Positions 1-64,000 of a stretch of 64,000 bases of DNA are shown piece by piece. The stretch spans positions 1,605,317-1,669,316 of the forward strand of contig CP067345.1 of assembly GCA_020641055.1 (NCBI GenBank), in the 5' to 3' direction. Origin of the DNA: Clostridioides sp. ES-S-0010-02. Lineage in GTDB: Bacteria > Bacillota > Clostridia > Peptostreptococcales > Peptostreptococcaceae. A program made the translations under genes and the position numbers. The notes under the pieces were generated by a model. It was given only the letters and a program-made list of their open reading frames with translations, was not told the DNA's origin and searched no databases. Each line of letters opens with the position of its first letter. The stretch's first letter is position 1.

Positions 1-79
1 TAATATTTTTTGAATTTATTTTGAGCTTTTACATTAACTAAGTGAAATGTAAATAAGATAATAATAGGAGTGGTTTTCA

Positions 80-475
80 ATGCTGATAAATTATCTTGAT
101 AGAGGTTATTTTAAACAAATATATATTATAAGTATTCTTGTAATAATATTTTCAATAATATGTGCATTCAAAGTAACTTTTCTATTCTTATTTCTTGCAG
201 GTTTTTATATTGAACAAACATATAAGTTTTTAATAAAGTATAAAAATAAACTTTATATTTCAATTACAGATGATGATATTTTGATTGATGATAAATATAT
301 TTTTAGAAGTAAAAATACTAAAAATCATATCAAATTTAAAGATATAGTAAGTGTAAATAAACAAGATAATATTATCGAAATTTTTACGAATGAAAACTCT
401 TATTGTGTATATTTGAAAGCTTTAAGCATTGAGAGCGAAAAATATCTAATAAATATATTAAAGTCATTTTGTTGA
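80..475 (+). CDS. small membrane protein of unknown function
   Basis: This 131-residue protein has two closely spaced hydrophobic helices near the N-terminus (about residues 12-30 and 31-47). A polar domain of about 80 residues follows, rich in beta-prone residues and resembling in pattern the PH-like domains of small bacterial membrane proteins. An AGGAGTGG ribosome site lies about 8 bases before the ATG. I do not recognise the family. It stands alone, on the strand opposite to the IS and agr genes to its right, so neighbours say nothing about function. Confidence 0.6.
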   Translation: MLINYLDRGYFKQIYIISILVIIFSIICAFKVTFLFLFLAGFYIEQTYKFLIKYKNKLYISITDDDILIDDKYIFRSKNTKNHIKFKDIVSVNKQDNIIEIFTNENSYCVYLKALSIESEKYLINILKSFC

Positions 476-587
476 TTTAATGTATTCTAAAAAAATAATA
501 TTAATATGCTTCATATTAACTAAGTGGATAGAAGAGTAGTTGAACTGAACCCTACTTAGTAGACAGTTTTTAATAAGATAGTTATTT

Positions 588-1427
588 TTAAGCAGCACGC
601 TTATATTCTATAGGTGTGTTGCTATTTAATTTAGATTGTAATCTATCATAGTTATACCAACGTATATAGCTATGAACAGCAGTTTCTAGATCATCTCTTG
701 AAGTATACGAATTTAAGTAGATCTCTTCACTTTTAAGATGACCAAAGAAATTTTCCATATAGGCATTATCATAACAATTTCCTCTTCTAGACATACTTTG
801 AGTAATATTATTTATTTTCAAGATATTTTTATAATCCCAGTAAGTGTAGTGAAACCCTTAATCACTATGAATTAATAGTGACTTCTTATCTGAATCAGAA
901 AGGTTATTTATAGCCTTAGTAACTGTATCTAGTATAAATTTAACATCTAAAGTAGAACTCATTTCATATGAAATGAGTTCATTATTGTATAAATCTTTTA
1001 TAGCAGATAAATAAATTCTCTGAAGAGATTTTCCATAGTACAAATATGTTATATTTGTGACCCATTTTGTATTAGGTTTATCACACTTAAATTCTCTATT
1101 TAATATATTAGGCTCTACTTTATCAAATATTATATTTTTTGGCTAAAGTATTTAAATCTTTTTCTACGAATTAAAGATTTTATATCTAAAGACTTCATCA
1201 ATCTAATAATTTTTTATGATTTACTTTTATTTTATAATTCTTAAAAAGCGTAGCTTTAATACGCCTATATCCATATACTTTTTTAGATTTATTATATATG
1301 TCAATAATCTTTTTTTTAAATCATAATCCCTATTGGGAGATTTTTGCTTCAACATCCATTTATAATATCCACTTCTAGAGACGTCTATAATTGAACATAA
1401 AAAACTTACCGTATAATTACTTCTCAT
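588..1427 (-). pseudogene. IS3-family transposase orfB, broken
   Basis: Fragments in several frames reconstruct an IS3 OrfB. The N-terminal part (MRSNYTVSFLCSII...SRSGYYKW) is followed by shifted segments and a C-terminal integrase part with the typical SRRGNCYDNA and ENFFGHLK motifs. The first catalytic Asp of the usual KWVTDITY motif reads Asn here (KWVTNITY, near 1060-1080). The usual HSDQG reads HSD-stop-G (TAA near 860). Frameshifts lie between 1060 and 1230. The second Asp and the Glu regions look intact. The protein cannot be made in full. Confidence 0.85.
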
Positions 1428-1450
1428 GCTATGTATAATACGATATTTAT

Positions 1451-1758
1451 CTACTGTGTGTATAACAATCTTTCTAAATTTAACAACTTTTTTAAATATT
1501 CATTTTCTGCTTTAAGTTTAAGTATTTCATCATCTTTTGAAAGCTCTTTAGTTCTACGTCTTCCTTTTGAAGATCCTTTACAAGATCCTCGCTGTTCTTC
1601 AAGAGTGTCTATTCCAAGTTCTCTATATTTCTTACACCATTTAATTATCATTTGCTCATGAATTTTAAATTCTTCAGCTAATCTTCTATATGTCTTTTAA
1701 TTGCTAATAATTTATATTCAACACTATATGTTTTTCTTACATTACATTTTTTAATCAA
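1451..1758 (-). pseudogene. IS3-family transposase orfA, frameshifted
   Basis: A TTG start at 1758 preceded by GGGGTGAT begins IKKCNVRKTYSVEYKLLAIKR, a typical OrfA helix-turn-helix N-terminus. The frame hits TAG within about 25 codons. The sequence resumes in another frame as RRLAEEFKIHEQMIIKW and then a basic linker and a leucine-rich coiled coil (DEILKLKAENEYLKKLL) ending at 1451. One frameshift near 1680-1690 explains the break. Confidence 0.75.
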
Positions 1759-1858
1759 AAAAATCACCCCATTTAGTAGAATTTTACAGTATCTTGTTTA
1801 CTGTGTCTACTAAATAGGGTGCTGTTCAAGATAGCTGCTACCTTCTTTTTAGTGATTT

Positions 1859-1993
1859 TTAGAATTTTTTTAGTTTTTCTGGTGTTTTTGGTTGATATAC
1901 ATGCCACAGAGAAGTTGTGTTTGCAGATAAAAATGCTACAAACATAGCTAATACACCACATACTTTCATAAAATGATATAGAATTTTTTTCAT
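1859..1993 (-). CDS. agrD: AgrD-type autoinducing peptide precursor, serine variant
   Basis: A 44-residue ORF starts 12 bases after agrB with a good ribosome site (AAGGAGATGTTAAC before ATG). It has the three AgrD parts: an amphipathic N-terminal helix (MKKILYHFMKVCGVLAMFVAF), a short core (SANTTSLWHV) and a charged C-terminal recognition tail (YQPKTPEKLKKF). Aligning QPKTPEKL with the EPKVPEEL tail of staphylococcal AgrD predicts that the core ends at Val, giving a five-residue ring SLWHV with Ser at the position normally held by Cys. The product would then be a lactone rather than a thiolactone, as in Staphylococcus intermedius. Too short for most ORF callers. An overlapping ORF in another frame (1773-1961) is a shadow. 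Confidence 0.85.
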   Translation of the reverse strand: MKKILYHFMKVCGVLAMFVAFLSANTTSLWHVYQPKTPEKLKKF

Positions 1994-2005
1994 GTTAACA
2001 TCTCC

Positions 2006-2593
2006 TTATATTATTTTTTTATTTATAATGATTTGAATAATTAGCAATAAATTTATCCAAAATAAAGCTAAAAAAGTGTATACAACATAATTGTAAATAG
2101 ATAAGTATCTGCATCCTAGAAGAATAGTCAAGAATAAAGTTATAGATATAATTCTTGACATTAACTTATTTTTTTTATATTTTATTTCATTCAGTGGATT
2201 GTTAGCATGGCATACTGGAGCAAAAATAAAAATGCCTATAAAGTTAAAACTAGACAATATCACTAAAAATAATGGAATAGGATTAGAATTGTTTAAAATT
2301 ATTCCCAAAACCATAGAGATAAAAAAAATACTATTGAAAATTAGGATACAGTTTTTATTGCTATTTGCATGATAGCCACCTGAAAATTGTCTTATTATGC
2401 AAAAAGATATTAAGAATACTATAGAATAAATCAATTTACCTAATACCAAACCTATCATTAATGAAGCTAAAGTATTTATTATAGAAGATAGTAAAATCTC
2501 TAACCCATATGAACAGATTTCTAAATCGTCTTTTTCTATTACTTGATTTAAAACAAACAAAAAAGCTATTTTATCAGCACAAGATTTTATCAT
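2006..2593 (-). CDS. agrB: AgrB-like peptide processing protease
   Basis: A 195-residue polytopic membrane protein of the AgrB family, which cleaves the AgrD C-terminal tail and cyclises the core. The family catalytic pair is visible: His75 in SGGYHAN and Cys82 in NKNC, seven residues apart as in S. aureus AgrB (His77/Cys84). About five hydrophobic segments follow the family pattern. AAGGAGA precedes the ATG at 2593. It lies 42 bases after agrC and 12 bases before agrD on the same strand, so the three genes probably form one transcript. Confidence 0.9.
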   Translation of the reverse strand: MIKSCADKIAFLFVLNQVIEKDDLEICSYGLEILLSSIINTLASLMIGLVLGKLIYSIVFLISFCIIRQFSGGYHANSNKNCILIFNSIFFISMVLGIILNNSNPIPLFLVILSSFNFIGIFIFAPVCHANNPLNEIKYKKNKLMSRIISITLFLTILLGCRYLSIYNYVVYTFLALFWINLLLIIQIIINKKII

Positions 2594-2635
2594 TTAACTT
2601 TCTCCTTAAATAATTTTATTAATGAATTATGGATA

Positions 2636-3958
2636 TCAACTATTCTCATATGCAATATTTGAATCTTTTTGTGATTTTCCAATTGGTATCATCATATTTA
2701 AATAAAATAAATTTTCAGAGAAATTTATAGAAATTGCACCACCATATTTTTCTAAAGAATTTTTTATACTTTTTATTCCTAATCCATGAAATTCTTTATC
2801 TTCTTTTGTAGTTAAAAAAGTATTCTTTTTCAATAAAATATCATTTGATTTTGTATTAGTAATTTTTATTACAAAGAATCTATTTACTATCATTCCCTGC
2901 AATTTGATTTTTTTATCACCATTTTTAATCTTTTCACAAGCTTCGATTGCGTTATCTAATGCATTTGCAAATATAGAACATATATCTTCTTCTTTAATAA
3001 AATTACAATCACTAAAGTTTATATTAATTCTAAAATCAATTCCTTTTTCTATACAAAGTTCTTTTTTTTCTGATAATATAATGTTTAAAGTAATATTTCC
3101 TGTATCAAATACGGTACTATATTCATCAAGCTTTTTTTCTATGTTATTTATGTAATTACTAGTATCAATATTCTTTTTATTCATTTCCTTAATACAAATA
3201 AGATGATTTTTCATATCATGGTTTAGTTCTTTTGTTTTAATGTAATATTTTTTTATATTACTATAATATTTATTTTCAACATTTATTTTTTCCTGTAGTT
3301 TAGTTAATTCAATATATTTTTTATTACTTTTTAATATTTTAACTAGGCTAGAAATCAATGCTATATTAGAAAATGTTAATAATAGTACCATAATTAAGAT
3401 ATCTAATCTGGTAGTAGAAGAAATATCTAGAAGTTTTAAGATATATTTATAAAATATAAAAAATGATATCATATTTGCTACTATTGGTATGCACATATAA
3501 ATTTCTCTTTTAGTCACTTGCAAATCGTTAGATATGAATTTATAAATGTACAATAGAGCAATAAGAACTATATTTCCTAAAACTATAGTTTCATATCTAT
3601 AAAAATTATCATTTAATAAAATATTCATAGAACTCAAATTATTTATTGAAACTATCACTATCATACTTAATGCATTTATGCACACCAATATTGCCCAGTA
3701 AGAAAACAAAACTATTAAACATTTGGATATATTAACCTCATAATTTAATTTATAAAAAATAAACATTACAAAAATGCATATTAATATTCTATTATCAGCA
3801 CCAACATTAGTATAGAAAGTAGAAATAATAATAAAGGTTGAAATTAAAAAATATAAATTTATTAAACTAGTTTTTACTTTACTTGTGTAATCAAACACTT
3901 TTTTGCACACCCAAATTTCTATAACAGAAGAAATAATTGTTATAAACATATCTAACAT
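2636..3958 (-). CDS. agrC: AgrC-like sensor histidine kinase
   Basis: The protein has about six N-terminal transmembrane helices (to about residue 210), a coiled linker, and a GHKL-type kinase domain. It carries an H-box (ELNHDMKNHL), an N-box region (FANALDNAIEAC) and a G-box (GLGIKSIKNSLEKYGG), as in AgrC/ComD kinases. I chose the ATG at 3958 (440 residues) over the ATG 15 bases upstream because the GGAGAG ribosome site lies inside those extra codons. It heads agrC-agrB-agrD. No response regulator gene (agrA) is next to it, so the kinase must signal to a regulator encoded elsewhere, or the locus has lost it. Confidence 0.9.
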   Translation of the reverse strand: MLDMFITIISSVIEIWVCKKVFDYTSKVKTSLINLYFLISTFIIISTFYTNVGADNRILICIFVMFIFYKLNYEVNISKCLIVLFSYWAILVCINALSMIVIVSINNLSSMNILLNDNFYRYETIVLGNIVLIALLYIYKFISNDLQVTKREIYMCIPIVANMISFFIFYKYILKLLDISSTTRLDILIMVLLLTFSNIALISSLVKILKSNKKYIELTKLQEKINVENKYYSNIKKYYIKTKELNHDMKNHLICIKEMNKKNIDTSNYINNIEKKLDEYSTVFDTGNITLNIILSEKKELCIEKGIDFRININFSDCNFIKEEDICSIFANALDNAIEACEKIKNGDKKIKLQGMIVNRFFVIKITNTKSNDILLKKNTFLTTKEDKEFHGLGIKSIKNSLEKYGGAISINFSENLFYLNMMIPIGKSQKDSNIAYENS

Positions 3959-4036
3959 AATAAAACTCTCCATAACTTAAGTAATTTTGAATAAATTTCA
4001 TTTAACAATACGAAAATGATTTGAAATTTTATAATA

Positions 4037-4045
4037 ATTATATCA
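4037..4045 (-). promoter_or_regulatory. candidate extended -10 promoter for agrCBD
   Basis: On the minus strand the sequence reads TGATATAAT, a TG-extended -10 element about 80 bases before the agrC start. No good -35 hexamer is visible at 17 bases. Confidence 0.4.
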
Positions 4046-4208
4046 TAAAATAAATTATCATTGGATAAAGTCGCTAAATATTATATATATATGTGATTAT
4101 TAATCTAAATGAGTAAAACTATAATACATATTGTAATACTAAAACGAACAAAAATTATCATACTAAAACATAAGACAAGTTATAATTGTATTAGATATAT
4201 ACATTAAC

Positions 4209-4258
4209 ATACACTAAAAGTATTCTTTTTATATGAGTGCTTTTAGTGTATATTTTTT
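4209..4258 (+). terminator. terminator-like hairpin without an upstream plus-strand gene
   Basis: Twelve-base arms ATACACTAAAAG and CTTTTAGTGTAT flank a 19-base loop and are followed by a T run. No plus-strand gene precedes it, so it may insulate agr or end an unrecognised short RNA. Confidence 0.5.
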
Positions 4259-4398
4259 TACTTTGTCGAATGATTTTTGTCGTATGAATATATTATGAAT
4301 AAGACTTTATGATAAAATAAGTTTAGAGAAGTGTTTTTATATTAAAAATTAATGTTTTGAATATTTAGAATTTATAAAAAATTCAGGGGATAAAGCTG

Positions 4399-4623
4399 AT
4401 GTTGTTAAAAGAAGAAATTGAGTTGAATTTAGAGCCAAGTGATTTAATAAATTCTATACCATACTTTAAATCTGAATATTCAGATTTATGTGGTTTAGAT
4501 GCGAATTTTATAAAGGAAGAGTTATTGAAAGCTAAAAATATAGAATATAACAAAAGTTTGATTTGTCACCATATTGCTACTATAAGTTGTAATTTGGTGG
4601 CAAATTATTTTATATATTCTTGA
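4399..4623 (+). CDS. hypothetical 74-residue protein
   Basis: A short acidic ORF preceded by AGGGGATAAAGCTG. It has no signal peptide or obvious motif; the C-terminal third is hydrophobic with three Cys and a His pair (LICHHIATISCNLV). I do not recognise it. It could be a real small gene or the start of a truncated one; the sequence after its stop gives no continuation in any frame. Confidence 0.35.
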   Translation: MLLKEEIELNLEPSDLINSIPYFKSEYSDLCGLDANFIKEELLKAKNIEYNKSLICHHIATISCNLVANYFIYS

Positions 4624-5041
4624 AAATATTTATAGTTTTATATTCTACAGTCAATCTATTAATAAGAAATTAGTTGGAGAAATGAGGAAATTTTTATTTA
4701 GAGTGTTATTTTAACAGCTAGATTTATATACATTTATTTTTTCTTAAGAAATATATATTATTTCTCAAAAAGTAAAAAGTCACTCTTAGTGAAAGAGCGA
4801 TTTTTAGCTTGATATAAAAATTGAGTGTTATAAAAAAAATAACTTACTATGATTGGTTATGAAACTTCACTCTAGAGCAATAGATTGTAGTTTCTTTTTT
4901 TGTTTTTGATGTTATTTTACATCTTCATTATATCGAATTTTATAAAAAATAAATATATTTGAATTAAATTTGTATCATTTATTGTAAGACTATTTAAAAG
5001 TAGATAAAACTAAAAAGGATTTTCTAGAAAATAAAATCTAT
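4624..5041. other. intergenic region with one hairpin
   Basis: No ORF with a ribosome site was found. An imperfect hairpin at 4774-4805 (AAAAAGTCACTCTT...AAGAGCGATTTTT) could end transcription from either side, including the 4399 ORF. The rest is AT-rich with no recognised element. Confidence 0.4.
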
Positions 5042-5218
5042 CTAATTGTACTTATTTATTAAGAACATCACTTGGTATAAATATGATTCTACTACATTTT
5101 CTCCGTACTCTAGCATAAAATCATCTAACTGTGTATCTATAAAATTACAATAATCATGTGAACTACTAATATAAGCAGCTAATACATGTGTACACGTATC
5201 TATTTTCTCCATAAACAT
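5042..5218 (-). CDS. 58-residue protein under a c-di-GMP riboswitch; paralogue at 9683-9865
   Basis: This ORF starts with ATG at 5218, seven bases after a GGGGG ribosome site, and ends in TAG. It aligns without gaps to the 60-residue protein at 9683-9865: both share FIDTQLDDFM and YGEN, a Cys at residue 9, and an acidic, probably helical make-up. No signal peptide or membrane segment is seen and I know no function. A c-di-GMP-I aptamer lies about 50 bases upstream on the same strand, so expression is probably set by c-di-GMP. Paralogue conservation and the riboswitch argue that it is real despite its size. Confidence 0.75.
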   Translation of the reverse strand: MFMEKIDTCTHVLAAYISSSHDYCNFIDTQLDDFMLEYGENVVESYLYQVMFLINKYN

Positions 5219-5267
5219 TTTACATCCCCCTAAAAAACTTTCATAAAAACAAAAAGAAAATATCTTT

Positions 5268-5357
5268 TTGGCAACTGGCTGACATAACTCATAAGATACT
5301 TTATAAGTCTTAGTCCCTATAGCTTTGCGTCACTAAATTTCTCTAGTTTTGCCGATT
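5268..5357 (-). promoter_or_regulatory. c-di-GMP-I (GEMM) riboswitch
   Basis: Read on the minus strand, the segment has the GEMM-I hallmarks in order: CGGCAAAACTAG, GAAA loop, TAGTGACGCAAAGCTA, GGGACTAAG, a P3 arm, ATGTCAGCCAG and a closing GTTGCC that pairs with GGCAA in P1. Spacing and conserved ACGCAAAGC match the family. After P1 comes AAAAAGATATTTTCTTTTTG, a weak hairpin with a T-rich end that could act as the expression platform. The controlled gene is the 58-residue ORF ending at 5042. Confidence 0.9.
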
Positions 5358-6016
5358 TAGTTTTATTCTACACCTATATAATACTAGAATATAATCCATT
5401 ATTCAATATTATTATGAGAAAATAAAAAATATTTTAAATTATGAAATAAATTTTGCTCAAAAAAATAAAATGAATGAATAAATTATATGGAAATACTTCT
5501 ATATGGTTGTGTGTTAAAAAGTGCCTATTATTAATTTAGGCTAGAAAAAGCTTTAGGAAATGATAGGATATGAAAAAAGAAGAATTTTAAAAAGCTTATA
5601 TGGTAAAAATTGGATAAAAAGGTTTGCTTTAATTCTCTTGCATATAAGACTCTATTAAGATAGAATTTATTTATGCATAAATTGACTTACACTATAGTGT
5701 GGTAATAAAACAAAGAAAGTATTTTAGCTTTGAAACAAAAGCTTTTTAAAAAATATACATAAAAATTTAATATCAAAAGTGATTTAAAGATTAGTCTAGT
5801 TTATTTCCCCAAAAAGTATTATAATGTTCTTTATGTGTAAAAAAGAATATTCATAATTAGATACTACTCAAGATAAAAAATATTAATATATTGTCGTTAT
5901 TAATAATATAATAAAAAATTTAATGAATTATATTATTAAATCTAACTTATAATATTTTAAAAAAGATTAGAAAATTAACATAAAATGTAAAAATTCACAA
6001 TTTTTTCATAAAGTAT
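5358..6016. other. gene-poor region with a MerR-type promoter-like palindrome
   Basis: No coding region was supported. At 5682-5711 a TTGACT is followed by the palindrome ACACTATAGTGT and an AT-rich stretch, the layout of MerR-family promoters in which the operator lies between -35 and -10. No merR-like gene and no downstream ORF accompany it. Part of 5510-5660 reads like a gene remnant with several stops, but I could not assign it. Confidence 0.4.
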
Positions 6017-6045
6017 TTGACTAAAAAATTCTCTTGTTGTAGAAT
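6017..6045 (+). promoter_or_regulatory. sigma-A promoter for the blaI-like/M56 operon
   Basis: TTGACT at 6017-6022, a 17-base spacer and TAGAAT at 6040-6045, about 35 bases before the BlaI-like start. No clear TACA/TGTA BlaI operator dyad was found around it. Confidence 0.65.
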
Positions 6046-6079
6046 TATGTTAGAAAGAGTTTTGGGGGAGGTGTAAATC

Positions 6080-6454
6080 ATGATAAAAAAAATACCACAA
6101 GCAGAACTGAAAGTAATGAAATTTATTTGGAGAGTAGATGCTACAGTGACATCAAAAGATGTTATTGAAGCAATGGAGCAAGAATATGGATGGAAACAAA
6201 CTACAACACTGACACTTTTATCAAGACTAGTAAAAAAAGAATTCTTATATGCTCAAAAAATAGATAGATATACACATTACACAATAGTGGTTAAGCAACA
6301 GGAATACTTAAACTTTGAGACAAAGGATTTCCTAAGTAATATACATAATGATTCTTTGGTAAGTTTAATTTCAGCTTTACATGAGGATGAAGCTATAGAT
6401 AAAAATAAGCTGGATTTTCTAGAAAATTACTTTGATAATTTAAAGGATGAATAG
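6080..6454 (+). CDS. BlaI/MecI/CopY-family repressor
   Basis: A 124-residue protein with the winged-helix layout of BlaI/MecI repressors: ELKVMKFIW at the N-terminus, the recognition region WKQTTTLTLLSRLVKKEFL, and a C-terminal dimerisation helix. A strong ribosome site (GGGGGAGGTG) precedes the ATG. It overlaps the following M56 peptidase gene by eight bases. In the paradigm, the peptidase cleaves the repressor on receiving a wall signal. The probable target here is its own operon, including the secreted peptidoglycan-binding protein at 7541. Confidence 0.85.
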   Translation: MIKKIPQAELKVMKFIWRVDATVTSKDVIEAMEQEYGWKQTTTLTLLSRLVKKEFLYAQKIDRYTHYTIVVKQQEYLNFETKDFLSNIHNDSLVSLISALHEDEAIDKNKLDFLENYFDNLKDE

Positions 6455-7487
6455 TTATATGATACAAGTTTTTGAAAATCTTATACAGACAACTATTGTA
6501 TGTAGTCTTGGTATTTGTCTATTATTATTTTTGAAAAGATATTTATTTAAGAATTTTAGTAAAAAGTTCAATTATTATATTTGGTTAGTAATAGTCTTTA
6601 GAATGTTGCTTTTTCTTTTTAATTATACAATAGTGTATGAAGTAAAAGAATCAAAAAGTAATAATGTAGTAGGAAATAATATTACAGAAATCACTGTTCC
6701 TACAGATAATAATTTTATGTTGTATTTAGCTTGTTTATGGATATTTGTAGCTATAGTTATTGCAGTATATACTTTTGTAAAGTATATAAAATTTAAAAAT
6801 CTTGTTGTCGATGTATCTTATGATATAGAAGATGATGATATTAACTGTCTTTATAAAGATTTACTGAAAGAGTTAAATATAAAAAAGAAAATTGAATTAA
6901 GAGGTTCTGATGAACTGATAAGTCCAGCAGGTATGGGATTATTTAAATCGTACATATTTTTACCAGATTATCCTTATAGCAAGGATGAGTTAAATTGGAT
7001 TTTAAGACATGAATTGATGCATTTTAAAAACAAAGATCTTTTAATAAAGTTTGCAGTGTTATTTGTGAAAATAATATATTGGTTTAATCCACTTGTTTAT
7101 ATAATGAGTAATAAAGTAAATATAGATTGTGAATTGTGTTGTGATGAAAGTGTCTTGAATGATTGTTCTTTAAAAGAGAAGAAAGAATATGCATTAGCAC
7201 TTATAAAGTCAATTAAGTTAAGTAAAAATTATCAAAGTGGGATTTTAACTACAGAATTTAATAAGACAAATTTAGAAAAGAGACTTGAGAGTATTGTTAG
7301 AAAGAAAGGCAAAAGTGGTATAATGATATCATTAATTTTGTTTATATTATTTTCAGTTACATATTTTGATTTTGAAAGTATTAGTTTTGATAACTCAAAT
7401 TCTTTAAGAAATATAGGTATTTTAGAAAAAACAGGAGCAGATCTTAAGGATGAGGGTGTAGTTTCAAATAATCTTTATGTAGAGTAA
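6447..7487 (+). CDS. BlaR1-like M56 family membrane peptidase without a penicillin sensor
   Basis: A 346-residue membrane protein with hydrophobic helices near 14-30, 44-62 and 91-112 and one near 290-310. The zinc motif HELMH is at residues 188-192 and the downstream Glu/Asp region is CELCCDESV, as in BlaR1/MecR1. BlaR1 proteins of about 585-600 residues carry a C-terminal penicillin-binding sensor domain; this one ends soon after the last helix with only about 35 extracytoplasmic residues. It therefore cannot sense beta-lactams in the usual way. Translation is coupled to the BlaI-like gene by overlap. Confidence 0.85.
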   Translation: MNSYMIQVFENLIQTTIVCSLGICLLLFLKRYLFKNFSKKFNYYIWLVIVFRMLLFLFNYTIVYEVKESKSNNVVGNNITEITVPTDNNFMLYLACLWIFVAIVIAVYTFVKYIKFKNLVVDVSYDIEDDDINCLYKDLLKELNIKKKIELRGSDELISPAGMGLFKSYIFLPDYPYSKDELNWILRHELMHFKNKDLLIKFAVLFVKIIYWFNPLVYIMSNKVNIDCELCCDESVLNDCSLKEKKEYALALIKSIKLSKNYQSGILTTEFNKTNLEKRLESIVRKKGKSGIMISLILFILFSVTYFDFESISFDNSNSLRNIGILEKTGADLKDEGVVSNNLYVE

Positions 7488-7540
7488 AGATGACTATATG
7501 TGATAAAAATAAATATAATTATTTGAGGAGGAGTTTTGCA

Positions 7541-8146
7541 TTGAAAAAAATTAAAAAAGTTATATTACTTGTAAGTTGTTTAATTTTAGTACCTACTAGT
7601 ATTGTATTTGCAGATGTAAATGCAATGGAAAAATCTACTATGTCTGTATCTGATGGAGAAGAGACTATAAGTTCATTTACTATAACAGGCTATGAATTTA
7701 CTTATGAGAATGCACCAGAATTTGCAAAAGATGAATATGAAAAAAGTTGTAAAGAATTAAATATAGTACCAGATAAAAATCACAAAATATTTATTCCAGA
7801 TAAGGTTATAAATATGTATAATTTGGATGAATATAGTGGTGCTACAAGAGAATCATTTTTTATTGAATTTAAAAAAACATACTTCTTGGTTACAGGAAGT
7901 AGAAGTTATAGAGTAGATATAGCAGCTTCATCATCTATTGTAGGATATAATCATACTACATCAGGTAATCCAGTCCATCTAGCACAGATTTTATGTAATC
8001 AAATCAATGGTGCTGGCATCAAGGCTGATGGACAATTTGGTACTAATACATATAATGCTGTAAAATCATTGCAAGGCAGACTAGGTGTAGCAAAAGATGG
8101 TATTGTTGGAAAAAGTACTTGGGAAGCAGCAGGGTATGCTCTTTAA
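7541..8146 (+). CDS. secreted protein with a C-terminal peptidoglycan-binding domain
   Basis: I start this at TTG 7541 (201 residues) because GAGGAGGAG lies just upstream and translation then gives a clean signal peptide: KKIKK, a hydrophobic core and VFA before Asp. The middle part is unrecognised. The last 60 residues form a PG_binding_1 repeat (LAQILCNQINGAGIKADGQF...AVKSLQGRLGV...DGIVGKSTW), which binds peptidoglycan. It follows the M56 peptidase by about 50 bases and is probably co-transcribed, so this regulator pair may control a wall-associated protein rather than a beta-lactamase. Confidence 0.8.
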   Translation: MKKIKKVILLVSCLILVPTSIVFADVNAMEKSTMSVSDGEETISSFTITGYEFTYENAPEFAKDEYEKSCKELNIVPDKNHKIFIPDKVINMYNLDEYSGATRESFFIEFKKTYFLVTGSRSYRVDIAASSSIVGYNHTTSGNPVHLAQILCNQINGAGIKADGQFGTNTYNAVKSLQGRLGVAKDGIVGKSTWEAAGYAL

Positions 8147-8165
8147 TAAGAAATAATTTCTACAT

Positions 8166-8224
8166 AAAAGAGAGTGTTCTAAGATGATTTTCTAGAAATC
8201 ATGCAATAAGAAATACTCTCTTTT
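8166..8224 (+). terminator. terminator after the BlaI/M56 operon
   Basis: Arms AAAAGAGAGT (8166-8175) and ACTCTCTTTT (8215-8224) enclose an inner hairpin GATGATTTTCTAGAAATCAT. The T run suits plus-strand termination; the A run on the other side could also serve the minus strand. Confidence 0.75.
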
Positions 8225-8333
8225 ATATAGACACAATATTATATATTCTACCTAAAAACTATTTTTAAGTTTTTGGATAGAAAACAAGTATAAATTAAGG
8301 TCTTATTTATAAGTTGTTTTGTGTATGTTACAA

Positions 8334-9350
8334 TCACTTCCATATAACCATACCATCAATATCCTTAACCTCTTGACAACCAGTCAAAATCATAGTTTCA
8401 CATAACTCATTCCTAACCTTATCTATAAAAAACTCAACACCATCAAGACCTCCACCAAAAGAAGCAGTAACAAAAGATCTTCCCATCAAAACAGCATCAG
8501 CACCCAAACCTAACATCTTAACCACATCAACACCAGTTCTAACACCACCATCAGCAAGTATAGTTATCTTTCCTTTTACAGCCTTAGCTATATCTGGAAG
8601 CACCTCACAAGTACCAGGAGTATAATCAAGAACTCGTCCACCATGATTTGAAACAACAATAGCACTAGCTCCAGACTCTACAGCCATCAAAGCATCATCC
8701 ACAGTCATAATCCCTTTTATTATAAAAGGCAATTTAGTCGCTTCAACCAACTCTCTAATCTCTTCAACTGTCTTAGGTGAAAAAGGATTTTCTTGAAGCT
8801 GATTATTAATTAATCCACAAGCATCAAGGTCTACACCAACTGCAAAAGCACCAGCCTCTTCAGATAATCTAATTTTTTCTATTATCTTTGAATTTTTCCA
8901 AGGCTTTATAAATACAATTCCATCTCCAGCATTATCTTTTAAAACGTCTAAATTATCCAATAAAAAAGTATCTACATTGGTATCTCCAACCATGGCATAG
9001 ATTCCAGAGTTAGAGCAACCTCTAACAACAGGTTCTATGTATTCTTTTTCAGAAATCTTACCACCCATATTTAACATAGTACCTGATACAGGTGCAGCAA
9101 ATATAGGAGCACTCATTTTTTTACCAAATAACTCGATAGTAGTATCTGGATTTGAAACATTATGTATTACTCTCATATTTATTTTTACTCTTTCCAAGCT
9201 TCTTCTATTTTCTATAAAAGAAGAGCCACTTCCTTTTCCTCCCATGCCAGGAACATTTCCAGCACAAGCTAATCCATTACAAATCTTACAGACTTTACAT
9301 TTTCCATTAAAGTTATCTCTAGCAGATTCTAATAATTCATTATAGTTCAT
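8334..9350 (-). CDS. FMN-dependent alpha-hydroxy-acid oxidising protein
   Basis: A 338-residue TIM-barrel enzyme of the lactate oxidase / glycolate oxidase / LldD family, which oxidises 2-hydroxy acids to 2-oxo acids with FMN. Family motifs are present: VSNHGGRVLD with the catalytic His and the substrate-binding Arg, and the FMN phosphate site ILADGGVRTGVD...GADAVLMGR. An unusual N-terminal cluster (Cys18, 21, 24, 29) could bind a metal or an Fe-S centre; classical family members lack it. The ribosome site is AAGGAGA. The substrate cannot be told from sequence; lactate or a 2-hydroxy acid of amino-acid fermentation is plausible. It stands alone. Confidence 0.8.
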   Translation of the reverse strand: MNYNELLESARDNFNGKCKVCKICNGLACAGNVPGMGGKGSGSSFIENRRSLERVKINMRVIHNVSNPDTTIELFGKKMSAPIFAAPVSGTMLNMGGKISEKEYIEPVVRGCSNSGIYAMVGDTNVDTFLLDNLDVLKDNAGDGIVFIKPWKNSKIIEKIRLSEEAGAFAVGVDLDACGLINNQLQENPFSPKTVEEIRELVEATKLPFIIKGIMTVDDALMAVESGASAIVVSNHGGRVLDYTPGTCEVLPDIAKAVKGKITILADGGVRTGVDVVKMLGLGADAVLMGRSFVTASFGGGLDGVEFFIDKVRNELCETMILTGCQEVKDIDGMVIWK

Positions 9351-9682
9351 ATCAAATTCTCCTTTTCATTATATTAAAATTGAGTATTACTATATTGAAA
9401 ATATCTTAATTGTAAATGAAGAGATGATATTGTGATTAGTTAAACTGAGTAATACATATTAGATATTTTTATTATTGTAGGTAAGTAAATTATAGCATAT
9501 TAGATAAATAAACTTAAATTGTTTTTGTTGATATAGTATATATATAGGATATTTATTAAAATTCAAAAAGGCTATATATAGATTTTTTTAATCTATATAT
9601 AGCCTTTAAATTTATGTCAATTTCTTTTTTATCAATGAATAAATAATATAGAATACAATATACAAAAAAGTTGCTCGAAATG
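9351..9682. other. intergenic region with terminator
   Basis: This stretch holds the shared upstream side of the FMN oxidase gene and, at 9566-9608, a long terminator hairpin. No ORF or other element was recognised. Confidence 0.5.
9566..9608 (-). terminator. terminator for the 60-residue gene
   Basis: AAAGGCTATATATAGATT pairs with AATCTATATATAGCCTTT around a short T-rich loop. Placed 75 bases after the stop of the minus-strand 60-residue gene and flanked by A/T runs on both sides. Confidence 0.75.
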
Positions 9683-9865
9683 TTAGGCTAATCCCCATTT
9701 ACAAAGCAACATCATTATGCTATGTAAATTTGAATCAACAATGTTTTCACCATACCTCACCATAAAGTCATCTAATTGTGTGTCTATAAATGAATAATAT
9801 CCACTTATGCTATCAATATATGCAGTCATTAAGTGTATACATTCATCACTTTTATCTTTATACAT
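9683..9865 (-). CDS. 60-residue protein, paralogue of the riboswitch-controlled 5042-5218 gene
   Basis: The protein aligns without gaps to the 58-residue product at 5042-5218, sharing Cys9, FIDTQLDDFM and YGEN. It starts with ATG at 9865 after a GGGGGAGATAC ribosome site. There is no signal peptide or membrane helix, and function is unknown. Unlike its paralogue it has no recognisable c-di-GMP aptamer upstream, so the two copies are probably regulated differently. Confidence 0.7.
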   Translation of the reverse strand: MYKDKSDECIHLMTAYIDSISGYYSFIDTQLDDFMVRYGENIVDSNLHSIMMLLCKWGLA

Positions 9866-10190
9866 CTGTATCTCCCCCTATACAATATATAAAATTTGAT
9901 ACTAAATCGTATCTTATAAAATAGTTAAGTGTGTTACATCTATATTCAATCTCTGTATTCATATACTTATATTAATAGGTAAAGTGAATTTTGACAATAG
10001 GTTTTGAAAAACTGGATGTTCAAAACGTAAAGTTGGGTTTTAAGATAATTAAGTAAATTATATGTATACAATATATGTATATAACTTACTTAATAAGAAA
10101 TATTATAAAATTATATAACAATTACTTTTATTAAGAATGTTTAAGTGGTAGAATAACTTGGGAGATTAATAATTATTAGGAGGATATAAT
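9866..10190. other. intergenic region with a long inverted repeat
   Basis: At 10048-10094 the arms ATTAAGTAAATTATATGTATAC and ATTAAGTAAGTTATATAC (complement) face each other and form a stem of about 16 bp with a small interruption. It is 97 bases before the next gene and has no T run, so it may be an operator or a leader structure rather than a terminator. Nothing else was recognised. Confidence 0.45.
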
Positions 10191-10610
10191 ATGAGTTTGT
10201 ACAAGTTTATATATGAAGACAAGGAATATTTATTAAAAGAAGATAATTGCAGTGCTTTAATAAATGATGAGGAAAGTCCAATTCAAGGAATAAGCATTCC
10301 AAAAATAATTGAGATACTTAATGAATCAGAAGATGTTGATTTTGATATAGAATACTATCAAGAAGCATGCCCATTATGCTTGGAGGGTGTAAAAGAAAAG
10401 AAAAAATTCTTTCCGTTTTTAGAATATCATTTTTATATTTTTAGTAAGGATGGAAAATATGTAATAAGTAATATATCTAGTGATTATAAAGGGATGTCTT
10501 TTAATAAATTATCAAGAGCAAATAAAGTTGATAATAGTTACATTGTAAGTGTGATAATTTGCGAAAATTGTCAAGATTATATAATTCAAATAGAAAATTG
10601 TATAGTTTAG
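10191..10610 (+). CDS. hypothetical protein with two CxxC pairs
   Basis: A 139-residue soluble protein preceded by an AGGAGG ribosome site. Cys60-x2-Cys63 and Cys124-x2-Cys127 could form one zinc site linking the middle and the C-terminal part. The rest is acidic with alternating strands. I do not recognise a family. It is a single gene: an inverted repeat lies upstream and a terminator follows. Confidence 0.6.
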   Translation: MSLYKFIYEDKEYLLKEDNCSALINDEESPIQGISIPKIIEILNESEDVDFDIEYYQEACPLCLEGVKEKKKFFPFLEYHFYIFSKDGKYVISNISSDYKGMSFNKLSRANKVDNSYIVSVIICENCQDYIIQIENCIV

Positions 10611-10620
10611 TGTAATTTAT

Positions 10621-10667
10621 GTCTTAATTTAGGAGAAATTTCTAAATTAAGACACCGACTTTTTTTA
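10621..10667 (+). terminator. terminator after the 139-residue gene
   Basis: A 12-bp perfect stem, GTCTTAATTTAG (10621-10632) with CTAAATTAAGAC (10642-10653), is followed by ACCGAC and a run of seven T. Confidence 0.8.
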
Positions 10668-10740
10668 AAAATAGTATGGAAAATTACTAAATTTGTGAGA
10701 TAATGAAAGTCGGAGGTGGGTTACAATATATAATAAATAT

Positions 10741-12582
10741 TTGGAAGATATAGATAGTATAATTTTAGATTCAATGTTTAAGCTGACCTTGAATGAAAAA
10801 CTATTAAATAATGATAACTTTTTTGAAAAAAGAATTGATGAAATTAACAATTCAATTAATTCCTACAAAACTGAACAAAGTAGTTTAATGTTATTAAAAT
10901 TAAATTTTTTGCTAGCTTTACTGTATGGTATTCAAGGATTTAGTGAAAAAATGAAAAAGTATATTTTGATTTCCTGTAAATATATTGAACAATACTTACC
11001 TAAAGATTATGTGTTTTTAGCACGATTTTATTCACAAATAGCCATTTTAAGTTTAAAGAATGAAGATGTAAATAGAGCAGATCTATATATAGATAAATTT
11101 AATCTTATTTGTAAGGGGAGCAATTTTTTAGTGGAAGAAATTATCTTTGAATCTCAATTGATTTATATTAAAGCAAGTAAATGTATTGATTCTTCTATAA
11201 TAATTAAGGAAATAGAAGACTTATATATAAAAGTAAAAGAAACTAATGATTTTAATTGTAAAAAAATATATTTTTTTATAATTGGTAAGATATATTTTTT
11301 GTTTTTAGATGATGCATTAATTGCTAAAATGAATTTCTTAAAAGCAAGAAAATATGCAGAGTTATCAAAAGATATAGAAGTATGCTCACTATGCGATATA
11401 AAGCTAGGGGAATGTGAATGTTCCTTTGAAAATTATGAAGGAGCAAGAGGATACTTTAATGAAGTAATAAAGAATAAGAAATATACAAACGTAAATATGA
11501 TTCAAAAGTATAGAGCATCAAATAACATAACTAAATTATTAATAAAAACTAAAGACTATTCAGGTGCTATAAATAATTTAGCAAAATCTGAAGTATATTT
11601 GGAAAAATTTAAGAATCAAGATTTAAAAGAAGTAGAAAAATTAGACTTATGTATAAATCTAGCTATGTACTATGCAGAAAGTAATGAAAAATCATTTGAG
11701 AAATCAACTTGTTATTTAAATCGGGCTAAAAGTTTATTAAATAACATAAATAATGTAGAAGAGTATATAATATATGATTTAGAAGTGATTTATCATCAGA
11801 TTAATATATATTATATATTTGAAGATTATGAAAAGTCCTTGATTACAAGCAAAAAACTTCTTGAAAAGGCTAAAGAAGCTAAAAATTATAATTATGTGAA
11901 AGAAGCATATAAAACTATACACATGTGTTTTGAGAAGATACAAGATTATGAAATGAGTATGAGATACTTTAAAATGTACTATGAGTTAAAACAGATGTAT
12001 ATGAAAGCTAGGAATAGAAATTATATAGACTCCTTAAATTATAGACATGAGCATATCGAAAAAGAAATAAATAATATGAAAAAAATAAAACTCGATTTAG
12101 ATAAGAAAAAATACATCGACCCTTTGACAAATGCTTATAATAGAGCATATTTAAATAATTTCTTAGAAAAACAAGAGATTAGTGAGTACAGTTCTGCATT
12201 TATGATAGATGTAGATTATTTTAAGGAATACAATGACACTCATGGTCATTATAATGGAGATATTGCTCTTAAAAATATAACTATGATAATAAAAAAATAT
12301 TTAAAAGAGGACATGTCTGTTATAAGGTATGGAGGAGAGGAATTTTTAATATTGTCTATATGCAAAGATTATAGAAAAAGCAAAGTATTTGGAAAAAAGT
12401 TATGTAAGGTTGTAAAAAAATTCTTAAATGATGATTTGACGATTAGTATTGGTATTGATACTTGTAAAAATAGTAGTATAGATATAAGTGAAATAATTGA
12501 AAATGCGGATAAAGCCTTATACAAAGCAAAACAAACTGGAAGAAATAGATGTTTGCATTATTATGATTTTAAGAATTTTTAA
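10741..12582 (+). CDS. TPR-repeat protein with C-terminal GGDEF domain
   Basis: The protein has about 430 residues of TPR-like helical pairs, a short coiled coil and a GGDEF domain. The domain holds DPLTNAYNRAYL, the metal-binding DVDYFKEYND and an intact GGEEF active-site loop near residue 531, so diguanylate cyclase activity is plausible. There is no RxxD inhibitory site just before the loop. No membrane helix is present; the TPR part may bind a peptide or partner. The first conventional start is TTG 10741, but the only ribosome site (GGAGGTGG, 10712-10719) is 24 bases away and fits an in-frame ATA at 10726 better. It precedes a second TPR-GGDEF gene by 14-26 bases. Confidence 0.85.
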   Translation: MEDIDSIILDSMFKLTLNEKLLNNDNFFEKRIDEINNSINSYKTEQSSLMLLKLNFLLALLYGIQGFSEKMKKYILISCKYIEQYLPKDYVFLARFYSQIAILSLKNEDVNRADLYIDKFNLICKGSNFLVEEIIFESQLIYIKASKCIDSSIIIKEIEDLYIKVKETNDFNCKKIYFFIIGKIYFLFLDDALIAKMNFLKARKYAELSKDIEVCSLCDIKLGECECSFENYEGARGYFNEVIKNKKYTNVNMIQKYRASNNITKLLIKTKDYSGAINNLAKSEVYLEKFKNQDLKEVEKLDLCINLAMYYAESNEKSFEKSTCYLNRAKSLLNNINNVEEYIIYDLEVIYHQINIYYIFEDYEKSLITSKKLLEKAKEAKNYNYVKEAYKTIHMCFEKIQDYEMSMRYFKMYYELKQMYMKARNRNYIDSLNYRHEHIEKEINNMKKIKLDLDKKKYIDPLTNAYNRAYLNNFLEKQEISEYSSAFMIDVDYFKEYNDTHGHYNGDIALKNITMIIKKYLKEDMSVIRYGGEEFLILSICKDYRKSKVFGKKLCKVVKKFLNDDLTISIGIDTCKNSSIDISEIIENADKALYKAKQTGRNRCLHYYDFKNF

Positions 12583-12608
12583 CTCTTGAAATAGGATTGG
12601 TGATTTAC

Positions 12609-14492
12609 TTGAAAGGGAGTTTAATAGAAGATTTAAAGAGAAATATAAAAAAGATAGAATATGATATGTTGACTAAGTTCTATCTGAATTTGACCGATTT
12701 AAACTACATCTTGGATTATCACAAAGACCTTTTAAATACAAAAATAGATGCTAAAGATAGAGTCTATATTTTATATTTAATTAGTCTAATAAACTATGTA
12801 AAAAAAGATAGAGAAGCATCGTATAATTATTTGATAGTTTCACTAAAAGATATTAAACAATTATCACTAAAAGATGATGCAGATATAATATCTAAGATTT
12901 ATATTTATCTTACTCTATCTGCTATTTCTATAAAAAAATACGATAAAGCAAATCATTTTTATTTTTTAGCCAAAAAAATTATAAAACAACAACGTTTGAA
13001 TGAATTATTGGTTTTGTTTAATATGAGTTTATGTGTAGAAATAAGTGCACTATATAAAACTAAATCTGAAGTAGTACTATTAGTAGAGGAAGTATCCTTT
13101 TTTAAAAAATTAAAAAATAAAGTTCTTGTAAGTAGAGCAAATTATATATTTGGTAGGGTATATCTATACTTATTTAACAACTTTATAAAAAGTATGGAGT
13201 ATTTGATTGAATGTCTAAGATTAGCCCAGGAAAATAATCTATATTCTATAGAAGCTTTTTGCAAATGTATAATAAGCCTCTGTTATCTAGAAAGTGGGAA
13301 TAACAGAGAAGCCATAAAGTATATAAAAAATGCACTAGATGTTGCACATAATAATAATTCAGTATGTTCAACTGAAAGAGTAGCAATAAAAATAGACCTT
13401 ATATGGGCATATTTAAAAGAAGATATGAATAAAGAAGCAGAAGTTGTTTTAGAAAAAACTATAGAACTGATGGATGTTGTTGAAGGCGTATATAAAGATT
13501 ATTTGTACTCATTCATATTTTTATATTCAGCCGAAATAGAGTTAAAGAAAGATACTTGTAATTTTGAAAGAGTAAATGCATATTTGATTTTATCAAAAAA
13601 CATATATAAAAGTTTTGGAGATGTTTTTATATATAATTCTAAATTAGATTATATTTATAAGTTATATGGAGATTTATATATAAAATTTAACAATGTAGAT
13701 GAAGGAATAAGATATTATTTGAAAGGTTTAAACTTAGTTAAAAAAAGTTCATTAAATCCTAAAAAATTGTCTATATTTTATGGTCTAATAGCAAAAGGAT
13801 ATGAATTGAAAAAAGAGTTCAAACTAGCGATTGAATATTATAAAAGTATGGATTGGTATTCAGATAAGTGGGAAAAAAACAATTCTTATAAAACATCACA
13901 AGGTATTCATAAACAATATGAATTAAGACAAAAACAAGAAAGTTTAAGATTACTTGTAGATAATAATAAGAAATTGGAAAATGATATTCTAACTGATGGA
14001 CTAACTCGACTATATAATAGAAGATACTTAGAACAACAATTGAATTTATTCAATGAAGATATAGATAAAAATATGATGGCAATATTGATTGATATAGATT
14101 ATTTTAAAAGCTATAATGATAACTATGGTCATCCAGCAGGAGATAAAGTTATAATTAAAGTAACTGACATTATAAAAAATGTATTTATAGATATTACTAA
14201 ACACATAATTAGATATGGAGGAGAGGAAATCTTAATATTAGTAGATTCTATAAAATCAATAAATGTTGAAGAGATTGATAAGATAGAAATATATATTAAA
14301 AGAGTTTTTAAACTTCTTGAATTTGAAGGAATTGAACATATATACTCTAAAGTAGAAAACTATGTGACTATAAGTGCTGGAGTAAGTATAAAAAGATGTC
14401 GTAGTAGAAAAGATGTCGAGATATTAATTGAAGATGCAGACAAAAACCTATATAAATCAAAAAAAGCAGGTAGAAATCAGTATATACTATAA
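12609..14492 (+). CDS. second TPR-repeat GGDEF protein
   Basis: A 627-residue relative of the preceding protein with the same order: TPR-like helices to about residue 450, coiled coil, GGDEF domain. The active loop reads GGEEI (about 537-541) instead of GGEEF, and the metal site DIDYFKSYND is kept, so activity is possible but less certain. I start at TTG 12609 because GGTGAT lies at proper distance, as in the next gene; a TTG 12 bases earlier is also open. The similar domain order suggests a tandem duplication followed by divergence. Confidence 0.85.
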   Translation: MKGSLIEDLKRNIKKIEYDMLTKFYLNLTDLNYILDYHKDLLNTKIDAKDRVYILYLISLINYVKKDREASYNYLIVSLKDIKQLSLKDDADIISKIYIYLTLSAISIKKYDKANHFYFLAKKIIKQQRLNELLVLFNMSLCVEISALYKTKSEVVLLVEEVSFFKKLKNKVLVSRANYIFGRVYLYLFNNFIKSMEYLIECLRLAQENNLYSIEAFCKCIISLCYLESGNNREAIKYIKNALDVAHNNNSVCSTERVAIKIDLIWAYLKEDMNKEAEVVLEKTIELMDVVEGVYKDYLYSFIFLYSAEIELKKDTCNFERVNAYLILSKNIYKSFGDVFIYNSKLDYIYKLYGDLYIKFNNVDEGIRYYLKGLNLVKKSSLNPKKLSIFYGLIAKGYELKKEFKLAIEYYKSMDWYSDKWEKNNSYKTSQGIHKQYELRQKQESLRLLVDNNKKLENDILTDGLTRLYNRRYLEQQLNLFNEDIDKNMMAILIDIDYFKSYNDNYGHPAGDKVIIKVTDIIKNVFIDITKHIIRYGGEEILILVDSIKSINVEEIDKIEIYIKRVFKLLEFEGIEHIYSKVENYVTISAGVSIKRCRSRKDVEILIEDADKNLYKSKKAGRNQYIL

Positions 14493-14513
14493 TTTAAAAT
14501 TGAGGTGATTTTA

Positions 14514-16505
14514 TTGCAAAAGAAGATAGGAATTATAGCCTCTGATATTGAATTAAAAGAAAGAATAGAAGAATTATATAGAGAAGATGTAGAAAATGGA
14601 ACTATAATAATCGACATACTTAATCTTGATTTAATGGAAAATCAAGGACGTATACTTGTTGAGAAAGGTGCTCAAGCTATAATCGGCAGAGGAGGAGGTT
14701 ATAGTTTAGTAATAGACACAGTAAGTGTACCTGTAATACCCATGAATATGAAATCAACCGACCTTCTAAGAGCAATAGAAATGGCAAAGCGATATTCTAA
14801 AAAAGTAGTATTAATACTTGGAGATAATGAAGTTTCTTTTGATTATGTTGGTTGGAGAAATGTCATAAGTACTGAAATAACTGAAGAATGGTTTGAATCT
14901 AAATACGAAATAAGAAGTAAGGTTGTAAAGTATATAGACCAAAAAGATGAAGTTGTAATAGTTGGTGGAGGTCTAGCGTGTTCTTTTGCGAGACAATATG
15001 GTATTGATAGTGTATTTGCAACTGCCAGTGACGAATCTATAAGAGAAGCTGTTGAGTATTGTAAGAAATTATTAGATACATTAGGCGAGGAAAAATTTAA
15101 TAATGAAGTATTAAGAAATATATTAGATGGTATAAAAGATGGAGTAATTGCTATAGATAGTAATGGAAGTATAATTTTGTACAATGAAAGTGCAAAAAAC
15201 ATGCTTAAAGTAGAAAGAAAATGTGCGCTTAATAAATATATTCTAGATATATTTCCAAAAATGGGATGGCTATTAGATTGTCTACATGAGAAAGATGATG
15301 TAGAAGATAGAAAGATAAGAAATATAAACAACTTGATTGTTAATACTAGAACAACATTAATAAAAGTAGATGATAGCACTTATGGAGTTTTAGGAATAAT
15401 ACAAGATATAACTAAGCTACAAAATTTAGAAAGAAAAATAAGGTTTGATTTAAATCAAAAAGGTCTATATGCTAGATATACTTTTGATGATTTTTTATTT
15501 AAAGATAAATTAACAAAGGAATTTATTGAAGAAGCTAAAAAAATTGGGAAAAGTGATTACACAACGCTACTTTATGGAGAAAGTGGGTCTGGTAAAGAAA
15601 TTATAGCCCATAGTATACATAATATAAGCAAAAGAAAAGACAGGCCTTTTGTGGCTATAAACTGTGCTACTATAGCAGAAAATTTGCTTGAAAGTGAGCT
15701 TTTTGGATATGAAGAAGGTGCATTTACAGGTGCTAGGAAAGGTGGAAAAAGAGGGTTATTTGAACTTGCTCATGGAGGAACTCTTTTTCTTGATGAAATA
15801 AACAGTCTCTCATTTAATATTCAGACAAAACTATTAAGAGTAATAGAGGAGCGACAAATAATGAGAATTGGCTCTGACTACATAATACCTTTGGATATTA
15901 GAATCATAGCAGCTACCAATGAATCTTTAACAGAAAAAATAGTTATGGGTACATTTAGAGCTGACTTATTCTATAGATTAAGTAGTTTAGAGATAAATAT
16001 CCCTCCTTTAAGAGATAGAAGAGAAGATATAATACCATTGTTTAATAATTTTGTAAATGAAGTTTTAAAGGATGATGGTTTACATGGAATAAACAGTATA
16101 GATGAAAATTTTGCTCTAACTAAGGATGAGATAAATGCGCTATATAATTATAGTTGGCCTGGAAATGTTAGAGAGCTAAAAACAATAGCTCAAAAGTATG
16201 TTGTGACAGGGAAAATTAAATTAAGAAAAGAGCAAAACTTTAAGGCTAAAGAAGTAGTACCTAGTTCTAGTGTAGAAGAATTTAATGTTGAAACAACAGC
16301 AAGTATGGAAACTACAGATAAAGTCATAGATATAAGTAAGATAAATGATGGTAAGGTAAGTATAGATATAAAAGAAGTAAATAAGTATGTTGAAGAAAAA
16401 ATAATAAGCATGCTTTTTGCTCAGGGGCTTTCCAAAAATGAAGTTGCACAAGTTCTTGGAATAAGTAGAACATCTCTATGGAAAAAGTATAATAAAAATA
16501 TTTGA
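14514..16505 (+). CDS. sigma-54-dependent transcriptional activator with PrpR N-domain
   Basis: The domains in order are a PrpR_N-like effector domain (about 1-185), a PAS domain (about 200-305), an AAA+ sigma-54 interaction domain and a Fis-type helix-turn-helix ([18 protein letters not shown]) at the C-terminus. The Walker A is GESGSGKE, the sigma-54 contact loop is GAFTGA and Walker B is GGTLFLDEI. The TTG start at 14514 follows GAGGTGAT. The next operon, 260 bases downstream, begins with a near-perfect -24/-12 promoter, so this protein very probably activates that aminotransferase-ior-buk operon, presumably in response to an amino or 2-oxo acid. Confidence 0.9.
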
Positions 16506-16533
16506 CATAATTACATATAAATTATTTTGAAGT

Positions 16534-16582
16534 GATGTTAATTTTTCAAAACGAATGTTAAGAAAAATTAACATTATTTTTT
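16534..16582 (+). terminator. inverted repeat and terminator after the sigma-54 activator gene
   Basis: TGTTAATTTTTC (16536-16547) pairs with GAAAAATTAACA (16562-16573) and TTATTTTTTT follows, so it can end the activator transcript. It also lies about 140-170 bases before the -24/-12 promoter, where activator sites are normally found, so a binding role is possible. Confidence 0.6.
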
Positions 16583-16707
16583 TGTAGAATTTTATTTTTT
16601 CAGACAAGCACATAGATTTGTAAGAAAAATAACTTAAACACTTAATTTTAGTAGTGAAAAAAATCAGAATTCTAAACAAAAGTAGTTTTACATAAAGTTA
16701 AATTTGT

Positions 16708-16723
16708 TGGCATGCTAATTGCT
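16708..16723 (+). promoter_or_regulatory. sigma-54 (-24/-12) promoter
   Basis: TGGCAT-GCTAA-TTGCT matches the consensus TGGCAC-N5-TTGCA/T except for one base, with GG and GC the required distance apart. It is about 43 bases before the aminotransferase start and just after the sigma-54 activator gene. Confidence 0.85.
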
Positions 16724-16765
16724 TAATATAAATGTGAGAGTAAATACAATTTTAGGGGTGATGGT

Positions 16766-18025
16766 ATGAGTCAAAGTATGGTTGGTAAGCATGCAATGTG
16801 GCCAAAAGAAAATGATGTTATATTTAGCTTATCTGGAAGAGCTCAAGCAGCAGAAAAAGCTTTAGGTATGGATAATGTAATAAATGCAACAATAGGCGCT
16901 CTAATGGATGACTCAGGAAAATTAATAACAATGAAAACTGTATATGATGAATATAAAGCATTAGATAACTGTGATATAGGTGCATATGCAGCCCTTGAAG
17001 GTCAGCCAGACTACTTAGAAGCAGTTAAAAAAGTATTTTTTAGAGATTACTTACCAGAAGGACATATAAGAGTATTAGCTTCACCAGGAGGAAGTGGTGC
17101 AATAAAACTAGCTGTATGGAATTATACAAATGAAGGTGACGAAGTTTTAACATCTGATTGGTTTTGGAGTCCATATGTTAGTATAGCTGAAGAAGCTAAT
17201 AGAAAAGTAGTAAACTACCAATTGTTTGATGAAAATAGAAAATTTAATTTTGATTCATTCAAAGAAAATTTTGTGAATATAGCAGAAAAACAAGGAAGAG
17301 TTTTTACAATTATAAATACACCAGCTCACAATCCAACAGGATATAGTGTTGCAGATGATGAGTGGGATAAAATATTAGACTTATCAAAAGAAGTTGCACA
17401 AGATAAAGACAAAAAGATAATATTTTTCGTAGATTCAGCATATATTGACTTTGCAGGTGATGATGATGTATGTAGAAAATTCTTTAAGAAATTTTCCAAC
17501 TTGCCTGAAAACGTTCTTATATTAGTTGGTTTTAGTATGTCAAAAGGATTTACAGCTTATGGAATGAGAATGGGAGCTATAATTTGTATATCTTCAAGTG
17601 AAGATGTAGCAGAAGAGTTCCATTATTCATGTGTTCATTCATGTAGAGCAAACTGGTCAAATTGCAATAGAAGTGCTATGGCAGTTCTATCTAATATTGT
17701 AAATGACCCTAAAAAATTCAAAGAATATGAGGAGGAAAAAGAAGTATACAAAAAAATGCTGACTAGAAGAGCAGATGTATTTGTAAAAGAAGCTGAAAGA
17801 GTAGGATTAGAAATTCTTCCATATATAGCAGGTTTCTTTGTAAGTATACCATGTGATAATCCAAGAGAAGTATGTGAAGAATTAACTAAACACAATGTAT
17901 TTGCAATTCCATTGAAGATGGGATTAAGATTTGCAGTTTGTGCAGTTTCAGAAGAAAAATGTAAGAAAGCACCAAGTATTATAAAAGAAGCACTTGAAAG
18001 TTTAGAAGTAAAAATAAATAATTAA
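16766..18025 (+). CDS. PLP-dependent class I/II aminotransferase
   Basis: A 419-residue fold-type I aminotransferase. The Schiff-base lysine lies in FSMSKGFTAYGMRMG, preceded by the Asn/Asp-Tyr region NTPAHNPTGY and FFVDSAYIDFAG. It would convert an amino acid to its 2-oxo acid. Because the next genes encode indolepyruvate:ferredoxin oxidoreductase, aromatic or other large hydrophobic amino acids are the likely substrates (inference). A GGGGTGATGGT ribosome site precedes ATG. First gene of the sigma-54-controlled operon. Confidence 0.85.
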   Translation: MSQSMVGKHAMWPKENDVIFSLSGRAQAAEKALGMDNVINATIGALMDDSGKLITMKTVYDEYKALDNCDIGAYAALEGQPDYLEAVKKVFFRDYLPEGHIRVLASPGGSGAIKLAVWNYTNEGDEVLTSDWFWSPYVSIAEEANRKVVNYQLFDENRKFNFDSFKENFVNIAEKQGRVFTIINTPAHNPTGYSVADDEWDKILDLSKEVAQDKDKKIIFFVDSAYIDFAGDDDVCRKFFKKFSNLPENVLILVGFSMSKGFTAYGMRMGAIICISSSEDVAEEFHYSCVHSCRANWSNCNRSAMAVLSNIVNDPKKFKEYEEEKEVYKKMLTRRADVFVKEAERVGLEILPYIAGFFVSIPCDNPREVCEELTKHNVFAIPLKMGLRFAVCAVSEEKCKKAPSIIKEALESLEVKINN

Positions 18026-18085
18026 TTTCATTGAACAAATTGGGTGGACTATGAATTTAATAATTGTAGATGGAGGGAATTTTAT

Positions 18086-19873
18086 ATGAAACAATTGATG
18101 ACAGGTAATGAGGCAATTGCACGTGGAGCCTATGAGGCTGGTGTTAAATATGCATCTGCATATCCAGGTACTCCAAGTACAGAAATACTAGAAAATTTAG
18201 CAACATATAAAGATGCAATAGTTGCAGAATGGGCTCCAAACGAAAAGGTAGCACTTGAGGCTGCTATAGGGGGTTCAATTGCAGGAGCAAGAACTATGGC
18301 TTCTATGAAACATGTTGGTGTAAATGTTGCAGCGGATCCAATATTTACTTATGCATATACAGGCGTAAATGGTGGTATGGTACTTATTACTGCAGATGAA
18401 CCGGGAATGCATTCATCTCAAAATGAACAAGACAATAGAATGTATGCAAAGTTTGCAAAGATACCTTTATTTGAACCATCAACTAGCCAAGAAGCTAAAG
18501 ATATGATAAAAGAAGCTTTTGAAGTAAGTGAAAAATATGATACACCAGTTTTATATAGAGTTACAACAAGACTCTGTCACTCAAAAGGTTTAGTAGAGTG
18601 TTATGATAGAGAAGAAGTTGAAATTAAAGAGTATGTGAAAAATGCTAAAAAAATGGTTACTGTTCCAGCAAATGCTCAAATAAGAAGAGGCGTTGTTGAA
18701 GAGAGAATGGAAACTCTTAAAAAATTCTCAAATGAAACTGACTTAAACTACTATGAAATAAATGATACAAAAATAGGTGTTATAGCTTCAGGTATGTGTT
18801 GTAATTTTGCTAAAGAAGTATTTGAAAAAAATGCATCATATATGAAGTTAGGATTTACAAATCCATTACCTTATGAAAAAATAAAAGAATTTGCAGACAA
18901 AGTAGATAAAATATATGTAATAGAAGAAAACGACCCATTTATAGAAGAACAAATAAAAGCGTATGGAATAGATTGTATTGGAAAAGATGTAATACCTCCA
19001 TATGGAGAAATGACACCAGATGTTTTAAGAAAAGCTATATTTGGAAAAACAAATGACACTATAGAATATAAAACTGAATTAGTAACACCAAGACCACCAA
19101 GTTTCTGTGCAGGATGTCCACATAGAGGATTCTTCTATGAACTTGGAAAGAGAAAAAATTTAATAGTTGGTGGAGATATAGGATGTTATACTCTTGGATT
19201 TGCTCCTCCATATAATGGAATAGATTATGTTGTTTGTATGGGTTCTGCCTTTGGAACTGCACATGGTGCTCAAAAAGTTCTTAACATGAAAGAAGGAAAT
19301 GAAAAGAGATTAGTAGGTGTACTTGGAGATTCAACTTTCTTCCATACAGGAATAAATGGTCTTTTAGATGTAGTTTACAATAGAGGTAATTCTATATCAG
19401 TAATATTAGACAATAGAATAACTGGAATGACAGGACATCAAGAAAATCCAGGTTCAGGATATACTTTACAAGGTGATAAAACTAAAGATGTTGACATAGA
19501 AGGATTAGTCAAAGCTTGTGGAATAGAACATGTAAGAGTTATAGACCCTAATAATCTAAAAGAAGTAAATGAAGCATTAGATTGGGCTTTGGCTATAGAA
19601 GATGAACCATCTGTAATAATCACAAGATGGCCATGCGTACTTAAAAAATTCTCTAAAGAAGATATAGAAGAGTTTAATAATCCATTTAAAACTAAGTGTA
19701 AGGTTGACCATGATAAGTGTATAGGATGTAAATTATGCTTAAAAACTGGATGTCCAGCACTATCATTTGATAAAGAAAATAAATTATCAAATATAGATAG
19801 AAATCAGTGTGTAGGATGTGGAGTATGTTCACAAGTTTGTCCAAAACAAGCAATAGTTAAGGAGGAAAAATAA
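18086..19873 (+). CDS. iorA: indolepyruvate:ferredoxin oxidoreductase alpha subunit
   Basis: The 595-residue catalytic subunit decarboxylates arylpyruvates and related 2-oxo acids to acyl-CoA while reducing ferredoxin, using thiamine diphosphate and Fe-S clusters. The N-terminus has the pyrimidine-binding AYPGTPSTEILE region, the ThDP motif GDIGCYTLG...GDSTFF lies in the second half, and the C-terminus has two [4Fe-4S] motifs, CIGCKLC...CP and CVGCGVC...CP. The ATG at 18086 is chosen because TGGAGGGAAT precedes it; the open frame runs 42 bases further upstream. One base separates it from iorB. Confidence 0.92.
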   Translation: MKQLMTGNEAIARGAYEAGVKYASAYPGTPSTEILENLATYKDAIVAEWAPNEKVALEAAIGGSIAGARTMASMKHVGVNVAADPIFTYAYTGVNGGMVLITADEPGMHSSQNEQDNRMYAKFAKIPLFEPSTSQEAKDMIKEAFEVSEKYDTPVLYRVTTRLCHSKGLVECYDREEVEIKEYVKNAKKMVTVPANAQIRRGVVEERMETLKKFSNETDLNYYEINDTKIGVIASGMCCNFAKEVFEKNASYMKLGFTNPLPYEKIKEFADKVDKIYVIEENDPFIEEQIKAYGIDCIGKDVIPPYGEMTPDVLRKAIFGKTNDTIEYKTELVTPRPPSFCAGCPHRGFFYELGKRKNLIVGGDIGCYTLGFAPPYNGIDYVVCMGSAFGTAHGAQKVLNMKEGNEKRLVGVLGDSTFFHTGINGLLDVVYNRGNSISVILDNRITGMTGHQENPGSGYTLQGDKTKDVDIEGLVKACGIEHVRVIDPNNLKEVNEALDWALAIEDEPSVIITRWPCVLKKFSKEDIEEFNNPFKTKCKVDHDKCIGCKLCLKTGCPALSFDKENKLSNIDRNQCVGCGVCSQVCPKQAIVKEEK

Positions 19874-19874
19874 T

Positions 19875-20450
19875 ATGACTAAGAGTATACTTTTGGTAGG
19901 TGTAGGAGGTCAAGGAACTATACTTGCTAGTAAATTATTAACTATGGGATTGATGGAAGCTGGATATGATGTAAAAATGAGTGAGATACATGGTATGAGC
20001 CAAAGAGGAGGTTCAGTTTCTTCACAAGTTAGATATGGAGATTGTGTTCATTCTCCAGTTATAGAAATTGGAGGAGCAGACATTTTAGTATCTTTTGAAA
20101 AGATGGAGGCTTTAAGATGGTTTAATTATCTAAAGCCAGAAGGAAAAGCTTTAGTAAATAATCATAGAATAGACTCTATGACTGTTTTAATCGGAGGAGC
20201 TGAATATCAAGAAAATGATATAGATGCAGAATTAAATAGATTAAATGCAAAAGTGATAAATGCAGCAGATAAAGCTGAAGAATTAGGAAATGCAAAGATA
20301 ATGAATGTTATTTTATTAGGATGTCTAGTTAAATCTATGGAACTAGAGTCTATTGACTGGGAAAAAATTATAAGTGAAAATGTTAAACCAAAATTTGTCG
20401 AGTTAAATATAAAAGCTTTCCATGAAGGTATGGAAATGGTTGGCAAATAG
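19875..20450 (+). CDS. iorB: indolepyruvate:ferredoxin oxidoreductase beta subunit
   Basis: A 191-residue gamma-type domain of the 2-oxoacid:ferredoxin oxidoreductase family, with the N-terminal GVGGQGTILASKLL and the MSQRGGSVSSQVRYG motif. It pairs with IorA to form the enzyme. Its start lies directly after the iorA stop with GGAGGAAAA inside the iorA end, so translation is coupled. Confidence 0.92.
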   Translation: MTKSILLVGVGGQGTILASKLLTMGLMEAGYDVKMSEIHGMSQRGGSVSSQVRYGDCVHSPVIEIGGADILVSFEKMEALRWFNYLKPEGKALVNNHRIDSMTVLIGGAEYQENDIDAELNRLNAKVINAADKAEELGNAKIMNVILLGCLVKSMELESIDWEKIISENVKPKFVELNIKAFHEGMEMVGK

Positions 20451-20503
20451 TTTATAATATATATAAGATAAACTATAGAAATTAATGCGAAAGGAAGAAA
20501 AGT

Positions 20504-21574
20504 ATGACTTATAGAATATTAGCCATAAATCCAGGTTCTACTTCTACAAAAATAGGAGTATATGATGGAGAAGAACAAATTTTTGTGAAGACGATAGACC
20601 ATCCAGCAGAGGAGATTGCAAAATATAATACAATTCAAGACCAATTTGAAATGCGTAAAGAGGCAGTTTTAAGTATTCTTGAAAAAAACAATATAGATTT
20701 AAAATCTCTTAGTGCAATAGTTGGAAGAGGTGGAGTTTTACCACCAGTAAAATCAGGGGCATATTTAGTAAATGAAGAAATGATTGATGTACTTAAACAT
20801 AGACCAGTACTTGAGCATGCTTCAAATTTAGGAGCAGTTGTTGCACATGCAATATCAGAACCACTTGGAATAAATTCATATATCTATGATTCTGTTGCAG
20901 TAGACGAACTTATAGATATAGCAAGAGTATCTGGGCTTTGTGGAATGGATAGATCAAGTGCAGGGCATGCACTAAATACTAGAGCAATGGCTTTAAAATA
21001 TGCTAAAGATAGAGGTAAAGATTACAAGAGTTTAAACTTAATAGTAGCTCATATTGGTGGAGGAGTAAGTATTTATCTTCATGAAAAAGGAAGAATGGTT
21101 GATATGTTATCTGATGATGAAGGGCCATTTTCACCAGAAAGATCAGGAAGAGTTCCTGCTACAAAATTAGTAGCTGCTTGTTATTCAGGTCAATGCTCAG
21201 AAAGAGAAATGACTAAAAAGATAAGAGGTAAAGGTGGTATAGTTTCATATTTAAATACTGTAGATGCTAGAGAAGTTGAAAAGATGATAGCAGAAGGAAA
21301 TGAAGAAGCCAAAATTATTTATGAGGCAATGGCATATCAATTGGCAAAAGGAATTGGAGAATTAGCAACTGTAGTAGATGGAAAAGTTGATGCTATAATT
21401 ATAACAGGTGGAATTGCATATTCTGAAATGTTTACTTCAATGGTTAAAAAGAGAGTTGAATTTATAGCGCCAGTAGAAATTATGGCAGGAGAAAATGAGT
21501 TAGAATCACTTGCTTTTGGAACTCTTAGAGTGCTAAATGGAGAAGAAGAAGCTAGAATTTATAGTGAAAATTAA
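20504..21574 (+). CDS. buk: butyrate kinase / branched acyl kinase
   Basis: A 356-residue ASKHA-family acid kinase, the usual length for Buk. It has the phosphate-binding NPGSTSTKIGVY at the N-terminus, GRGG and the AHIGGGVS nucleotide site. It makes ATP from an acyl phosphate. Next to IorAB it probably works on the acyl phosphate derived from the acyl-CoA product, giving substrate-level phosphorylation. A matching phosphotransacylase is not in this operon. Butyryl, isovaleryl or arylacetyl phosphate cannot be told apart from sequence. Confidence 0.88.
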   Translation: MTYRILAINPGSTSTKIGVYDGEEQIFVKTIDHPAEEIAKYNTIQDQFEMRKEAVLSILEKNNIDLKSLSAIVGRGGVLPPVKSGAYLVNEEMIDVLKHRPVLEHASNLGAVVAHAISEPLGINSYIYDSVAVDELIDIARVSGLCGMDRSSAGHALNTRAMALKYAKDRGKDYKSLNLIVAHIGGGVSIYLHEKGRMVDMLSDDEGPFSPERSGRVPATKLVAACYSGQCSEREMTKKIRGKGGIVSYLNTVDAREVEKMIAEGNEEAKIIYEAMAYQLAKGIGELATVVDGKVDAIIITGGIAYSEMFTSMVKKRVEFIAPVEIMAGENELESLAFGTLRVLNGEEEARIYSEN

Positions 21575-21604
21575 TTAAATTAACTAAAAATGTTTAAATA
21601 TTAG

Positions 21605-21681
21605 AAAAGTGGTATATCTATTTTTACACTAAAGCTTAGAATATAGGTGAAGACGTGTAAAATATGGATTGCCACTTTTTT
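21605..21681 (+). terminator. terminator after buk
   Basis: Outer arms AAAAGTGG/CCACTTTT and inner arms TTTTTACAC/GTGTAAAA form a nested hairpin that ends in a T run, closing the aminotransferase-ior-buk operon. Confidence 0.7.
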
Positions 21682-21790
21682 TATGATTGAAATTCTATAT
21701 TAAAATGATGAAAAATTTTGTAAAACTTTGTACTTATATATATATTTTATTGGTATTTATTGTTATTATTATTATGAGGAGTGATTTTTA

Positions 21791-22492
21791 ATGGGAAAAA
21801 TTAATTTAAAAAGTATGATAAGGTTGTTTTCAGGTTTTTTTATATTTGCAATTTCTTCTGTGCTTATGGTTAATGCACATGTTGGTCTTATGCCTTGGGA
21901 TGTGCTTCATCAAGGTTTATCTATAAAATTAGGTATAACTATAGGTCAGGCGTCCATATTGGTAGGTGTTATAATCGTTATATTGGATGCAGTTTTTGGT
22001 GAAAATATAGGATGGGGTACATTGCTAAATATGACATTTATAGGAATTTTCATTGATTTAGTAATATTTTCAGGTGTGATACCTCATGCAAGTAATACTT
22101 ATATAGGAGTATTAATGGTTGTTATAGGAATCATCTTAGCTGCTATAGCTAGTTTTTTGTATTTAGGAGTTTGCCTTGGAAGTGGGCCAAGAGATGGTCT
22201 TATGATTGCTCTTCAGAAAAAAACTAATAGGTCTGTACGTCTTGTTAGAACAGTTCTTGAAATATTAGCACTCGTTGCTGGTTGGTTATTAGGTGGTTCT
22301 GTAGGAATTGGTACACTTGTAAGTGCTTTAGGTTTAGGGTATGTATTACAAATAGTGTTTAGAATGTTTAAATTTGATACAAAATCTCTTAAACATAGAT
22401 TCATTATAGATGATATAAAAGAGTGGAAAGAAAAGAAAAATGATGAACATAAATGTAAATCAAGCATTGTAATAAAAAATGAACAAAATTAA
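21791..22492 (+). CDS. YczE/YitT-like integral membrane protein
   Basis: A 233-residue protein with about five or six transmembrane helices and the conserved GLMPWDVLHQGLSIKLGITIGQAS and LGSGPRDGLM motifs of the YczE family. Family members are predicted permeases of unknown substrate. A basic cytoplasmic tail follows the last helix. GAGGAG precedes the ATG. It stands alone. Confidence 0.7.
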   Translation: MGKINLKSMIRLFSGFFIFAISSVLMVNAHVGLMPWDVLHQGLSIKLGITIGQASILVGVIIVILDAVFGENIGWGTLLNMTFIGIFIDLVIFSGVIPHASNTYIGVLMVVIGIILAAIASFLYLGVCLGSGPRDGLMIALQKKTNRSVRLVRTVLEILALVAGWLLGGSVGIGTLVSALGLGYVLQIVFRMFKFDTKSLKHRFIIDDIKEWKEKKNDEHKCKSSIVIKNEQN

Positions 22493-22552
22493 TTATACTA
22501 AAATGTATCTATATTTTAGTTAACTTTATAAGGAAAGTAAGGAGATTTGAAA

Positions 22553-23059
22553 GTGGAATTATGGGATTTGTATAATGCTGATGGAATTAAAACAGGAAAT
22601 GTTATAGAGCGAGATAATTCTATTGAAGAAGGATATTATCATTTAGCAGTTGAAGTGTGGATTGTAAATAGTAATTTTCAGGTTTTAATTCAGAAAAGGT
22701 CTGAAAATAAAAAGACACTGCCAAATATATGGGGGATGACAACTGGATGTATTGTTTCTGGAGAAGAAAGTTTAGATGGTGCAATTCGTGAGGCTAAGGA
22801 AGAAATAGGAATTGATATATCCAAAGATGAGATAAAGATTTTTAGAAGTATGATTCATGGAGATACTTTATGGGATGTATATTTAGTTAAAAAAGAGTAT
22901 GATGTATCAAATGCAATTTTACAAAAAGAAGAAGTAAGTGATATAAAATGGGTAAGTACAGGTGAAATAAGACAATTATTAAAAAAGGGCTTATTTTTTG
23001 AATATCCAGAGATATATGATTTACTATCTGATATAGATAATAATGATTTAAATATATAA
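22553..23059 (+). CDS. Nudix hydrolase
   Basis: A 168-residue protein with a complete Nudix box (GCIVSGEESLDGAIREAKEEIGID, matching Gx5Ex7REUxEExGU), which binds Mg2+ for hydrolysis of a nucleoside diphosphate linked to another group. The N-terminal DLYNADG and YHLAVEVWI pattern resembles IDI-like Nudix proteins. I prefer GTG 22553 to TTG 22547 because the AAGGAG site is only two bases from the latter. Substrate unknown. Confidence 0.8.
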   Translation: MELWDLYNADGIKTGNVIERDNSIEEGYYHLAVEVWIVNSNFQVLIQKRSENKKTLPNIWGMTTGCIVSGEESLDGAIREAKEEIGIDISKDEIKIFRSMIHGDTLWDVYLVKKEYDVSNAILQKEEVSDIKWVSTGEIRQLLKKGLFFEYPEIYDLLSDIDNNDLNI

Positions 23060-23229
23060 TGTAGGCAGAATTAGATATAAGTATGTATTATCTAAAATTA
23101 TCTTCTCTAAAATTTAATGTTGTATTAGGAAGAATTAATGCATTATTTTTAATGTTCTCCTAATTAGATTTTAGAATTAGAGTAATAAGTTTGATTGTTA
23201 AGTAGTAAAAATCTGGGGAGGATTACGCT

Positions 23230-24252
23230 GTGGAGAATAATAAAGAATTGACACCCGATAGTTCAAAATATAAGATTGTTTCTATATCTGTGGTAGTGAT
23301 TATTTTAATTACATTTTGGTATATGTTAAATATGGTGCTTTTAACATTTATAATGACTTTTGTTTTTTATAATTTATTAGTTTCCATAAGAAAAAGAATT
23401 AGGAAATTATTTTCTTTCTATGTTCCTGATTCATTAATAATTATAGTATTATATTCGTTATTTGCTATATTATTAGTACTAATTAGTTATGCAGTTGTGC
23501 CAATAATTATAGTTCAACTTACAGAGTTAAGCAGGATTTTAAGTAATTTTGATGTAAATCAATTTGCTCAATCTTTAGGGCCAAAGATTTATCCTATTGT
23601 TTCAAAGTTGGATTTTAATAAATATATTTCACAGGCAGGATTGTTAATAGCATCAGCAGCAACTAAAGTTGGAAGTTTTGGGATAAATATATTACTAGCT
23701 TTTTTACTTAGTTTACTGCTTTTACTTGAAAAAAATGATATTAAAAAATTTGGAAATAAACTTGCAGAAAGTAAAATTTCTTTCATCTATAATTCTCTTG
23801 TATTTTTTGGAAAAAGTTTTGTGAAAAATTTTGGTGATGTAATGAAAGTACAAGTAATGATTGCATTTATAAATTCTATTGTTTCTATGATTTTTTTAGG
23901 ATTTATGGGTTTTCCTCAAATATGGGCTTTAGGGCTTATGATTTTTGTTTTGGGTCTTATTCCAGTAGCTGGAGTTATAGTGTCTCTAATTCCATTAACA
24001 GTAATAGCCCTTAATATAGGAGGAATAGCAAAAGTATTTGGCGTTTTGGCCATGATTTGTATAGTGCATGCAGTGGAAACATATATATTAAATCCTAAGT
24101 TGATGTCAAATAGAACAAAACTTCCAGTTTGTTTTGTTTTCATTATTTTACTTGTAGGAGAGCATTATTTAGGTGTATGGGGATTATTAATTGGAGTTCC
24201 AATATTTATGTTTCTTATGGATATATTTGGTGTAAAATTTAGTTCAAGATGA
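23230..24252 (+). CDS. AI-2E (PerM/YtvI) family transporter
   Basis: A 340-residue membrane protein of the UPF0118 family: an N-terminal pair of helices, a periplasmic-type amphipathic middle, and a C-terminal block with GFPQIWALGLMIFVLGLIPVAG and the NPKLMSN motif typical of the family. The GTG start follows GGGGAGG. Members include TqsA, PerM and sporulation YtvI; the substrate here is unknown. A terminator follows. Confidence 0.8.
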   Translation: MENNKELTPDSSKYKIVSISVVVIILITFWYMLNMVLLTFIMTFVFYNLLVSIRKRIRKLFSFYVPDSLIIIVLYSLFAILLVLISYAVVPIIIVQLTELSRILSNFDVNQFAQSLGPKIYPIVSKLDFNKYISQAGLLIASAATKVGSFGINILLAFLLSLLLLLEKNDIKKFGNKLAESKISFIYNSLVFFGKSFVKNFGDVMKVQVMIAFINSIVSMIFLGFMGFPQIWALGLMIFVLGLIPVAGVIVSLIPLTVIALNIGGIAKVFGVLAMICIVHAVETYILNPKLMSNRTKLPVCFVFIILLVGEHYLGVWGLLIGVPIFMFLMDIFGVKFSSR

Positions 24253-24303
24253 TAACTTATAATTACATTTACTTCCTAATACATAATGCTTTAATTGTAA
24301 AAA

Positions 24304-24356
24304 AGAACCTATAATAGATATCTTTTAAAAGGTATCTGTTTTATAGGTTCCATTTT
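24304..24356 (+). terminator. terminator after the AI-2E family gene
   Basis: GAACCTATAATAGATATC pairs imperfectly with GGTATCTGTTTTATAGGTTC, followed by CATTTTATTTTTT. Confidence 0.7.
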
Positions 24357-24394
24357 ATTTTTTATAAATACTAAATAGTTAAGTATCAATGAAA

Positions 24395-24703
24395 TTATTT
24401 CATTTCAAAAGTTTCACAGCTTGCATTTCCTGAGTTTATATGAACTTTTTCAGCCTTGCAAAGTTCATTCTTGTTGTATTTACATTTTACAGCTTCACAA
24501 TGAATATTATCTGTATCAACTTGGTTAGTGTCATTAGAACGACTAGTTATACCAGATGTATATTTGTCTTCAAAAGAAGCACAGTAAGTATTTCCTGTAG
24601 TAGTTGCTTGCATTCCATCTACTTTTATGCTACCAGCATAACAATATCCACTAGTATTATAAGCACAGTTAGTAGCATCACAATTTAAATTATTATTTTT
24701 CAT
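24395..24703 (-). CDS. protein with two DUF1540 domains
   Basis: A 102-residue protein made of two Cys-rich repeats of the DUF1540 type: CDATNCAYNTSGYCYA...YCASF and CEAVKCKYNKNELCKA...SCETF. Each repeat carries four Cys that could bind a metal. A ribosome site AGGAGG lies just before ATG. Function unknown; such proteins are common in clostridia. It precedes no other minus-strand gene closely. Confidence 0.8.
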   Translation of the reverse strand: MKNNNLNCDATNCAYNTSGYCYAGSIKVDGMQATTTGNTYCASFEDKYTSGITSRSNDTNQVDTDNIHCEAVKCKYNKNELCKAEKVHINSGNASCETFEMK

Positions 24704-24764
24704 AAATAACCTCCTAAGTTTTTTATTTAAACTTATTATGTGAAGTTATTTGAATTTTATACAC

Positions 24765-25193
24765 TTATTTACAATTACATTTCTTACATTTAACAATTAT
24801 ATCTTCAGAAGTTTCTCTTCCTAAATTTTTATTAATATGATACACATCAATATTTTCAGTTGAACCACATATAGAACATTTAAAGTTGTTCTCTAGTAAA
24901 GTTCTTTCTCTAAACAACTTCCAGTACATAGAATTAATATAATCATTATAGTTTACCTTAAGGCATGTCTCAAGAAAGTTTATGTATAGATTGTCTAAAT
25001 CTCCTGTATTTAAGTCTGTATATTCTGGCTCAAAATATTCACAACATCCTCTAAAATCAGGTTTGGTATCTGAAATAACACATTTAATATCATATCTGTA
25101 ATCTAGGCTAGGCCCCTTCAATGAAAGGTGTGTACAAAAAGAACAAGATGTTTCTGGTAAATTTTTTTCTAGTTCATGTAATTTATTATTCAT
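24765..25193 (-). CDS. HNH-like zinc protein of unknown function
   Basis: A 142-residue protein. The N-terminal half has CSFC and a CEYFEP motif; the C-terminal half carries CSICG...DVYHINKN...CKKC, the CxxC-His-CxxC pattern of an HNH zinc finger. The His-Asn pair could be catalytic or only structural. AGGAATACTT precedes the ATG. It is upstream of, and on the same strand as, the DUF1540 gene (gap 61 bases), so they may share a transcript. Confidence 0.6.
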   Translation of the reverse strand: MNNKLHELEKNLPETSCSFCTHLSLKGPSLDYRYDIKCVISDTKPDFRGCCEYFEPEYTDLNTGDLDNLYINFLETCLKVNYNDYINSMYWKLFRERTLLENNFKCSICGSTENIDVYHINKNLGRETSEDIIVKCKKCNCK

Positions 25194-25328
25194 AAGTATT
25201 CCTCCAAAAAATTATTTTGAGTATATAAACAATGTAGATTATTTTAAATCTTTTATTTATTTATATTAAATATATAGGATAAATATTCCAATAAAAGGTG
25301 GCTGTTTATTTATTAATGTATTTAATAA

Positions 25329-25367
25329 GAAAGAGGCTAATCTCTATTTTGAGACAGCCTCTTTTTA
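25329..25367 (-). terminator. terminator after cstA
   Basis: AAAGAGGCT and AGCCTCTTT pair with an inner CTC/GAG segment. It lies 50 bases after the cstA stop on the minus strand; the T run is better on the plus side, so it may act in both directions. Confidence 0.55.
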
Positions 25368-25418
25368 TTGAGTTATTTAAAATTAAAAGTTTTAATAAAA
25401 ATCTAATAATATTTATAT

Positions 25419-26876
25419 TTAGCTAGCTAGATTTGTATCCGTTTTGCTTTTTAGTTTTCTGCCATAGTATACAGTTAAAACAGCATACAAAACAGTAAAA
25501 ATGGTAGCTAAAATATATGATATATTTATACTTAAGTTAAATCCAATTTGAGCATTGAATATATAACTAGAAATTACAAAAGAATAAAACATACCTGGGA
25601 TTAAGCTTATGATATAATTTTTTTCTTTTATTATAAGATAAACTGTAATCATAGCAAAGGCGAATATAGCAATAGTTTGGTTACTCCAAGAGAAATATCT
25701 CCATAATATATTAAATCCAGAAGTGCTAAGTTTTGCAAATATAAGGATGGCTATAACAGGAATAAATATACAGATTGATAATATAACACGATGTTTCTTT
25801 TCTTTTTGGTCATAATGGAAATAATCTGCAAGCATTAATCTTAAAGATCTTAAAGCTGTATCTCCAGAAGTTATTGGTAAAACAATAACACCTATTATAG
25901 CTATAATACCACCAACAGAACCAAGTAAGTCTCTAGCAACTAAACCTATTACATCAGGAGAACCTATTAATTCACTAGGTATTCCTTTATTGTAAATACC
26001 CATAGCAGCTGCCGCCCAAATCATGGCAATTAAACCTTCCAAAATCATCATATTATAAAAAGTGCTTCTACCTTCTTTTTCATTTGAAACTGATCTTGCT
26101 ATAAGAGTAGCTTGAGTTGAGTGGAATCCAGAAACAATACCACAAGCAACTGTAACAAAGAATGTAGGGATAAGAGGAATTCCATTAGGATGGATACCTT
26201 TCCAATTTGCTAGGCTTAAATTGGCTAAGTCATAACCCTGTGTAAATATTCCAATTCCAACACCAGCAGCAGATAAAAGTAGAATGGCTCCAAATATTGG
26301 ATATATTTTTCCTATTATTTTATCAATTGGAAATAGTGTTGCACATAAATAATATACAAAGATGATTCCATAAACTATCCAAACGACTGGATTATTGATA
26401 GTTGATTTCATATTTAGAATTTGAGTAACTACCAAATCTCCAGGTGTATAAATAAAAACTGCACCAACCAAAAGCATTAATAAGCAAAGGAAGATATTAT
26501 AAACTTGAAAGACCTTATTACCTAAAAATCTGCTGATAAGAGAAGGCATCTGTGCTCCTTTTTCTCTTATACTAATCATTCCACTCATATAGTCATGTAA
26601 AGCTCCTCCTAATACACAACCAATAGGAATTAGTATAAACGCAATTGGACCAAATAAAATACCTTGTATAGGTCCTAAAATCGGTCCTGTACCAGCTATA
26701 TTAAGCAACTCAATAAGACTATTTTTCCATTTTTTCATTGGAACATAGTCTACTCCATCACTCTGAGCAAGTGCAGGTGTTTTTCTGTCATCTGGGCCAA
26801 ATACTTTTTCACAATAAGCGCCGTATAAAGCACCTCCTATTAGTAAAATAGCCAAACCAATTAAGAATGTTGTCAT
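25419..26876 (-). CDS. cstA: CstA-family carbon starvation / pyruvate or peptide transporter
   Basis: A 485-residue protein with about 13 membrane helices. It has the CstA N-terminal GGALYGAYCEKVFGPDD, the NIAGTGPILGPIQG motif and the ISGFHSTQ-like motif (GIVSGFHSTQATLIARS), and a C-terminal five-helix extension. I chose ATG 26876 over ATG 26918 because GGGGTGATG lies directly before it. Family members take up pyruvate or peptides. A terminator follows. Confidence 0.85.
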   Translation of the reverse strand: MTTFLIGLAILLIGGALYGAYCEKVFGPDDRKTPALAQSDGVDYVPMKKWKNSLIELLNIAGTGPILGPIQGILFGPIAFILIPIGCVLGGALHDYMSGMISIREKGAQMPSLISRFLGNKVFQVYNIFLCLLMLLVGAVFIYTPGDLVVTQILNMKSTINNPVVWIVYGIIFVYYLCATLFPIDKIIGKIYPIFGAILLLSAAGVGIGIFTQGYDLANLSLANWKGIHPNGIPLIPTFFVTVACGIVSGFHSTQATLIARSVSNEKEGRSTFYNMMILEGLIAMIWAAAAMGIYNKGIPSELIGSPDVIGLVARDLLGSVGGIIAIIGVIVLPITSGDTALRSLRLMLADYFHYDQKEKKHRVILSICIFIPVIAILIFAKLSTSGFNILWRYFSWSNQTIAIFAFAMITVYLIIKEKNYIISLIPGMFYSFVISSYIFNAQIGFNLSINISYILATIFTVLYAVLTVYYGRKLKSKTDTNLAS

Positions 26877-27218
26877 AACATCACCCCATTTATAAATTTT
26901 TTTGGATTCTGTATACATATTGTCTGAATGTGTAAGTTTTTATAAGATTTTATACTTAAAACACTTACAAATTCTATAAAGTATTAAAACTAATATAATT
27001 TCAGAAATAAATACATATACATAATCATGCACTTAGTATACAGGTATTTGGAAAAAAATTCAATATTATAACAAGAAAGAATATAAAAAATATTCTGATA
27101 ATATTCTACAAAAAATTAAAAAATACAAAAAAAATAATTTAAATAGAGGTAAAAAAATGATAAATTAATTGATAGTGTAAGTGTCTATATCTTAACAATA
27201 TTAAGAGGTCTAAAATTC
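26877..27218. other. divergent intergenic region between cstA and nadA
   Basis: The region serves as upstream DNA for both cstA and nadABC. Only the nadA promoter and operator at its right end were recognised; the rest is AT-rich with A runs. Confidence 0.4.
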
Positions 27219-27247
27219 TTGAAGAAAAAATAGTCAAGTGATATAAT
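27219..27247 (+). promoter_or_regulatory. nadABC promoter
   Basis: TTGAAG (27219-27224), a 17-base spacer and TATAAT (27242-27247), about 50 bases before the nadA start. Confidence 0.8.
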
Positions 27248-27257
27248 GAATTTACAG

Positions 27258-27269
27258 GTGTATATACAC
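27258..27269 (+). promoter_or_regulatory. palindromic operator at the nadA transcription start
   Basis: GTGTATATACAC is a perfect 12-bp palindrome 10 bases after the -10 element, where a repressor would block transcription. A NiaR-type niacin repressor is the natural candidate, which is an inference: its gene is not in the window. Confidence 0.5.
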
Positions 27270-27295
27270 TAGTACATATAGAAAGCGGTGCAATT

Positions 27296-28210
27296 ATGGA
27301 TAAAGATTTAACATATCAAATCAAAGAGCTAAAGAAAGAAAAAAATGCAATAATACTTGCTCATTTTTATCAACCACCAGAAATACAAGAATTAGCAGAT
27401 GCAGTTGGAGATTCGTATTACTTAAGTGAAATTGCTAGAGATTGTAAAGAAGAAGTGGTTGTATTTTGTGGTGTGAGATTTATGGGAGAAAGTGCTAAGA
27501 TATTATCACCTGAAAAAACTGTATTGATGCCAGTAAGTAACGCTGGATGTGCTATGGCAGATATGGTAGATGAAGAAGGCGTGATAAAACTAAAACAACA
27601 GTATCCAAATGCTTTGGTTGTATGTTATATAAACTCTACAGCTAAAGTTAAAGCACATTGTGATGTTTCAGTTACATCATCTAGTGCAATTAAAATATTA
27701 GAAAACATAGATAATAAAGAAATTATATTCCTCCCAGACAAGAACCTAGGAGGATATATTGCAGAAAAATTCCCTAATAAAGAATTTATATTTTGGGATG
27801 GATATTGTAAATATCACAACAATATAAAAGTTGCAGAAATAATTGAATTAAAAGAAAAGTATAAAGATGCAGAAGTATTGGTACATCCAGAATGTAAAAA
27901 AGAAATAAGAGACTTAGGTGATTATGTAGGTAGTACATCAGGAATAATAAAATATGCTACTAACAGCAAAAATACAGATTTTATAATAGCAACTGAAGAG
28001 GGTATCTTACATGAATTAAAGAAAAACAATCCTAATAAAAATTTTTATATTCCTGGTGGAAGAATACTATGTACAGATATGAAAAAAACAACATTAGAGA
28101 ATTTGTATAGTACTCTTAAAAATATGGAAAACGAAGTTATTGTAGAAGATGAAATTATGGAAAAGGCTTTAAATTCACTGCTTAATATGCACAGATTAGC
28201 AGAAGGATAG
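27296..28210 (+). CDS. nadA: quinolinate synthase A
   Basis: A 304-residue [4Fe-4S] enzyme that condenses iminoaspartate with dihydroxyacetone phosphate to quinolinate. The family motifs are present: ILAHFYQPPEIQELAD, FCGVRFMGESAKIL, VSNAGCAMADM with one cluster Cys, VHPECKKE with the second, and GRILCTDMKKTT with the third. First gene of nadABC; 12 bases separate it from nadB. Confidence 0.95.
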   Translation: MDKDLTYQIKELKKEKNAIILAHFYQPPEIQELADAVGDSYYLSEIARDCKEEVVVFCGVRFMGESAKILSPEKTVLMPVSNAGCAMADMVDEEGVIKLKQQYPNALVVCYINSTAKVKAHCDVSVTSSSAIKILENIDNKEIIFLPDKNLGGYIAEKFPNKEFIFWDGYCKYHNNIKVAEIIELKEKYKDAEVLVHPECKKEIRDLGDYVGSTSGIIKYATNSKNTDFIIATEEGILHELKKNNPNKNFYIPGGRILCTDMKKTTLENLYSTLKNMENEVIVEDEIMEKALNSLLNMHRLAEG

Positions 28211-28222
28211 AGGGATAGACTT

Positions 28223-29524
28223 ATGAATTTAGAACAGGATGTTTTAATAATTGGAAGTGGTGTTTCGGGACTATATTGTGCATTAAATTTGGATAAAAAT
28301 TTAAATGTGTTAGTAGTATCAAAATCTACAATTGAAAACAACAATACATATCTTGCACAAGGAGGAATTTCAACTGCTAGAAATATTGATGATATAGAAT
28401 CTTTTGTAGAAGATACAATGAAGGCTGGTCAGTATAAAAATAGGGTTGAAGCAGTCAAAGTTCTTGCAGATGAATCTATAGAAAATGTAGGTCAAATAGT
28501 AGACTATGGTATGCCTTTAGACAAAGAAAATGGAGAGATAGACTATACAAGAGAGGGAGCTCATAGCGTAAATAGAATAGTTCATAGCAAAGATAATACA
28601 GGAGAAGTTGTTTTTAAGACTCTATTAAAAGAAGCTAAAACTAGGGAAAATATAACTCTTATAGAAGATGCTTATCTTTTAGATATATTAAAAGATGGTA
28701 ATAAGTGTATAGGAGCTAGAATTTTTAAGTCTCAAAAAGAAATTCATATCTTTTCAAAGGTAGTAGTTTTAGCTACAGGTGGAATTGGTGGACTTTTTAA
28801 AAATTCTACGAATCAAAGACACCTTACAGGAGATGGAATTGCTATAGCATTAAGAAATAATATTAAAATAGAAAATTTAGAATATATTCAAATACACCCA
28901 ACAGCTTTCTATGAAGAAAATAGTGAAGGTAGAAGGATGCTTATATCTGAATCTTTGAGAGGAGAAGGGGCTAAACTTTTAAACAAAAACAAAAAAAGAT
29001 TTGTAGATGAACTTCTTCCAAGAGATGTAGTTTCAAAAGCTATTTTTGAACAAATGGAAAAAGATGATTTGCCTTATGTATATTTAGATGCAACACACTT
29101 AGATAGTGAATATTTAATCAATAGATTTTCTTTTATATACAATGAATGTTTAAATAGAGGAACAGATATAACCAAAGAATATATAAAAGTATCTCCTGCA
29201 CAACATTATTTTATGGGAGGGATACATGTTGATTTAGATTCAAAAACATCTATGGAGAACCTATATGCAGTGGGTGAAATTAGTTGTACAGGTGTTCATG
29301 GAGCTAATCGACTAGCAAGTAATTCACTACTTGAAGGTCTTGTATTTTCAAAAAGAGCAGCTAAAAATATAAACTCAGTTATAGGTAGTATAGAAGTGAA
29401 GTTTATAGAAGTAGCAAATATAGAGGTGGATGTAGAAAAAATAAAGGAAGAGAATAAAATATTAGTTATAAAAGAAATAGAAAGAACAAGTGAGGATTTT
29501 GGCGATGAATTATTTGATTATTGA
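28223..29524 (+). CDS. nadB: L-aspartate oxidase
   Basis: An FAD enzyme of 433 residues that makes iminoaspartate for NadA. It has the N-terminal GSGVSGLYCAL dinucleotide site, SKSTIENNNTYLAQGGIS, the substrate region HRIVHSKD-like NRIVHSKDNTGE, and GEISCTGVHGANRLASNSLLEGL. It is about 100 residues shorter than E. coli NadB, lacking most of the C-terminal helical domain, as in other clostridial proteins. Under anaerobic conditions fumarate is the likely acceptor. The 3' end overlaps nadC. Confidence 0.93.
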   Translation: MNLEQDVLIIGSGVSGLYCALNLDKNLNVLVVSKSTIENNNTYLAQGGISTARNIDDIESFVEDTMKAGQYKNRVEAVKVLADESIENVGQIVDYGMPLDKENGEIDYTREGAHSVNRIVHSKDNTGEVVFKTLLKEAKTRENITLIEDAYLLDILKDGNKCIGARIFKSQKEIHIFSKVVVLATGGIGGLFKNSTNQRHLTGDGIAIALRNNIKIENLEYIQIHPTAFYEENSEGRRMLISESLRGEGAKLLNKNKKRFVDELLPRDVVSKAIFEQMEKDDLPYVYLDATHLDSEYLINRFSFIYNECLNRGTDITKEYIKVSPAQHYFMGGIHVDLDSKTSMENLYAVGEISCTGVHGANRLASNSLLEGLVFSKRAAKNINSVIGSIEVKFIEVANIEVDVEKIKEENKILVIKEIERTSEDFGDELFDY

Positions 29525-30341
29525 TAAAATGATACAAGATGCTTTAATAGAAGATGTTCCAAGTGAGGATATAACAACTAATTCTATTGTAGATGAAGAT
29601 TCTAAGTCTACTGTAGATTTAATTTGTAAACAAGATGGTATAATAGCGGGTTTAGGTGTGTTTAAAAGGGTTTTTGAAATACTTGGAGATGTAGAGGTAG
29701 AGTTGTATAAAAATGATGGCGATAGGGTAAATAATGCAGAAAAGATAGCTGTATTAACTGGAAATACTAGAAACTTACTTGTGGGAGAACGTGTAGCGTT
29801 AAATTATTTACAAAGAATGAGCGGAATAGCTACTGCTACAAGTATGTATGTGGAAAAACTTGAAGGTACAAATACTAAACTATTGGATAGTAGAAAAACA
29901 ATACCTAATCTTAGAATTTTAGACAAATATTCTGTAAAAGTAGGTGGAGGATGCAATCATAGATTTAATTTATCTGATGGAATATTACTTAAAGATAATC
30001 ATATTGGAGCTGCAGGTGGCGTCAAAAACGCAGTTGAATTAGCTAGAAAAAACACATCTTTTGTCAGAAAAATAGAGGTAGAAGTGGAAACTCTAGAAAT
30101 GGTAAAAGAAGCTATAGAAGCTAAAGCAGATATAATAATGTTAGATAATATGAATTTGGAGACAGCAAAAAAGGCTATAGAAATGATAAATGGGAGAGCA
30201 GTTGTAGAGTTTTCTGGAAATGTAAATTTAGATACAATAGAATCTATAGGAAAAATTGGTGTTGATGTTGTCTCTGTGGGAGCGCTTACACACTCAGTGA
30301 AAGCACTTGATATAAGTATGAAAAACTTAAGAAATATATAA
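29505..30341 (+). CDS. nadC: quinolinate phosphoribosyltransferase (carboxylating)
   Basis: A 278-residue enzyme converting quinolinate and PRPP to nicotinate mononucleotide. Family motifs include EDVPSEDITT, ERVALNYLQRMSGIAT, DSRKTIPNLR, GGGCNHRFNLSDGILLKDNH and VEVETLE. I chose ATG 29505, five codons inside the open frame, because GAGGA precedes it. The start then overlaps the nadB end by 20 bases, so translation is coupled. Confidence 0.94.
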   Translation: MNYLIIDKMIQDALIEDVPSEDITTNSIVDEDSKSTVDLICKQDGIIAGLGVFKRVFEILGDVEVELYKNDGDRVNNAEKIAVLTGNTRNLLVGERVALNYLQRMSGIATATSMYVEKLEGTNTKLLDSRKTIPNLRILDKYSVKVGGGCNHRFNLSDGILLKDNHIGAAGGVKNAVELARKNTSFVRKIEVEVETLEMVKEAIEAKADIIMLDNMNLETAKKAIEMINGRAVVEFSGNVNLDTIESIGKIGVDVVSVGALTHSVKALDISMKNLRNI

Positions 30342-30409
30342 GACAGGACTAAAATAAATTTAATAAAAAAGTATTGAACAGATTTAATTTAATAATGTGA
30401 TAAATAATT

Positions 30410-30457
30410 AAAATAGATTACTTAAATAAGCTAGATAAATTTAAGTAATCTATTTTT
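30410..30457 (+). terminator. terminator after nadABC
   Basis: AAATAGATTACTTAAA pairs with TTTAAGTAATCTATTT and is followed by a T run. Confidence 0.8.
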
Positions 30458-30558
30458 TATTTATTAAAGTTAACCAAAATGATGAAATAATCAAAAAATA
30501 ATTGAATAAATATAGAAAAACACTATATTTCTATTGGATAATATTGTTATTATCTATT

Positions 30559-30587
30559 TTACAGATAAATACGAATAAACTTATAAT
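30559..30587 (+). promoter_or_regulatory. promoter for the sao cluster
   Basis: TTACAG (30559-30564), 17 bases, TATAAT (30582-30587), 60 bases before saoD. No metal-regulator dyad was recognised near it. Confidence 0.55.
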
Positions 30588-30646
30588 ATAATTACATATG
30601 TAAAATTTTGTATAAAATTTAGATAAAAAGTATAGGGGGAATAAAA

Positions 30647-30979
30647 ATGAAAGTAGCTTATATTTTTAGTAGTACTAACTCACATAAAATTCTAGACAAA
30701 ATGATAATACCACAATTAGAACAAGGAACTCATGGAGTAGATGTCCTAGGTATGTTTTTCTTTATGGATAATACCTTATTTTTGTCTAAAGGTAACCCAG
30801 TGGGAGAAAGATTAAGTAAATTGCATGAAAAGACAGATATGATAATAATGGCTTGTGACCAGTGTGCTATAGAAAGAGGGATAGAGGATAATTTGGTCGA
30901 TGGAGCTACAATTGGATGTTTCCCAAATTTATATGCTTGTTTAGGTGGTGCAGGTGTAGACCAAGTTATAACATTATAA
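30647..30979 (+). CDS. saoD: DsrE-related protein SaoD
   Basis: A 110-residue DsrE/DsrF-like sulfur-relay protein: N-terminal strand MKVAYIFSSTNSH and a Cys pair in MACDQCAIERGI near the middle, the position of the sulfur-carrying Cys in DsrE proteins, plus two further Cys (IGCFPNLYACLGGAG). It is the first gene of the selenoprotein-rich cluster. The name follows its match in position and type to the sao gene set of C. difficile as I recall it. A hairpin separates it from saoT, so it may be made in larger amounts. Confidence 0.7.
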   Translation: MKVAYIFSSTNSHKILDKMIIPQLEQGTHGVDVLGMFFFMDNTLFLSKGNPVGERLSKLHEKTDMIIMACDQCAIERGIEDNLVDGATIGCFPNLYACLGGAGVDQVITL

Positions 30980-30994
30980 AATCTTGCGGAATAC

Positions 30995-31027
30995 AATCCA
31001 TAGAAAAAATTTTTCTGTGGATTATTT
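30995..31027 (+). terminator. attenuator-like hairpin between saoD and saoT
   Basis: AATCCATAGAAAAA pairs with TTTTTCTGTGGATT (one G-T pair), followed by ATTTT. It lies inside the presumed operon and may reduce read-through to the selenoprotein genes. Confidence 0.55.
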
Positions 31028-31066
31028 TAAGTAAAAGATAAATTGTTTAGAGTAGGGGATGAACAA

Positions 31067-31324
31067 ATGTCTAAAATTTTAGTTGAATTCATAAATACTT
31101 GACCATCTTGTGATGAGCATGGAGTGTTTATAAAAAAAATTTCTGAGAAGTATACTAACAAGTTAGAAGTAAAACTTTACCAAGCAGGTAAAGATTTCTC
31201 ATATGTCAAGAAGTATGGAATCATAACAAAAGGAACCTTAATAATAAACCAAAAAAAGAAGTATGATAGATTAAACAAAGATACCATTGAAAAGGCAATA
31301 GTAGAAGCTATAAATAATAGTTAA
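31067..31324 (+). CDS. saoT: thioredoxin-like selenoprotein SaoT (UxxC)
   Basis: Read with the TGA at 31100-31102 as selenocysteine, the frame gives 85 residues starting MSKILVEFINTU. Sec12 and Cys15 form a U-P-S-C redox motif at the end of the first strand, the position of CxxC in thioredoxin/glutaredoxin folds. The remainder has a thioredoxin-like order of helix and strand (DFSYVKKYGIITKGTLIINQ, with a cis-Pro position not clear). A caller that stops at TGA sees only a fragment from 31124. It starts at ATG 31067 after AGGGGATGAACAA. Likely role: reducing partner for the other Sao proteins. Confidence 0.85.
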
Positions 31325-31350
31325 AAGTTTAAAAATTAGGAGCAGTAAAA

Positions 31351-32436
31351 ATGAATATATTAGAAATTGTTTTAAGTGGAGTGAAAAACACTGTGGTAGC
31401 TTCTATAGTTACACTAAATGGAGCATCAGGATGGCTTATGATAAGTTTTATATTGGCAGGAGTTCTTCACAATGTTTTAACGCCAAAAAGGTTTCAAAAG
31501 CAACTTGGAAATAAGAAGTTTTCTTCTCTGATTAAAAGCACTATTTCAGGAATGTTTTTACCAATTTGTAGTTGTGGCGTAATACCATTGGGCATAAGTA
31601 TGTATTATTCGGGAGCATACTTAGGGCCAGTACTTGCCTTTATGACATCAACTCCAATAATAAATCCAATAGCTGTAGTTCTTTGTTTAGGTCTTTTGGG
31701 ACCTAAAATTACAATCATTTATCTTATATCTGGATTTTTAGTACCATTTTTAGTAGGAGTTTTGGGGAATACCTTTGGAAAAGAAGAATTATTTTTGCAA
31801 AATGACTCAGATGAAGAAGCTATAGAATTAGAAGAAGAAAAGAGAAGCTTTATAGAAAATATGGTTGATGGGCTTAAATGGTCCTTTGGAGAGTTAGCAC
31901 TTACTATTAGTAAATATGTAATAATGGGAATGCTTTTTGCGGGATTTATAACAACAATTTTTCCAAATAGTATAATTCAAAAATACTTAGGAAATCCAGG
32001 TTTACTATCTCTTGGAAGTATATCAATACTTGCATGTGTTATGTATGTATGTGCTGTAGGACATATTCCATTTATAGCAGCCCTTGTTGCAAGTGGAGCA
32101 TCTCCTGGGATAGCGATAACATTTTTGATAGCTGGTGCAGCGACAAACTTACCAGAACTTATAAGTATGTGTAAACTTATTGGAAAAAGAACTGTTGTTA
32201 TATATTCAGTTACACTAACACTCTGTTCAATAATAATAGGTTATATAACCAATTTACTTTTGGCAAACAACAATACTGTGAATTTAGAGACAACAAATTC
32301 TTCAATACAATTAGCAAATAAACTAATGTTAAATATACCAGATAGTTTTGAATATATATGCACTATTTTGATTATTTTATTTGCACTTAAAGCAGTAATA
32401 CCAAAGATGAAAGAGGTCATAGGAAATCATGCTTAA
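31351..32436 (+). CDS. saoE: efflux permease SaoE (ArsP/UPF0718-like)
   Basis: A 361-residue membrane protein of the predicted-permease family that includes the organoarsenical exporter ArsP. It has about eight to ten helices in two blocks, the conserved Cys-rich turn FLPICSCGVIPLG and FMTSTPIINP in the first block, and GAATNLPELISM in the second. In ArsP-like proteins the Cys pair binds the metalloid. Here it probably exports a metal or organometal product. AGGAGCAG precedes the ATG, and its end overlaps saoC by eight bases. Confidence 0.8.
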   Translation: MNILEIVLSGVKNTVVASIVTLNGASGWLMISFILAGVLHNVLTPKRFQKQLGNKKFSSLIKSTISGMFLPICSCGVIPLGISMYYSGAYLGPVLAFMTSTPIINPIAVVLCLGLLGPKITIIYLISGFLVPFLVGVLGNTFGKEELFLQNDSDEEAIELEEEKRSFIENMVDGLKWSFGELALTISKYVIMGMLFAGFITTIFPNSIIQKYLGNPGLLSLGSISILACVMYVCAVGHIPFIAALVASGASPGIAITFLIAGAATNLPELISMCKLIGKRTVVIYSVTLTLCSIIIGYITNLLLANNNTVNLETTNSSIQLANKLMLNIPDSFEYICTILIILFALKAVIPKMKEVIGNHA

Positions 32437-32887
32437 AAAGGTAGTTATAATATCATGTGTAGTAATTGCATTAATAGTCTTATCAAGGGTAGTAGATGAT
32501 AACCTTAAACAAAATGACTCTATTCCAAATGTAAATCAAGAAACATTAACATATTTCAAGAAAAATCATAAGGAAGATATAATAACCTGTGCTGAAGAAG
32601 ACTTAAATAATGATGGAAAAAAAGATTTAGTAGTTATATATAAAAAAGGTAATAATTCAAATGAAATGGCAGTGGTAGTTTCTGATGAGGAGAGCCATTA
32701 TATAACAAAACCAATACCAGCACCTATAGAGAATCAAACTATAACTTTTAAAAATATTGATGAGAAGCTACCAATAGAAGTAATAGTGTCAGGTTCTAAA
32801 AATGGCAATGTAGGATACGCTATTTATAGAGTAGAGGGTAAAAAACTTGTCGCTTTATTTGGAGAAGATATGGACAAGTGTTGCTAA
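32429..32887 (+). CDS. saoC: membrane-anchored protein with C-terminal Cys-Cys, SaoC
   Basis: A 152-residue protein with one N-terminal membrane helix (about 5-20) and an extracytoplasmic part with an EF-hand-like DLNNDGKKDL repeat region. It ends MDKCC, so the last two residues are Cys. Such a tail is a soft-metal ligand or a redox tail; in related proteins one Cys can be Sec. It overlaps the saoE stop, and saoX begins 36 bases after it. No other family was recognised. Confidence 0.75.
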   Translation: MLKKVVIISCVVIALIVLSRVVDDNLKQNDSIPNVNQETLTYFKKNHKEDIITCAEEDLNNDGKKDLVVIYKKGNNSNEMAVVVSDEESHYITKPIPAPIENQTITFKNIDEKLPIEVIVSGSKNGNVGYAIYRVEGKKLVALFGEDMDKCC

Positions 32888-32922
32888 AAATAAAAATAAT
32901 ACATAAAAGAGGGGAAATTGAA

Positions 32923-34011
32923 ATGAAAGTATCTAAAAAGATTCAAGCATTAATCTTAGTTAGTGCAGTGGGGGCATTTATATTAACTGGATGTAGCAGT
33001 AAACCAAAGGAAGAGGGGAAAAAAGCTGGAAAAGATGATTATGCGATAACAGTAGGGTATTATAATTGTGACCATATGACAGCTGGACCAGTAGCAGAAG
33101 CAGCAGGAATATATAAAGATTTAGGTCTTAATGTAAAAACTGTTGGGAATGGTAAAGTTCCTGAAGCCATGGCAGCAGGTAAGATGGATGCTGGTTATAT
33201 AGGAACAAAGGGTCTAGTAGGAGCTATACCTAAAGGTTCACCAATAACAATAGCAGCAAATAATCACACTGGTGGGTCTGAATATTTAATAGTTTCAAAT
33301 GATATAAAAGAACCTAAGGATTTAGTGGGCAAAAAAATTGCAACAGATATGAGTGATTTCTTATGGATAAGTGATTATGGTCCAGAAACAGGTTTACCAA
33401 CTGACCCATCAAAATATGAAGTTGTAAATATGGATTCAGATAAAGATAAATATTTAGCTCTTAAAACTGGAAAGATACAAGCATTTACATCTTGTGACCC
33501 TTGGGGTTCTGTAGCTGAAAATGATGGAGTAGGAAAAATAATAGCATCAACTCAATATAAAGAAAAAGCTAATAATAAAGAATATAACTGTTGTTCATTC
33601 TCATTAAATAAAAACTTTATAAAAGAGCACCCAGACTTAGCAAAAAAATTGGTTTTAGCTCATACTAAAGCAATAGAATATATATATACAAATCCAGCAG
33701 AAGCAGCTAAAATATTTGCAAAATATTATAATGTAGAAGAAGAAGTTGCACTTAGAACTATTTATAAAAAGACAGTTGGAGAAGGTAGAACGCTTACTTG
33801 GAAAGTTACAGGAGAAGAATACAAAAACAATTTACAAATGTATAAAGATTTAAAGGCATTAGATGAGATACCTAAATATGAAGATACAATTGATACAAGC
33901 TTATTAGATTCTTGTGGGGCAGATGACTTTGATAAGTTTATAAAAGAAAAAGTTAATCCCAAATTTCCAGAAGGTATGAGTTATGAAGATTGGAAAGCAA
34001 AGGTATTATAA
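32923..34011 (+). CDS. saoX: ABC transporter substrate-binding lipoprotein (SaoX)
   Basis: A 362-residue lipoprotein with lipobox LTGC and a SsuA/NMT1-type substrate-binding fold (PVAEAAGIYKDLGLNV, GKVPEAMAAGKMDAGYIG, YEDWKAK). Cys in YYNCDHMTAG, near the start of the mature domain, could contact a soft metal. ATG 32923 is chosen since AGAGGGGAAATTGAA precedes it; the open frame extends 45 bases upstream into saoC. It is one of two different binding proteins for the same importer; the symbol is from memory and less certain than the function. Confidence 0.75.
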   Translation: MKVSKKIQALILVSAVGAFILTGCSSKPKEEGKKAGKDDYAITVGYYNCDHMTAGPVAEAAGIYKDLGLNVKTVGNGKVPEAMAAGKMDAGYIGTKGLVGAIPKGSPITIAANNHTGGSEYLIVSNDIKEPKDLVGKKIATDMSDFLWISDYGPETGLPTDPSKYEVVNMDSDKDKYLALKTGKIQAFTSCDPWGSVAENDGVGKIIASTQYKEKANNKEYNCCSFSLNKNFIKEHPDLAKKLVLAHTKAIEYIYTNPAEAAKIFAKYYNVEEEVALRTIYKKTVGEGRTLTWKVTGEEYKNNLQMYKDLKALDEIPKYEDTIDTSLLDSCGADDFDKFIKEKVNPKFPEGMSYEDWKAKVL

Positions 34012-34015
34012 ATAA

Positions 34016-34813
34016 ATGGAGAGAATAAAAAATATAATAATACTTTTTGTCATTATTTTAGGAAGTATATTTATAATATTTTTTAATTTTGAAGATAAAG
34101 AAGAAATAAAAGGAAAATTAAGAATAGGGGTATCTGATGATACCTCTGGTTTTGTAATAAATTATATGATAAACAAAGATTACTTTGAAAGCATAAAAGT
34201 AAGTGATGTAATGGAGACTTTTACAATTAATGATTGCTGAGCAAGTACAATGCAATGGGCTCTGAGTTCAGAGGAAATAGATATAGCAATCATATGTAAA
34301 GATGCAGCAAAACAGTATATAAATGCAACTAGTGAGTTTGAAATTGTTGGTACAGTAGTTCAAAATTCAGATATATTTTTATTAAAGAAGAACAATCCTC
34401 AAAAAATAGGAATAATTCAAAATAGAAATTATCAATCTGAATTAGTAAAAAAATACTATGAAAATATAAAAGTTTCTCCATTATTAGGGACAGCACTAGC
34501 ATATGGGCTAGAAAGTAATTTAGTAGATGGTGTTGTAATAGACTGTATAAAAGCAATTGGATTAGAAGGCGAAAAAAAATCTACAGCTAAATTAGGTGAC
34601 TATGATACCTATGTATTAGTTGTGAATAAGGAGTTTGAGAAAAGCAAGTCGTATAGTGATTTTATAAAACTATACAATAAAAGTGTTGATAATTTAAGGA
34701 AAGAAACTATATTTAAAAAAGCATTAAAAGAGTATAAGAATATAAGAAATATAGATATGGAGGAAATAAGAAGTTGGAAATTAAAATTTCTAAAGATAGA
34801 GGAGATACAATAG
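34016..34813 (+). CDS. saoB: selenocysteine-containing substrate-binding protein SaoB
   Basis: Reading TGA at 34238-34240 as Sec joins two fragments into one 265-residue frame with a single N-terminal membrane anchor. Cys74-Sec75 (TINDCUASTMQWAL) sits where a substrate-binding protein of the NMT1/SsuA type contacts its ligand; the downstream part (EIDIAIICKDAAKQY, FELVGTV-like) fits that fold. The frame continues exactly after the TGA with no other stop. A CTCTGA/TCAGAG hairpin follows at 34260-34273. The 3' end overlaps saoP by 40 bases. Confidence 0.82.
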
Positions 34814-35580
34814 CTAAGAAAAAATCTAAAAGTAGTATGGACATTTTATATAAAATAATACTTTTAGTTAGTATATTTTTAGTCTGGCATTTTGCAGCAA
34901 AAGATATAGGGAGTTCTTTATTACTCCCAATGCCAGTAGATGTAATAAAAGGTTTCTTTTACTGTGTGACAGATGTAGAGACAGTGACTAATCTGTTTAT
35001 AACATTGCAAAGAGTGCTTAAAGGATTTATGTATGCATTATTGTTTGGACTTCCAATAGGATTTATTATGGGATTTTCTAAGACTTTTGAAAAGCTTTTA
35101 TCTCCAGTAGTAGATTCTGTAAGACAAGTTCCTATAATGGCGTGGGTTCCTCTTACAATAGTATGGTTTGGTATAGGGGATGGTCCAACAATATTTTTAA
35201 TAGCTTTTTCAGGAGTTTTTCCTATAATTTTAAATACTATTCAAGGTGTAAGAGCAATATCAAAGGATTATTATAATGCAGCTAGAAGTATGGGGGCATC
35301 GCCAATTGTAATATTTGCAAATGTAATAGTACCAGCATCTCTTCCAGATATATTGACTGGTTCAAGAATTGCCATAAGTACAGGATGGATGTCTGTTATC
35401 TGAGCCGAGTTCATAGCTACGAGTGCCGGTCTCGGTTACTCCATGGTACAAGCTCAGACATTGATGCATACAGATGTATTAATTGGGCTTATGATATTTG
35501 CAGCTTTAATAGGATTTATAATAGATAGAGTACTAAAATTTATAAATAAAATCCTTTGTAGATGGAGGTTTGCAGATTAA
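34774..35580 (+). CDS. saoP: ABC transporter permease selenoprotein SaoP
   Basis: A 268-residue SsuC/TauC-like permease with about six helices, readable in full only if TGA 35401-35403 is Sec210. The site lies in GWMSVIUAEFIATSAGLGY, the EAA-loop region where relatives have Ala (VAAEMIAASSGLG). The segment right after the TGA is far more GC-rich than its surroundings and can fold (GCCGAG/CTCGGT), as expected for a SECIS element inside the coding region. The TTG start follows GGAGG. The stop TAATGA overlaps the saoA start. Confidence 0.83.
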
Positions 35581-36332
35581 TGAAATTAAGTGTGAGAGAT
35601 ATAAATAAAACATTTGTAAATAGCAAAATACATACAAAGGTTTTGGAAGATATAAGTATAGATATAGAAAATGGTCAATTTGTTTGTCTTTTAGGACCCT
35701 CAGGATGTGGAAAAACAACTTTACTTACTATAATAGGTGGATTTCAAAAGGCAGAAAGTGGAGATGTCTTTATAAATGATAAAATAGTTAAAAAACCAGG
35801 TATAGATAGAGCTTTCATATTTCAAAACTACGCTCTATTTCCTTGGAAGACTATAAGGGGCAATGTTTTATTTCCTATGAAACAGCAGAAAATACCGAAA
35901 GAAAAGAGAGAAGAAATGTTGGAAGAGCTTTTGGTTATGTCTGATTTAAAAGGGAAAGAAAATCTGTTTCCTCATCAATTGTCTGGAGGAATGAAACAAA
36001 GAGTTGCTATGATAAGAGCTTTAGCCTGTAATCCTGAAGTATTATTAATGGATGAACCACTAGGAGCAGTTGATTTTCAAATGAGACAAAACTTACAAGA
36101 AGAACTTGAAAGAATATGGACAAAAAAGAAAATAACTGCATTAATGGTAACTCATGATGTTGATGAAGCTGTATATATGAGTGATAGAGTTATAGTAATG
36201 TCAAGGGATAAGGGAAGAATTCTTGACGATATAAATATAGACATTCCAAGACCTAGGGCTAGAGGGAGCCAAGAATATGAAGAATATAAGAATAAATTAA
36301 CTGACATTTTGTCAAAATGTTATGATGTTTAA
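35580..36332 (+). CDS. saoA: ABC transporter ATP-binding protein SaoA
   Basis: A 250-residue SsuB/TauB-type ATPase with Walker A GPSGCGKTT, Q-loop FQNYALFPW, signature LSGGMKQR, Walker B LLMDEPLGAVD and H-loop VTHDVDEA. I start at ATG 35580, inside the saoP stop (TAATGA), because GGAGG lies upstream. It energises the importer formed with SaoP and the two binding proteins. Confidence 0.9.
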   Translation: MKLSVRDINKTFVNSKIHTKVLEDISIDIENGQFVCLLGPSGCGKTTLLTIIGGFQKAESGDVFINDKIVKKPGIDRAFIFQNYALFPWKTIRGNVLFPMKQQKIPKEKREEMLEELLVMSDLKGKENLFPHQLSGGMKQRVAMIRALACNPEVLLMDEPLGAVDFQMRQNLQEELERIWTKKKITALMVTHDVDEAVYMSDRVIVMSRDKGRILDDINIDIPRPRARGSQEYEEYKNKLTDILSKCYDV

Positions 36333-36344
36333 AGAGGAGTAGAA

Positions 36345-36986
36345 ATGAGTCAAATAGAAAAATACAATAGTTTAAATGACACACAACGAAAGATAAGAAT
36401 ATCTATTATGGATATGATAATAGATAATTGTTCTAGTGTTACACTTAAAGAAGTAATTGAACATATAAGTATAAATTTAAGCTTAGAAAAAGAATATCTA
36501 GAAACTACACTGAACCATTTTATTGATAAAAATATAATGGTTGTTGATGGAGATAGCATAAATTTTATATATCCAGTATCAGCATTACCTACTAATCATA
36601 AAGTTACATTAAGTGATAATAGAAGCTTCAGTGCAATGTGTGCTATAGATGCAATAGGAACTTCTTGCACATTTAATCAAGATGTAAGAATAAATTCTAT
36701 TTGTAGTGCCACAGGTAAAGAAATAGAAATATTTATAAAAGATGAAAAAATTGAATATGTAAACAATCCAGATTTAAGAGTGCTTCATATAAACCTTGAT
36801 AAGCATTCAAATTGGGCAGCAAGTTGCTGAAATGTAATGAATTTCTTCTGGACGAAGAATGATTTTGATGCATGGACAAAAGAAGCTGGATTATCAGATG
36901 ATGAAGATATATATTGCTTGGACATTAATGAAGCAATAGTAGAATCGTATAAAATATTTAAACTTGAACAAAAAGTATTAGTATAG
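36345..36986 (+). CDS. saoL: MerB-like organometallic lyase selenoprotein SaoL
   Basis: Reading TGA 36828-36830 as Sec gives a 213-residue MerB homologue. MerB (organomercurial lyase) uses Cys96, Asp99 and Cys159 to cleave carbon-mercury bonds. Here CAIDAIG matches the Cys96-x2-Asp99 segment, and WAASCUNVMNFFWT matches MerB's FCCHVHFFAS, with Cys161 at the catalytic Cys159 and Sec162 at Cys160. An N-terminal winged-helix-like part is present as in MerB. The C-terminal segment after the TGA (DFDAWTKEAG...DINEAI) matches MerB's tail. A perfect TTCTTC/GAAGAA hairpin lies 13 bases after the TGA. Predicted to break carbon-metal bonds; the metal is unknown. Confidence 0.87.
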
Positions 36987-36998
36987 GAATGTACCTAT

Positions 36999-37110
36999 CA
37001 AAAACTAAAAATATCCTTTAGACAAAATATCCATACAATATACACTATTAGTATTTAACATATATATGAGATGGATTTAAATCTAAAGGGATATTTTTAG
37101 TTTTTATAGA
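36999..37110. terminator. shared terminator between saoL and the convergent HAD gene
   Basis: AAACTAAAAATATCCTTTA and TAAAGGGATATTTTTAGTTT are far apart (about 65 bases of loop) yet nearly perfectly paired, with T runs on each strand, between two convergent genes. Confidence 0.6.
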
Positions 37111-37113
37111 TAT

Positions 37114-37935
37114 TTAGATAGCTTTATTAAGTATATATTTGTTTATAACCTTTGCAACTCCATTTTCATTGTTGGTATCAGTAACATAATCAGCAATTTC
37201 TTTTATGCTACTACGTGCATTTCCCATAGCCACACCAAGCCCTGCATATTTTATCATATGTTGGTCATTTTCTTCATCACCAACAGCAATAGCATTTTCT
37301 ATAGGTATATTTAGATTATTACATAATGTTTGAAGTGCAGTACCCTTATTAGTAGTTTTACCTAAAAATTCTAAATAAAAGGGAGCAGACCTTACTATAG
37401 TATATCTATTGAATAAATTCTTAGGAAGTTGTTTTATAATTTCTTCTAATCTTTCTGGTTCATCAACTATCATAACCTTACAGATTTTAATAGATTTATC
37501 AATTTTATCTTTATGTATATATTTAACTTCTATATCATTCAATTTAGCTTCATGAAGTGTGTACTTACCAGGAATTTCGTTTGGAGTAACTAAATTTGTC
37601 ATGGTATTTATGTGTATTTTGGTATTATATTTTTTGCAAACATTGTTGTATATAAAATCAAAGTCGTCTAAAGTCATCTCTACATTATGTATTATTTTTT
37701 CACTTTTAACCTCTTGAATCATAGCTCCATTGAAGCATATAACATAATCACCTTCATCTGTTAGATTTAATTGATTTAAAAGTCCTTTGACACCAGGAAG
37801 GGGTCTACCTGTTGTTATAACTACTTTAGCTCCAGCTTTCTTTGCTTCTTGAATAGATTCAAATACTTCAGGAGTAACTTTTCTTTTTGTATTTAATATT
37901 GTTCCATCAATATCTAGTGCGATTAATTTGTACAT
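37114..37935 (-). CDS. Cof-type HAD-IIB phosphatase
   Basis: A 273-residue sugar-phosphatase-like HAD protein. It has the DxD nucleophile motif LDIDGTILN, motif II TTGRP, the type IIB cap, and motif III/IV KGTALQTLC...AVGDEENDQHMI. These enzymes dephosphorylate sugar phosphates or flavin and pyridoxal phosphates. GGAGGTTGATAT precedes the ATG. Single gene, convergent with saoL. Confidence 0.88.
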   Translation of the reverse strand: MYKLIALDIDGTILNTKRKVTPEVFESIQEAKKAGAKVVITTGRPLPGVKGLLNQLNLTDEGDYVICFNGAMIQEVKSEKIIHNVEMTLDDFDFIYNNVCKKYNTKIHINTMTNLVTPNEIPGKYTLHEAKLNDIEVKYIHKDKIDKSIKICKVMIVDEPERLEEIIKQLPKNLFNRYTIVRSAPFYLEFLGKTTNKGTALQTLCNNLNIPIENAIAVGDEENDQHMIKYAGLGVAMGNARSSIKEIADYVTDTNNENGVAKVINKYILNKAI

Positions 37936-38442
37936 ATCAACCTCCAGTAATTTATATCCTCAATTTCCTAATGAAAACGTTGACACAACTAGTGTTGAAC
38001 AAAATTTCAGTAGAAAATTTAATGTGTATATTATTATACCAAGAGATAAGCAATTTAGAAAGTTTAATAGTATTAATTTTTTGATAAAATTATTACTTAT
38101 ATAACATACTTATGTAAAATTGTATCTTTTATGAGTGTATAAAAGTTAACTATAAAAAATGGCATCGTTTGCATTTTGATGTAGAGATAAGCTTATACTA
38201 TAAAGGTTAATAGTTTTATATGAAAGCTTTATTAAAGTTTGTATAGTAATTAATTTTATTCTATAAAATATTGTAATTACAATAATCATATGTTATTATT
38301 CAACATGATTATAATGTAAATATTACTCAAAATAATAATTTATAAAGTCATAGTAGTATGTAATACATGTAAATAATAGCATGTAATGCATATAAAACTA
38401 TATTTATAAATAAAGAACAAAATTTATAAAGGAGAGTTTTAA
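37936..38442. other. divergent intergenic region
   Basis: 507 bases between the divergent HAD and M3 peptidase genes. It is strongly AT-rich with short direct and inverted runs of ATGTAAT-like sequence near 38340-38400. No ORF, riboswitch or strong promoter pair was recognised. Confidence 0.3.
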
Positions 38443-40137
38443 ATGAAGTTTTCAGAGTTTAAGTATGAAAGACCAAATTATGATAGTATAAAAAAAGAGT
38501 TTTTAAAGTGTGTAGAGGAAATAGATAATTCTTGTTGTTATGATGAACAACAAGAAAATATACATAAAATTAATTTTTTGAGAAATAAAATAGAAACGTT
38601 GTCAAACATAGCATCTATAAGATACAGTATAAATACTCTTAATAAACTCTATCAAGAGGAAAAAAAATATTGGGACGAATACATGCCTTTATATGAAGAA
38701 TTAAATTCATATTTTTATAATGTTATAGTAAATTCTAAATTTAAATCTAATTTAAAAAAAGAATTTGGAGAACAATTTTTTACAATAGTGGATTATTCTT
38801 TAAAAAGTTTTTCTAAAGAGATAATAAAGGAATTACAAGAAGAAAATAAATTGTGTTCAGAGTATACTAAACTTTTAGCATCTGCACAGATAATGTTTGA
38901 AGGAGAAGAGAGAAACTTATCTGGAATGGGAATGTTTATGTGTTCTAAGTCTAGAAAAACAAGGGAATTAGCGAATAAGGCATATTATAATTTCTTTGAA
39001 GAAAATGAACCTAAATTTGATGATATATTTGATAAATTAGTTAAACTGAGAGATAAAATAGCAAAAAAACTAGGTTTTAAAAATTTTGTAGAGCTTGGAT
39101 ATATTAGAATGATGAGAAGTAATTACAGAGAAGATAGGATTGAAAATTTTAGAAAACAAGTATTAAAATATATTGTACCACTGGCTGATGAACTTTATGA
39201 AAAGCAAGCTAAGAGAACCGGTCTAGAATCTTTGAGTTACATAGATGAAGGCTTAGAATTTTTAACAGGAAATCCAACGTTAAAGGGCAATTCAGAATAC
39301 ATAATTGAAAATGGAAAAAGAATGTATGCTGAATTATCTAAAGAAACTGGTGAATTTTTTAATTTTATGTTAGAAAACGAACTTATGGATTTAGAAACAA
39401 AGAAAGGAAAAGGGGCTGGTGGGTACTGTACTTATATACCAGACTACAAGTCGCCATTTATTTTTTCTAACTTTAATCAAACATCTGATGATATAGATGT
39501 ATTGACACATGAGGCAGGTCATGCATTTCAATTGTATATGTCCAGATGGATTGAAATGCCAGAGATTAATTTTCCTACACTGGATAGTTGCGAAATTCAT
39601 TCAATGAGTATGGAATTTATAACATGGCCATGGATGGAGTTATTTTTTAAGGAAGACACAGATAAATACAAGTTTACTCATTTATCATCTGCAATTAAAT
39701 TTATACCTTATGGAGTAGTTGTTGATGAATTTCAGCATTATATTTATAAAAATCCTAATATTGACAAATCAAAAAGAAAAGAAATATGGAGGTTTTTAGA
39801 GAAAAAATACTTACCACATAGAAAGTATGATGATAATTCTTTTTTAGAACGAGGTTGCTGGTGGTTTAAACAAGGTCACATATTTAAAAATCCTTTTTAC
39901 TATATAGATTATGCATTAGCTCAAATTTGTGCATTACAATTTTGGAAAAAAATGATTAAAAACAAAGACTCTGGATGGAATGACTATATAAACATCTGTA
40001 AAGTAGGTGGAACAAAGTCATTTTTAGATATTGTAAGTATAGGAAATCTATATTCTCCATTTGACAATGATTGTATAAAATCTGTTATAGGTGATGTGAA
40101 ATCATGGTTTGATGAAATAAATGACATCAATTTGTAA
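38443..40137 (+). CDS. M3-family oligoendopeptidase
   Basis: A 564-residue zinc peptidase of the PepF/oligoendopeptidase type. The metal motif HEAGH is at residues 356-360 and the second ligand Glu lies in DSCEIHSMSMEF. Cytoplasmic, no signal peptide. It cleaves short peptides, fitting an amino-acid-fermenting lifestyle next to the glycine reductase operon. GGAGAG precedes the ATG. Confidence 0.88.
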   Translation: MKFSEFKYERPNYDSIKKEFLKCVEEIDNSCCYDEQQENIHKINFLRNKIETLSNIASIRYSINTLNKLYQEEKKYWDEYMPLYEELNSYFYNVIVNSKFKSNLKKEFGEQFFTIVDYSLKSFSKEIIKELQEENKLCSEYTKLLASAQIMFEGEERNLSGMGMFMCSKSRKTRELANKAYYNFFEENEPKFDDIFDKLVKLRDKIAKKLGFKNFVELGYIRMMRSNYREDRIENFRKQVLKYIVPLADELYEKQAKRTGLESLSYIDEGLEFLTGNPTLKGNSEYIIENGKRMYAELSKETGEFFNFMLENELMDLETKKGKGAGGYCTYIPDYKSPFIFSNFNQTSDDIDVLTHEAGHAFQLYMSRWIEMPEINFPTLDSCEIHSMSMEFITWPWMELFFKEDTDKYKFTHLSSAIKFIPYGVVVDEFQHYIYKNPNIDKSKRKEIWRFLEKKYLPHRKYDDNSFLERGCWWFKQGHIFKNPFYYIDYALAQICALQFWKKMIKNKDSGWNDYINICKVGGTKSFLDIVSIGNLYSPFDNDCIKSVIGDVKSWFDEINDINL

Positions 40138-40339
40138 AAAATTATGAGAAATTTGTTCTCCCAGCTTAAGAATTAAAAACATATATCTTTCTTACAAAAA
40201 TGATTATGTTTTTAATCAATATGAAATAATAAACCAAAAAAGATTTGTACTTAAAAAAAAAAGAAAATACAGGAAATATGTAATATCAACATTTGGAAAA
40301 AAAAGTAAAAATGTATACAAAATACATATAAAAAAACTA

Positions 40340-40368
40340 TTGCAAATTTTATAGAATGTTTATATACT
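40340..40368 (+). promoter_or_regulatory. promoter of the glycine reductase operon
   Basis: TTGCAA (40340-40345), a 17-base spacer and TATACT (40363-40368), about 85 bases before the glycine aptamer. Confidence 0.7.
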
Positions 40369-40451
40369 TAAGTCAACAGAGATAGAAAAAAGCTATTTAT
40401 AAAAATAAAAAGATAAATTGCTAACTTTTCAATTTTCTGAAAATATAATAA

Positions 40452-40580
40452 TCCGGGGGAAGAGTATGGGAGACTGCTTTATAAAAAGCGACCGAAGGGA
40501 CAAATTTAATCTTACATACCCAGAAGATTAAATGAAATTCTCAGGTAAAGATGACTGTACTTGGACGGGTCTCTGAAAAT
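40452..40580 (+). promoter_or_regulatory. glycine riboswitch (single aptamer)
   Basis: The core has the glycine aptamer hallmarks in order: GGGAGACTGC, CGACCGAAGGGACAA, a peripheral stem, AAATTCTCAGGTAAA, GACTGT and ACGGGTCTCTG, which closes with the GGGAGA side. Only one complete aptamer is visible rather than the common tandem pair. It is followed by a terminator and then grdX, so it acts on transcription of the whole grd operon. An on-switch with glycine would make sense because the operon consumes glycine. Confidence 0.88.
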
Positions 40581-40585
40581 GATTT

Positions 40586-40632
40586 TAACAGGGAAGACAA
40601 ATTGGGAGATTTGTTTTTCCTGTTTTTTATTT
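40586..40632 (+). terminator. riboswitch expression-platform terminator
   Basis: AACAGGGAAGACAAA pairs with TTTGTTTTTCCTGTT around an 8-base loop, followed by TTTTT. It lies directly after the aptamer and 40 bases before grdX. Confidence 0.8.
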
Positions 40633-40670
40633 ATCGAGCAATAAATAAAAATTTGAAAGAGAGTAAAAAA

Positions 40671-41042
40671 ATGATAATAATCACAAATAATCCAAAAGTA
40701 AAAGAAGAAGTTCAAGACAGAGAAGTTTTATTTAAAGATACAACTTATATTGGAATCTTAGAAACAAGTAGAGATTTGATACATGAAGGATATGAACTTT
40801 TATCTCATCCACTATATGGGAGTGTAAAACCAAATGAGACACCTTATAGAACAGTTATACTAAAACAAGGAAATCGTTTGGATATAAACTCTTTAACCTT
40901 AATTGAAGAAGCAATCATAACTGCAAGTAAATTTCAGAATAATAAAAAGACTCCAGCATGGACAGAAAGCGTTCAAGATGACTTTAGAGTAATCGATTAT
41001 GACATATTTTATAATACAATACAAAGAATGCAGTATGAATAA
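40671..41042 (+). CDS. grdX: GrdX protein
   Basis: A 123-residue small cytoplasmic protein that heads glycine reductase operons; its biochemical role is not established. Sequence start MIIITNNPKVKEEV and end IDYDIFYNTIQRMQYE agree with GrdX. The open frame runs 120 bases upstream, but the ATG at 40671 preceded by GAAAGAGAG follows the riboswitch terminator and is the real start. Confidence 0.88.
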   Translation: MIIITNNPKVKEEVQDREVLFKDTTYIGILETSRDLIHEGYELLSHPLYGSVKPNETPYRTVILKQGNRLDINSLTLIEEAIITASKFQNNKKTPAWTESVQDDFRVIDYDIFYNTIQRMQYE

Positions 41043-41139
41043 ATGAATTTGTTAAAAAGTTATTAAAATAGCATAAATATTAAATCTGATTTAATATTAA
41101 ATAAAAATTAAGAAATTTAATTGGGGAGGATAAGTCAAA

Positions 41140-42087
41140 ATGGAAAATGTGTATGACTTAGTAATAATTGGTTCAGGACCAGCAGGGCTTGCAGCAGGTC
41201 TTTATGGAGCAAGAGCAAAGTTGAAAACTCTAATCCTAGAAAAAGATAAGACTGGTGGGCAAATTGTAATAACACATGAAATTGCAAATTATCCAGGGTC
41301 AGTTCCAAATGCAACAGGACCAAGTCTAATAGCTAGAATGGTTGAGCAATGTAAAGAGTTCGGAGCAGAAATGTTAAGAGACAACATTGTAGATACTGAA
41401 CTAGATGGAGATATAAAAGTTTTAAAAGGACAAAAGGCAGAATATAGAGCAAAAGCAGTAATAATAGGAACAGGAGCAACACCAAGAAAAATTGGTTGCC
41501 CAGGAGAAAAAGAACTTACTGGTAAAGGGGTTTCATATTGTGCAACTTGTGATGCAGATTTCTTTGAAGACTTTGAAGTCTTTGTTGTAGGTGGAGGAGA
41601 CAGTGCATTAGAGGAAGCAATGTATTTAACTAAGTTTGCTAGAAAAGTAACAATTGTACATAGAAGACAAGGATTTAGATGCGCTAAAAGTGTTGAAGAA
41701 AAAGCAAAGGCTAATCCAAAGATAGAGTTTTTACTAGATACAGTAATAGAAGAAATAAAAGGTGATGGAATATTAGAATCAGTTGTATTTAAGAATAAAG
41801 TTACTGGAGAAACTCATGAATACTTTGCAGATGAAGAGGATGGAACAATGGGAGTATTTGTTTTCGTTGGATTAGATGCTCAAACTGATTTATTCAAAGG
41901 CAAAGTTGATATGGATGAAAAAGGTTACATAATAACTGATGAAGACATGAGAACTAATATACCAGGTGTATTTGCAGCAGGTGATTGCAGATCTAAGACT
42001 CTAAGACAGGTTGTAACTGCAACTAACGATGGAGCAATTGCATCTATAGTAGCTGAAAAATATATTGATGAAAAGTTTGAAAACTAA
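41140..42087 (+). CDS. trxB: thioredoxin reductase of the grd operon
   Basis: A 315-residue FAD/pyridine-nucleotide enzyme with GSGPAGLAAGLYGARA, the redox-active CATC at residues 134-137, GGGDSALEEA and C-terminal GVFAAGDCRSKTLRQ. It supplies electrons from NAD(P)H through TrxA to glycine reductase. GGGGAGGA precedes the ATG. Confidence 0.93.
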   Translation: MENVYDLVIIGSGPAGLAAGLYGARAKLKTLILEKDKTGGQIVITHEIANYPGSVPNATGPSLIARMVEQCKEFGAEMLRDNIVDTELDGDIKVLKGQKAEYRAKAVIIGTGATPRKIGCPGEKELTGKGVSYCATCDADFFEDFEVFVVGGGDSALEEAMYLTKFARKVTIVHRRQGFRCAKSVEEKAKANPKIEFLLDTVIEEIKGDGILESVVFKNKVTGETHEYFADEEDGTMGVFVFVGLDAQTDLFKGKVDMDEKGYIITDEDMRTNIPGVFAAGDCRSKTLRQVVTATNDGAIASIVAEKYIDEKFEN

Positions 42088-42163
42088 AAAGCTATAAAGT
42101 AAAGTTAATGAATAATATTTAAAATATTAAAATAAAATAAAAATTTCAAGGGGGAACATGAAA

Positions 42164-42481
42164 ATGTTAGATTTAGATAAAAGTACTTTTGATGAAGAAG
42201 TTTTAAACGCAGAAGGTTTTGTATTTGTTGATTTCTGGAGTGAAGGTTGTGAACCTTGTAAAGCTTTAATGCCAGATGTTCATAAATTAGCTGAAACTTA
42301 TGGGGATAAAATAAAATTCTGTAAAATGGATACAACAAAAGCTAGAAGATTAGCGATAAAACAAAAAGTATTAGGACTTCCAACTATGGCTATATACAAA
42401 GATGGAGAAAAAGTAGACGAAGTTACTAAGGATGATGCTACAATTACTAATATAGAAGATATGATTAAAAAATATCTTTAA
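42164..42481 (+). CDS. trxA: thioredoxin with GCEPC active site
   Basis: A thioredoxin of about 105 residues. The active site is GCEPC rather than the canonical WCGPC, a variant known from amino-acid-fermenting clostridia, paired with the upstream reductase. Cis-Pro lies in [11 protein letters not shown] 42164 is used because the GGGGG site is only three bases from an ATG two codons earlier; either is possible. It reduces the glycine reductase complex. Confidence 0.92.
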
Positions 42482-42549
42482 TATATTGATACAATATTAA
42501 CAAAAATAAAGAAAAAATCGATTTAAGTCTAGAAGTAAAATAAAAAGGA

Positions 42550-42647
42550 TTTTTATGTCTTAGTTTGTTAAAAAAATAATTTTGGATAAAATATTTTTTT
42601 TACGATAAAGAATTTTTAGTAATAAAACAAATATCAAGACATAAAAA
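42550..42647 (+). repeat. long-range inverted repeat between trxA and grdE
   Basis: TTTTTATGTCTTAGTTTGTT and AACAAATATCAAGACATAAAAA face each other across about 50 AT-rich bases and pair over about 17 positions. It sits inside the 268-base gap separating the electron-supply genes from the catalytic genes. Confidence 0.5.
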
Positions 42648-42749
42648 CACAATATGAAAACATCTTTAAAATAAGTTAGAAAATATTGATATAACTTTGA
42701 GAAAAACTCAAATGCATATATACAAAATTAAATAACAGGAGGTGCAAGT

Positions 42750-44036
42750 ATGCGTCTTGAATTAGGGAAAATCTTTATAAAAGATATTCAATTTGGTGAT
42801 GTAACAGAAGTGAAAGATGGAGTATTATACATCAATAAGCAAGAGATGCTACAAGAAATTGGTGGAGATGAGCATATTAAGTCTATAGATATAGAATTAG
42901 CTCGTCCAGGTGAAAGCATAAGAATAACACCTGTAAAAGATGTTATTGAGCCAAGAGTAAAAGTTGAAGGTAATGGGGGAATATTCCCAGGTATCATGTC
43001 TAAGGTTGACACTGTAGGAGAAGGAAAAACTCATGCTTTAAAAGGTGTAGCTGTTGTAACTACTGGAAAGATAGTAGGTTTCCAAGAAGGTATAGTAGAT
43101 ATGACTGGAGAAGGGGCTAAATACACTCCATTTTCTAAATTAAATAATGTAGTAGTAGTAGCTGAACCTATTGATGGTTTAAAACAATACGCTCATGAGA
43201 AAGCTGTTAGAATGATAGGATTCAAAGCAGCAATGTATTTAGGAGAAGCAGCAAGAAATCTTACTCCAGACGAAGTTTCAGTGTATGAAACTAAACCTCT
43301 TCTTGAGTCAATAAAAGAGTATCCAGAACTTCCAAAAGTAGGATATGTTTACATGCTTCAAACTCAAGGATTATTACATGACACTTATGTATATGGTGTA
43401 GATGCAAAACAAATAGTACCAACTTTATTATATCCAACAGAATTAATGGACGGAGCAATTGTAAGTGGTAACTGTGTTTCTGCATGTGATAAAAATCCAA
43501 GTTATGTTCATATAAACAATGGAGTTGTTGAAGACTTATATGCAAGACATGGTAAAGATATAAATTTTGTAGGTGTAATTATAACTAATGAAAATGTTTA
43601 CCTAGCAGATAAAGAAAGATCTTCAAACTGGACTTCTAAGTTATGTAAATACTTAGGATTAGACGCAGTTATAGTTTCACAAGAAGGTTTTGGAAATCCA
43701 GATACTGACCTTATAATGAACTGCAAAAAAATAGAAATGCAAGGTGTAAAAACAGTTATAGTTACAGATGAATATGCTGGACGTGATGGAGGTTCTCAAT
43801 CACTTGCAGATGCAGATGTAAGAGCAGATGCTGTTGTAACAGGTGGAAATGCTAACCAAGTTGTAGTACTTCCTAAGTTAGATAAGGTAATTGGACACTT
43901 AGAAGTAGTAGATGTAATAGCTGGTGGTTCTGATGGAAGTTTAAAAGCTGATGGAACTATTGAAGTTGAAATACAAGCTATAACAGGTGCAACTAATGAA
44001 ACAGGATTTGGTCATTTAACTGCTAAAGGATATTAA
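42750..44036 (+). CDS. grdE: glycine reductase protein B alpha/beta precursor GrdE
   Basis: A 428-residue proprotein of the substrate-specific protein B. It is cleaved before Cys242 in SGNCVSACDKN, which becomes the pyruvoyl group that binds glycine as a Schiff base; the Asn241-Cys242 context is intact. The two products are the 25- and 22-kDa-type subunits. AGGAGGTGCAAGT precedes the ATG. Confidence 0.93.
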   Translation: MRLELGKIFIKDIQFGDVTEVKDGVLYINKQEMLQEIGGDEHIKSIDIELARPGESIRITPVKDVIEPRVKVEGNGGIFPGIMSKVDTVGEGKTHALKGVAVVTTGKIVGFQEGIVDMTGEGAKYTPFSKLNNVVVVAEPIDGLKQYAHEKAVRMIGFKAAMYLGEAARNLTPDEVSVYETKPLLESIKEYPELPKVGYVYMLQTQGLLHDTYVYGVDAKQIVPTLLYPTELMDGAIVSGNCVSACDKNPSYVHINNGVVEDLYARHGKDINFVGVIITNENVYLADKERSSNWTSKLCKYLGLDAVIVSQEGFGNPDTDLIMNCKKIEMQGVKTVIVTDEYAGRDGGSQSLADADVRADAVVTGGNANQVVVLPKLDKVIGHLEVVDVIAGGSDGSLKADGTIEVEIQAITGATNETGFGHLTAKGY

Positions 44037-44170
44037 GAGTTATTTCATTAAACGATTTAGTAATATCATGATTGAGTAATATCAATTAAAAAGATTGTAA
44101 ATAAATCTATCAAAACATAATGAATGTTATGGATATATAAATAATTAGAAATATAATGAGGAGGATTATT

Positions 44171-44644
44171 ATGAGTTTACTTAGTAATAAAAAGGTTCTT
44201 ATAATAGGTGACCGTGATGGTATACCAGGACCTGCAATAGAAGAATGTGTAAAAACAGTAGAAGGAGCAGAGGTTGTTTTCTCATCTACAGAATGCTTTG
44301 TCTGAACAGCTGCTGGGGCTATGGACTTAGAAAATCAAAACAGAGTTAAAGAAGCTGCTGATAAATTCGGAGCTGAAAATGTTGTGATTTTACTAGGTGC
44401 TGCTGAAGCCGAAGCTGCAGGTCTTGCAGCCGAAACAGTAACTGCGGGGGATCCAACTTTCGCTGGACCACTTGCTGGAGTTGCTTTAGGATTAAGTGTT
44501 TACCATGTTGTAGAGGAACAAATGAAAGAATTATTTGATGAAACTGTATATGAAGATCAAATAAGTATGATGGAAATGGTTTTAGAAGTTGAAGAAATAG
44601 CAGAAGAAATGTCTGGTATAAGAGAAGAATTTTGCAAATTTTAA
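44171..44644 (+). CDS. grdA: glycine reductase selenoprotein A
   Basis: A 157-residue selenoprotein that carries the carboxymethyl group as a selenoether. Sec45 is encoded by TGA 44303-44305 in the conserved ECFVUTAAGAM motif. Calling stops at TGA would show only the part from 44321. ATG 44171 follows GAGGAGGATTATT. Confidence 0.95.
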
Positions 44645-44675
44645 TGCCTAAAAGCAAAAGGGGTGAAACTAAGAG

Positions 44676-45986
44676 ATGGGAAAACTAAGAGTAGTACATT
44701 ATATTAATCAGTTCTTTGCTGGTATAGGTGGAGAAGAAAAAGCTGATACTAAGCCACATGTGGCAGAAACTTTACCTCCAATAAGTTTACAACTTGATAA
44801 ATTATTAGGTGAAGATATTGAAGTAGTTGGTACAGTAGTGTGCGGAGACAGTTATTTCAATGAAAATATAGATAGCGCAAGTGAAGAAGTTTTAGCAATG
44901 ATAAAAGGTTTTGAACCACAACTTTTTATAGCTGGGCCTGCCTTTAATGCTGGTAGATATGGGGTTGCTGCTGGAACAATAACTAAAGTTGTAAAAGATG
45001 CTTTAAGTATACCAGCTTTAACAGGTATGTACATTGAAAATCCAGGTGCAGATATGTTCAAAAAGGATGTTTATGTAGTAGAAACTTCTGATTCTGCAGC
45101 AGGTATGAGAAAAGCACTTCCTAAGATAGCTAAACTTGCAATAAAACTTGCTAAAGGTGAAGAAATTGGAACTCCTAAAGAAGAAGGATACATAGCTAGA
45201 GGAATAAGAGTTAACTACTTCCATGAAGACAGAGGTTCTAAGAGAGCTGTTGACATGTTAATTAAGAAAATAAAAGGCGAGTCATTTGAAACTGAATATC
45301 CAATGCCAAATTTTGATAGAGTTGACCCAAGTAATCCTGTAAAAGACTTATCAAAATGCAAAATAGCTTTAGTTACTTCTGGTGGTATAGTTCCTAAAGG
45401 AAATCCAGATAGAATAGAATCTTCTTCAGCTTCTAAATATGGAACTTATTCTTTAGCAGGAGTTATGGATTTAACAGAAGAAACTTATGAAACTGCACAT
45501 GGTGGATATGACCCAGTATATGCAAATTTAGATGCAGATAGAGTATTACCTGTTGATGTTCTTAGAGACTTAGAAAAAGAAGGTGTAATAGGAAAATTAC
45601 ATGAAACTTTCTACACAACTGTAGGTAATGGTACATCTGTTGCAAACTCTAAAAAATATGCTTCTGAAATTGGAGCAGCGTTGGTAGCTGATGGTGTAGA
45701 TGCAGTAATCTTAACTTCTACATGAGGTACTTGTACTCGTTGCGGTGCAACGATGGTAAAAGAAATAGAAAAAACTGGACTTCCAGTAGTTCATATGTGT
45801 ACAGTAGTACCTATTTCGTTAACAGTAGGGGCTAACAGAATAGTTCCAACTATAGCAATACCTCATCCACTTGGAAATCCAGCACTTGACCCTACAGAAG
45901 AAAAAGCCCTAAGAAGAGGCCTTGTAGAAAAAGCATTAAACGCTTTAACTACAGAAGTAGATGGTCAAACAGTATTTGAAAAATAA
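44676..45986 (+). CDS. grdB: glycine reductase selenoprotein B gamma subunit
   Basis: A 436-residue selenoprotein, read through TGA 45723-45725 as Sec350 in LTSTUGTCTRCGA, a UxxCxxC motif. It takes the glycine-derived Schiff base and transfers the carboxymethyl group to GrdA. A perfect CGTTGC-GGT-GCAACG hairpin lies 13 bases after the TGA, a clear bacterial SECIS candidate. The ribosome site AAAAGGGGTGA is about nine bases from the ATG. Confidence 0.95.
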
Positions 45987-46069
45987 AAATAACATACACA
46001 TATATTATATAGATAAAAATATAAACACACACTAAAAATAAAAAATAACTATACACAAAAAAATAATAT

Positions 46070-46114
46070 AGATTTCATGAATGGGTAAATGTGAGTTATT
46101 CATTCATGAAATCT
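46070..46114 (+). repeat. perfect hairpin between grdB and grdC
   Basis: Fourteen-base perfect arms AGATTTCATGAATG and CATTCATGAAATCT around a 17-base loop, in the 252-base gap between grdB and grdC. No T run follows, so it is more likely an RNA processing or stability element than a strong terminator. Confidence 0.6.
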
Positions 46115-46238
46115 TAAAAAATACCAAAATACATAAAAAAAGAATAAAATAAAATATACAATAAAATAAAAATATAATAATTGAAGTCTTTAATGAAATT
46201 AAAATTAGGTGTTCATAAAATTTATGGAGGTGCACAAA

Positions 46239-47771
46239 ATGACTTATCCAGTTTTAAAAGGGGCAGGCTATGTACTTATTCATACTCCAGATATGATAGT
46301 GCAAAATGGAAGTACTTGTACAGTTGAAAGAGCAACAAATCCAGATTCAGAATTTTTACAAGAAGTAGGTAATCATATAAGAAGTTATGAGGATGTAGTT
46401 AACTACATGCCAAATCAAGTTTACATAGGAAACAGAAGACCAGAAGAATTAAGAGATTTGCCAATGCCATGGTGTGAACAAAAAGTTGAGGGAACTAGAA
46501 ATGGTAAATTTGGTGAAATAATGCCTCAAGATGAGTTTATAGCTTTAATGCAAATAAGTGATGCATTTGACTTAGTAAAGTTATCGCAAGAATTTATTGA
46601 TGAAGTAAAACCAAAAATCGAAAATAACTACCCTGAAATTGCACCATTTGTAGGAAAATTAAAGGGTGATGATATAGAAGAAGGTAAGGAATTAGTAGCA
46701 ACACACATAGCAGAAGGATTATACCATGATGGAAAATTCGTTGGCTATGTAAAAAGAGCACATGACGTAGATGTTAACTTAAATGCTCATACAATGTTTG
46801 AAAATTTAGTAGTAAAAGCATCTGGAGTTTTATCTGCTATTCAAATGCTAAGACATAGTAAAATAGACCCTGCTGAAATAGATTATGTTATTGAGTGTTC
46901 AGAAGAAGCTTGTGGAGATATAAACCAAAGAGGTGGAGGAAACTTTGCTAAATCAATAGCTGAAATAGCTGGACTTCAAAACGCAACTGGTTCTGATACA
47001 AGAGGATTTTGTGCAGCACCAACACATGCATTAATTCAAGCTGCAGCTTTAGTAAAATCTGGGATACACAAAAATGTAATGGTAGTAGCAGGTGGAGCAA
47101 GTGCTAAACTTGGAATGAATGCTAAAGACCATGTTAAAAAAGGCCTTCCTGTACTTGAAGATGTTGTTGGAGGATTTGCAGTACTTGTATCTGAAAATGA
47201 TGGTGTAAACCCAGTTATAAGAACTGATTTAACAGGTAAGCATACAGTGGGAACTGGTTCTTCACCTCAAGCAGTTATGACAGCACTTATAACTTCAGGT
47301 CTTGATAGAGCTAATTTAAAAATAACAGATGTTGATGTATATTCAGTTGAAATGCAAAATCCAGATATAACTAAGCCAGCAGGAGCAGGAGATGTTCCAG
47401 AAGCAAACTACAAAATGATAGGTGCACTTGCTGTTAAGCGTGGAGACTTAGAGAAGAAAGAATTAAAAGATTTTGTGACTAATAAAGGATTACCAGGATG
47501 GGCACCAACTCAAGGACATATACCATCAGGAGCTCCTTATATAGGATTTTTAATAGATGATTTAACTACAGGAGATAGAAATAGAGCTATGATAGTTGGA
47601 AAAGGTAGTTTATTCTTAGGAAGAATGACTAATTTATTTGATGGAGTATCTTTTATAGCTGAAAGAAATACAGGTGTTACTGAAGAGACTTCAGGAATAT
47701 CTAAAGATGAAATTAAGAAGATAATAGCTGAATCTATGAAAAAACTAGCATTAGATATGTTAGAAGAATAG
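46239..47771 (+). CDS. grdC: glycine reductase protein C beta subunit
   Basis: A 510-residue subunit of protein C, which releases acetyl phosphate from the Se-carboxymethyl group. It is thiolase/KAS-related (GDINQRGGGNFAKS, SDTRGFCAAPTHAL with the acyl Cys region). ATG 46239 is taken because ATGGAGGTGCACAAA contains its ribosome site; the open frame extends 30 bases upstream. Confidence 0.93.
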   Translation: MTYPVLKGAGYVLIHTPDMIVQNGSTCTVERATNPDSEFLQEVGNHIRSYEDVVNYMPNQVYIGNRRPEELRDLPMPWCEQKVEGTRNGKFGEIMPQDEFIALMQISDAFDLVKLSQEFIDEVKPKIENNYPEIAPFVGKLKGDDIEEGKELVATHIAEGLYHDGKFVGYVKRAHDVDVNLNAHTMFENLVVKASGVLSAIQMLRHSKIDPAEIDYVIECSEEACGDINQRGGGNFAKSIAEIAGLQNATGSDTRGFCAAPTHALIQAAALVKSGIHKNVMVVAGGASAKLGMNAKDHVKKGLPVLEDVVGGFAVLVSENDGVNPVIRTDLTGKHTVGTGSSPQAVMTALITSGLDRANLKITDVDVYSVEMQNPDITKPAGAGDVPEANYKMIGALAVKRGDLEKKELKDFVTNKGLPGWAPTQGHIPSGAPYIGFLIDDLTTGDRNRAMIVGKGSLFLGRMTNLFDGVSFIAERNTGVTEETSGISKDEIKKIIAESMKKLALDMLEE

Positions 47772-47781
47772 GGGTGAGGAT

Positions 47782-48927
47782 ATGTCAAAAAAAGTAATCG
47801 CAGATGTATTCTTAGAAGTAGCTAATGCAATAGAAAGCGGCGAATTTGGCAAAAAAATAAGAATTGGTGTGACTACACTTGGAAGTGAACATGGTGTAGA
47901 GAACATGGTTAATGGTGCACACTTAGCAAAATCTAACTTATTTGATATAGTACTTATTGGTCCAAAAGTGGAAACTGACCTTGAAGTAGTTGAAGTTAAT
48001 GATGAAAAAGAAATGCATGGAAAAATGGAAGAATTATTAGATTCAGGATATATAGATGCTTGTGTTACTATGCATTATAATTTTCCAATAGGAGTATCTA
48101 CAGTAGGTAGAGTAATAACTCCAGCAAAAGGAAAAGAAATGATACTTGCAACAACAACAGGAACAAGTGCTACTAATAGAATAGAAGCAATGGTAAGAAA
48201 TGCTATTTATGGTATTGCTACAGCTAAATCAATGGGAAATAAACATCCAAAAGTTGGAATACTTAATGTTGATGGAGCTAGACAAGTTGAAAAATGTTTA
48301 AAAGAGTTAAAAGATAATGGATATGATATAGAATTTGCAGATTCAATTAGAGCAGATGGTGGATGTGTTATGAGAGGTAATGATTTACTTGTAGGTGCAC
48401 CTGATGTTATGGTTACTGATACATTATCTGGAAATATATTTATGAAAGTATTTTCTTCATATACTACAGGTGGAGACTATGAAGCTCAAGGCTTTGGGTA
48501 TGGTCCTGGAGTAGGAGAAGACTATGATAGAAGAGTACTCATAGTATCAAGAGCATCAGGTTCTCCAGTAGTAGCTAATGCATTAAAATATGCTTATGAT
48601 GTTGTAAAAGGAGAAATAAATAATATTGCAAGAAGTGAATTTACAAAAGTTAAAAGTGCAAAATTTGATGATATTATAGTTTCTCTTACTAAAAAAGAAG
48701 TTAAAGCTGAAAAAGTAGAAGTTAAAATGCCAGATAAAGAGGTTGTTACTCGTCAAATAGCTGGTGTTGATATAATGGACTTAGAAGATGCAGTATCTGA
48801 ATTATGGAAAAATGGAATCTATGCTGAAAGTGGTATGGGTTGTACAGGGCCAATAGTTCTTGTAAATGATGCTAAAGGTGATTTAGCTGTTGAAACTTTA
48901 ATCAAGGCTGGATACACTGCAAAATAA
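47782..48927 (+). CDS. grdD: glycine reductase protein C alpha subunit
   Basis: A 381-residue partner of GrdC, related to FapR/PlsX-like acyl-phosphate enzymes. It carries the Cys near the C-terminus (SGMGCTGPIVL) implicated in binding the acetyl group. It starts 10 bases after grdC with GGGGTGAGGAT. Last gene of the operon; a terminator follows. Confidence 0.93.
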   Translation: MSKKVIADVFLEVANAIESGEFGKKIRIGVTTLGSEHGVENMVNGAHLAKSNLFDIVLIGPKVETDLEVVEVNDEKEMHGKMEELLDSGYIDACVTMHYNFPIGVSTVGRVITPAKGKEMILATTTGTSATNRIEAMVRNAIYGIATAKSMGNKHPKVGILNVDGARQVEKCLKELKDNGYDIEFADSIRADGGCVMRGNDLLVGAPDVMVTDTLSGNIFMKVFSSYTTGGDYEAQGFGYGPGVGEDYDRRVLIVSRASGSPVVANALKYAYDVVKGEINNIARSEFTKVKSAKFDDIIVSLTKKEVKAEKVEVKMPDKEVVTRQIAGVDIMDLEDAVSELWKNGIYAESGMGCTGPIVLVNDAKGDLAVETLIKAGYTAK

Positions 48928-48951
48928 ATATAAATTATACATGTAAATGAA

Positions 48952-48998
48952 TAACATATAGTTATAGCCTTCTACGCTATAACTATATGTTATTTTTG
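48952..48998 (+). terminator. terminator of the grd operon
   Basis: AACATATAGTTATAG and CTATAACTATATGTT pair perfectly over 15 bp and are followed by ATTTTTGTT. Confidence 0.9.
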
Positions 48999-49228
48999 TT
49001 ACTCAACTTATATTATTTTTATTACCAAAGTAAGTATATAAAGATAATTAAATATTTATAACTGATAAAACAGAAATAGCATGGGCTTTTATCATAGTAA
49101 TATTTTTTTACTTATTTGTTGTTACTTATACTAAGTAAAAAATTAGTGGAAATGTATAAATAATATTAATAACATATGAAAAAATTTTAGAAATAAAGCA
49201 TCTATAAGATAAAAAATAACATTATTAG

Positions 49229-49237
49229 TGGTATAAT
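49229..49237 (+). promoter_or_regulatory. extended -10 promoter of the Xaa-Pro peptidase gene
   Basis: TGGTATAAT, a TG-extended -10, lies 38 bases before the ATG; no strong -35 is visible. The region 48999-49228 otherwise holds nothing recognised. Confidence 0.5.
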
Positions 49238-49274
49238 ATAACTAAAGCAAAAATTATTTTTTGGAGGCAAAATC

Positions 49275-50354
49275 ATGAGTAAAGTAGAAAAAGTAGTAGA
49301 ATTGTTAGAAGCTAAAGGACTTGATGCATTATACTTAACAAAAAAAACAAATGTAAATTACATAAGTGGCTTTCCTGATGAAGAAGCATATGCAGTTATT
49401 TGTAAAGATGGAAATTTTTTAGTTACTGATAGTAGATATATGGAGCTTGCTGAAAATGTTTGCAAAGGTTTTGAAGTTATAAACTGGCATAATTTTGATA
49501 GAAGTGTGGCAAAAGCTGTAAAAAGTGTGTGTGATAAAGTATGTATAAAAAAGCTTGGATTTGAAAGCACAAATATAATATTTGATAAATATGAAGAACT
49601 TAAAAATTTAGTTGAACAAGATGGAGGGGAATTGATACCTACAGAAAATATTGTAGAGACTCTTAGATATGTAAAGGATGAAGAAGAAATTAAAAATACA
49701 AGAAAAGCTTGTGAAATAGCTGATAAAGCATTAGAAGAGTTAGTTCCACATATAAAAGCTGGAGTTACTGAAATAGAATTAGCTACAAAACTAGAATATT
49801 TTATGAAAATGAATGGAGCTCAAAATATAGGATTTGAAACTATATTGATATCAGGAGCAAAAACTTCATTGCTTCATGGTAAACCAAGTGACAAGGTTAT
49901 AGAAAATGGTGACTTTGTACTTGTAGATTATGGAGCTATGTACAATGGATATATTTCTGATACAACTAGAACTTTTATAGTTGGAGAAGCATCTGAAAAA
50001 CAATTAGAGATTTATAATTTAGTTAAAGAAGCACAAGATGTTGGCGTTGAAAACATGAAGGCTGGTGTACATGCTACAATTCCAGATGCAGAAATAAGAA
50101 AAGTTGTTAAGAAATATGAAGATTACTATTATCAAGGGATAGGACATGGGGTTGGAAGAGATGTTCATGAAGAACCTTTTATTGGTAATTATGGTGATAA
50201 AACAATAGAAGAAGGATGTATAATAACAATGGAACCAGGTATTTATTTCCCAGGATGGGGAGGAGTTAGAATAGAAGATACTGTTTTAATTACAAAAAAT
50301 GGACCTGAAAGATTAACTAAATTCCCTAAAGATTTGATGATTTTAGACAAATAA
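49275..50354 (+). CDS. M24-family Xaa-Pro aminopeptidase
   Basis: A 359-residue metallopeptidase with a creatinase N-domain (to about 130) and a pita-bread C-domain. Metal ligands can be seen in VDYGAMYNGYISDTTR (two Asp), GIGHGVGRDVHE (His), MEPGIYFPGWGGVRIEDT (two Glu). It releases N-terminal residues before Pro, and so would feed proline and other amino acids to Stickland fermentation. TTGGAGGC precedes the ATG. Confidence 0.9.
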   Translation: MSKVEKVVELLEAKGLDALYLTKKTNVNYISGFPDEEAYAVICKDGNFLVTDSRYMELAENVCKGFEVINWHNFDRSVAKAVKSVCDKVCIKKLGFESTNIIFDKYEELKNLVEQDGGELIPTENIVETLRYVKDEEEIKNTRKACEIADKALEELVPHIKAGVTEIELATKLEYFMKMNGAQNIGFETILISGAKTSLLHGKPSDKVIENGDFVLVDYGAMYNGYISDTTRTFIVGEASEKQLEIYNLVKEAQDVGVENMKAGVHATIPDAEIRKVVKKYEDYYYQGIGHGVGRDVHEEPFIGNYGDKTIEEGCIITMEPGIYFPGWGGVRIEDTVLITKNGPERLTKFPKDLMILDK

Positions 50355-50467
50355 TTTAATTTTTATATAATTTTTTACACAAAATAATATTGTAATCTCA
50401 CCATTAAGCTCTCTCTACATATCTTAGTAAAGAGGGCTTAATTTTATTATGTGAGGTGATAATATCC

Positions 50468-51076
50468 ATGAATAAAAAACATAAGTTTATGAAAAACATA
50501 AAAAAAGCCTGGTACAAAATTAAATTGATAGATAGATGTCTTATAATTGTTATGGCAATACTCATGTTTGAATCTATATACACATTGTTTGTCAATGAAG
50601 TTAACTCACAAGATACTACTACTATTGATGTAGTGATAAGAACTACTTCAGCAGCAATATTTGGATACTTTTTAAGTGCTAATTTTATAAGTAGAACTTC
50701 AAGAAAAGTTACAAATACTGATGCATATTCAAATATTTTTATAGATGATAATTCTTCTAATAACGGTCAAGTACCAAGTCAAAATAATATAATGAATGTG
50801 AAAAATACTATTGGATTTGAGTTAGAAAGTGACAATTATCAAAATAATGATAAAAAAGTGACTGTTAATAATGATGAAGAGATTGAAAAAGGAGAAACTA
50901 GTGAATTGCAAATTGTTATAGCTACTGTGATTTGTATAGTAGCATTAATAGTACTTTTTATTGTAAGAAATTTTACAACACCAGCAACAGCATCTCTAGG
51001 AACTATTTCACAGATGAGAGATTTTGTCTCTGGATGCGTGGGTTTCTTGCTAGGTTGTCCAAGTAAACCCAATTAA
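50468..51076 (+). CDS. membrane protein of unknown function
   Basis: A 202-residue protein with helices near 20-40, 58-72 and 155-180 and a fourth weak one at the C-terminus (VSGCVGFLLGCP). A polar, Asn-rich loop separates them. ATG 50468 follows GAGGTGAT at seven bases. I do not recognise the family; the small size with a C-terminal Gly-Cys turn gives no clear role. Confidence 0.55.
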   Translation: MNKKHKFMKNIKKAWYKIKLIDRCLIIVMAILMFESIYTLFVNEVNSQDTTTIDVVIRTTSAAIFGYFLSANFISRTSRKVTNTDAYSNIFIDDNSSNNGQVPSQNNIMNVKNTIGFELESDNYQNNDKKVTVNNDEEIEKGETSELQIVIATVICIVALIVLFIVRNFTTPATASLGTISQMRDFVSGCVGFLLGCPSKPN

Positions 51077-51114
51077 AAATATGAGTATTAAAATAGGTAA
51101 AATTAATATTAAAG

Positions 51115-51197
51115 GTATCAGTATAATAATATTTAAGTTATGAATGTATATCATTGTAATTCTTTTGAGATAATATATTTTATTGTTATACTGATAC
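51115..51197. terminator. inverted repeat between convergent genes
   Basis: GTATCAGTATAA (51115-51126) and TTATACTGATAC (51186-51197) pair perfectly over 12 bp with a long loop. Located between two convergent genes, so it could end both transcripts; a T run is weak. Confidence 0.4.
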
Positions 51198-51262
51198 TCA
51201 AAAATATTTATAATATTTATCAAAATATATATAATGCTGTATTTACATAATATGTAGAAATA

Positions 51263-52135
51263 TTAATTTATATGAATAGAAGCCATATATTCAATAAAAA
51301 GTTTCATACTATGAGATATATATTGATGTTTTCTCCAAAGAACACCAATATTGGCAGTAATTGCACGTTCTAAAGGAATTGAACAGAGATTTTCGGTATT
51401 CTGGAATATTTCTTTATATAGTATCGTTGAAGCTAAATCATTTTCTAATAAATAACGAATAGTAGAAAGTTGATTTGAGTGTAAAATTATATTTGGTTTA
51501 ACCTTCTCAAGTCTTTTTGTAATAATTTTGTAGTGATAAGAACCTTCAGATAGTATGACAAAAGGAATATTTTTCAACATATAGTTTGAAATAATGGACT
51601 GTTTTGCTAATTCATTTTTTGGATTTGTAACTAAATATAATTCTGTTTTATATATTGTTTTTGAATCTATATCATCATAAATATCACTATCAATTATACC
51701 AATGCAAAAATCAAGTGTAGATTCTTCAATCATTTTGGCACCCACAAAGGTTGGGACTTCAAAAATTTTAAGCTCAATATCTGGATAAATTACATTAAAT
51801 CTAGGTAGTATTTTTGAAAGTAAAAAAGTACCTAAAACTGTAGGAATTCCTATTTTTAGAGATGCTTTTCTTTTTTTTCCTAAATCTAGTGCATCACTTT
51901 GAAAATCCTCAAATTGTCTCGTGAAATTTATTGCCTTATCTAAGAAAATCTTACCTTCAGGAGTTAAATCTATTTTATTACCTATTCTAAAAAAAAGTTC
52001 AAAACCGAGTTCCTTTTCCAATTCTTTAATAGCTAAGGTTATAGATGGTTGAGAAATATGAATACTTTCTGCTGCTTTAGTCATGTTTTTATATTTACAA
52101 ACAGTTTGGAAATAATATAGATAATTTATGTTCAT
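51263..52135 (-). CDS. LysR-family regulator
   Basis: A 290-residue LysR-type regulator with an N-terminal winged helix (NINYLYYFQTVCKYKNMTKAAESIHISQPSITLAIKELE, split over residues 2-40) and a C-terminal effector domain. It is transcribed away from the succinate/4-hydroxybutyrate operon 445 bases off, the usual layout for a LysR regulator and its target. Effector unknown; succinate or a 4-hydroxybutyrate intermediate is plausible (inference). Confidence 0.85.
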   Translation of the reverse strand: MNINYLYYFQTVCKYKNMTKAAESIHISQPSITLAIKELEKELGFELFFRIGNKIDLTPEGKIFLDKAINFTRQFEDFQSDALDLGKKRKASLKIGIPTVLGTFLLSKILPRFNVIYPDIELKIFEVPTFVGAKMIEESTLDFCIGIIDSDIYDDIDSKTIYKTELYLVTNPKNELAKQSIISNYMLKNIPFVILSEGSYHYKIITKRLEKVKPNIILHSNQLSTIRYLLENDLASTILYKEIFQNTENLCSIPLERAITANIGVLWRKHQYISHSMKLFIEYMASIHIN

Positions 52136-52469
52136 TGGTTAATAGTTCCTTTCATTTATGTAATTAGTGACAAGTATATAATTAACAACAATATAAGTTT
52201 TGTATATTATTGTAGAAAAATAGAATAGTTTTAAACTATCATATCATAAGTTTTTGATATTTTCAATCTATTAAGAATAGTGCTATTATTAAATTAACAA
52301 AAGATAATAGCTGACATAATTTAGGTAACAACTATTTAAAACCTAGTTATATCAATGAATATTAAAAATTTAACTATCTAAAAATAATTAGTATTTATGT
52401 AATTTAACTGTTAACTAAATTGTAACATAAAAAACTAATGTTAGAGGGATGAAATTTTTTTAATTAGAA

Positions 52470-52487
52470 ATGTTAATTTAATAACAA
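52470..52487 (+). promoter_or_regulatory. Rex-box-like operator 1
   Basis: ATGTTAA-TTTA-ATAACAA matches the Rex consensus TTGTTAA-N4-TTAACAA at 12 of 14 defined positions. It ends two bases before a TATAAT -10 element, so a bound NADH-sensing repressor would block the promoter. Confidence 0.65.
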
Positions 52488-52541
52488 GATATAATTTTGC
52501 AAAGTTTGCAAAGAGGGGAGAGATATATTTTTTAATAAATA

Positions 52542-52559
52542 TCGTTAATTTAATAACAA
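52542..52559 (+). promoter_or_regulatory. Rex-box-like operator 2
   Basis: TCGTTAA-TTTA-ATAACAA again matches 12 of 14 consensus positions. It is in the leader, 72 bases after copy 1 and about 20 before the transporter start. Confidence 0.6.
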
Positions 52560-52580
52560 AATATGAAAGGGAGTGGTTTG

Positions 52581-53966
52581 GTGAAATTTGAGTTAATGGA
52601 TTTTTTAATGAACCCTTTTGTCCTTATGTTCGCTGCTGTAATTACAGGAATATTATTTGGAAAAATTAAATTTGGGAAGTTTAATTTTGGAGTGTCAGGA
52701 GCGTTATTTACAGGATTATTTATTGGATGGCTTGTGTATAGCTTAGGAAATTCAGTAATAGCAAAAGGAGAGACAGCAGCAGGGTATAAGGCAGCAACTA
52801 TCATGATGGGCAATGGAATTATTTCTTCTGATTTCTTTGATTTTTTTCTAATTATATTTGTTGCAGCAGTTGGTTTATTGGCTGCTAAGGATATGAAAGC
52901 TGTACTTAAGAAGTATGGAGCTAGATTTGTAGTTTTAGGAGTGCTTATAACTTTTATAGGAGGCTCTATGACTTATGCAATGACTTTGCTATCAAGTAAT
53001 AAAGGAAGTAGTGCATATGAGGTTTCTGGTGTTTATACAGGAGCACTAACAAGTTCTCCTGGTCTAGCTGCTGCTCTAGAAACAGCTGGTAAACATGCAG
53101 AAGATGTATCAAAAGAGTTTGAGAAAGCATCAATAAAAGATAAAAAAGAAATATTAAAAGTAGTTGATCCAGAGGGAAAATTGGATGTAGCTACAACTAC
53201 ATCACTAACTCAAGAGCAAATAGATAAGTATATCGCATATGCTGAAGCAGGTGTTGGTATAGGGCATGCAGTTGCCTATCCTTTTGGAGTATTAATAGTG
53301 ATTTTAGGAGTAAATTTCCTTCCTAAAATATTTAGAATGGACCTTAGAGAAGAAAGAAGAAAATATGAAAAAGAAATGAAAGAAGCTAGAGATAGTGTTG
53401 GTGGTAAAACGATACCAGAAGTTCCATTTAATATAATAACATTTTTCTTAACATGTCTTGCCGGATATTTAGTTGGAGGAATACACGTGTTCATGGGACC
53501 ATTAGGATACTTTACATTAGGGGCAACTGGTGGTTCTTTAATTGTATCTCTAATACTTGGATATATAGGCAAGATAGGTATAGTAAATTTCAGAATGGAA
53601 GAAAAAGTATTAAATATTCTAAAACAAATAGGGCTAGTATTTTTCTTAGCAATAGTTGGATTAAGATATGGTGGTAAAGTTGTTGATTCAATTATGACAT
53701 CTGGGATGCATCTAGCTTTAGTAGCTATAGTAGTAGGAATTACAGCTATGATGATTGGATTTTTAGTTGGTAAGTATGTATTCAAACTAAATTGGATTTT
53801 ATTATCTGGAGCTGTCTGTGGTGGTATGACATCAACACCAGGTCTTGGAGCTGCTGTTGATGCTCTTGATAGTGATGACCCAGCAGCAGGGTATGGTGCT
53901 ACCTATCCATTTGCACTGTTAACTAAAGTTATATTGGTTATAGTTTTACACAAACTTCCAATGTAA
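52581..53966 (+). CDS. AspT/YidE-like transporter, probable succinate carrier
   Basis: A 461-residue membrane protein of the aspartate-alanine exchanger (AAEx) family, with two related blocks of helices joined by a charged cytoplasmic loop (about 170-290). Repeated GALTSSPGLAAALE and GGMTSTPGLGAAVD motifs mark each half. GTG 52581 fits the AAAGGGAG site. In C. difficile the transporter at this position of the cluster has been reported to be needed for succinate use; I recall that from literature and cannot check it. It is the first gene of the operon. Confidence 0.8.
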   Translation: MKFELMDFLMNPFVLMFAAVITGILFGKIKFGKFNFGVSGALFTGLFIGWLVYSLGNSVIAKGETAAGYKAATIMMGNGIISSDFFDFFLIIFVAAVGLLAAKDMKAVLKKYGARFVVLGVLITFIGGSMTYAMTLLSSNKGSSAYEVSGVYTGALTSSPGLAAALETAGKHAEDVSKEFEKASIKDKKEILKVVDPEGKLDVATTTSLTQEQIDKYIAYAEAGVGIGHAVAYPFGVLIVILGVNFLPKIFRMDLREERRKYEKEMKEARDSVGGKTIPEVPFNIITFFLTCLAGYLVGGIHVFMGPLGYFTLGATGGSLIVSLILGYIGKIGIVNFRMEEKVLNILKQIGLVFFLAIVGLRYGGKVVDSIMTSGMHLALVAIVVGITAMMIGFLVGKYVFKLNWILLSGAVCGGMTSTPGLGAAVDALDSDDPAAGYGATYPFALLTKVILVIVLHKLPM

Positions 53967-53992
53967 ATAAGATTTTATATGGGGGGATATTT

Positions 53993-55537
53993 ATGAATAA
54001 TGAAGGAGTATTTGAAGAATTAAGCGAAAGATTAAGAAATAAAAAGTTATGTGATTTAATTATGAATGCAGATGAAGCTGCTAAACTTATAAATAATGGG
54101 ATGGTTGTTGGACTTAGTGGATTCACACCTTCAGGTTACCCAAAAGCAGTACCATTAGCGGTTTCAGAAAGGGTAAAAAGTGGAGAGAAGATAAAATTGA
54201 CTGTATATTCAGGAGCATCTTTAGGACCAGAAGTAGATGGAGCATGGGCAGAAGCAGGAATAATTGAAAGAAGACTTCCTTATCAAACTAATTCAATACT
54301 TAGAAACAGTATTAATAAAGGTGATGTCAATTATATAGATATGCATCTAAGTCATTCTACTCAATTTTTAAACTATAAAACTATACCTAAAGTGGATGTA
54401 GCGATAATAGAAGCACTTGCCATAACTGAAAATGGAGATATTGTACCAACTAGTGGGATAGGAAATTCACCATCTTTTGTAAAAAGTGCAGACAAAGTAA
54501 TTGTTGAAATAAATCTGGCAAAACCAATGGAGATGGAAGGTATGGCAGATATATATATTACAGAAAATCCGCCAAACAGGAAACCAATAGAAATAAATCA
54601 TCCTAAAGATAGAATCGGAACGACATATATACCTTGTGGTTTAGATAAGATTGCAGGAATAGTAATCACTAATATGCAAGATAAAACACGTCCATTGGGT
54701 GTTGTAGATGAAGCTTCAAAAAAAATATCAAATAATATTATTGCATTTCTTAGAGAAGAAGTAAAATCAGGTAGATTGTCAAAAAATTTACTTCCTCTTC
54801 AATCTGGTGTAGGAAGTGTAGCAAATGCAGTTTTATATGGACTATGTGAATCTGAATTTGAGAATTTAACTTGTTATACAGAGGTTGTGCAGGACTCTAT
54901 GTTGGACTTAATAAGAATAGGTAAAGTTACAATGGCATCAACTACATCTGTAAGCCCATCACCAGAAGGATTAATAAAATTTGAAAATGATATAGATTTC
55001 TTTAAAGATAAGATTATATTGAGACCTCAAGAGATTAGTAACAACCCAGAAATAGCTAGAAGAATTGGTGTAATTGCAATGAATACTGCAATTGAGGTTG
55101 ATATTTATGGAAATGTAAACTCAACTCATATCATGGGTTCAAAGATGATGAATGGAATCGGTGGTTCTGGTGATTTTGCTAGAAATGGAGCCATAACTAT
55201 ATTTAGTACTGAATCAATTGCAAAAAATGGTGATATATCATCAATAGTACCTATGGTATCTCATGTAGACCACACTGAACATGATGTAATGGTAATTGTA
55301 ACAGAACAAGGATATGCTGATTTAAGAGGTCTTGCACCTAGAGAAAGAGCTATTAAGATAATAGAAAATTGTGTTCATCCAGATTATAAAGATCAACTTA
55401 TGGATTACCTAAATAGAGCATGTCAAAATGGAGCAAAACAAACTCCTCATATATTAGACGAAGCTTTATCATGGCATAGTAAATTTATGAGTACAGGTAC
55501 AATGAAGAAGTCAGAAACTTTTGAAAGTGCATTATAA
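53993..55537 (+). CDS. cat1: succinyl-CoA:CoA transferase Cat1
   Basis: A 514-residue family I CoA transferase of the acetyl-CoA hydrolase/transferase type, which activates succinate to succinyl-CoA with acetyl-CoA. It has the GLSGFTPSGYPK N-terminal loop, PLQSGVGSVANAVL and the C-terminal HVDHTEHDVMVIVTEQGYADLRG region typical of Cat1. GGGGGATATTT precedes the ATG. Confidence 0.92.
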   Translation: MNNEGVFEELSERLRNKKLCDLIMNADEAAKLINNGMVVGLSGFTPSGYPKAVPLAVSERVKSGEKIKLTVYSGASLGPEVDGAWAEAGIIERRLPYQTNSILRNSINKGDVNYIDMHLSHSTQFLNYKTIPKVDVAIIEALAITENGDIVPTSGIGNSPSFVKSADKVIVEINLAKPMEMEGMADIYITENPPNRKPIEINHPKDRIGTTYIPCGLDKIAGIVITNMQDKTRPLGVVDEASKKISNNIIAFLREEVKSGRLSKNLLPLQSGVGSVANAVLYGLCESEFENLTCYTEVVQDSMLDLIRIGKVTMASTTSVSPSPEGLIKFENDIDFFKDKIILRPQEISNNPEIARRIGVIAMNTAIEVDIYGNVNSTHIMGSKMMNGIGGSGDFARNGAITIFSTESIAKNGDISSIVPMVSHVDHTEHDVMVIVTEQGYADLRGLAPRERAIKIIENCVHPDYKDQLMDYLNRACQNGAKQTPHILDEALSWHSKFMSTGTMKKSETFESAL

Positions 55538-55568
55538 AAATATTTAATAAATTGGAGGAATATTAAAA

Positions 55569-56960
55569 ATGGAAAAAGCAGTAGAAAACTTTGAAGATTT
55601 AAGCAAAGAATATATTAATGGATACATTGAGAGGGCTAGAAAAGCTCAAAGGGAGTTTGAATGTTATACTCAAGAACAAGTGGATAAAATAGTGAAGATA
55701 GTTGGAAAGGTAGTATACTATAACGCCGAATATTTAGCTAAACTTGCAGTAGAAGAAACTGGAATGGGTGTATATGAAGATAAAGTAGCTAAAAATAAAA
55801 GTAAAGCGAAAGTTATATATAATAATTTAAAAGATAAGAAATCAGTTGGTATAATTGATATAGATAGAGAAACAGGAATAACAAAAGTAGCTAAACCAAT
55901 TGGAGTTGTAGCAGCAATAACTCCTTGTACAAATCCAATAGTTACACCTATGAGTAATGCCATGTTTGCATTAAAGGGAAGAAATGCAATTATTATAACA
56001 CCACATCATAAAGCAATTGGATGTAGTACTAAGACTGTTGATATGATTAATGAAGAATTAGAAAAAATAGGAGCACCAGAAAATCTAATACAAATACTTG
56101 ACCAACAATCAAGAGAAAATACGAGAAATTTAATTTCATCAGCAGATGTAGTAATTGCTACTGGTGGAATGGGAATGGTAAGAGCTGCATATTCAAGTGG
56201 AAAACCAGCTCTTGGTGTAGGAGCAGGAAATGTCCAATGTATTATAGACAGAGATGTAGATATTAAAGAAGCAGTACCTAAAATCATAGCTGGAAGAATA
56301 TTTGATAATGGTATAATTTGCTCAGGTGAGCAATCAGTGATAGTGGCAGAAGAAATGTTTGATAAAATAATGGATGAATTTGAAAGTAACAAAGGATTTA
56401 TAGTTAGAGATAATGCACAAAAAGAAGCTTTTAGAAATGCCATGTTTGTGAATAAATCTATGAATAAAGATGCAGTAGGACAATCAGTTCATTCAATCGC
56501 AAACATTGCAGGAGTTGAAATACCAAAAGATACAAAAATAATAGTAATAGAAGCAGATGGACCAGGTGAAGAAGACATACTTGCAAAAGAAAAAATGTGT
56601 CCAGTTATATCTGCATATAAGTATAAAGACTTTGAAGAAGGAGTAGCTATTGCAAAAGCAAATCTAAATGTAGAAGGAAAAGGACATAGTGTATCTATAC
56701 ATTCAAATACAATTAAGAACATAGAATATGCAGGAGAAAATATAGAAGTATCAAGATTTGTAATTAATCAATGTTGTGCTACAAGTGCTGGAGGAAGCTT
56801 CTTTAATGGTCTTGCACCTACAAATACCTTAGGTTGTGGTTCTTGGGGAAATAATAGTATTTCTGAAAATCTTGATTACAAACATTTAATTAATATTTCT
56901 AGAATTGCTTATTACATGCCAGAAAATGAAGTACCTACAGATGAAGAACTTTGGGGATAA
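55569..56960 (+). CDS. sucD: succinate semialdehyde dehydrogenase (CoA-acylating)
   Basis: A 463-residue aldehyde dehydrogenase that reduces succinyl-CoA to succinate semialdehyde with NAD(P)H. The catalytic Cys lies in FDNGIICSGEQS; the NAD site region is GVVAAITPCTNPIVTPM. The length matches CoA-acylating ALDHs. AATTGGAGGAA precedes the ATG. Confidence 0.92.
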   Translation: MEKAVENFEDLSKEYINGYIERARKAQREFECYTQEQVDKIVKIVGKVVYYNAEYLAKLAVEETGMGVYEDKVAKNKSKAKVIYNNLKDKKSVGIIDIDRETGITKVAKPIGVVAAITPCTNPIVTPMSNAMFALKGRNAIIITPHHKAIGCSTKTVDMINEELEKIGAPENLIQILDQQSRENTRNLISSADVVIATGGMGMVRAAYSSGKPALGVGAGNVQCIIDRDVDIKEAVPKIIAGRIFDNGIICSGEQSVIVAEEMFDKIMDEFESNKGFIVRDNAQKEAFRNAMFVNKSMNKDAVGQSVHSIANIAGVEIPKDTKIIVIEADGPGEEDILAKEKMCPVISAYKYKDFEEGVAIAKANLNVEGKGHSVSIHSNTIKNIEYAGENIEVSRFVINQCCATSAGGSFFNGLAPTNTLGCGSWGNNSISENLDYKHLINISRIAYYMPENEVPTDEELWG

Positions 56961-56979
56961 AATTCAAATATAAAAAAGT

Positions 56980-57025
56980 ATTCATTCTAAATTAAAATAG
57001 AAATATATTTTAATTTAGAATGAAT
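56980..57025 (+). repeat. perfect hairpin between sucD and abfD
   Basis: Eighteen-base perfect arms ATTCATTCTAAATTAAAA and TTTTAATTTAGAATGAAT around a 10-base loop, in the 194-base gap between the two genes. No T run follows. Confidence 0.6.
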
Positions 57026-57154
57026 CTAAACTAAAAATGAATTTAATTTAAAATATTGAAGTGAATTTAGAAGATTGAAAGACGAACAAAAGAAGGAAGT
57101 ATTATAAATTAACATAAATAAAAATTATTATAAAAGAGAAGGAGTGGTTTTATT

Positions 57155-58651
57155 ATGGCATTAATGACAGGAGCTCAATATATTGAAAGTTTGAGAAAAT
57201 TAAATACTAAAGTTTATATGTTTGGTGAAGAGGTTAAAAATTGGGTTGACCATCCAATGATTAGACCATCTATAAATTGTGTAGCAGCTACTTATGATTT
57301 GGCACATGACCCAGAATATGCAGATTTAATGACAGTTACTTCAAATATTACAGGAGAAAAAATAAATAGATTTGGTCATCTTCATCAAAGTACTGATGAT
57401 TTGATAAAAAAAGTTAAAATGCAAAGACTATGTGGCCAAAAAACAGCTTCTTGTTTCCAAAGATGTGTAGGTATGGATGCTTTTAATGCGGTATATTCAA
57501 CAACATTTGAGTGCGACAAAGCGCATGGAACTAATTATCATGATAATTTTGTAAAATACTTAACTTATATACAAGAAAACGATTTAGTAGTTGATGGAGC
57601 TATGACTGACCCTAAGGGAGATAGAGCATTATCACCTAGTGCTCAACCTGACCCAGATATGTTCCTTCACATAGTTGAAAGAAGAGAAGATGGAATAGTG
57701 GTAAGAGGAGCAAAAGCACATCAAACTGGTTCAATAAATTCACATGAACATCTTATAATGCCTACTATAAGCATGACTGAAGCAGATAAAGACTATGCTG
57801 TATCATTTGCAGTTCCTTCAGATGCTGAAGGTGTGTTTATGATTTATGGAAGACAATCTTGTGATACTAGAAAATTAGAAGAGGGAGCAGATGTTGACTT
57901 AGGAAATAAAGAGTTTGGAGGTCAAGAAGCTCTAGTAGTATTTGATAATGTATTTGTTCCAAATGATAGAATCTTCTTATGCGGAGAGTGGGATTTCTCT
58001 GGTATGTTGGTAGAAAGATTTGCTGGATATCATAGACAAAGTTATGGTGGATGTAAAGTTGGAGTAGGTGATGTAATAATAGGAGCAGCAGCTTTAGCAG
58101 CTGATTACAATGGAGCAAACAAAGCTTCTCATATAAAAGATAAATTAATAGAAATGACTCACCTTAATGAAAGCTTATATTGTTGTGGTATAGCATGTTC
58201 ATCAGAAGGACATAAGACAGAGGCTGGAAACTATCAAATAGATTTACTTCTTGCAAATGTATGTAAACAAAATGTAACTAGATTCCCTTATGAAATAGTG
58301 AGACTTGCAGAAGATATAGCTGGTGGGCTTATGGTTACTATGCCTTCAGAAAAAGACTTCAAGTCAGATTTAAAAGTTGGAACAAGTGGAATGACAATAG
58401 GTGAAGTATGTAATAAATATTTTAAAGCTTCTTCAGTAGCTTCAACAGAAGAAAGAATGAGAATATTAAGATTCTTAGAAAATATATGTCTTGGCTCATC
58501 TGCTGTTGGTTATAGAACTGAGTCAATGCATGGAGCAGGTTCACCACAGGCACAAAGAATAATGATTTCAAGACAAGGAAATATAAATCAGAAGAAAGAA
58601 TTAGCTAAGACAATTGCAGGAATAAAAAAAGAAAAAGCTCTAAATTTATAA
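57155..58651 (+). CDS. abfD: 4-hydroxybutyryl-CoA dehydratase / vinylacetyl-CoA isomerase
   Basis: A 498-residue FAD and [4Fe-4S] enzyme that dehydrates 4-hydroxybutyryl-CoA to crotonyl-CoA. The cluster ligands Cys100 and Cys104 (ASCFQRCVG), the His in RFAGYHRQSYGG and the following Cys correspond to Cys99, Cys103, His292 and Cys299 of the C. aminobutyricum enzyme. The length is the family's. GAGAAGGAGTGG precedes the ATG. Confidence 0.94.
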   Translation: MALMTGAQYIESLRKLNTKVYMFGEEVKNWVDHPMIRPSINCVAATYDLAHDPEYADLMTVTSNITGEKINRFGHLHQSTDDLIKKVKMQRLCGQKTASCFQRCVGMDAFNAVYSTTFECDKAHGTNYHDNFVKYLTYIQENDLVVDGAMTDPKGDRALSPSAQPDPDMFLHIVERREDGIVVRGAKAHQTGSINSHEHLIMPTISMTEADKDYAVSFAVPSDAEGVFMIYGRQSCDTRKLEEGADVDLGNKEFGGQEALVVFDNVFVPNDRIFLCGEWDFSGMLVERFAGYHRQSYGGCKVGVGDVIIGAAALAADYNGANKASHIKDKLIEMTHLNESLYCCGIACSSEGHKTEAGNYQIDLLLANVCKQNVTRFPYEIVRLAEDIAGGLMVTMPSEKDFKSDLKVGTSGMTIGEVCNKYFKASSVASTEERMRILRFLENICLGSSAVGYRTESMHGAGSPQAQRIMISRQGNINQKKELAKTIAGIKKEKALNL

Positions 58652-58793
58652 AAAGTTAATATATAAAAAAGTTGATATATAAATGGGAAAATATATTGAC
58701 TTATACTAATTAATGAAAAAATATATCGTATAAGAATGATTATAAAGTAGTAGTTTGAGTTATAAAAAGAGATTTTAGAAGGAGAATTTACAC

Positions 58794-59069
58794 ATGACCT
58801 GTGGAGTTAGATTTTGTGGGGGCTGTAACCCTAGATACGAAAGAGGGAAGGCTCTAGCAATAATCAAAGAGCACTTCAATGGTAGAGTAGATTTTAGCGT
58901 AGCAGAAGAAGATGTAGAATATGATTTATTACTTATAATTGGAGGATGCACAACTTTATGTGCATCCTACCAACAATATAAAGTTAAGAAATCATATATT
59001 AAAATTTGGGATTTTAGTCATATAGAAAGAGCTATAAATATAATAGAATCAGCGATTTGTGAGGCTTAA
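58794..59069 (+). CDS. small Cys-rich protein in the 4-hydroxybutyrate operon
   Basis: A 91-residue protein beginning MTCGVRFCGGCNPRYERG and holding two more Cys in GGCTTLCASY. The CxxxxCxxC N-terminus suggests an Fe-S or metal site. It lies between abfD and cat2 with an AGAAGGAGAA ribosome site, 25 bases before cat2. Function unknown; a helper of AbfD cluster assembly or electron supply would fit its place (speculation). Confidence 0.7.
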   Translation: MTCGVRFCGGCNPRYERGKALAIIKEHFNGRVDFSVAEEDVEYDLLLIIGGCTTLCASYQQYKVKKSYIKIWDFSHIERAINIIESAICEA

Positions 59070-59094
59070 ATAAGAGTTAGATGGGGTGATTTCA

Positions 59095-60402
59095 TTGAAT
59101 TGGCGAGAATTGTATCAAAGTAAGTTATGTACTGCTATAGAGGCTGTAAAGCATATTAAAGATGGGGATACAGTAGTATTTGCACATTGTGTAGGTGAGC
59201 CTCCTGCACTAGTAGAGGCAATGATTGAAAATGCAAAACAGTATAAAAATGTTGAGATTAAGCATATGGTAAGTCTAGGCAGTGGTGGATATACTGGTGA
59301 GGGAATGGAAACTCACTTTAGAGTAAATCCAATGTTTGTAAGTGGAAATGTAAGAAAGGCAATTGAAAATGGAGATGGAGATTTTACTCCTGCATTCTTT
59401 CATGAAGTACCAAAATTAATTAGAGAGAAAAGATTAAAATGTGATGTTGTTTTAGCTCAGGTAACTCCACCAGATGAACATGGGTATTGTAGCCTAGGAA
59501 CATCAGTTGATTATACTTATGAGGCTATTAAAACTGCTAAAACAGTAATTGTTCAAGTAAATGACCAATTTCCTAGAACTTATGGTGAAGTAGTTCATGT
59601 ATCAGAGTTTGATTATATAGTTGAAAAGTCACAACCTTTATATGAACTGCAACCTGCTAAGATTGGAGAAGTAGAAGAAGCAATAGGTAAAAACTGTGCT
59701 TCTCTAATTGAAGATGGTTCTACTTTACAACTTGGAATTGGTGGAATTCCAGATGCAGTTATGTTATTTTTAACAGATAAAAAAGATTTAGGAATTCATT
59801 CAGAAATGATTTCAGATGGAACCCTAGCTCTCTATGAAAAAGGTGTTATAAATGGTAAATATAAAAATTTTGATAAAGAAAAAATGACAGTTACATTTTT
59901 AATGGGAACTAAAAAATTATATGATTTTGCTAATAATAACCCAGTAGTTGAAGTGAAACCTGTAGACTATGTAAATCATCCAGCAGTTATAATGAAACAA
60001 CATAAAATGGTGTCTATAAATTCTGCTATACAAGTTGATTTGATGGGACAGGTAGTTGCAGAGGCAATGGGTCTTAGACAATTTAGTGGAGTTGGAGGTC
60101 AAGTTGACTTCATACGTGGAGTATCTATGGGAGAAGATGGAAAGGCAATTATAGCAATGCCTTCAATAACTACAAAAAAAGATGGGACAGTAATTTCAAA
60201 AATTGTCTCTATTGTGGATGAAGGTGCTCCTATAACAACATCTAGAAATGATATTGACTATGTTGTAACTGAGTATGGTATAGCAGAACTAAAAGGGAAA
60301 TCTCTTAGAGAAAGGGCAAGAAATTTAATCAATATTGCTCATCCAAGTGTAAGAGAAAATCTAGCATTAGAGTTTGAAAAACGATTTAAGGAGAAATATT
60401 AA
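59095..60402 (+). CDS. cat2: 4-hydroxybutyrate:acetyl-CoA CoA-transferase
   Basis: A 435-residue family I CoA transferase activating 4-hydroxybutyrate with acetyl- or butyryl-CoA (Cat2/AbfT). It has PPDEHGYCSLGTSVDYT, LGIGGIPDAVM, FSGVGGQVDFIRGVSMG and TEYGIAELKGKSLRERA motifs. TTG 59095 is chosen since GGGGTGAT lies five bases ahead, as in other TTG starts in this window. It overlaps nothing; 4hbD begins 19 bases later. Confidence 0.92.
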   Translation: MNWRELYQSKLCTAIEAVKHIKDGDTVVFAHCVGEPPALVEAMIENAKQYKNVEIKHMVSLGSGGYTGEGMETHFRVNPMFVSGNVRKAIENGDGDFTPAFFHEVPKLIREKRLKCDVVLAQVTPPDEHGYCSLGTSVDYTYEAIKTAKTVIVQVNDQFPRTYGEVVHVSEFDYIVEKSQPLYELQPAKIGEVEEAIGKNCASLIEDGSTLQLGIGGIPDAVMLFLTDKKDLGIHSEMISDGTLALYEKGVINGKYKNFDKEKMTVTFLMGTKKLYDFANNNPVVEVKPVDYVNHPAVIMKQHKMVSINSAIQVDLMGQVVAEAMGLRQFSGVGGQVDFIRGVSMGEDGKAIIAMPSITTKKDGTVISKIVSIVDEGAPITTSRNDIDYVVTEYGIAELKGKSLRERARNLINIAHPSVRENLALEFEKRFKEKY

Positions 60403-60421
60403 TAGTAGAGGGGTGTTAAGT

Positions 60422-61540
60422 ATGGAAGCACTTAGAGTAGTTCCAAAAATATTTTATTTTGATACATTTAAAGAATTCAATGAAGAATTTAAAATAGGAA
60501 AAAATGATTTAGTAATTACAAATGAATTTATATATGAACCATATATGAAACCTCTTGGAATAGATACCAATTTAATTTTCCAAGAAAAATTTGGAACAGG
60601 TGAACCATCTGATGAAATGATAGATTCTATGACAAAAGAAATGAAGAAATACAATTTCAATAGAATTATCGCTTTTGGAGGAGGTACAATAGTTGATATA
60701 TGCAAGATATTAGCACTTGATGTTCCAGAGAAGTCTATTGACTTATTTGAAGGAGAAGTAGCACCTAAAAAAGTAAAAGAATTGGTGGTAGTTCCTACAA
60801 CATGTGGTACAGGAAGTGAAGTAACAAATGTAGCCATTGCAGAGTTAAAATCTAAGCATACTAAAAAGGGTCTTGCAGTAGAAGAAACTTATGCAGATTA
60901 TGCAGTATTAATTCCAGAGTCAGTAAAAGGATTGCCTTATAAATTTTTTGTAACAAGTTCAGTGGACGCTCTTATACATGCTATTGAGTCTTATCTATCT
61001 CCAAAAGCAAGTCCATTTACAGAAATATATTCTTTACAGGCTATAAAAATGATTATGGATGGATATAAAAAGATTGTGGATAAAGGAGAAGAAGAGAGAT
61101 TCAATCATCTTAAGGACTTTGTACTTGCATCAAACTATGCAGGAATTGCTTTTGGAAATGCTGGTTGTGCAGCAGTGCATGCTTTATCTTATTCGATAGG
61201 TGCAGCTTTCCATGTTGCACATGGGGAAGCAAATTATCAGTTCTTTACTGAAGTATTTAAGATGTACTCTAGAAAAAATCCTAATGGAAAGATTACGCAA
61301 TGTACAAAAATTTTAGCAGATGCTCTTGAATGTGACTCTAATTGTGACGTTTATGGAGAATTAGAGAAATTCTTAAACAAATTAATAACTAAGAAAGCTC
61401 TAAGAGAGTATGGAATGGTAGAAAGTCAGATAGATGAATTTACTGATAGTACGATAGCCAATCAACAGAGATTACTTGCCAATAATTATGTAGAACTTAG
61501 TAGAGAAGAAATAAGAGAGATATTTGCAAATCTTTATTAA
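60422..61540 (+). CDS. 4hbD: 4-hydroxybutyrate dehydrogenase
   Basis: A 372-residue iron-dependent alcohol dehydrogenase that reduces succinate semialdehyde to 4-hydroxybutyrate with NADH. The dinucleotide region FGGGTIVDICKI and metal-binding HALSYSIGAAFHVAHGEAN His residues are present. ATG 60422 follows GAGGGGTGTTAAGT; the open frame extends 48 bases into cat2. Last gene of the operon, closed by two hairpins. Confidence 0.92.
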   Translation: MEALRVVPKIFYFDTFKEFNEEFKIGKNDLVITNEFIYEPYMKPLGIDTNLIFQEKFGTGEPSDEMIDSMTKEMKKYNFNRIIAFGGGTIVDICKILALDVPEKSIDLFEGEVAPKKVKELVVVPTTCGTGSEVTNVAIAELKSKHTKKGLAVEETYADYAVLIPESVKGLPYKFFVTSSVDALIHAIESYLSPKASPFTEIYSLQAIKMIMDGYKKIVDKGEEERFNHLKDFVLASNYAGIAFGNAGCAAVHALSYSIGAAFHVAHGEANYQFFTEVFKMYSRKNPNGKITQCTKILADALECDSNCDVYGELEKFLNKLITKKALREYGMVESQIDEFTDSTIANQQRLLANNYVELSREEIREIFANLY

Positions 61541-61606
61541 TATAATTTTTTATTTGGATTAAGTATAGATGAGATAAATAATGATAATTATATAAATATA
61601 AAAAAT

Positions 61607-61649
61607 GAGAGGGCTTAAATTTACTTAAAATTAAGTTCTCTTATTTTTG
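61607..61649 (+). terminator. terminator after 4hbD
   Basis: GAGAGGGCTTAA and TTAAGTTCTCTT pair imperfectly and are followed by ATTTTTG. Confidence 0.65.
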
Positions 61650-61657
61650 TATAGCAT

Positions 61658-61700
61658 TAAATGTAAGTACATTTTTAGTTAGAAAATGTACTTACATTTA
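61658..61700. repeat. 18-bp perfect palindrome downstream of 4hbD
   Basis: TAAATGTAAGTACATTTT and AAAATGTACTTACATTTA pair perfectly with a 7-base loop, directly after the terminator and 45 bases before the next promoter. It could be a second terminator or an operator for the XpaC/TelA genes. Confidence 0.6.
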
Positions 61701-61744
61701 AGTCTATTACTTCATTTGAAATAATTTGTAGAATTTCAAATTCC

Positions 61745-61774
61745 TTGACAGTAATAAGTAAGTAATTGTATAAT
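61745..61774 (+). promoter_or_regulatory. promoter of the xpaC-telA operon
   Basis: TTGACA (61745-61750), an 18-base spacer and TATAAT (61769-61774): both consensus hexamers, 50 bases before the next start. Confidence 0.85.
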
Positions 61775-61823
61775 CAAACTGAAATATAATAATAATATTA
61801 GTAAAAATGAAAGGATATAAATC

Positions 61824-62741
61824 ATGTATAAACCAGAGAATTTTTCTAAAAAATCTGTATTAATAAATTCGTTTTTAAGTAAGTTTTTGAAGATCGTTGG
61901 ATGGGGTCTAGTAGGCTTATTTACACTATCAGCCTTAGTATTGTCAACTATTTCAATTATAATTGGATGGGCAGTTATACTTCCTATTCAAGTATGTGCT
62001 TTATTCTTAATAATAGGTGGAGTTTGTATTTTTAAAGGTAAAAGATTAGGAGACCAAATTTCTCGTTATAAAAAATACTGTACAATCATAAGTAATAAAA
62101 ATATTATTCCAGTAGAACTTATTGCAGAAAGTACATCTAAATCACTAAAATTTATAATAAAAGATGTGCAAAAGATGATAGATAAAAATTACTTTATAAA
62201 TACTTATATTGATAAAAGAAATAATCAAATTGTATTGACAAATGAAGATGGAGTTCCACCAACATATGAAGATATAGTATATGAAGTTGAAGAAGATGAA
62301 GTTGAGAATAGCAATGAAGCTGATATGATTATTAAAAAGGGAATGGACTATTTGAGACAAATAAAAGAGGCTAATGAAAATATTAAATCAGAATCAATGT
62401 GCAAGAAAATTATACAAGTAGAAGATGTTACAAGTAAAATATTTGATGTTGTAAAACATGACCCATCAAAACTTATTCAGATACAAAAATTTATGGATTA
62501 TTATATTCCAACTACTTTAAAGCTTTTAAATTCATATCATACATTGGAAGAACAAGGAATAGACAGAGAAAATATAACAACAACTATGGAAAGCATTGAA
62601 AGTACAATGAGTACAATTGTAGTGGCTTTTGAAAACCAACTGGATTCTCTATTTGAGGATGAAGCTATTGACATATCTACAGATATTACTGTTTTAGAAA
62701 ATATGTTAGTTCAAGAGGGATTAACAGGTGGAAAGTTTTAA
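61824..62741 (+). CDS. XpaC-like membrane protein
   Basis: A 305-residue protein with two N-terminal membrane helices (about 22-45 and 50-70) followed by a winged-helix-like segment and coiled helices. Such proteins (XpaC, 5-bromo-4-chloroindolyl phosphate hydrolysis family) are regularly found upstream of TelA genes, as here. AAAGGA precedes the ATG. Role: probably part of an envelope stress or toxic anion tolerance pair; not established. Confidence 0.75.
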   Translation: MYKPENFSKKSVLINSFLSKFLKIVGWGLVGLFTLSALVLSTISIIIGWAVILPIQVCALFLIIGGVCIFKGKRLGDQISRYKKYCTIISNKNIIPVELIAESTSKSLKFIIKDVQKMIDKNYFINTYIDKRNNQIVLTNEDGVPPTYEDIVYEVEEDEVENSNEADMIIKKGMDYLRQIKEANENIKSESMCKKIIQVEDVTSKIFDVVKHDPSKLIQIQKFMDYYIPTTLKLLNSYHTLEEQGIDRENITTTMESIESTMSTIVVAFENQLDSLFEDEAIDISTDITVLENMLVQEGLTGGKF

Positions 62742-62859
62742 CTGTAATATAAAAAATATTCTGTTATTTTTGAACAGTTAAGTAGTTATGAAGGATAAAA
62801 ATATGTAAGATATAAGTATATAATTAGTACTTTATGAAGGAAGAGGAGAGAACTATAGA

Positions 62860-64000
62860 ATGAATAATTTAGATGATATACCAGTTATGCCAACACTAAC
62901 ACTTGACCCATTTGGTGAAGAAACAAAAACAAATGATATAAATAATTCTGACCTATTAATGAAAAAGAATGAAAAAGACCCAGAAGAAGAAAAACTATCA
63001 GAAGCTGAGCGTAAAATGGTAAAAGAGTTTGCAGAAAAAATAGATATTACAAATACAAATATGATTTTGCAATATGGAGCTGGGGCTCAAAAAAAGGTAG
63101 CAGGATTTTCGGAAACCGCTTTAAAGAGTGTTAAAACTAGAGATTTAGGCGAAGTTGGTGATATGCTTACAAATCTAGTTACTGATTTAAAATCATTCTC
63201 AGCTGACGAAAAAGAACAAGGTGGTTTTTTAGGAATTTTTAAAAAGGCAAATAATAAAATTTCAAATTTAAAAACTAAGTATGATAGCGCAGAAGTAAAT
63301 GTAGACAAAGTAAGTAAAGAACTTCAAAAGCATCAAGTTAAAATATTGAAAGATATAGCAATGCTTGATAAAATGTATGAATTAAACTTAGCTTATTCAA
63401 AAGAGCTTACAATGTATATTATAGCAGGGAAACAAAAGCTAAAAGATATGAAAGAACTTGAGATGCCAAAATTAAGAGAAAGAGCAAGTTTGTCTGGTTC
63501 AACAGAAGATGCTCAATCTGTAAACGATATGGTTTCACTTTGTGACAGATTTGAAAAGAAGATTCATGACTTAGAATTAACTAGAATGGTATCACTTCAA
63601 ATGGCTCCACAGATAAGATTGGTTCAAAATAGCAATAATCTAATGGCAGAAAAAATTCAATCTACTATAGTAAATACTATTCCATTGTGGAAAAATCAAA
63701 TAGTACTTGCTCTTGGAATATCTCATTTGAATCAAGCTATGAAAGCACAGCGTGAAGTTAGTAATATGACAAATGAACTTCTACTAAAGAATGCAGAGAC
63801 ATTGAAAATGGGAACAATAGAAACAGCCAAAGAATCAGAAAGAGGAATTGTAGATATAGATACAATTAAGAAAACTAATCAATCTTTAATATCAACTATT
63901 GATGAAGTAGTTAAGATACAGAATGATGGTAGAATAAAGAGACAGGAAGCAGAAGTTGAATTATCAAAAATAGAAAATGAACTTAAAAGTAAGCTTCTTG
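62860..64000 (+). CDS. TelA-family toxic anion resistance protein, partial
   Basis: ATG 62860 after GAGGAGAG opens a frame that stays open to the window end (380 codons). Its content fits the TelA/KlaA family: long helical coiled coils, FLGIFKKANNKISNLKTKYDSAEVNVDKV, and QMAPQIRLVQNSNN...IQSTIVNTIPLWKNQIVLALG, the most conserved TelA segment. The 3' end is cut. It follows the XpaC-like gene on the same strand and is probably co-transcribed. Family members are linked to tellurite and lantibiotic tolerance. Confidence 0.85.
   Translation, partial: MNNLDDIPVMPTLTLDPFGEETKTNDINNSDLLMKKNEKDPEEEKLSEAERKMVKEFAEKIDITNTNMILQYGAGAQKKVAGFSETALKSVKTRDLGEVGDMLTNLVTDLKSFSADEKEQGGFLGIFKKANNKISNLKTKYDSAEVNVDKVSKELQKHQVKILKDIAMLDKMYELNLAYSKELTMYIIAGKQKLKDMKELEMPKLRERASLSGSTEDAQSVNDMVSLCDRFEKKIHDLELTRMVSLQMAPQIRLVQNSNNLMAEKIQSTIVNTIPLWKNQIVLALGISHLNQAMKAQREVSNMTNELLLKNAETLKMGTIETAKESERGIVDIDTIKKTNQSLISTIDEVVKIQNDGRIKRQEAEVELSKIENELKSKLL

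What the first reader, a model, noticed from the sequence alone, without database searches (positions are those of the whole stretch)
30647..36986. Nine-gene selenoprotein-rich organometallic cluster (SAO-type)
Nine plus-strand genes sit tightly packed, with overlaps at saoE/saoC, saoB/saoP and saoP/saoA. Four of them (31067, 34016, 34774, 36345) are interrupted only by an in-frame TGA, with conserved frame and family sequence on both sides. Parts: MerB-like lyase, ABC importer with two binding proteins, ArsP-like exporter, UxxC thioredoxin-like protein, Cys-Cys-ended protein, DsrE-like protein. Seen: the TGAs and homologous context. Known: MerB breaks carbon-mercury bonds with Cys ligands, ArsP exports organoarsenicals, Sec binds soft metals strongly. 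Inference: import an organometal or metal complex, break it with SaoL, and pass the metal through Sec/Cys sites to storage or export. I recall such a gene set being named SAO, so it may be partly described by bioinformatics; the natural substrate appears untested.
Basis: partly seen in the sequence, partly recalled or inferred. Interest (0 to 1): 0.95.

Follow-up and report, generated by a model that had tools for sequence, protein, structure and literature searches.

The report
Selenium-rich organometal-handling gene cluster (SAO)
A gut bacterium's genome carries nine neighbouring genes, four of which appear to use the rare selenium amino acid, for a published but apparently untested system thought to take up a carbon-metal compound and break it apart.

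The parts
30647..30979 (+). saoD, DsrE-related protein; Cys70, Cys73, Cys91 conserved
   Evidence: NF040732 192.4 bits, cut-off 169; Cys in 27/27 loci
30995..31023 (+). terminator-like hairpin between saoD and saoT
   Evidence: consensus scan only
31067..31324 (+). saoT, thioredoxin-like selenoprotein, UPSC motif; Sec codon TGA 31100-31102
   Evidence: NF040730 126.7 bits, cut-off 65; Sec 26, Cys 16, gap 1 of 43
31113..31131 (+). bSECIS-like hairpin of saoT
   Evidence: -3.6 kcal/mol
31351..32436 (+). saoE, ArsP_1/PF03773 efflux-type permease; Cys73, Cys75, Cys234
   Evidence: NF040736 559.5 bits, cut-off 325; PF03773 177.8 bits, cut-off 32.3
32429..32887 (+). saoC, protein with hydrophobic N-terminus (by eye) ending Cys-Cys-COOH
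   Evidence: NF040734 182.3 bits, cut-off 80; CC in 41/41 loci
32923..34011 (+). saoX, substrate-binding protein (SsuA/NMT1 type); Cys49, Cys191, Cys223-224
   Evidence: NF040735 502.2 bits, cut-off 300; position 191 is Cys 45, Sec 3 of 48
34016..34813 (+). saoB, substrate-binding selenoprotein with hydrophobic N-terminus (by eye), Cys74-Sec75; TGA 34238-34240
   Evidence: NF040727 258.9 bits, cut-off 140; Sec 34, Cys 10 of 44
34260..34273 (+). bSECIS-like hairpin of saoB
   Evidence: -4.6 kcal/mol
34774..35580 (+). saoP, ABC permease with Sec210 inside a long helix; TTG start; TGA 35401-35403
   Evidence: NF040733 431.8 bits, cut-off 295; Sec 43, Cys 3 of 46; model helix 177-215
35425..35436 (+). 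bSECIS-like hairpin of saoP
   Evidence: -3.6 kcal/mol
35580..36332 (+). saoA, ABC ATPase
   Evidence: NF040729 439.7 bits, cut-off 360
36345..36986 (+). saoL, MerB-like lyase: Cys99, Asp102, Cys120, Cys161, Sec162; TGA 36828-36830
36843..36859 (+). bSECIS-like hairpin of saoL
   Evidence: -3.9 kcal/mol

Best explanation
This is the SAO system: an ABC importer (SaoX and SaoB bind, SaoP and SaoA move) brings a soft-metal or metalloid organic compound into the cell, coordinated along the way by Cys/Sec sites that include a Sec in a membrane helix. SaoL, a MerB-type enzyme in which Sec has taken the place of the second catalytic Cys (MerB Cys159), holds the metal between Cys99 and Sec162, with the extra Cys161 beside it, while Asp102 gives a proton to the carbon, splitting the carbon-metal bond. 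SaoT and SaoD reduce or relay the freed metal(loid); SaoE exports it; SaoC's Cys-Cys end may accept it outside. In many relatives an ATP-driven double-cubane reductase or a molybdenum reductase sits at the cluster, so the compound probably needs a reduction step first; in the window's genome the double-cubane gene lies elsewhere. Shown: gene content, Sec sites, MerB fold and active-site positions, SelB and reductase association. Inferred: direction of transport, substrate class, chemistry, relay and export.
Against: No substrate, expression or phenotype is shown. 75Se gels of C. difficile JIR8094 in TY medium gave three bands assigned to GrdB, PrdB and GrdA (PMC5677094, passages), so SAO selenoproteins are not abundant in those extracts. 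No mer or ars family is among the 25 commonest families of 88 immediate neighbours. SaoX and SaoP are closest to sulfonate, nitrate and bicarbonate importers. Importing a toxic organometal only to export its metal is odd as detoxification. SaoL scores far below the MerB models' own cut-offs (51.2 versus 193). A single-sequence alignment to 1s6l shifts by a gap and pairs Cys161-Sec162 with Cys159-Cys160 instead.
Confidence: 0.6

Rival explanations
1. Selenium acquisition or salvage: SAO imports a selenium compound, and SaoL, SaoD and SaoT release selenium from carbon for Sec synthesis.
For: SelB is present in 31/31 SAO genomes. The double-cubane protein is linked provisionally to selenium metabolism in PMC10418091 (results section), and 2-hydroxyglutaryl-CoA dehydratase-type genes are associated with selenium genes in PMC5322559 (passages). 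Sao genes are marked among selenium genes of methyl-selenide clusters (figure legend). SaoD is DsrE-like.
Against: A system for getting selenium that itself needs Sec in four proteins is circular. MerB chemistry needs an electrophilic metal (recalled). SelB is required anyway by the Sec genes, so co-occurrence is not specific. No UroD or corrinoid family is among the 25 commonest neighbour families (rarer ones are not listed).
Confidence: 0.13
2. Organomercury or organoarsenic resistance in the classical sense: SAO is a detoxification operon like mer or ars.
For: MerB fold and active site; PF03773 exporter; an ArsM-like methyltransferase near SaoL in L098.
Against: No MerA, MerR or ArsR among the 25 commonest families of 88 immediate neighbours (rarer families are not listed). 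SaoX is over cut-off in 6 of 8 Clostridioides genomes, more like a resident gene set than a mobile one, though mobility was not tested. HgcA is over cut-off in 7 of 54 SAO/SaoL genomes and not in the window's genome.
Confidence: 0.15
3. Nutritional metal or metallophore uptake: the substrate is a metal complex needed by the cell, and SaoL removes the metal from a ligand rather than from carbon.
For: Importer architecture; no mer or ars family among the commonest neighbours; reductases as neighbours.
Against: SaoE is of an efflux-type permease family; Cys/Sec ligands favour soft metals, which are rarely nutrients; invariant Asp102 fits protonolysis.
Confidence: 0.1

Closest known systems
SAO system (Haft & Gwadz 2023, J Bacteriol 205:e0025922; seen only as a citation)
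   Same: Same nine named NCBIfam families, in the species that the paper's title names; the review PMC13188914 lists SaoB, C, L, P, T and X as selenoproteins and calls SAO an operon with six selenoprotein genes (passages).
   Different: No difference in kind. The window's locus has four Sec sites; its SaoC and SaoX are Cys forms.
MerB / MerB2 organomercurial lyase (PF03243; PDB 1s6l, 3f0o, 5c17)
   Different: Sec at the place of catalytic Cys159, preceded by an extra Cys (Phe in MerB, Thr in MerB2) and followed by Asn where MerB has Cys160; below the MerB equivalog cut-offs.
NrtBCD / CmpBCD / SsuABC-type importers
   Same: SaoX, SaoP, SaoA families and SaoP fold.
   Different: Sec in the permease helix in place of Ala; an extra binding protein with a Cys-Sec pair (SaoB).
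ArsP / SO_0444 efflux permeases (PF03773)
   Same: SaoE is a member of PF03773.
   Different: Own equivalog SaoE; below the SO_0444 cut-off (193.3 versus 300).
Double-cubane-cluster reductase (NF040772)
   Same: At or inside SAO clusters in 20 of 55 loci and present in every SAO genome of the order sample (31/31).
   Different: Not in the window's cluster; the window genome's copy lies at C1:2468935-2470053.

Membership tests
SAO system | All named components over their curated cut-offs | tested here: met
   9 of 9
SAO system | Sec-coding TGA in SaoT, SaoB, SaoP, SaoL | tested here: met
   (by sequence; incorporation not shown)
SAO system | Sec machinery in the same genome | tested here: met
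   SelB in G000, best E 3.3e-104; selA, selC, selD not searched
SAO system | Acts on an organometallic compound | not testable with these tools
   no assay; full text of Haft & Gwadz not held
MerB family (PF03243) | Pfam domain above gathering score | tested here: met
   90.2 versus 27 bits
MerB family | Two chalcogen ligands and an Asp at the catalytic positions | tested here: met
   C99, D102 and U162 in 51/51, aligned to MerB C96, D99, C159; the second ligand is Sec, not Cys
MerB family | MerB equivalog cut-off (PRK13239 193, lyase_MerB 200) | tested here: not met
   51.2 and 48.5 bits: MerB-like, not a MerB ortholog
ArsP_1 / PF03773 | Pfam domain above gathering score | tested here: met
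   177.8 versus 32.3 bits
SO_0444 Cu/Zn exporter | Equivalog cut-off 300 | tested here: not met
   193.3 bits
mer resistance operon | MerA / MerR next to the lyase | tested here: inconclusive
   not among the 25 commonest families of 88 neighbours from 32 loci; rarer families not listed
Bacterial selenoprotein genes | bSECIS hairpin after the TGA | tested here: met
   but plain folding alone is weak (z 0.30 to -1.18), Rfam shows no SECIS here, and many Cys sites also have a hairpin

The most novel reading that the evidence does not exclude
SAO is a reductive-protonolytic pathway, not a resistance operon. An imported oxidised organometalloid is first reduced by an ATP-driven double-cubane enzyme (or a molybdenum reductase), giving those reductases a physiological setting, and is then split by SaoL, in which Sec has wholly replaced MerB's catalytic Cys159. 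SaoL is a Sec-obligate lyase family in its own right that also works alone in Desulfobacterota-type bacteria, with a membrane Fe-S/VTT/YdjY module in place of the SAO transporter.
Probability: 0.3. Interest if true: 0.75.

Novelty: already known. Interest (0 to 1): 0.45.

Why it matters
SAO packs several selenoproteins into one transport-and-catalysis gene set, in a human gut bacterium, with an untested substrate. An invariant Sec at the catalytic position of a MerB-like lyase, and a nearly invariant one in an ABC membrane helix, are hard to explain except by soft-metal chemistry, so the system is a clean test of what Sec adds over Cys in binding metals. The link to double-cubane reductases, whose natural substrate I know of no report of, would make two open questions testable together.

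Tried and rejected
Sequencing error, frameshift or read-through of real stops: rejected, because the same TGA stands at the same column in relatives and codons after it change mostly at third positions against close relatives (8 of 8 comparisons; 1 of 4 against the distant L041).

Rfam for SECIS in the cluster: none at E up to 5; one unrelated weak match. Plain minimum-energy folding of 51-nt windows gave z 0.30 to -1.18. Only the position-constrained hairpin test with synonymous shuffles separated Sec sites: SaoL 44/44 sites with a hairpin, mean -4.49 versus -1.12 kcal/mol; SaoP weakest (34/36; -3.46 versus -1.49; median rank 0.14). Cys sites were not clean: a hairpin also follows 7 of 9 in SaoB (-2.66 versus -1.87), 2 of 2 in SaoP (-2.65 versus -1.90) and 12 of 16 in SaoT (-2.45 versus -1.36), where eight loci have a Sec two residues on. 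The window's own four sites dropped out through a naming slip in my script (found); they are covered.

A gapped single-sequence alignment (1s6l) gives the other pairing; the ungapped ones to MerB2 and the C160S chain agree with Cys159.

One SAO-specific double-cubane ortholog: rejected; SAO-adjacent copies lie in several lineages (24 adjacent rows and 21 non-adjacent rows of my choosing, quick tree, long branches meet).

HgcA partnership: 7 of 54 genomes over cut-off; no general link.

Upstream regulator site: a 12-bp palindrome before saoD in the window is not kept as a palindrome in five Clostridioides relatives.

Left out of counts: L103 (Nitrospirae, 23% identity, did not reach my SaoL threshold), L066 (not SAO), and 14 loci that repeat contigs already held (judged by equal contig length). 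L088 and L101 are separate records but nearly the same.

Not done: structures of SaoB, SaoC, SaoX; active-site distances (no coordinates are given); searches for selA, selC, selD.
Full report
OBSERVATION. The window lies at 1605317-1669316 of a 4.26-Mb single-contig genome. The nearest named SaoL relatives are Clostridioides difficile records at 83-86% identity, so the genome is Clostridioides, probably C. difficile (inference). Nine plus-strand genes stand at 30647-36986. Four frames (T, B, P, L) are broken by a single TGA each, at 31100, 34238, 35401 and 36828.

IDENTITY. All nine proteins pass the curated NCBIfam cut-off of their own Sao family (9 of 9). Pfam gives DsrE, ArsP_1, NMT1, BPD_transp_1, ABC_tran and MerB for D, E, X, P, A and L; T is below the thioredoxin cut-offs, and C and B have no Pfam family above cut-off.

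PRIOR ART. [quoted passage not shown] That paper and Haft & Tolstoy 2025 are not held. A preprint on methyl-selenide gene clusters marks Sao genes among its selenium-associated genes (PMC10418091: legends; results section; passages). Searches for SAO gene names, for 'selenocysteine-assisted organometal' and for the Haft title (nine papers, six listed, of which I opened four) brought up no experimental test of SAO; subscription papers are not covered.

SELENOCYSTEINE. L103 never reached threshold, which leaves 55 SAO or SaoL loci. Counts: SaoL Sec 51/51; SaoP Sec 43, Cys 3 of 46; SaoB Sec 34, Cys 10 of 44; SaoT Sec 26, Cys 16, one gap of 43, with Sec two residues on in 8 of the Cys loci; SaoX Cys 45, Sec 3 of 48 at position 191; SaoC Cys-Cys 41/41. 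The HMM search read TGA as Cys, so Cys forms were not selected against. As I understand the species-wide scan, one of its two patterns (CCN[IV]MNF) matches only Cys codons at the SaoL site, yet no Cys SaoL appeared; the scan is incomplete by design. Three loci with Cys in T, B and P (L088, L101, L102; the first two nearly identical) still have Sec in SaoL.

After the TGAs, more than half of the base differences fall on third positions in 8 of 8 comparisons with L053 and L055, and in 1 of 4 with L041. bSECIS-like hairpins are more stable than in synonymous shuffles: SaoL -4.49 versus -1.12 kcal/mol over 44 distinct sites, SaoB -3.50 versus -0.68 over 27, SaoT -4.42 versus -1.53 over 24, SaoP -3.46 versus -1.49 over 36 (window not included; window sites). 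Cys sites show a smaller excess but often a hairpin too. Unconstrained folding and Rfam did not show them. SelB is over cut-off in 31/31 SAO genomes and 177/266 others of the order sample (Fisher p 1.2e-5, not corrected for relatedness), and in 23 of 24 genomes of the wider set, L103's genome included; the exception, G689, holds a truncated match.

SURROUNDINGS. In the window SAO lies between genes that look like nadB and nadC (28223-30341) and a HAD hydrolase on the minus strand (37114-37935; names by eye). Elsewhere the commonest immediate neighbour is a double-cubane-cluster reductase, NF040772: 13 of 88 neighbour proteins taken from 32 of the 55 loci. It lies within 1.1 kb of an SAO or SaoL gene in 20 of 55 loci, 12 of 33 groups by my own labels, in several cases overlapping or between SAO genes. 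On a quick tree of 24 adjacent and 21 chosen non-adjacent rows adjacency needs 6-8 gains or losses against 15.3 in shuffles, so repeated gain is likely but not proved. In the order sample the family occurs in 31/31 SAO genomes and 105/177 SelB-positive genomes without SAO (p 6.5e-7, uncorrected; one of the 138 listed genomes is below the cut-off). The window genome has one copy elsewhere with an activase-like gene beside it (by eye), and so do the two Clostridioides genomes without SaoX have a copy, so it is not specific to SAO there. A PhsA-like molybdenum reductase lies near SAO genes in 8 loci, within 150 bp in seven and 516 bp in one. No mer or ars family is among the 25 commonest.

SAOL WITHOUT SAO. 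Seven loci from Geobacteraceae, Desulfobulbaceae, Desulfatitalea and unclassified Proteobacteria carry SaoL alone. Their genomes have no SaoP and no SaoE over cut-off (0 of 8 each, L103's genome included; weaker permease matches occur in 4 and 7 of 8; mostly MAGs, so absence is provisional). SaoL there lies near a dicluster Fe-S/VTT membrane protein in six of seven, and a YdjY-type protein is present in five of seven, including the seventh (families, with NF045663 below its cut-off).

READING. Gene content, Sec placement, the MerB-type site with Sec as ligand and the helix Sec fit uptake and protonolytic cleavage of a soft-metal(loid) organic compound, as the SAO name proposes. The reductase neighbours suggest that the compound is reduced first, and the lack of mer/ars partners among the common neighbours speaks against a plain resistance operon. 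No tool here can name the substrate. Published 75Se labelling of C. difficile in TY medium shows three bands assigned to GrdB, PrdB and GrdA (PMC5677094, passages), so the SAO selenoproteins must be poorly expressed there, poorly extracted, or not made.

VERDICT. As a system it is already known; function remains open. The Cys159 position, the reductase link and stand-alone SaoL may or may not be in the two papers I could not read.

Noticed in passing
window 45726-45763: SECIS_4 (66.2 bits) on the plus strand about 9 kb downstream of SAO, after a glycine riboswitch at 40457-40567: probably the glycine reductase operon with its own Sec gene.
   Followed up: no
window 5267-5363: c-di-GMP-I riboswitch on the minus strand.
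   Followed up: no
L079, L081, L089, L090, L094, L095, L098: Sec-containing SaoL without the SAO transporter, beside a dicluster Fe-S/VTT membrane protein and/or a YdjY-type protein; an ArsM-like methyltransferase near SaoL in L098.
   Followed up: partly
L050, L051, L075, L087, L091, L092, L099, L102: PhsA-like molybdopterin oxidoreductase close to SAO genes.
   Followed up: partly
L040, L050, L051, L076, L077, L102: Methyl-accepting chemotaxis-type protein (named by eye) within 0.3-2.5 kb of SAO genes, hinting that the substrate or a related signal is sensed.
   Followed up: no
G470 and G480 (same genus): Two of eight Clostridioides genomes sampled lack SaoX over cut-off although they have SelB.
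   Followed up: no
L061 and L062: Beside the SAO cluster lies a second SsuA-like ABC importer (SBP, permease, ATPase) of unknown substrate.
   Followed up: no
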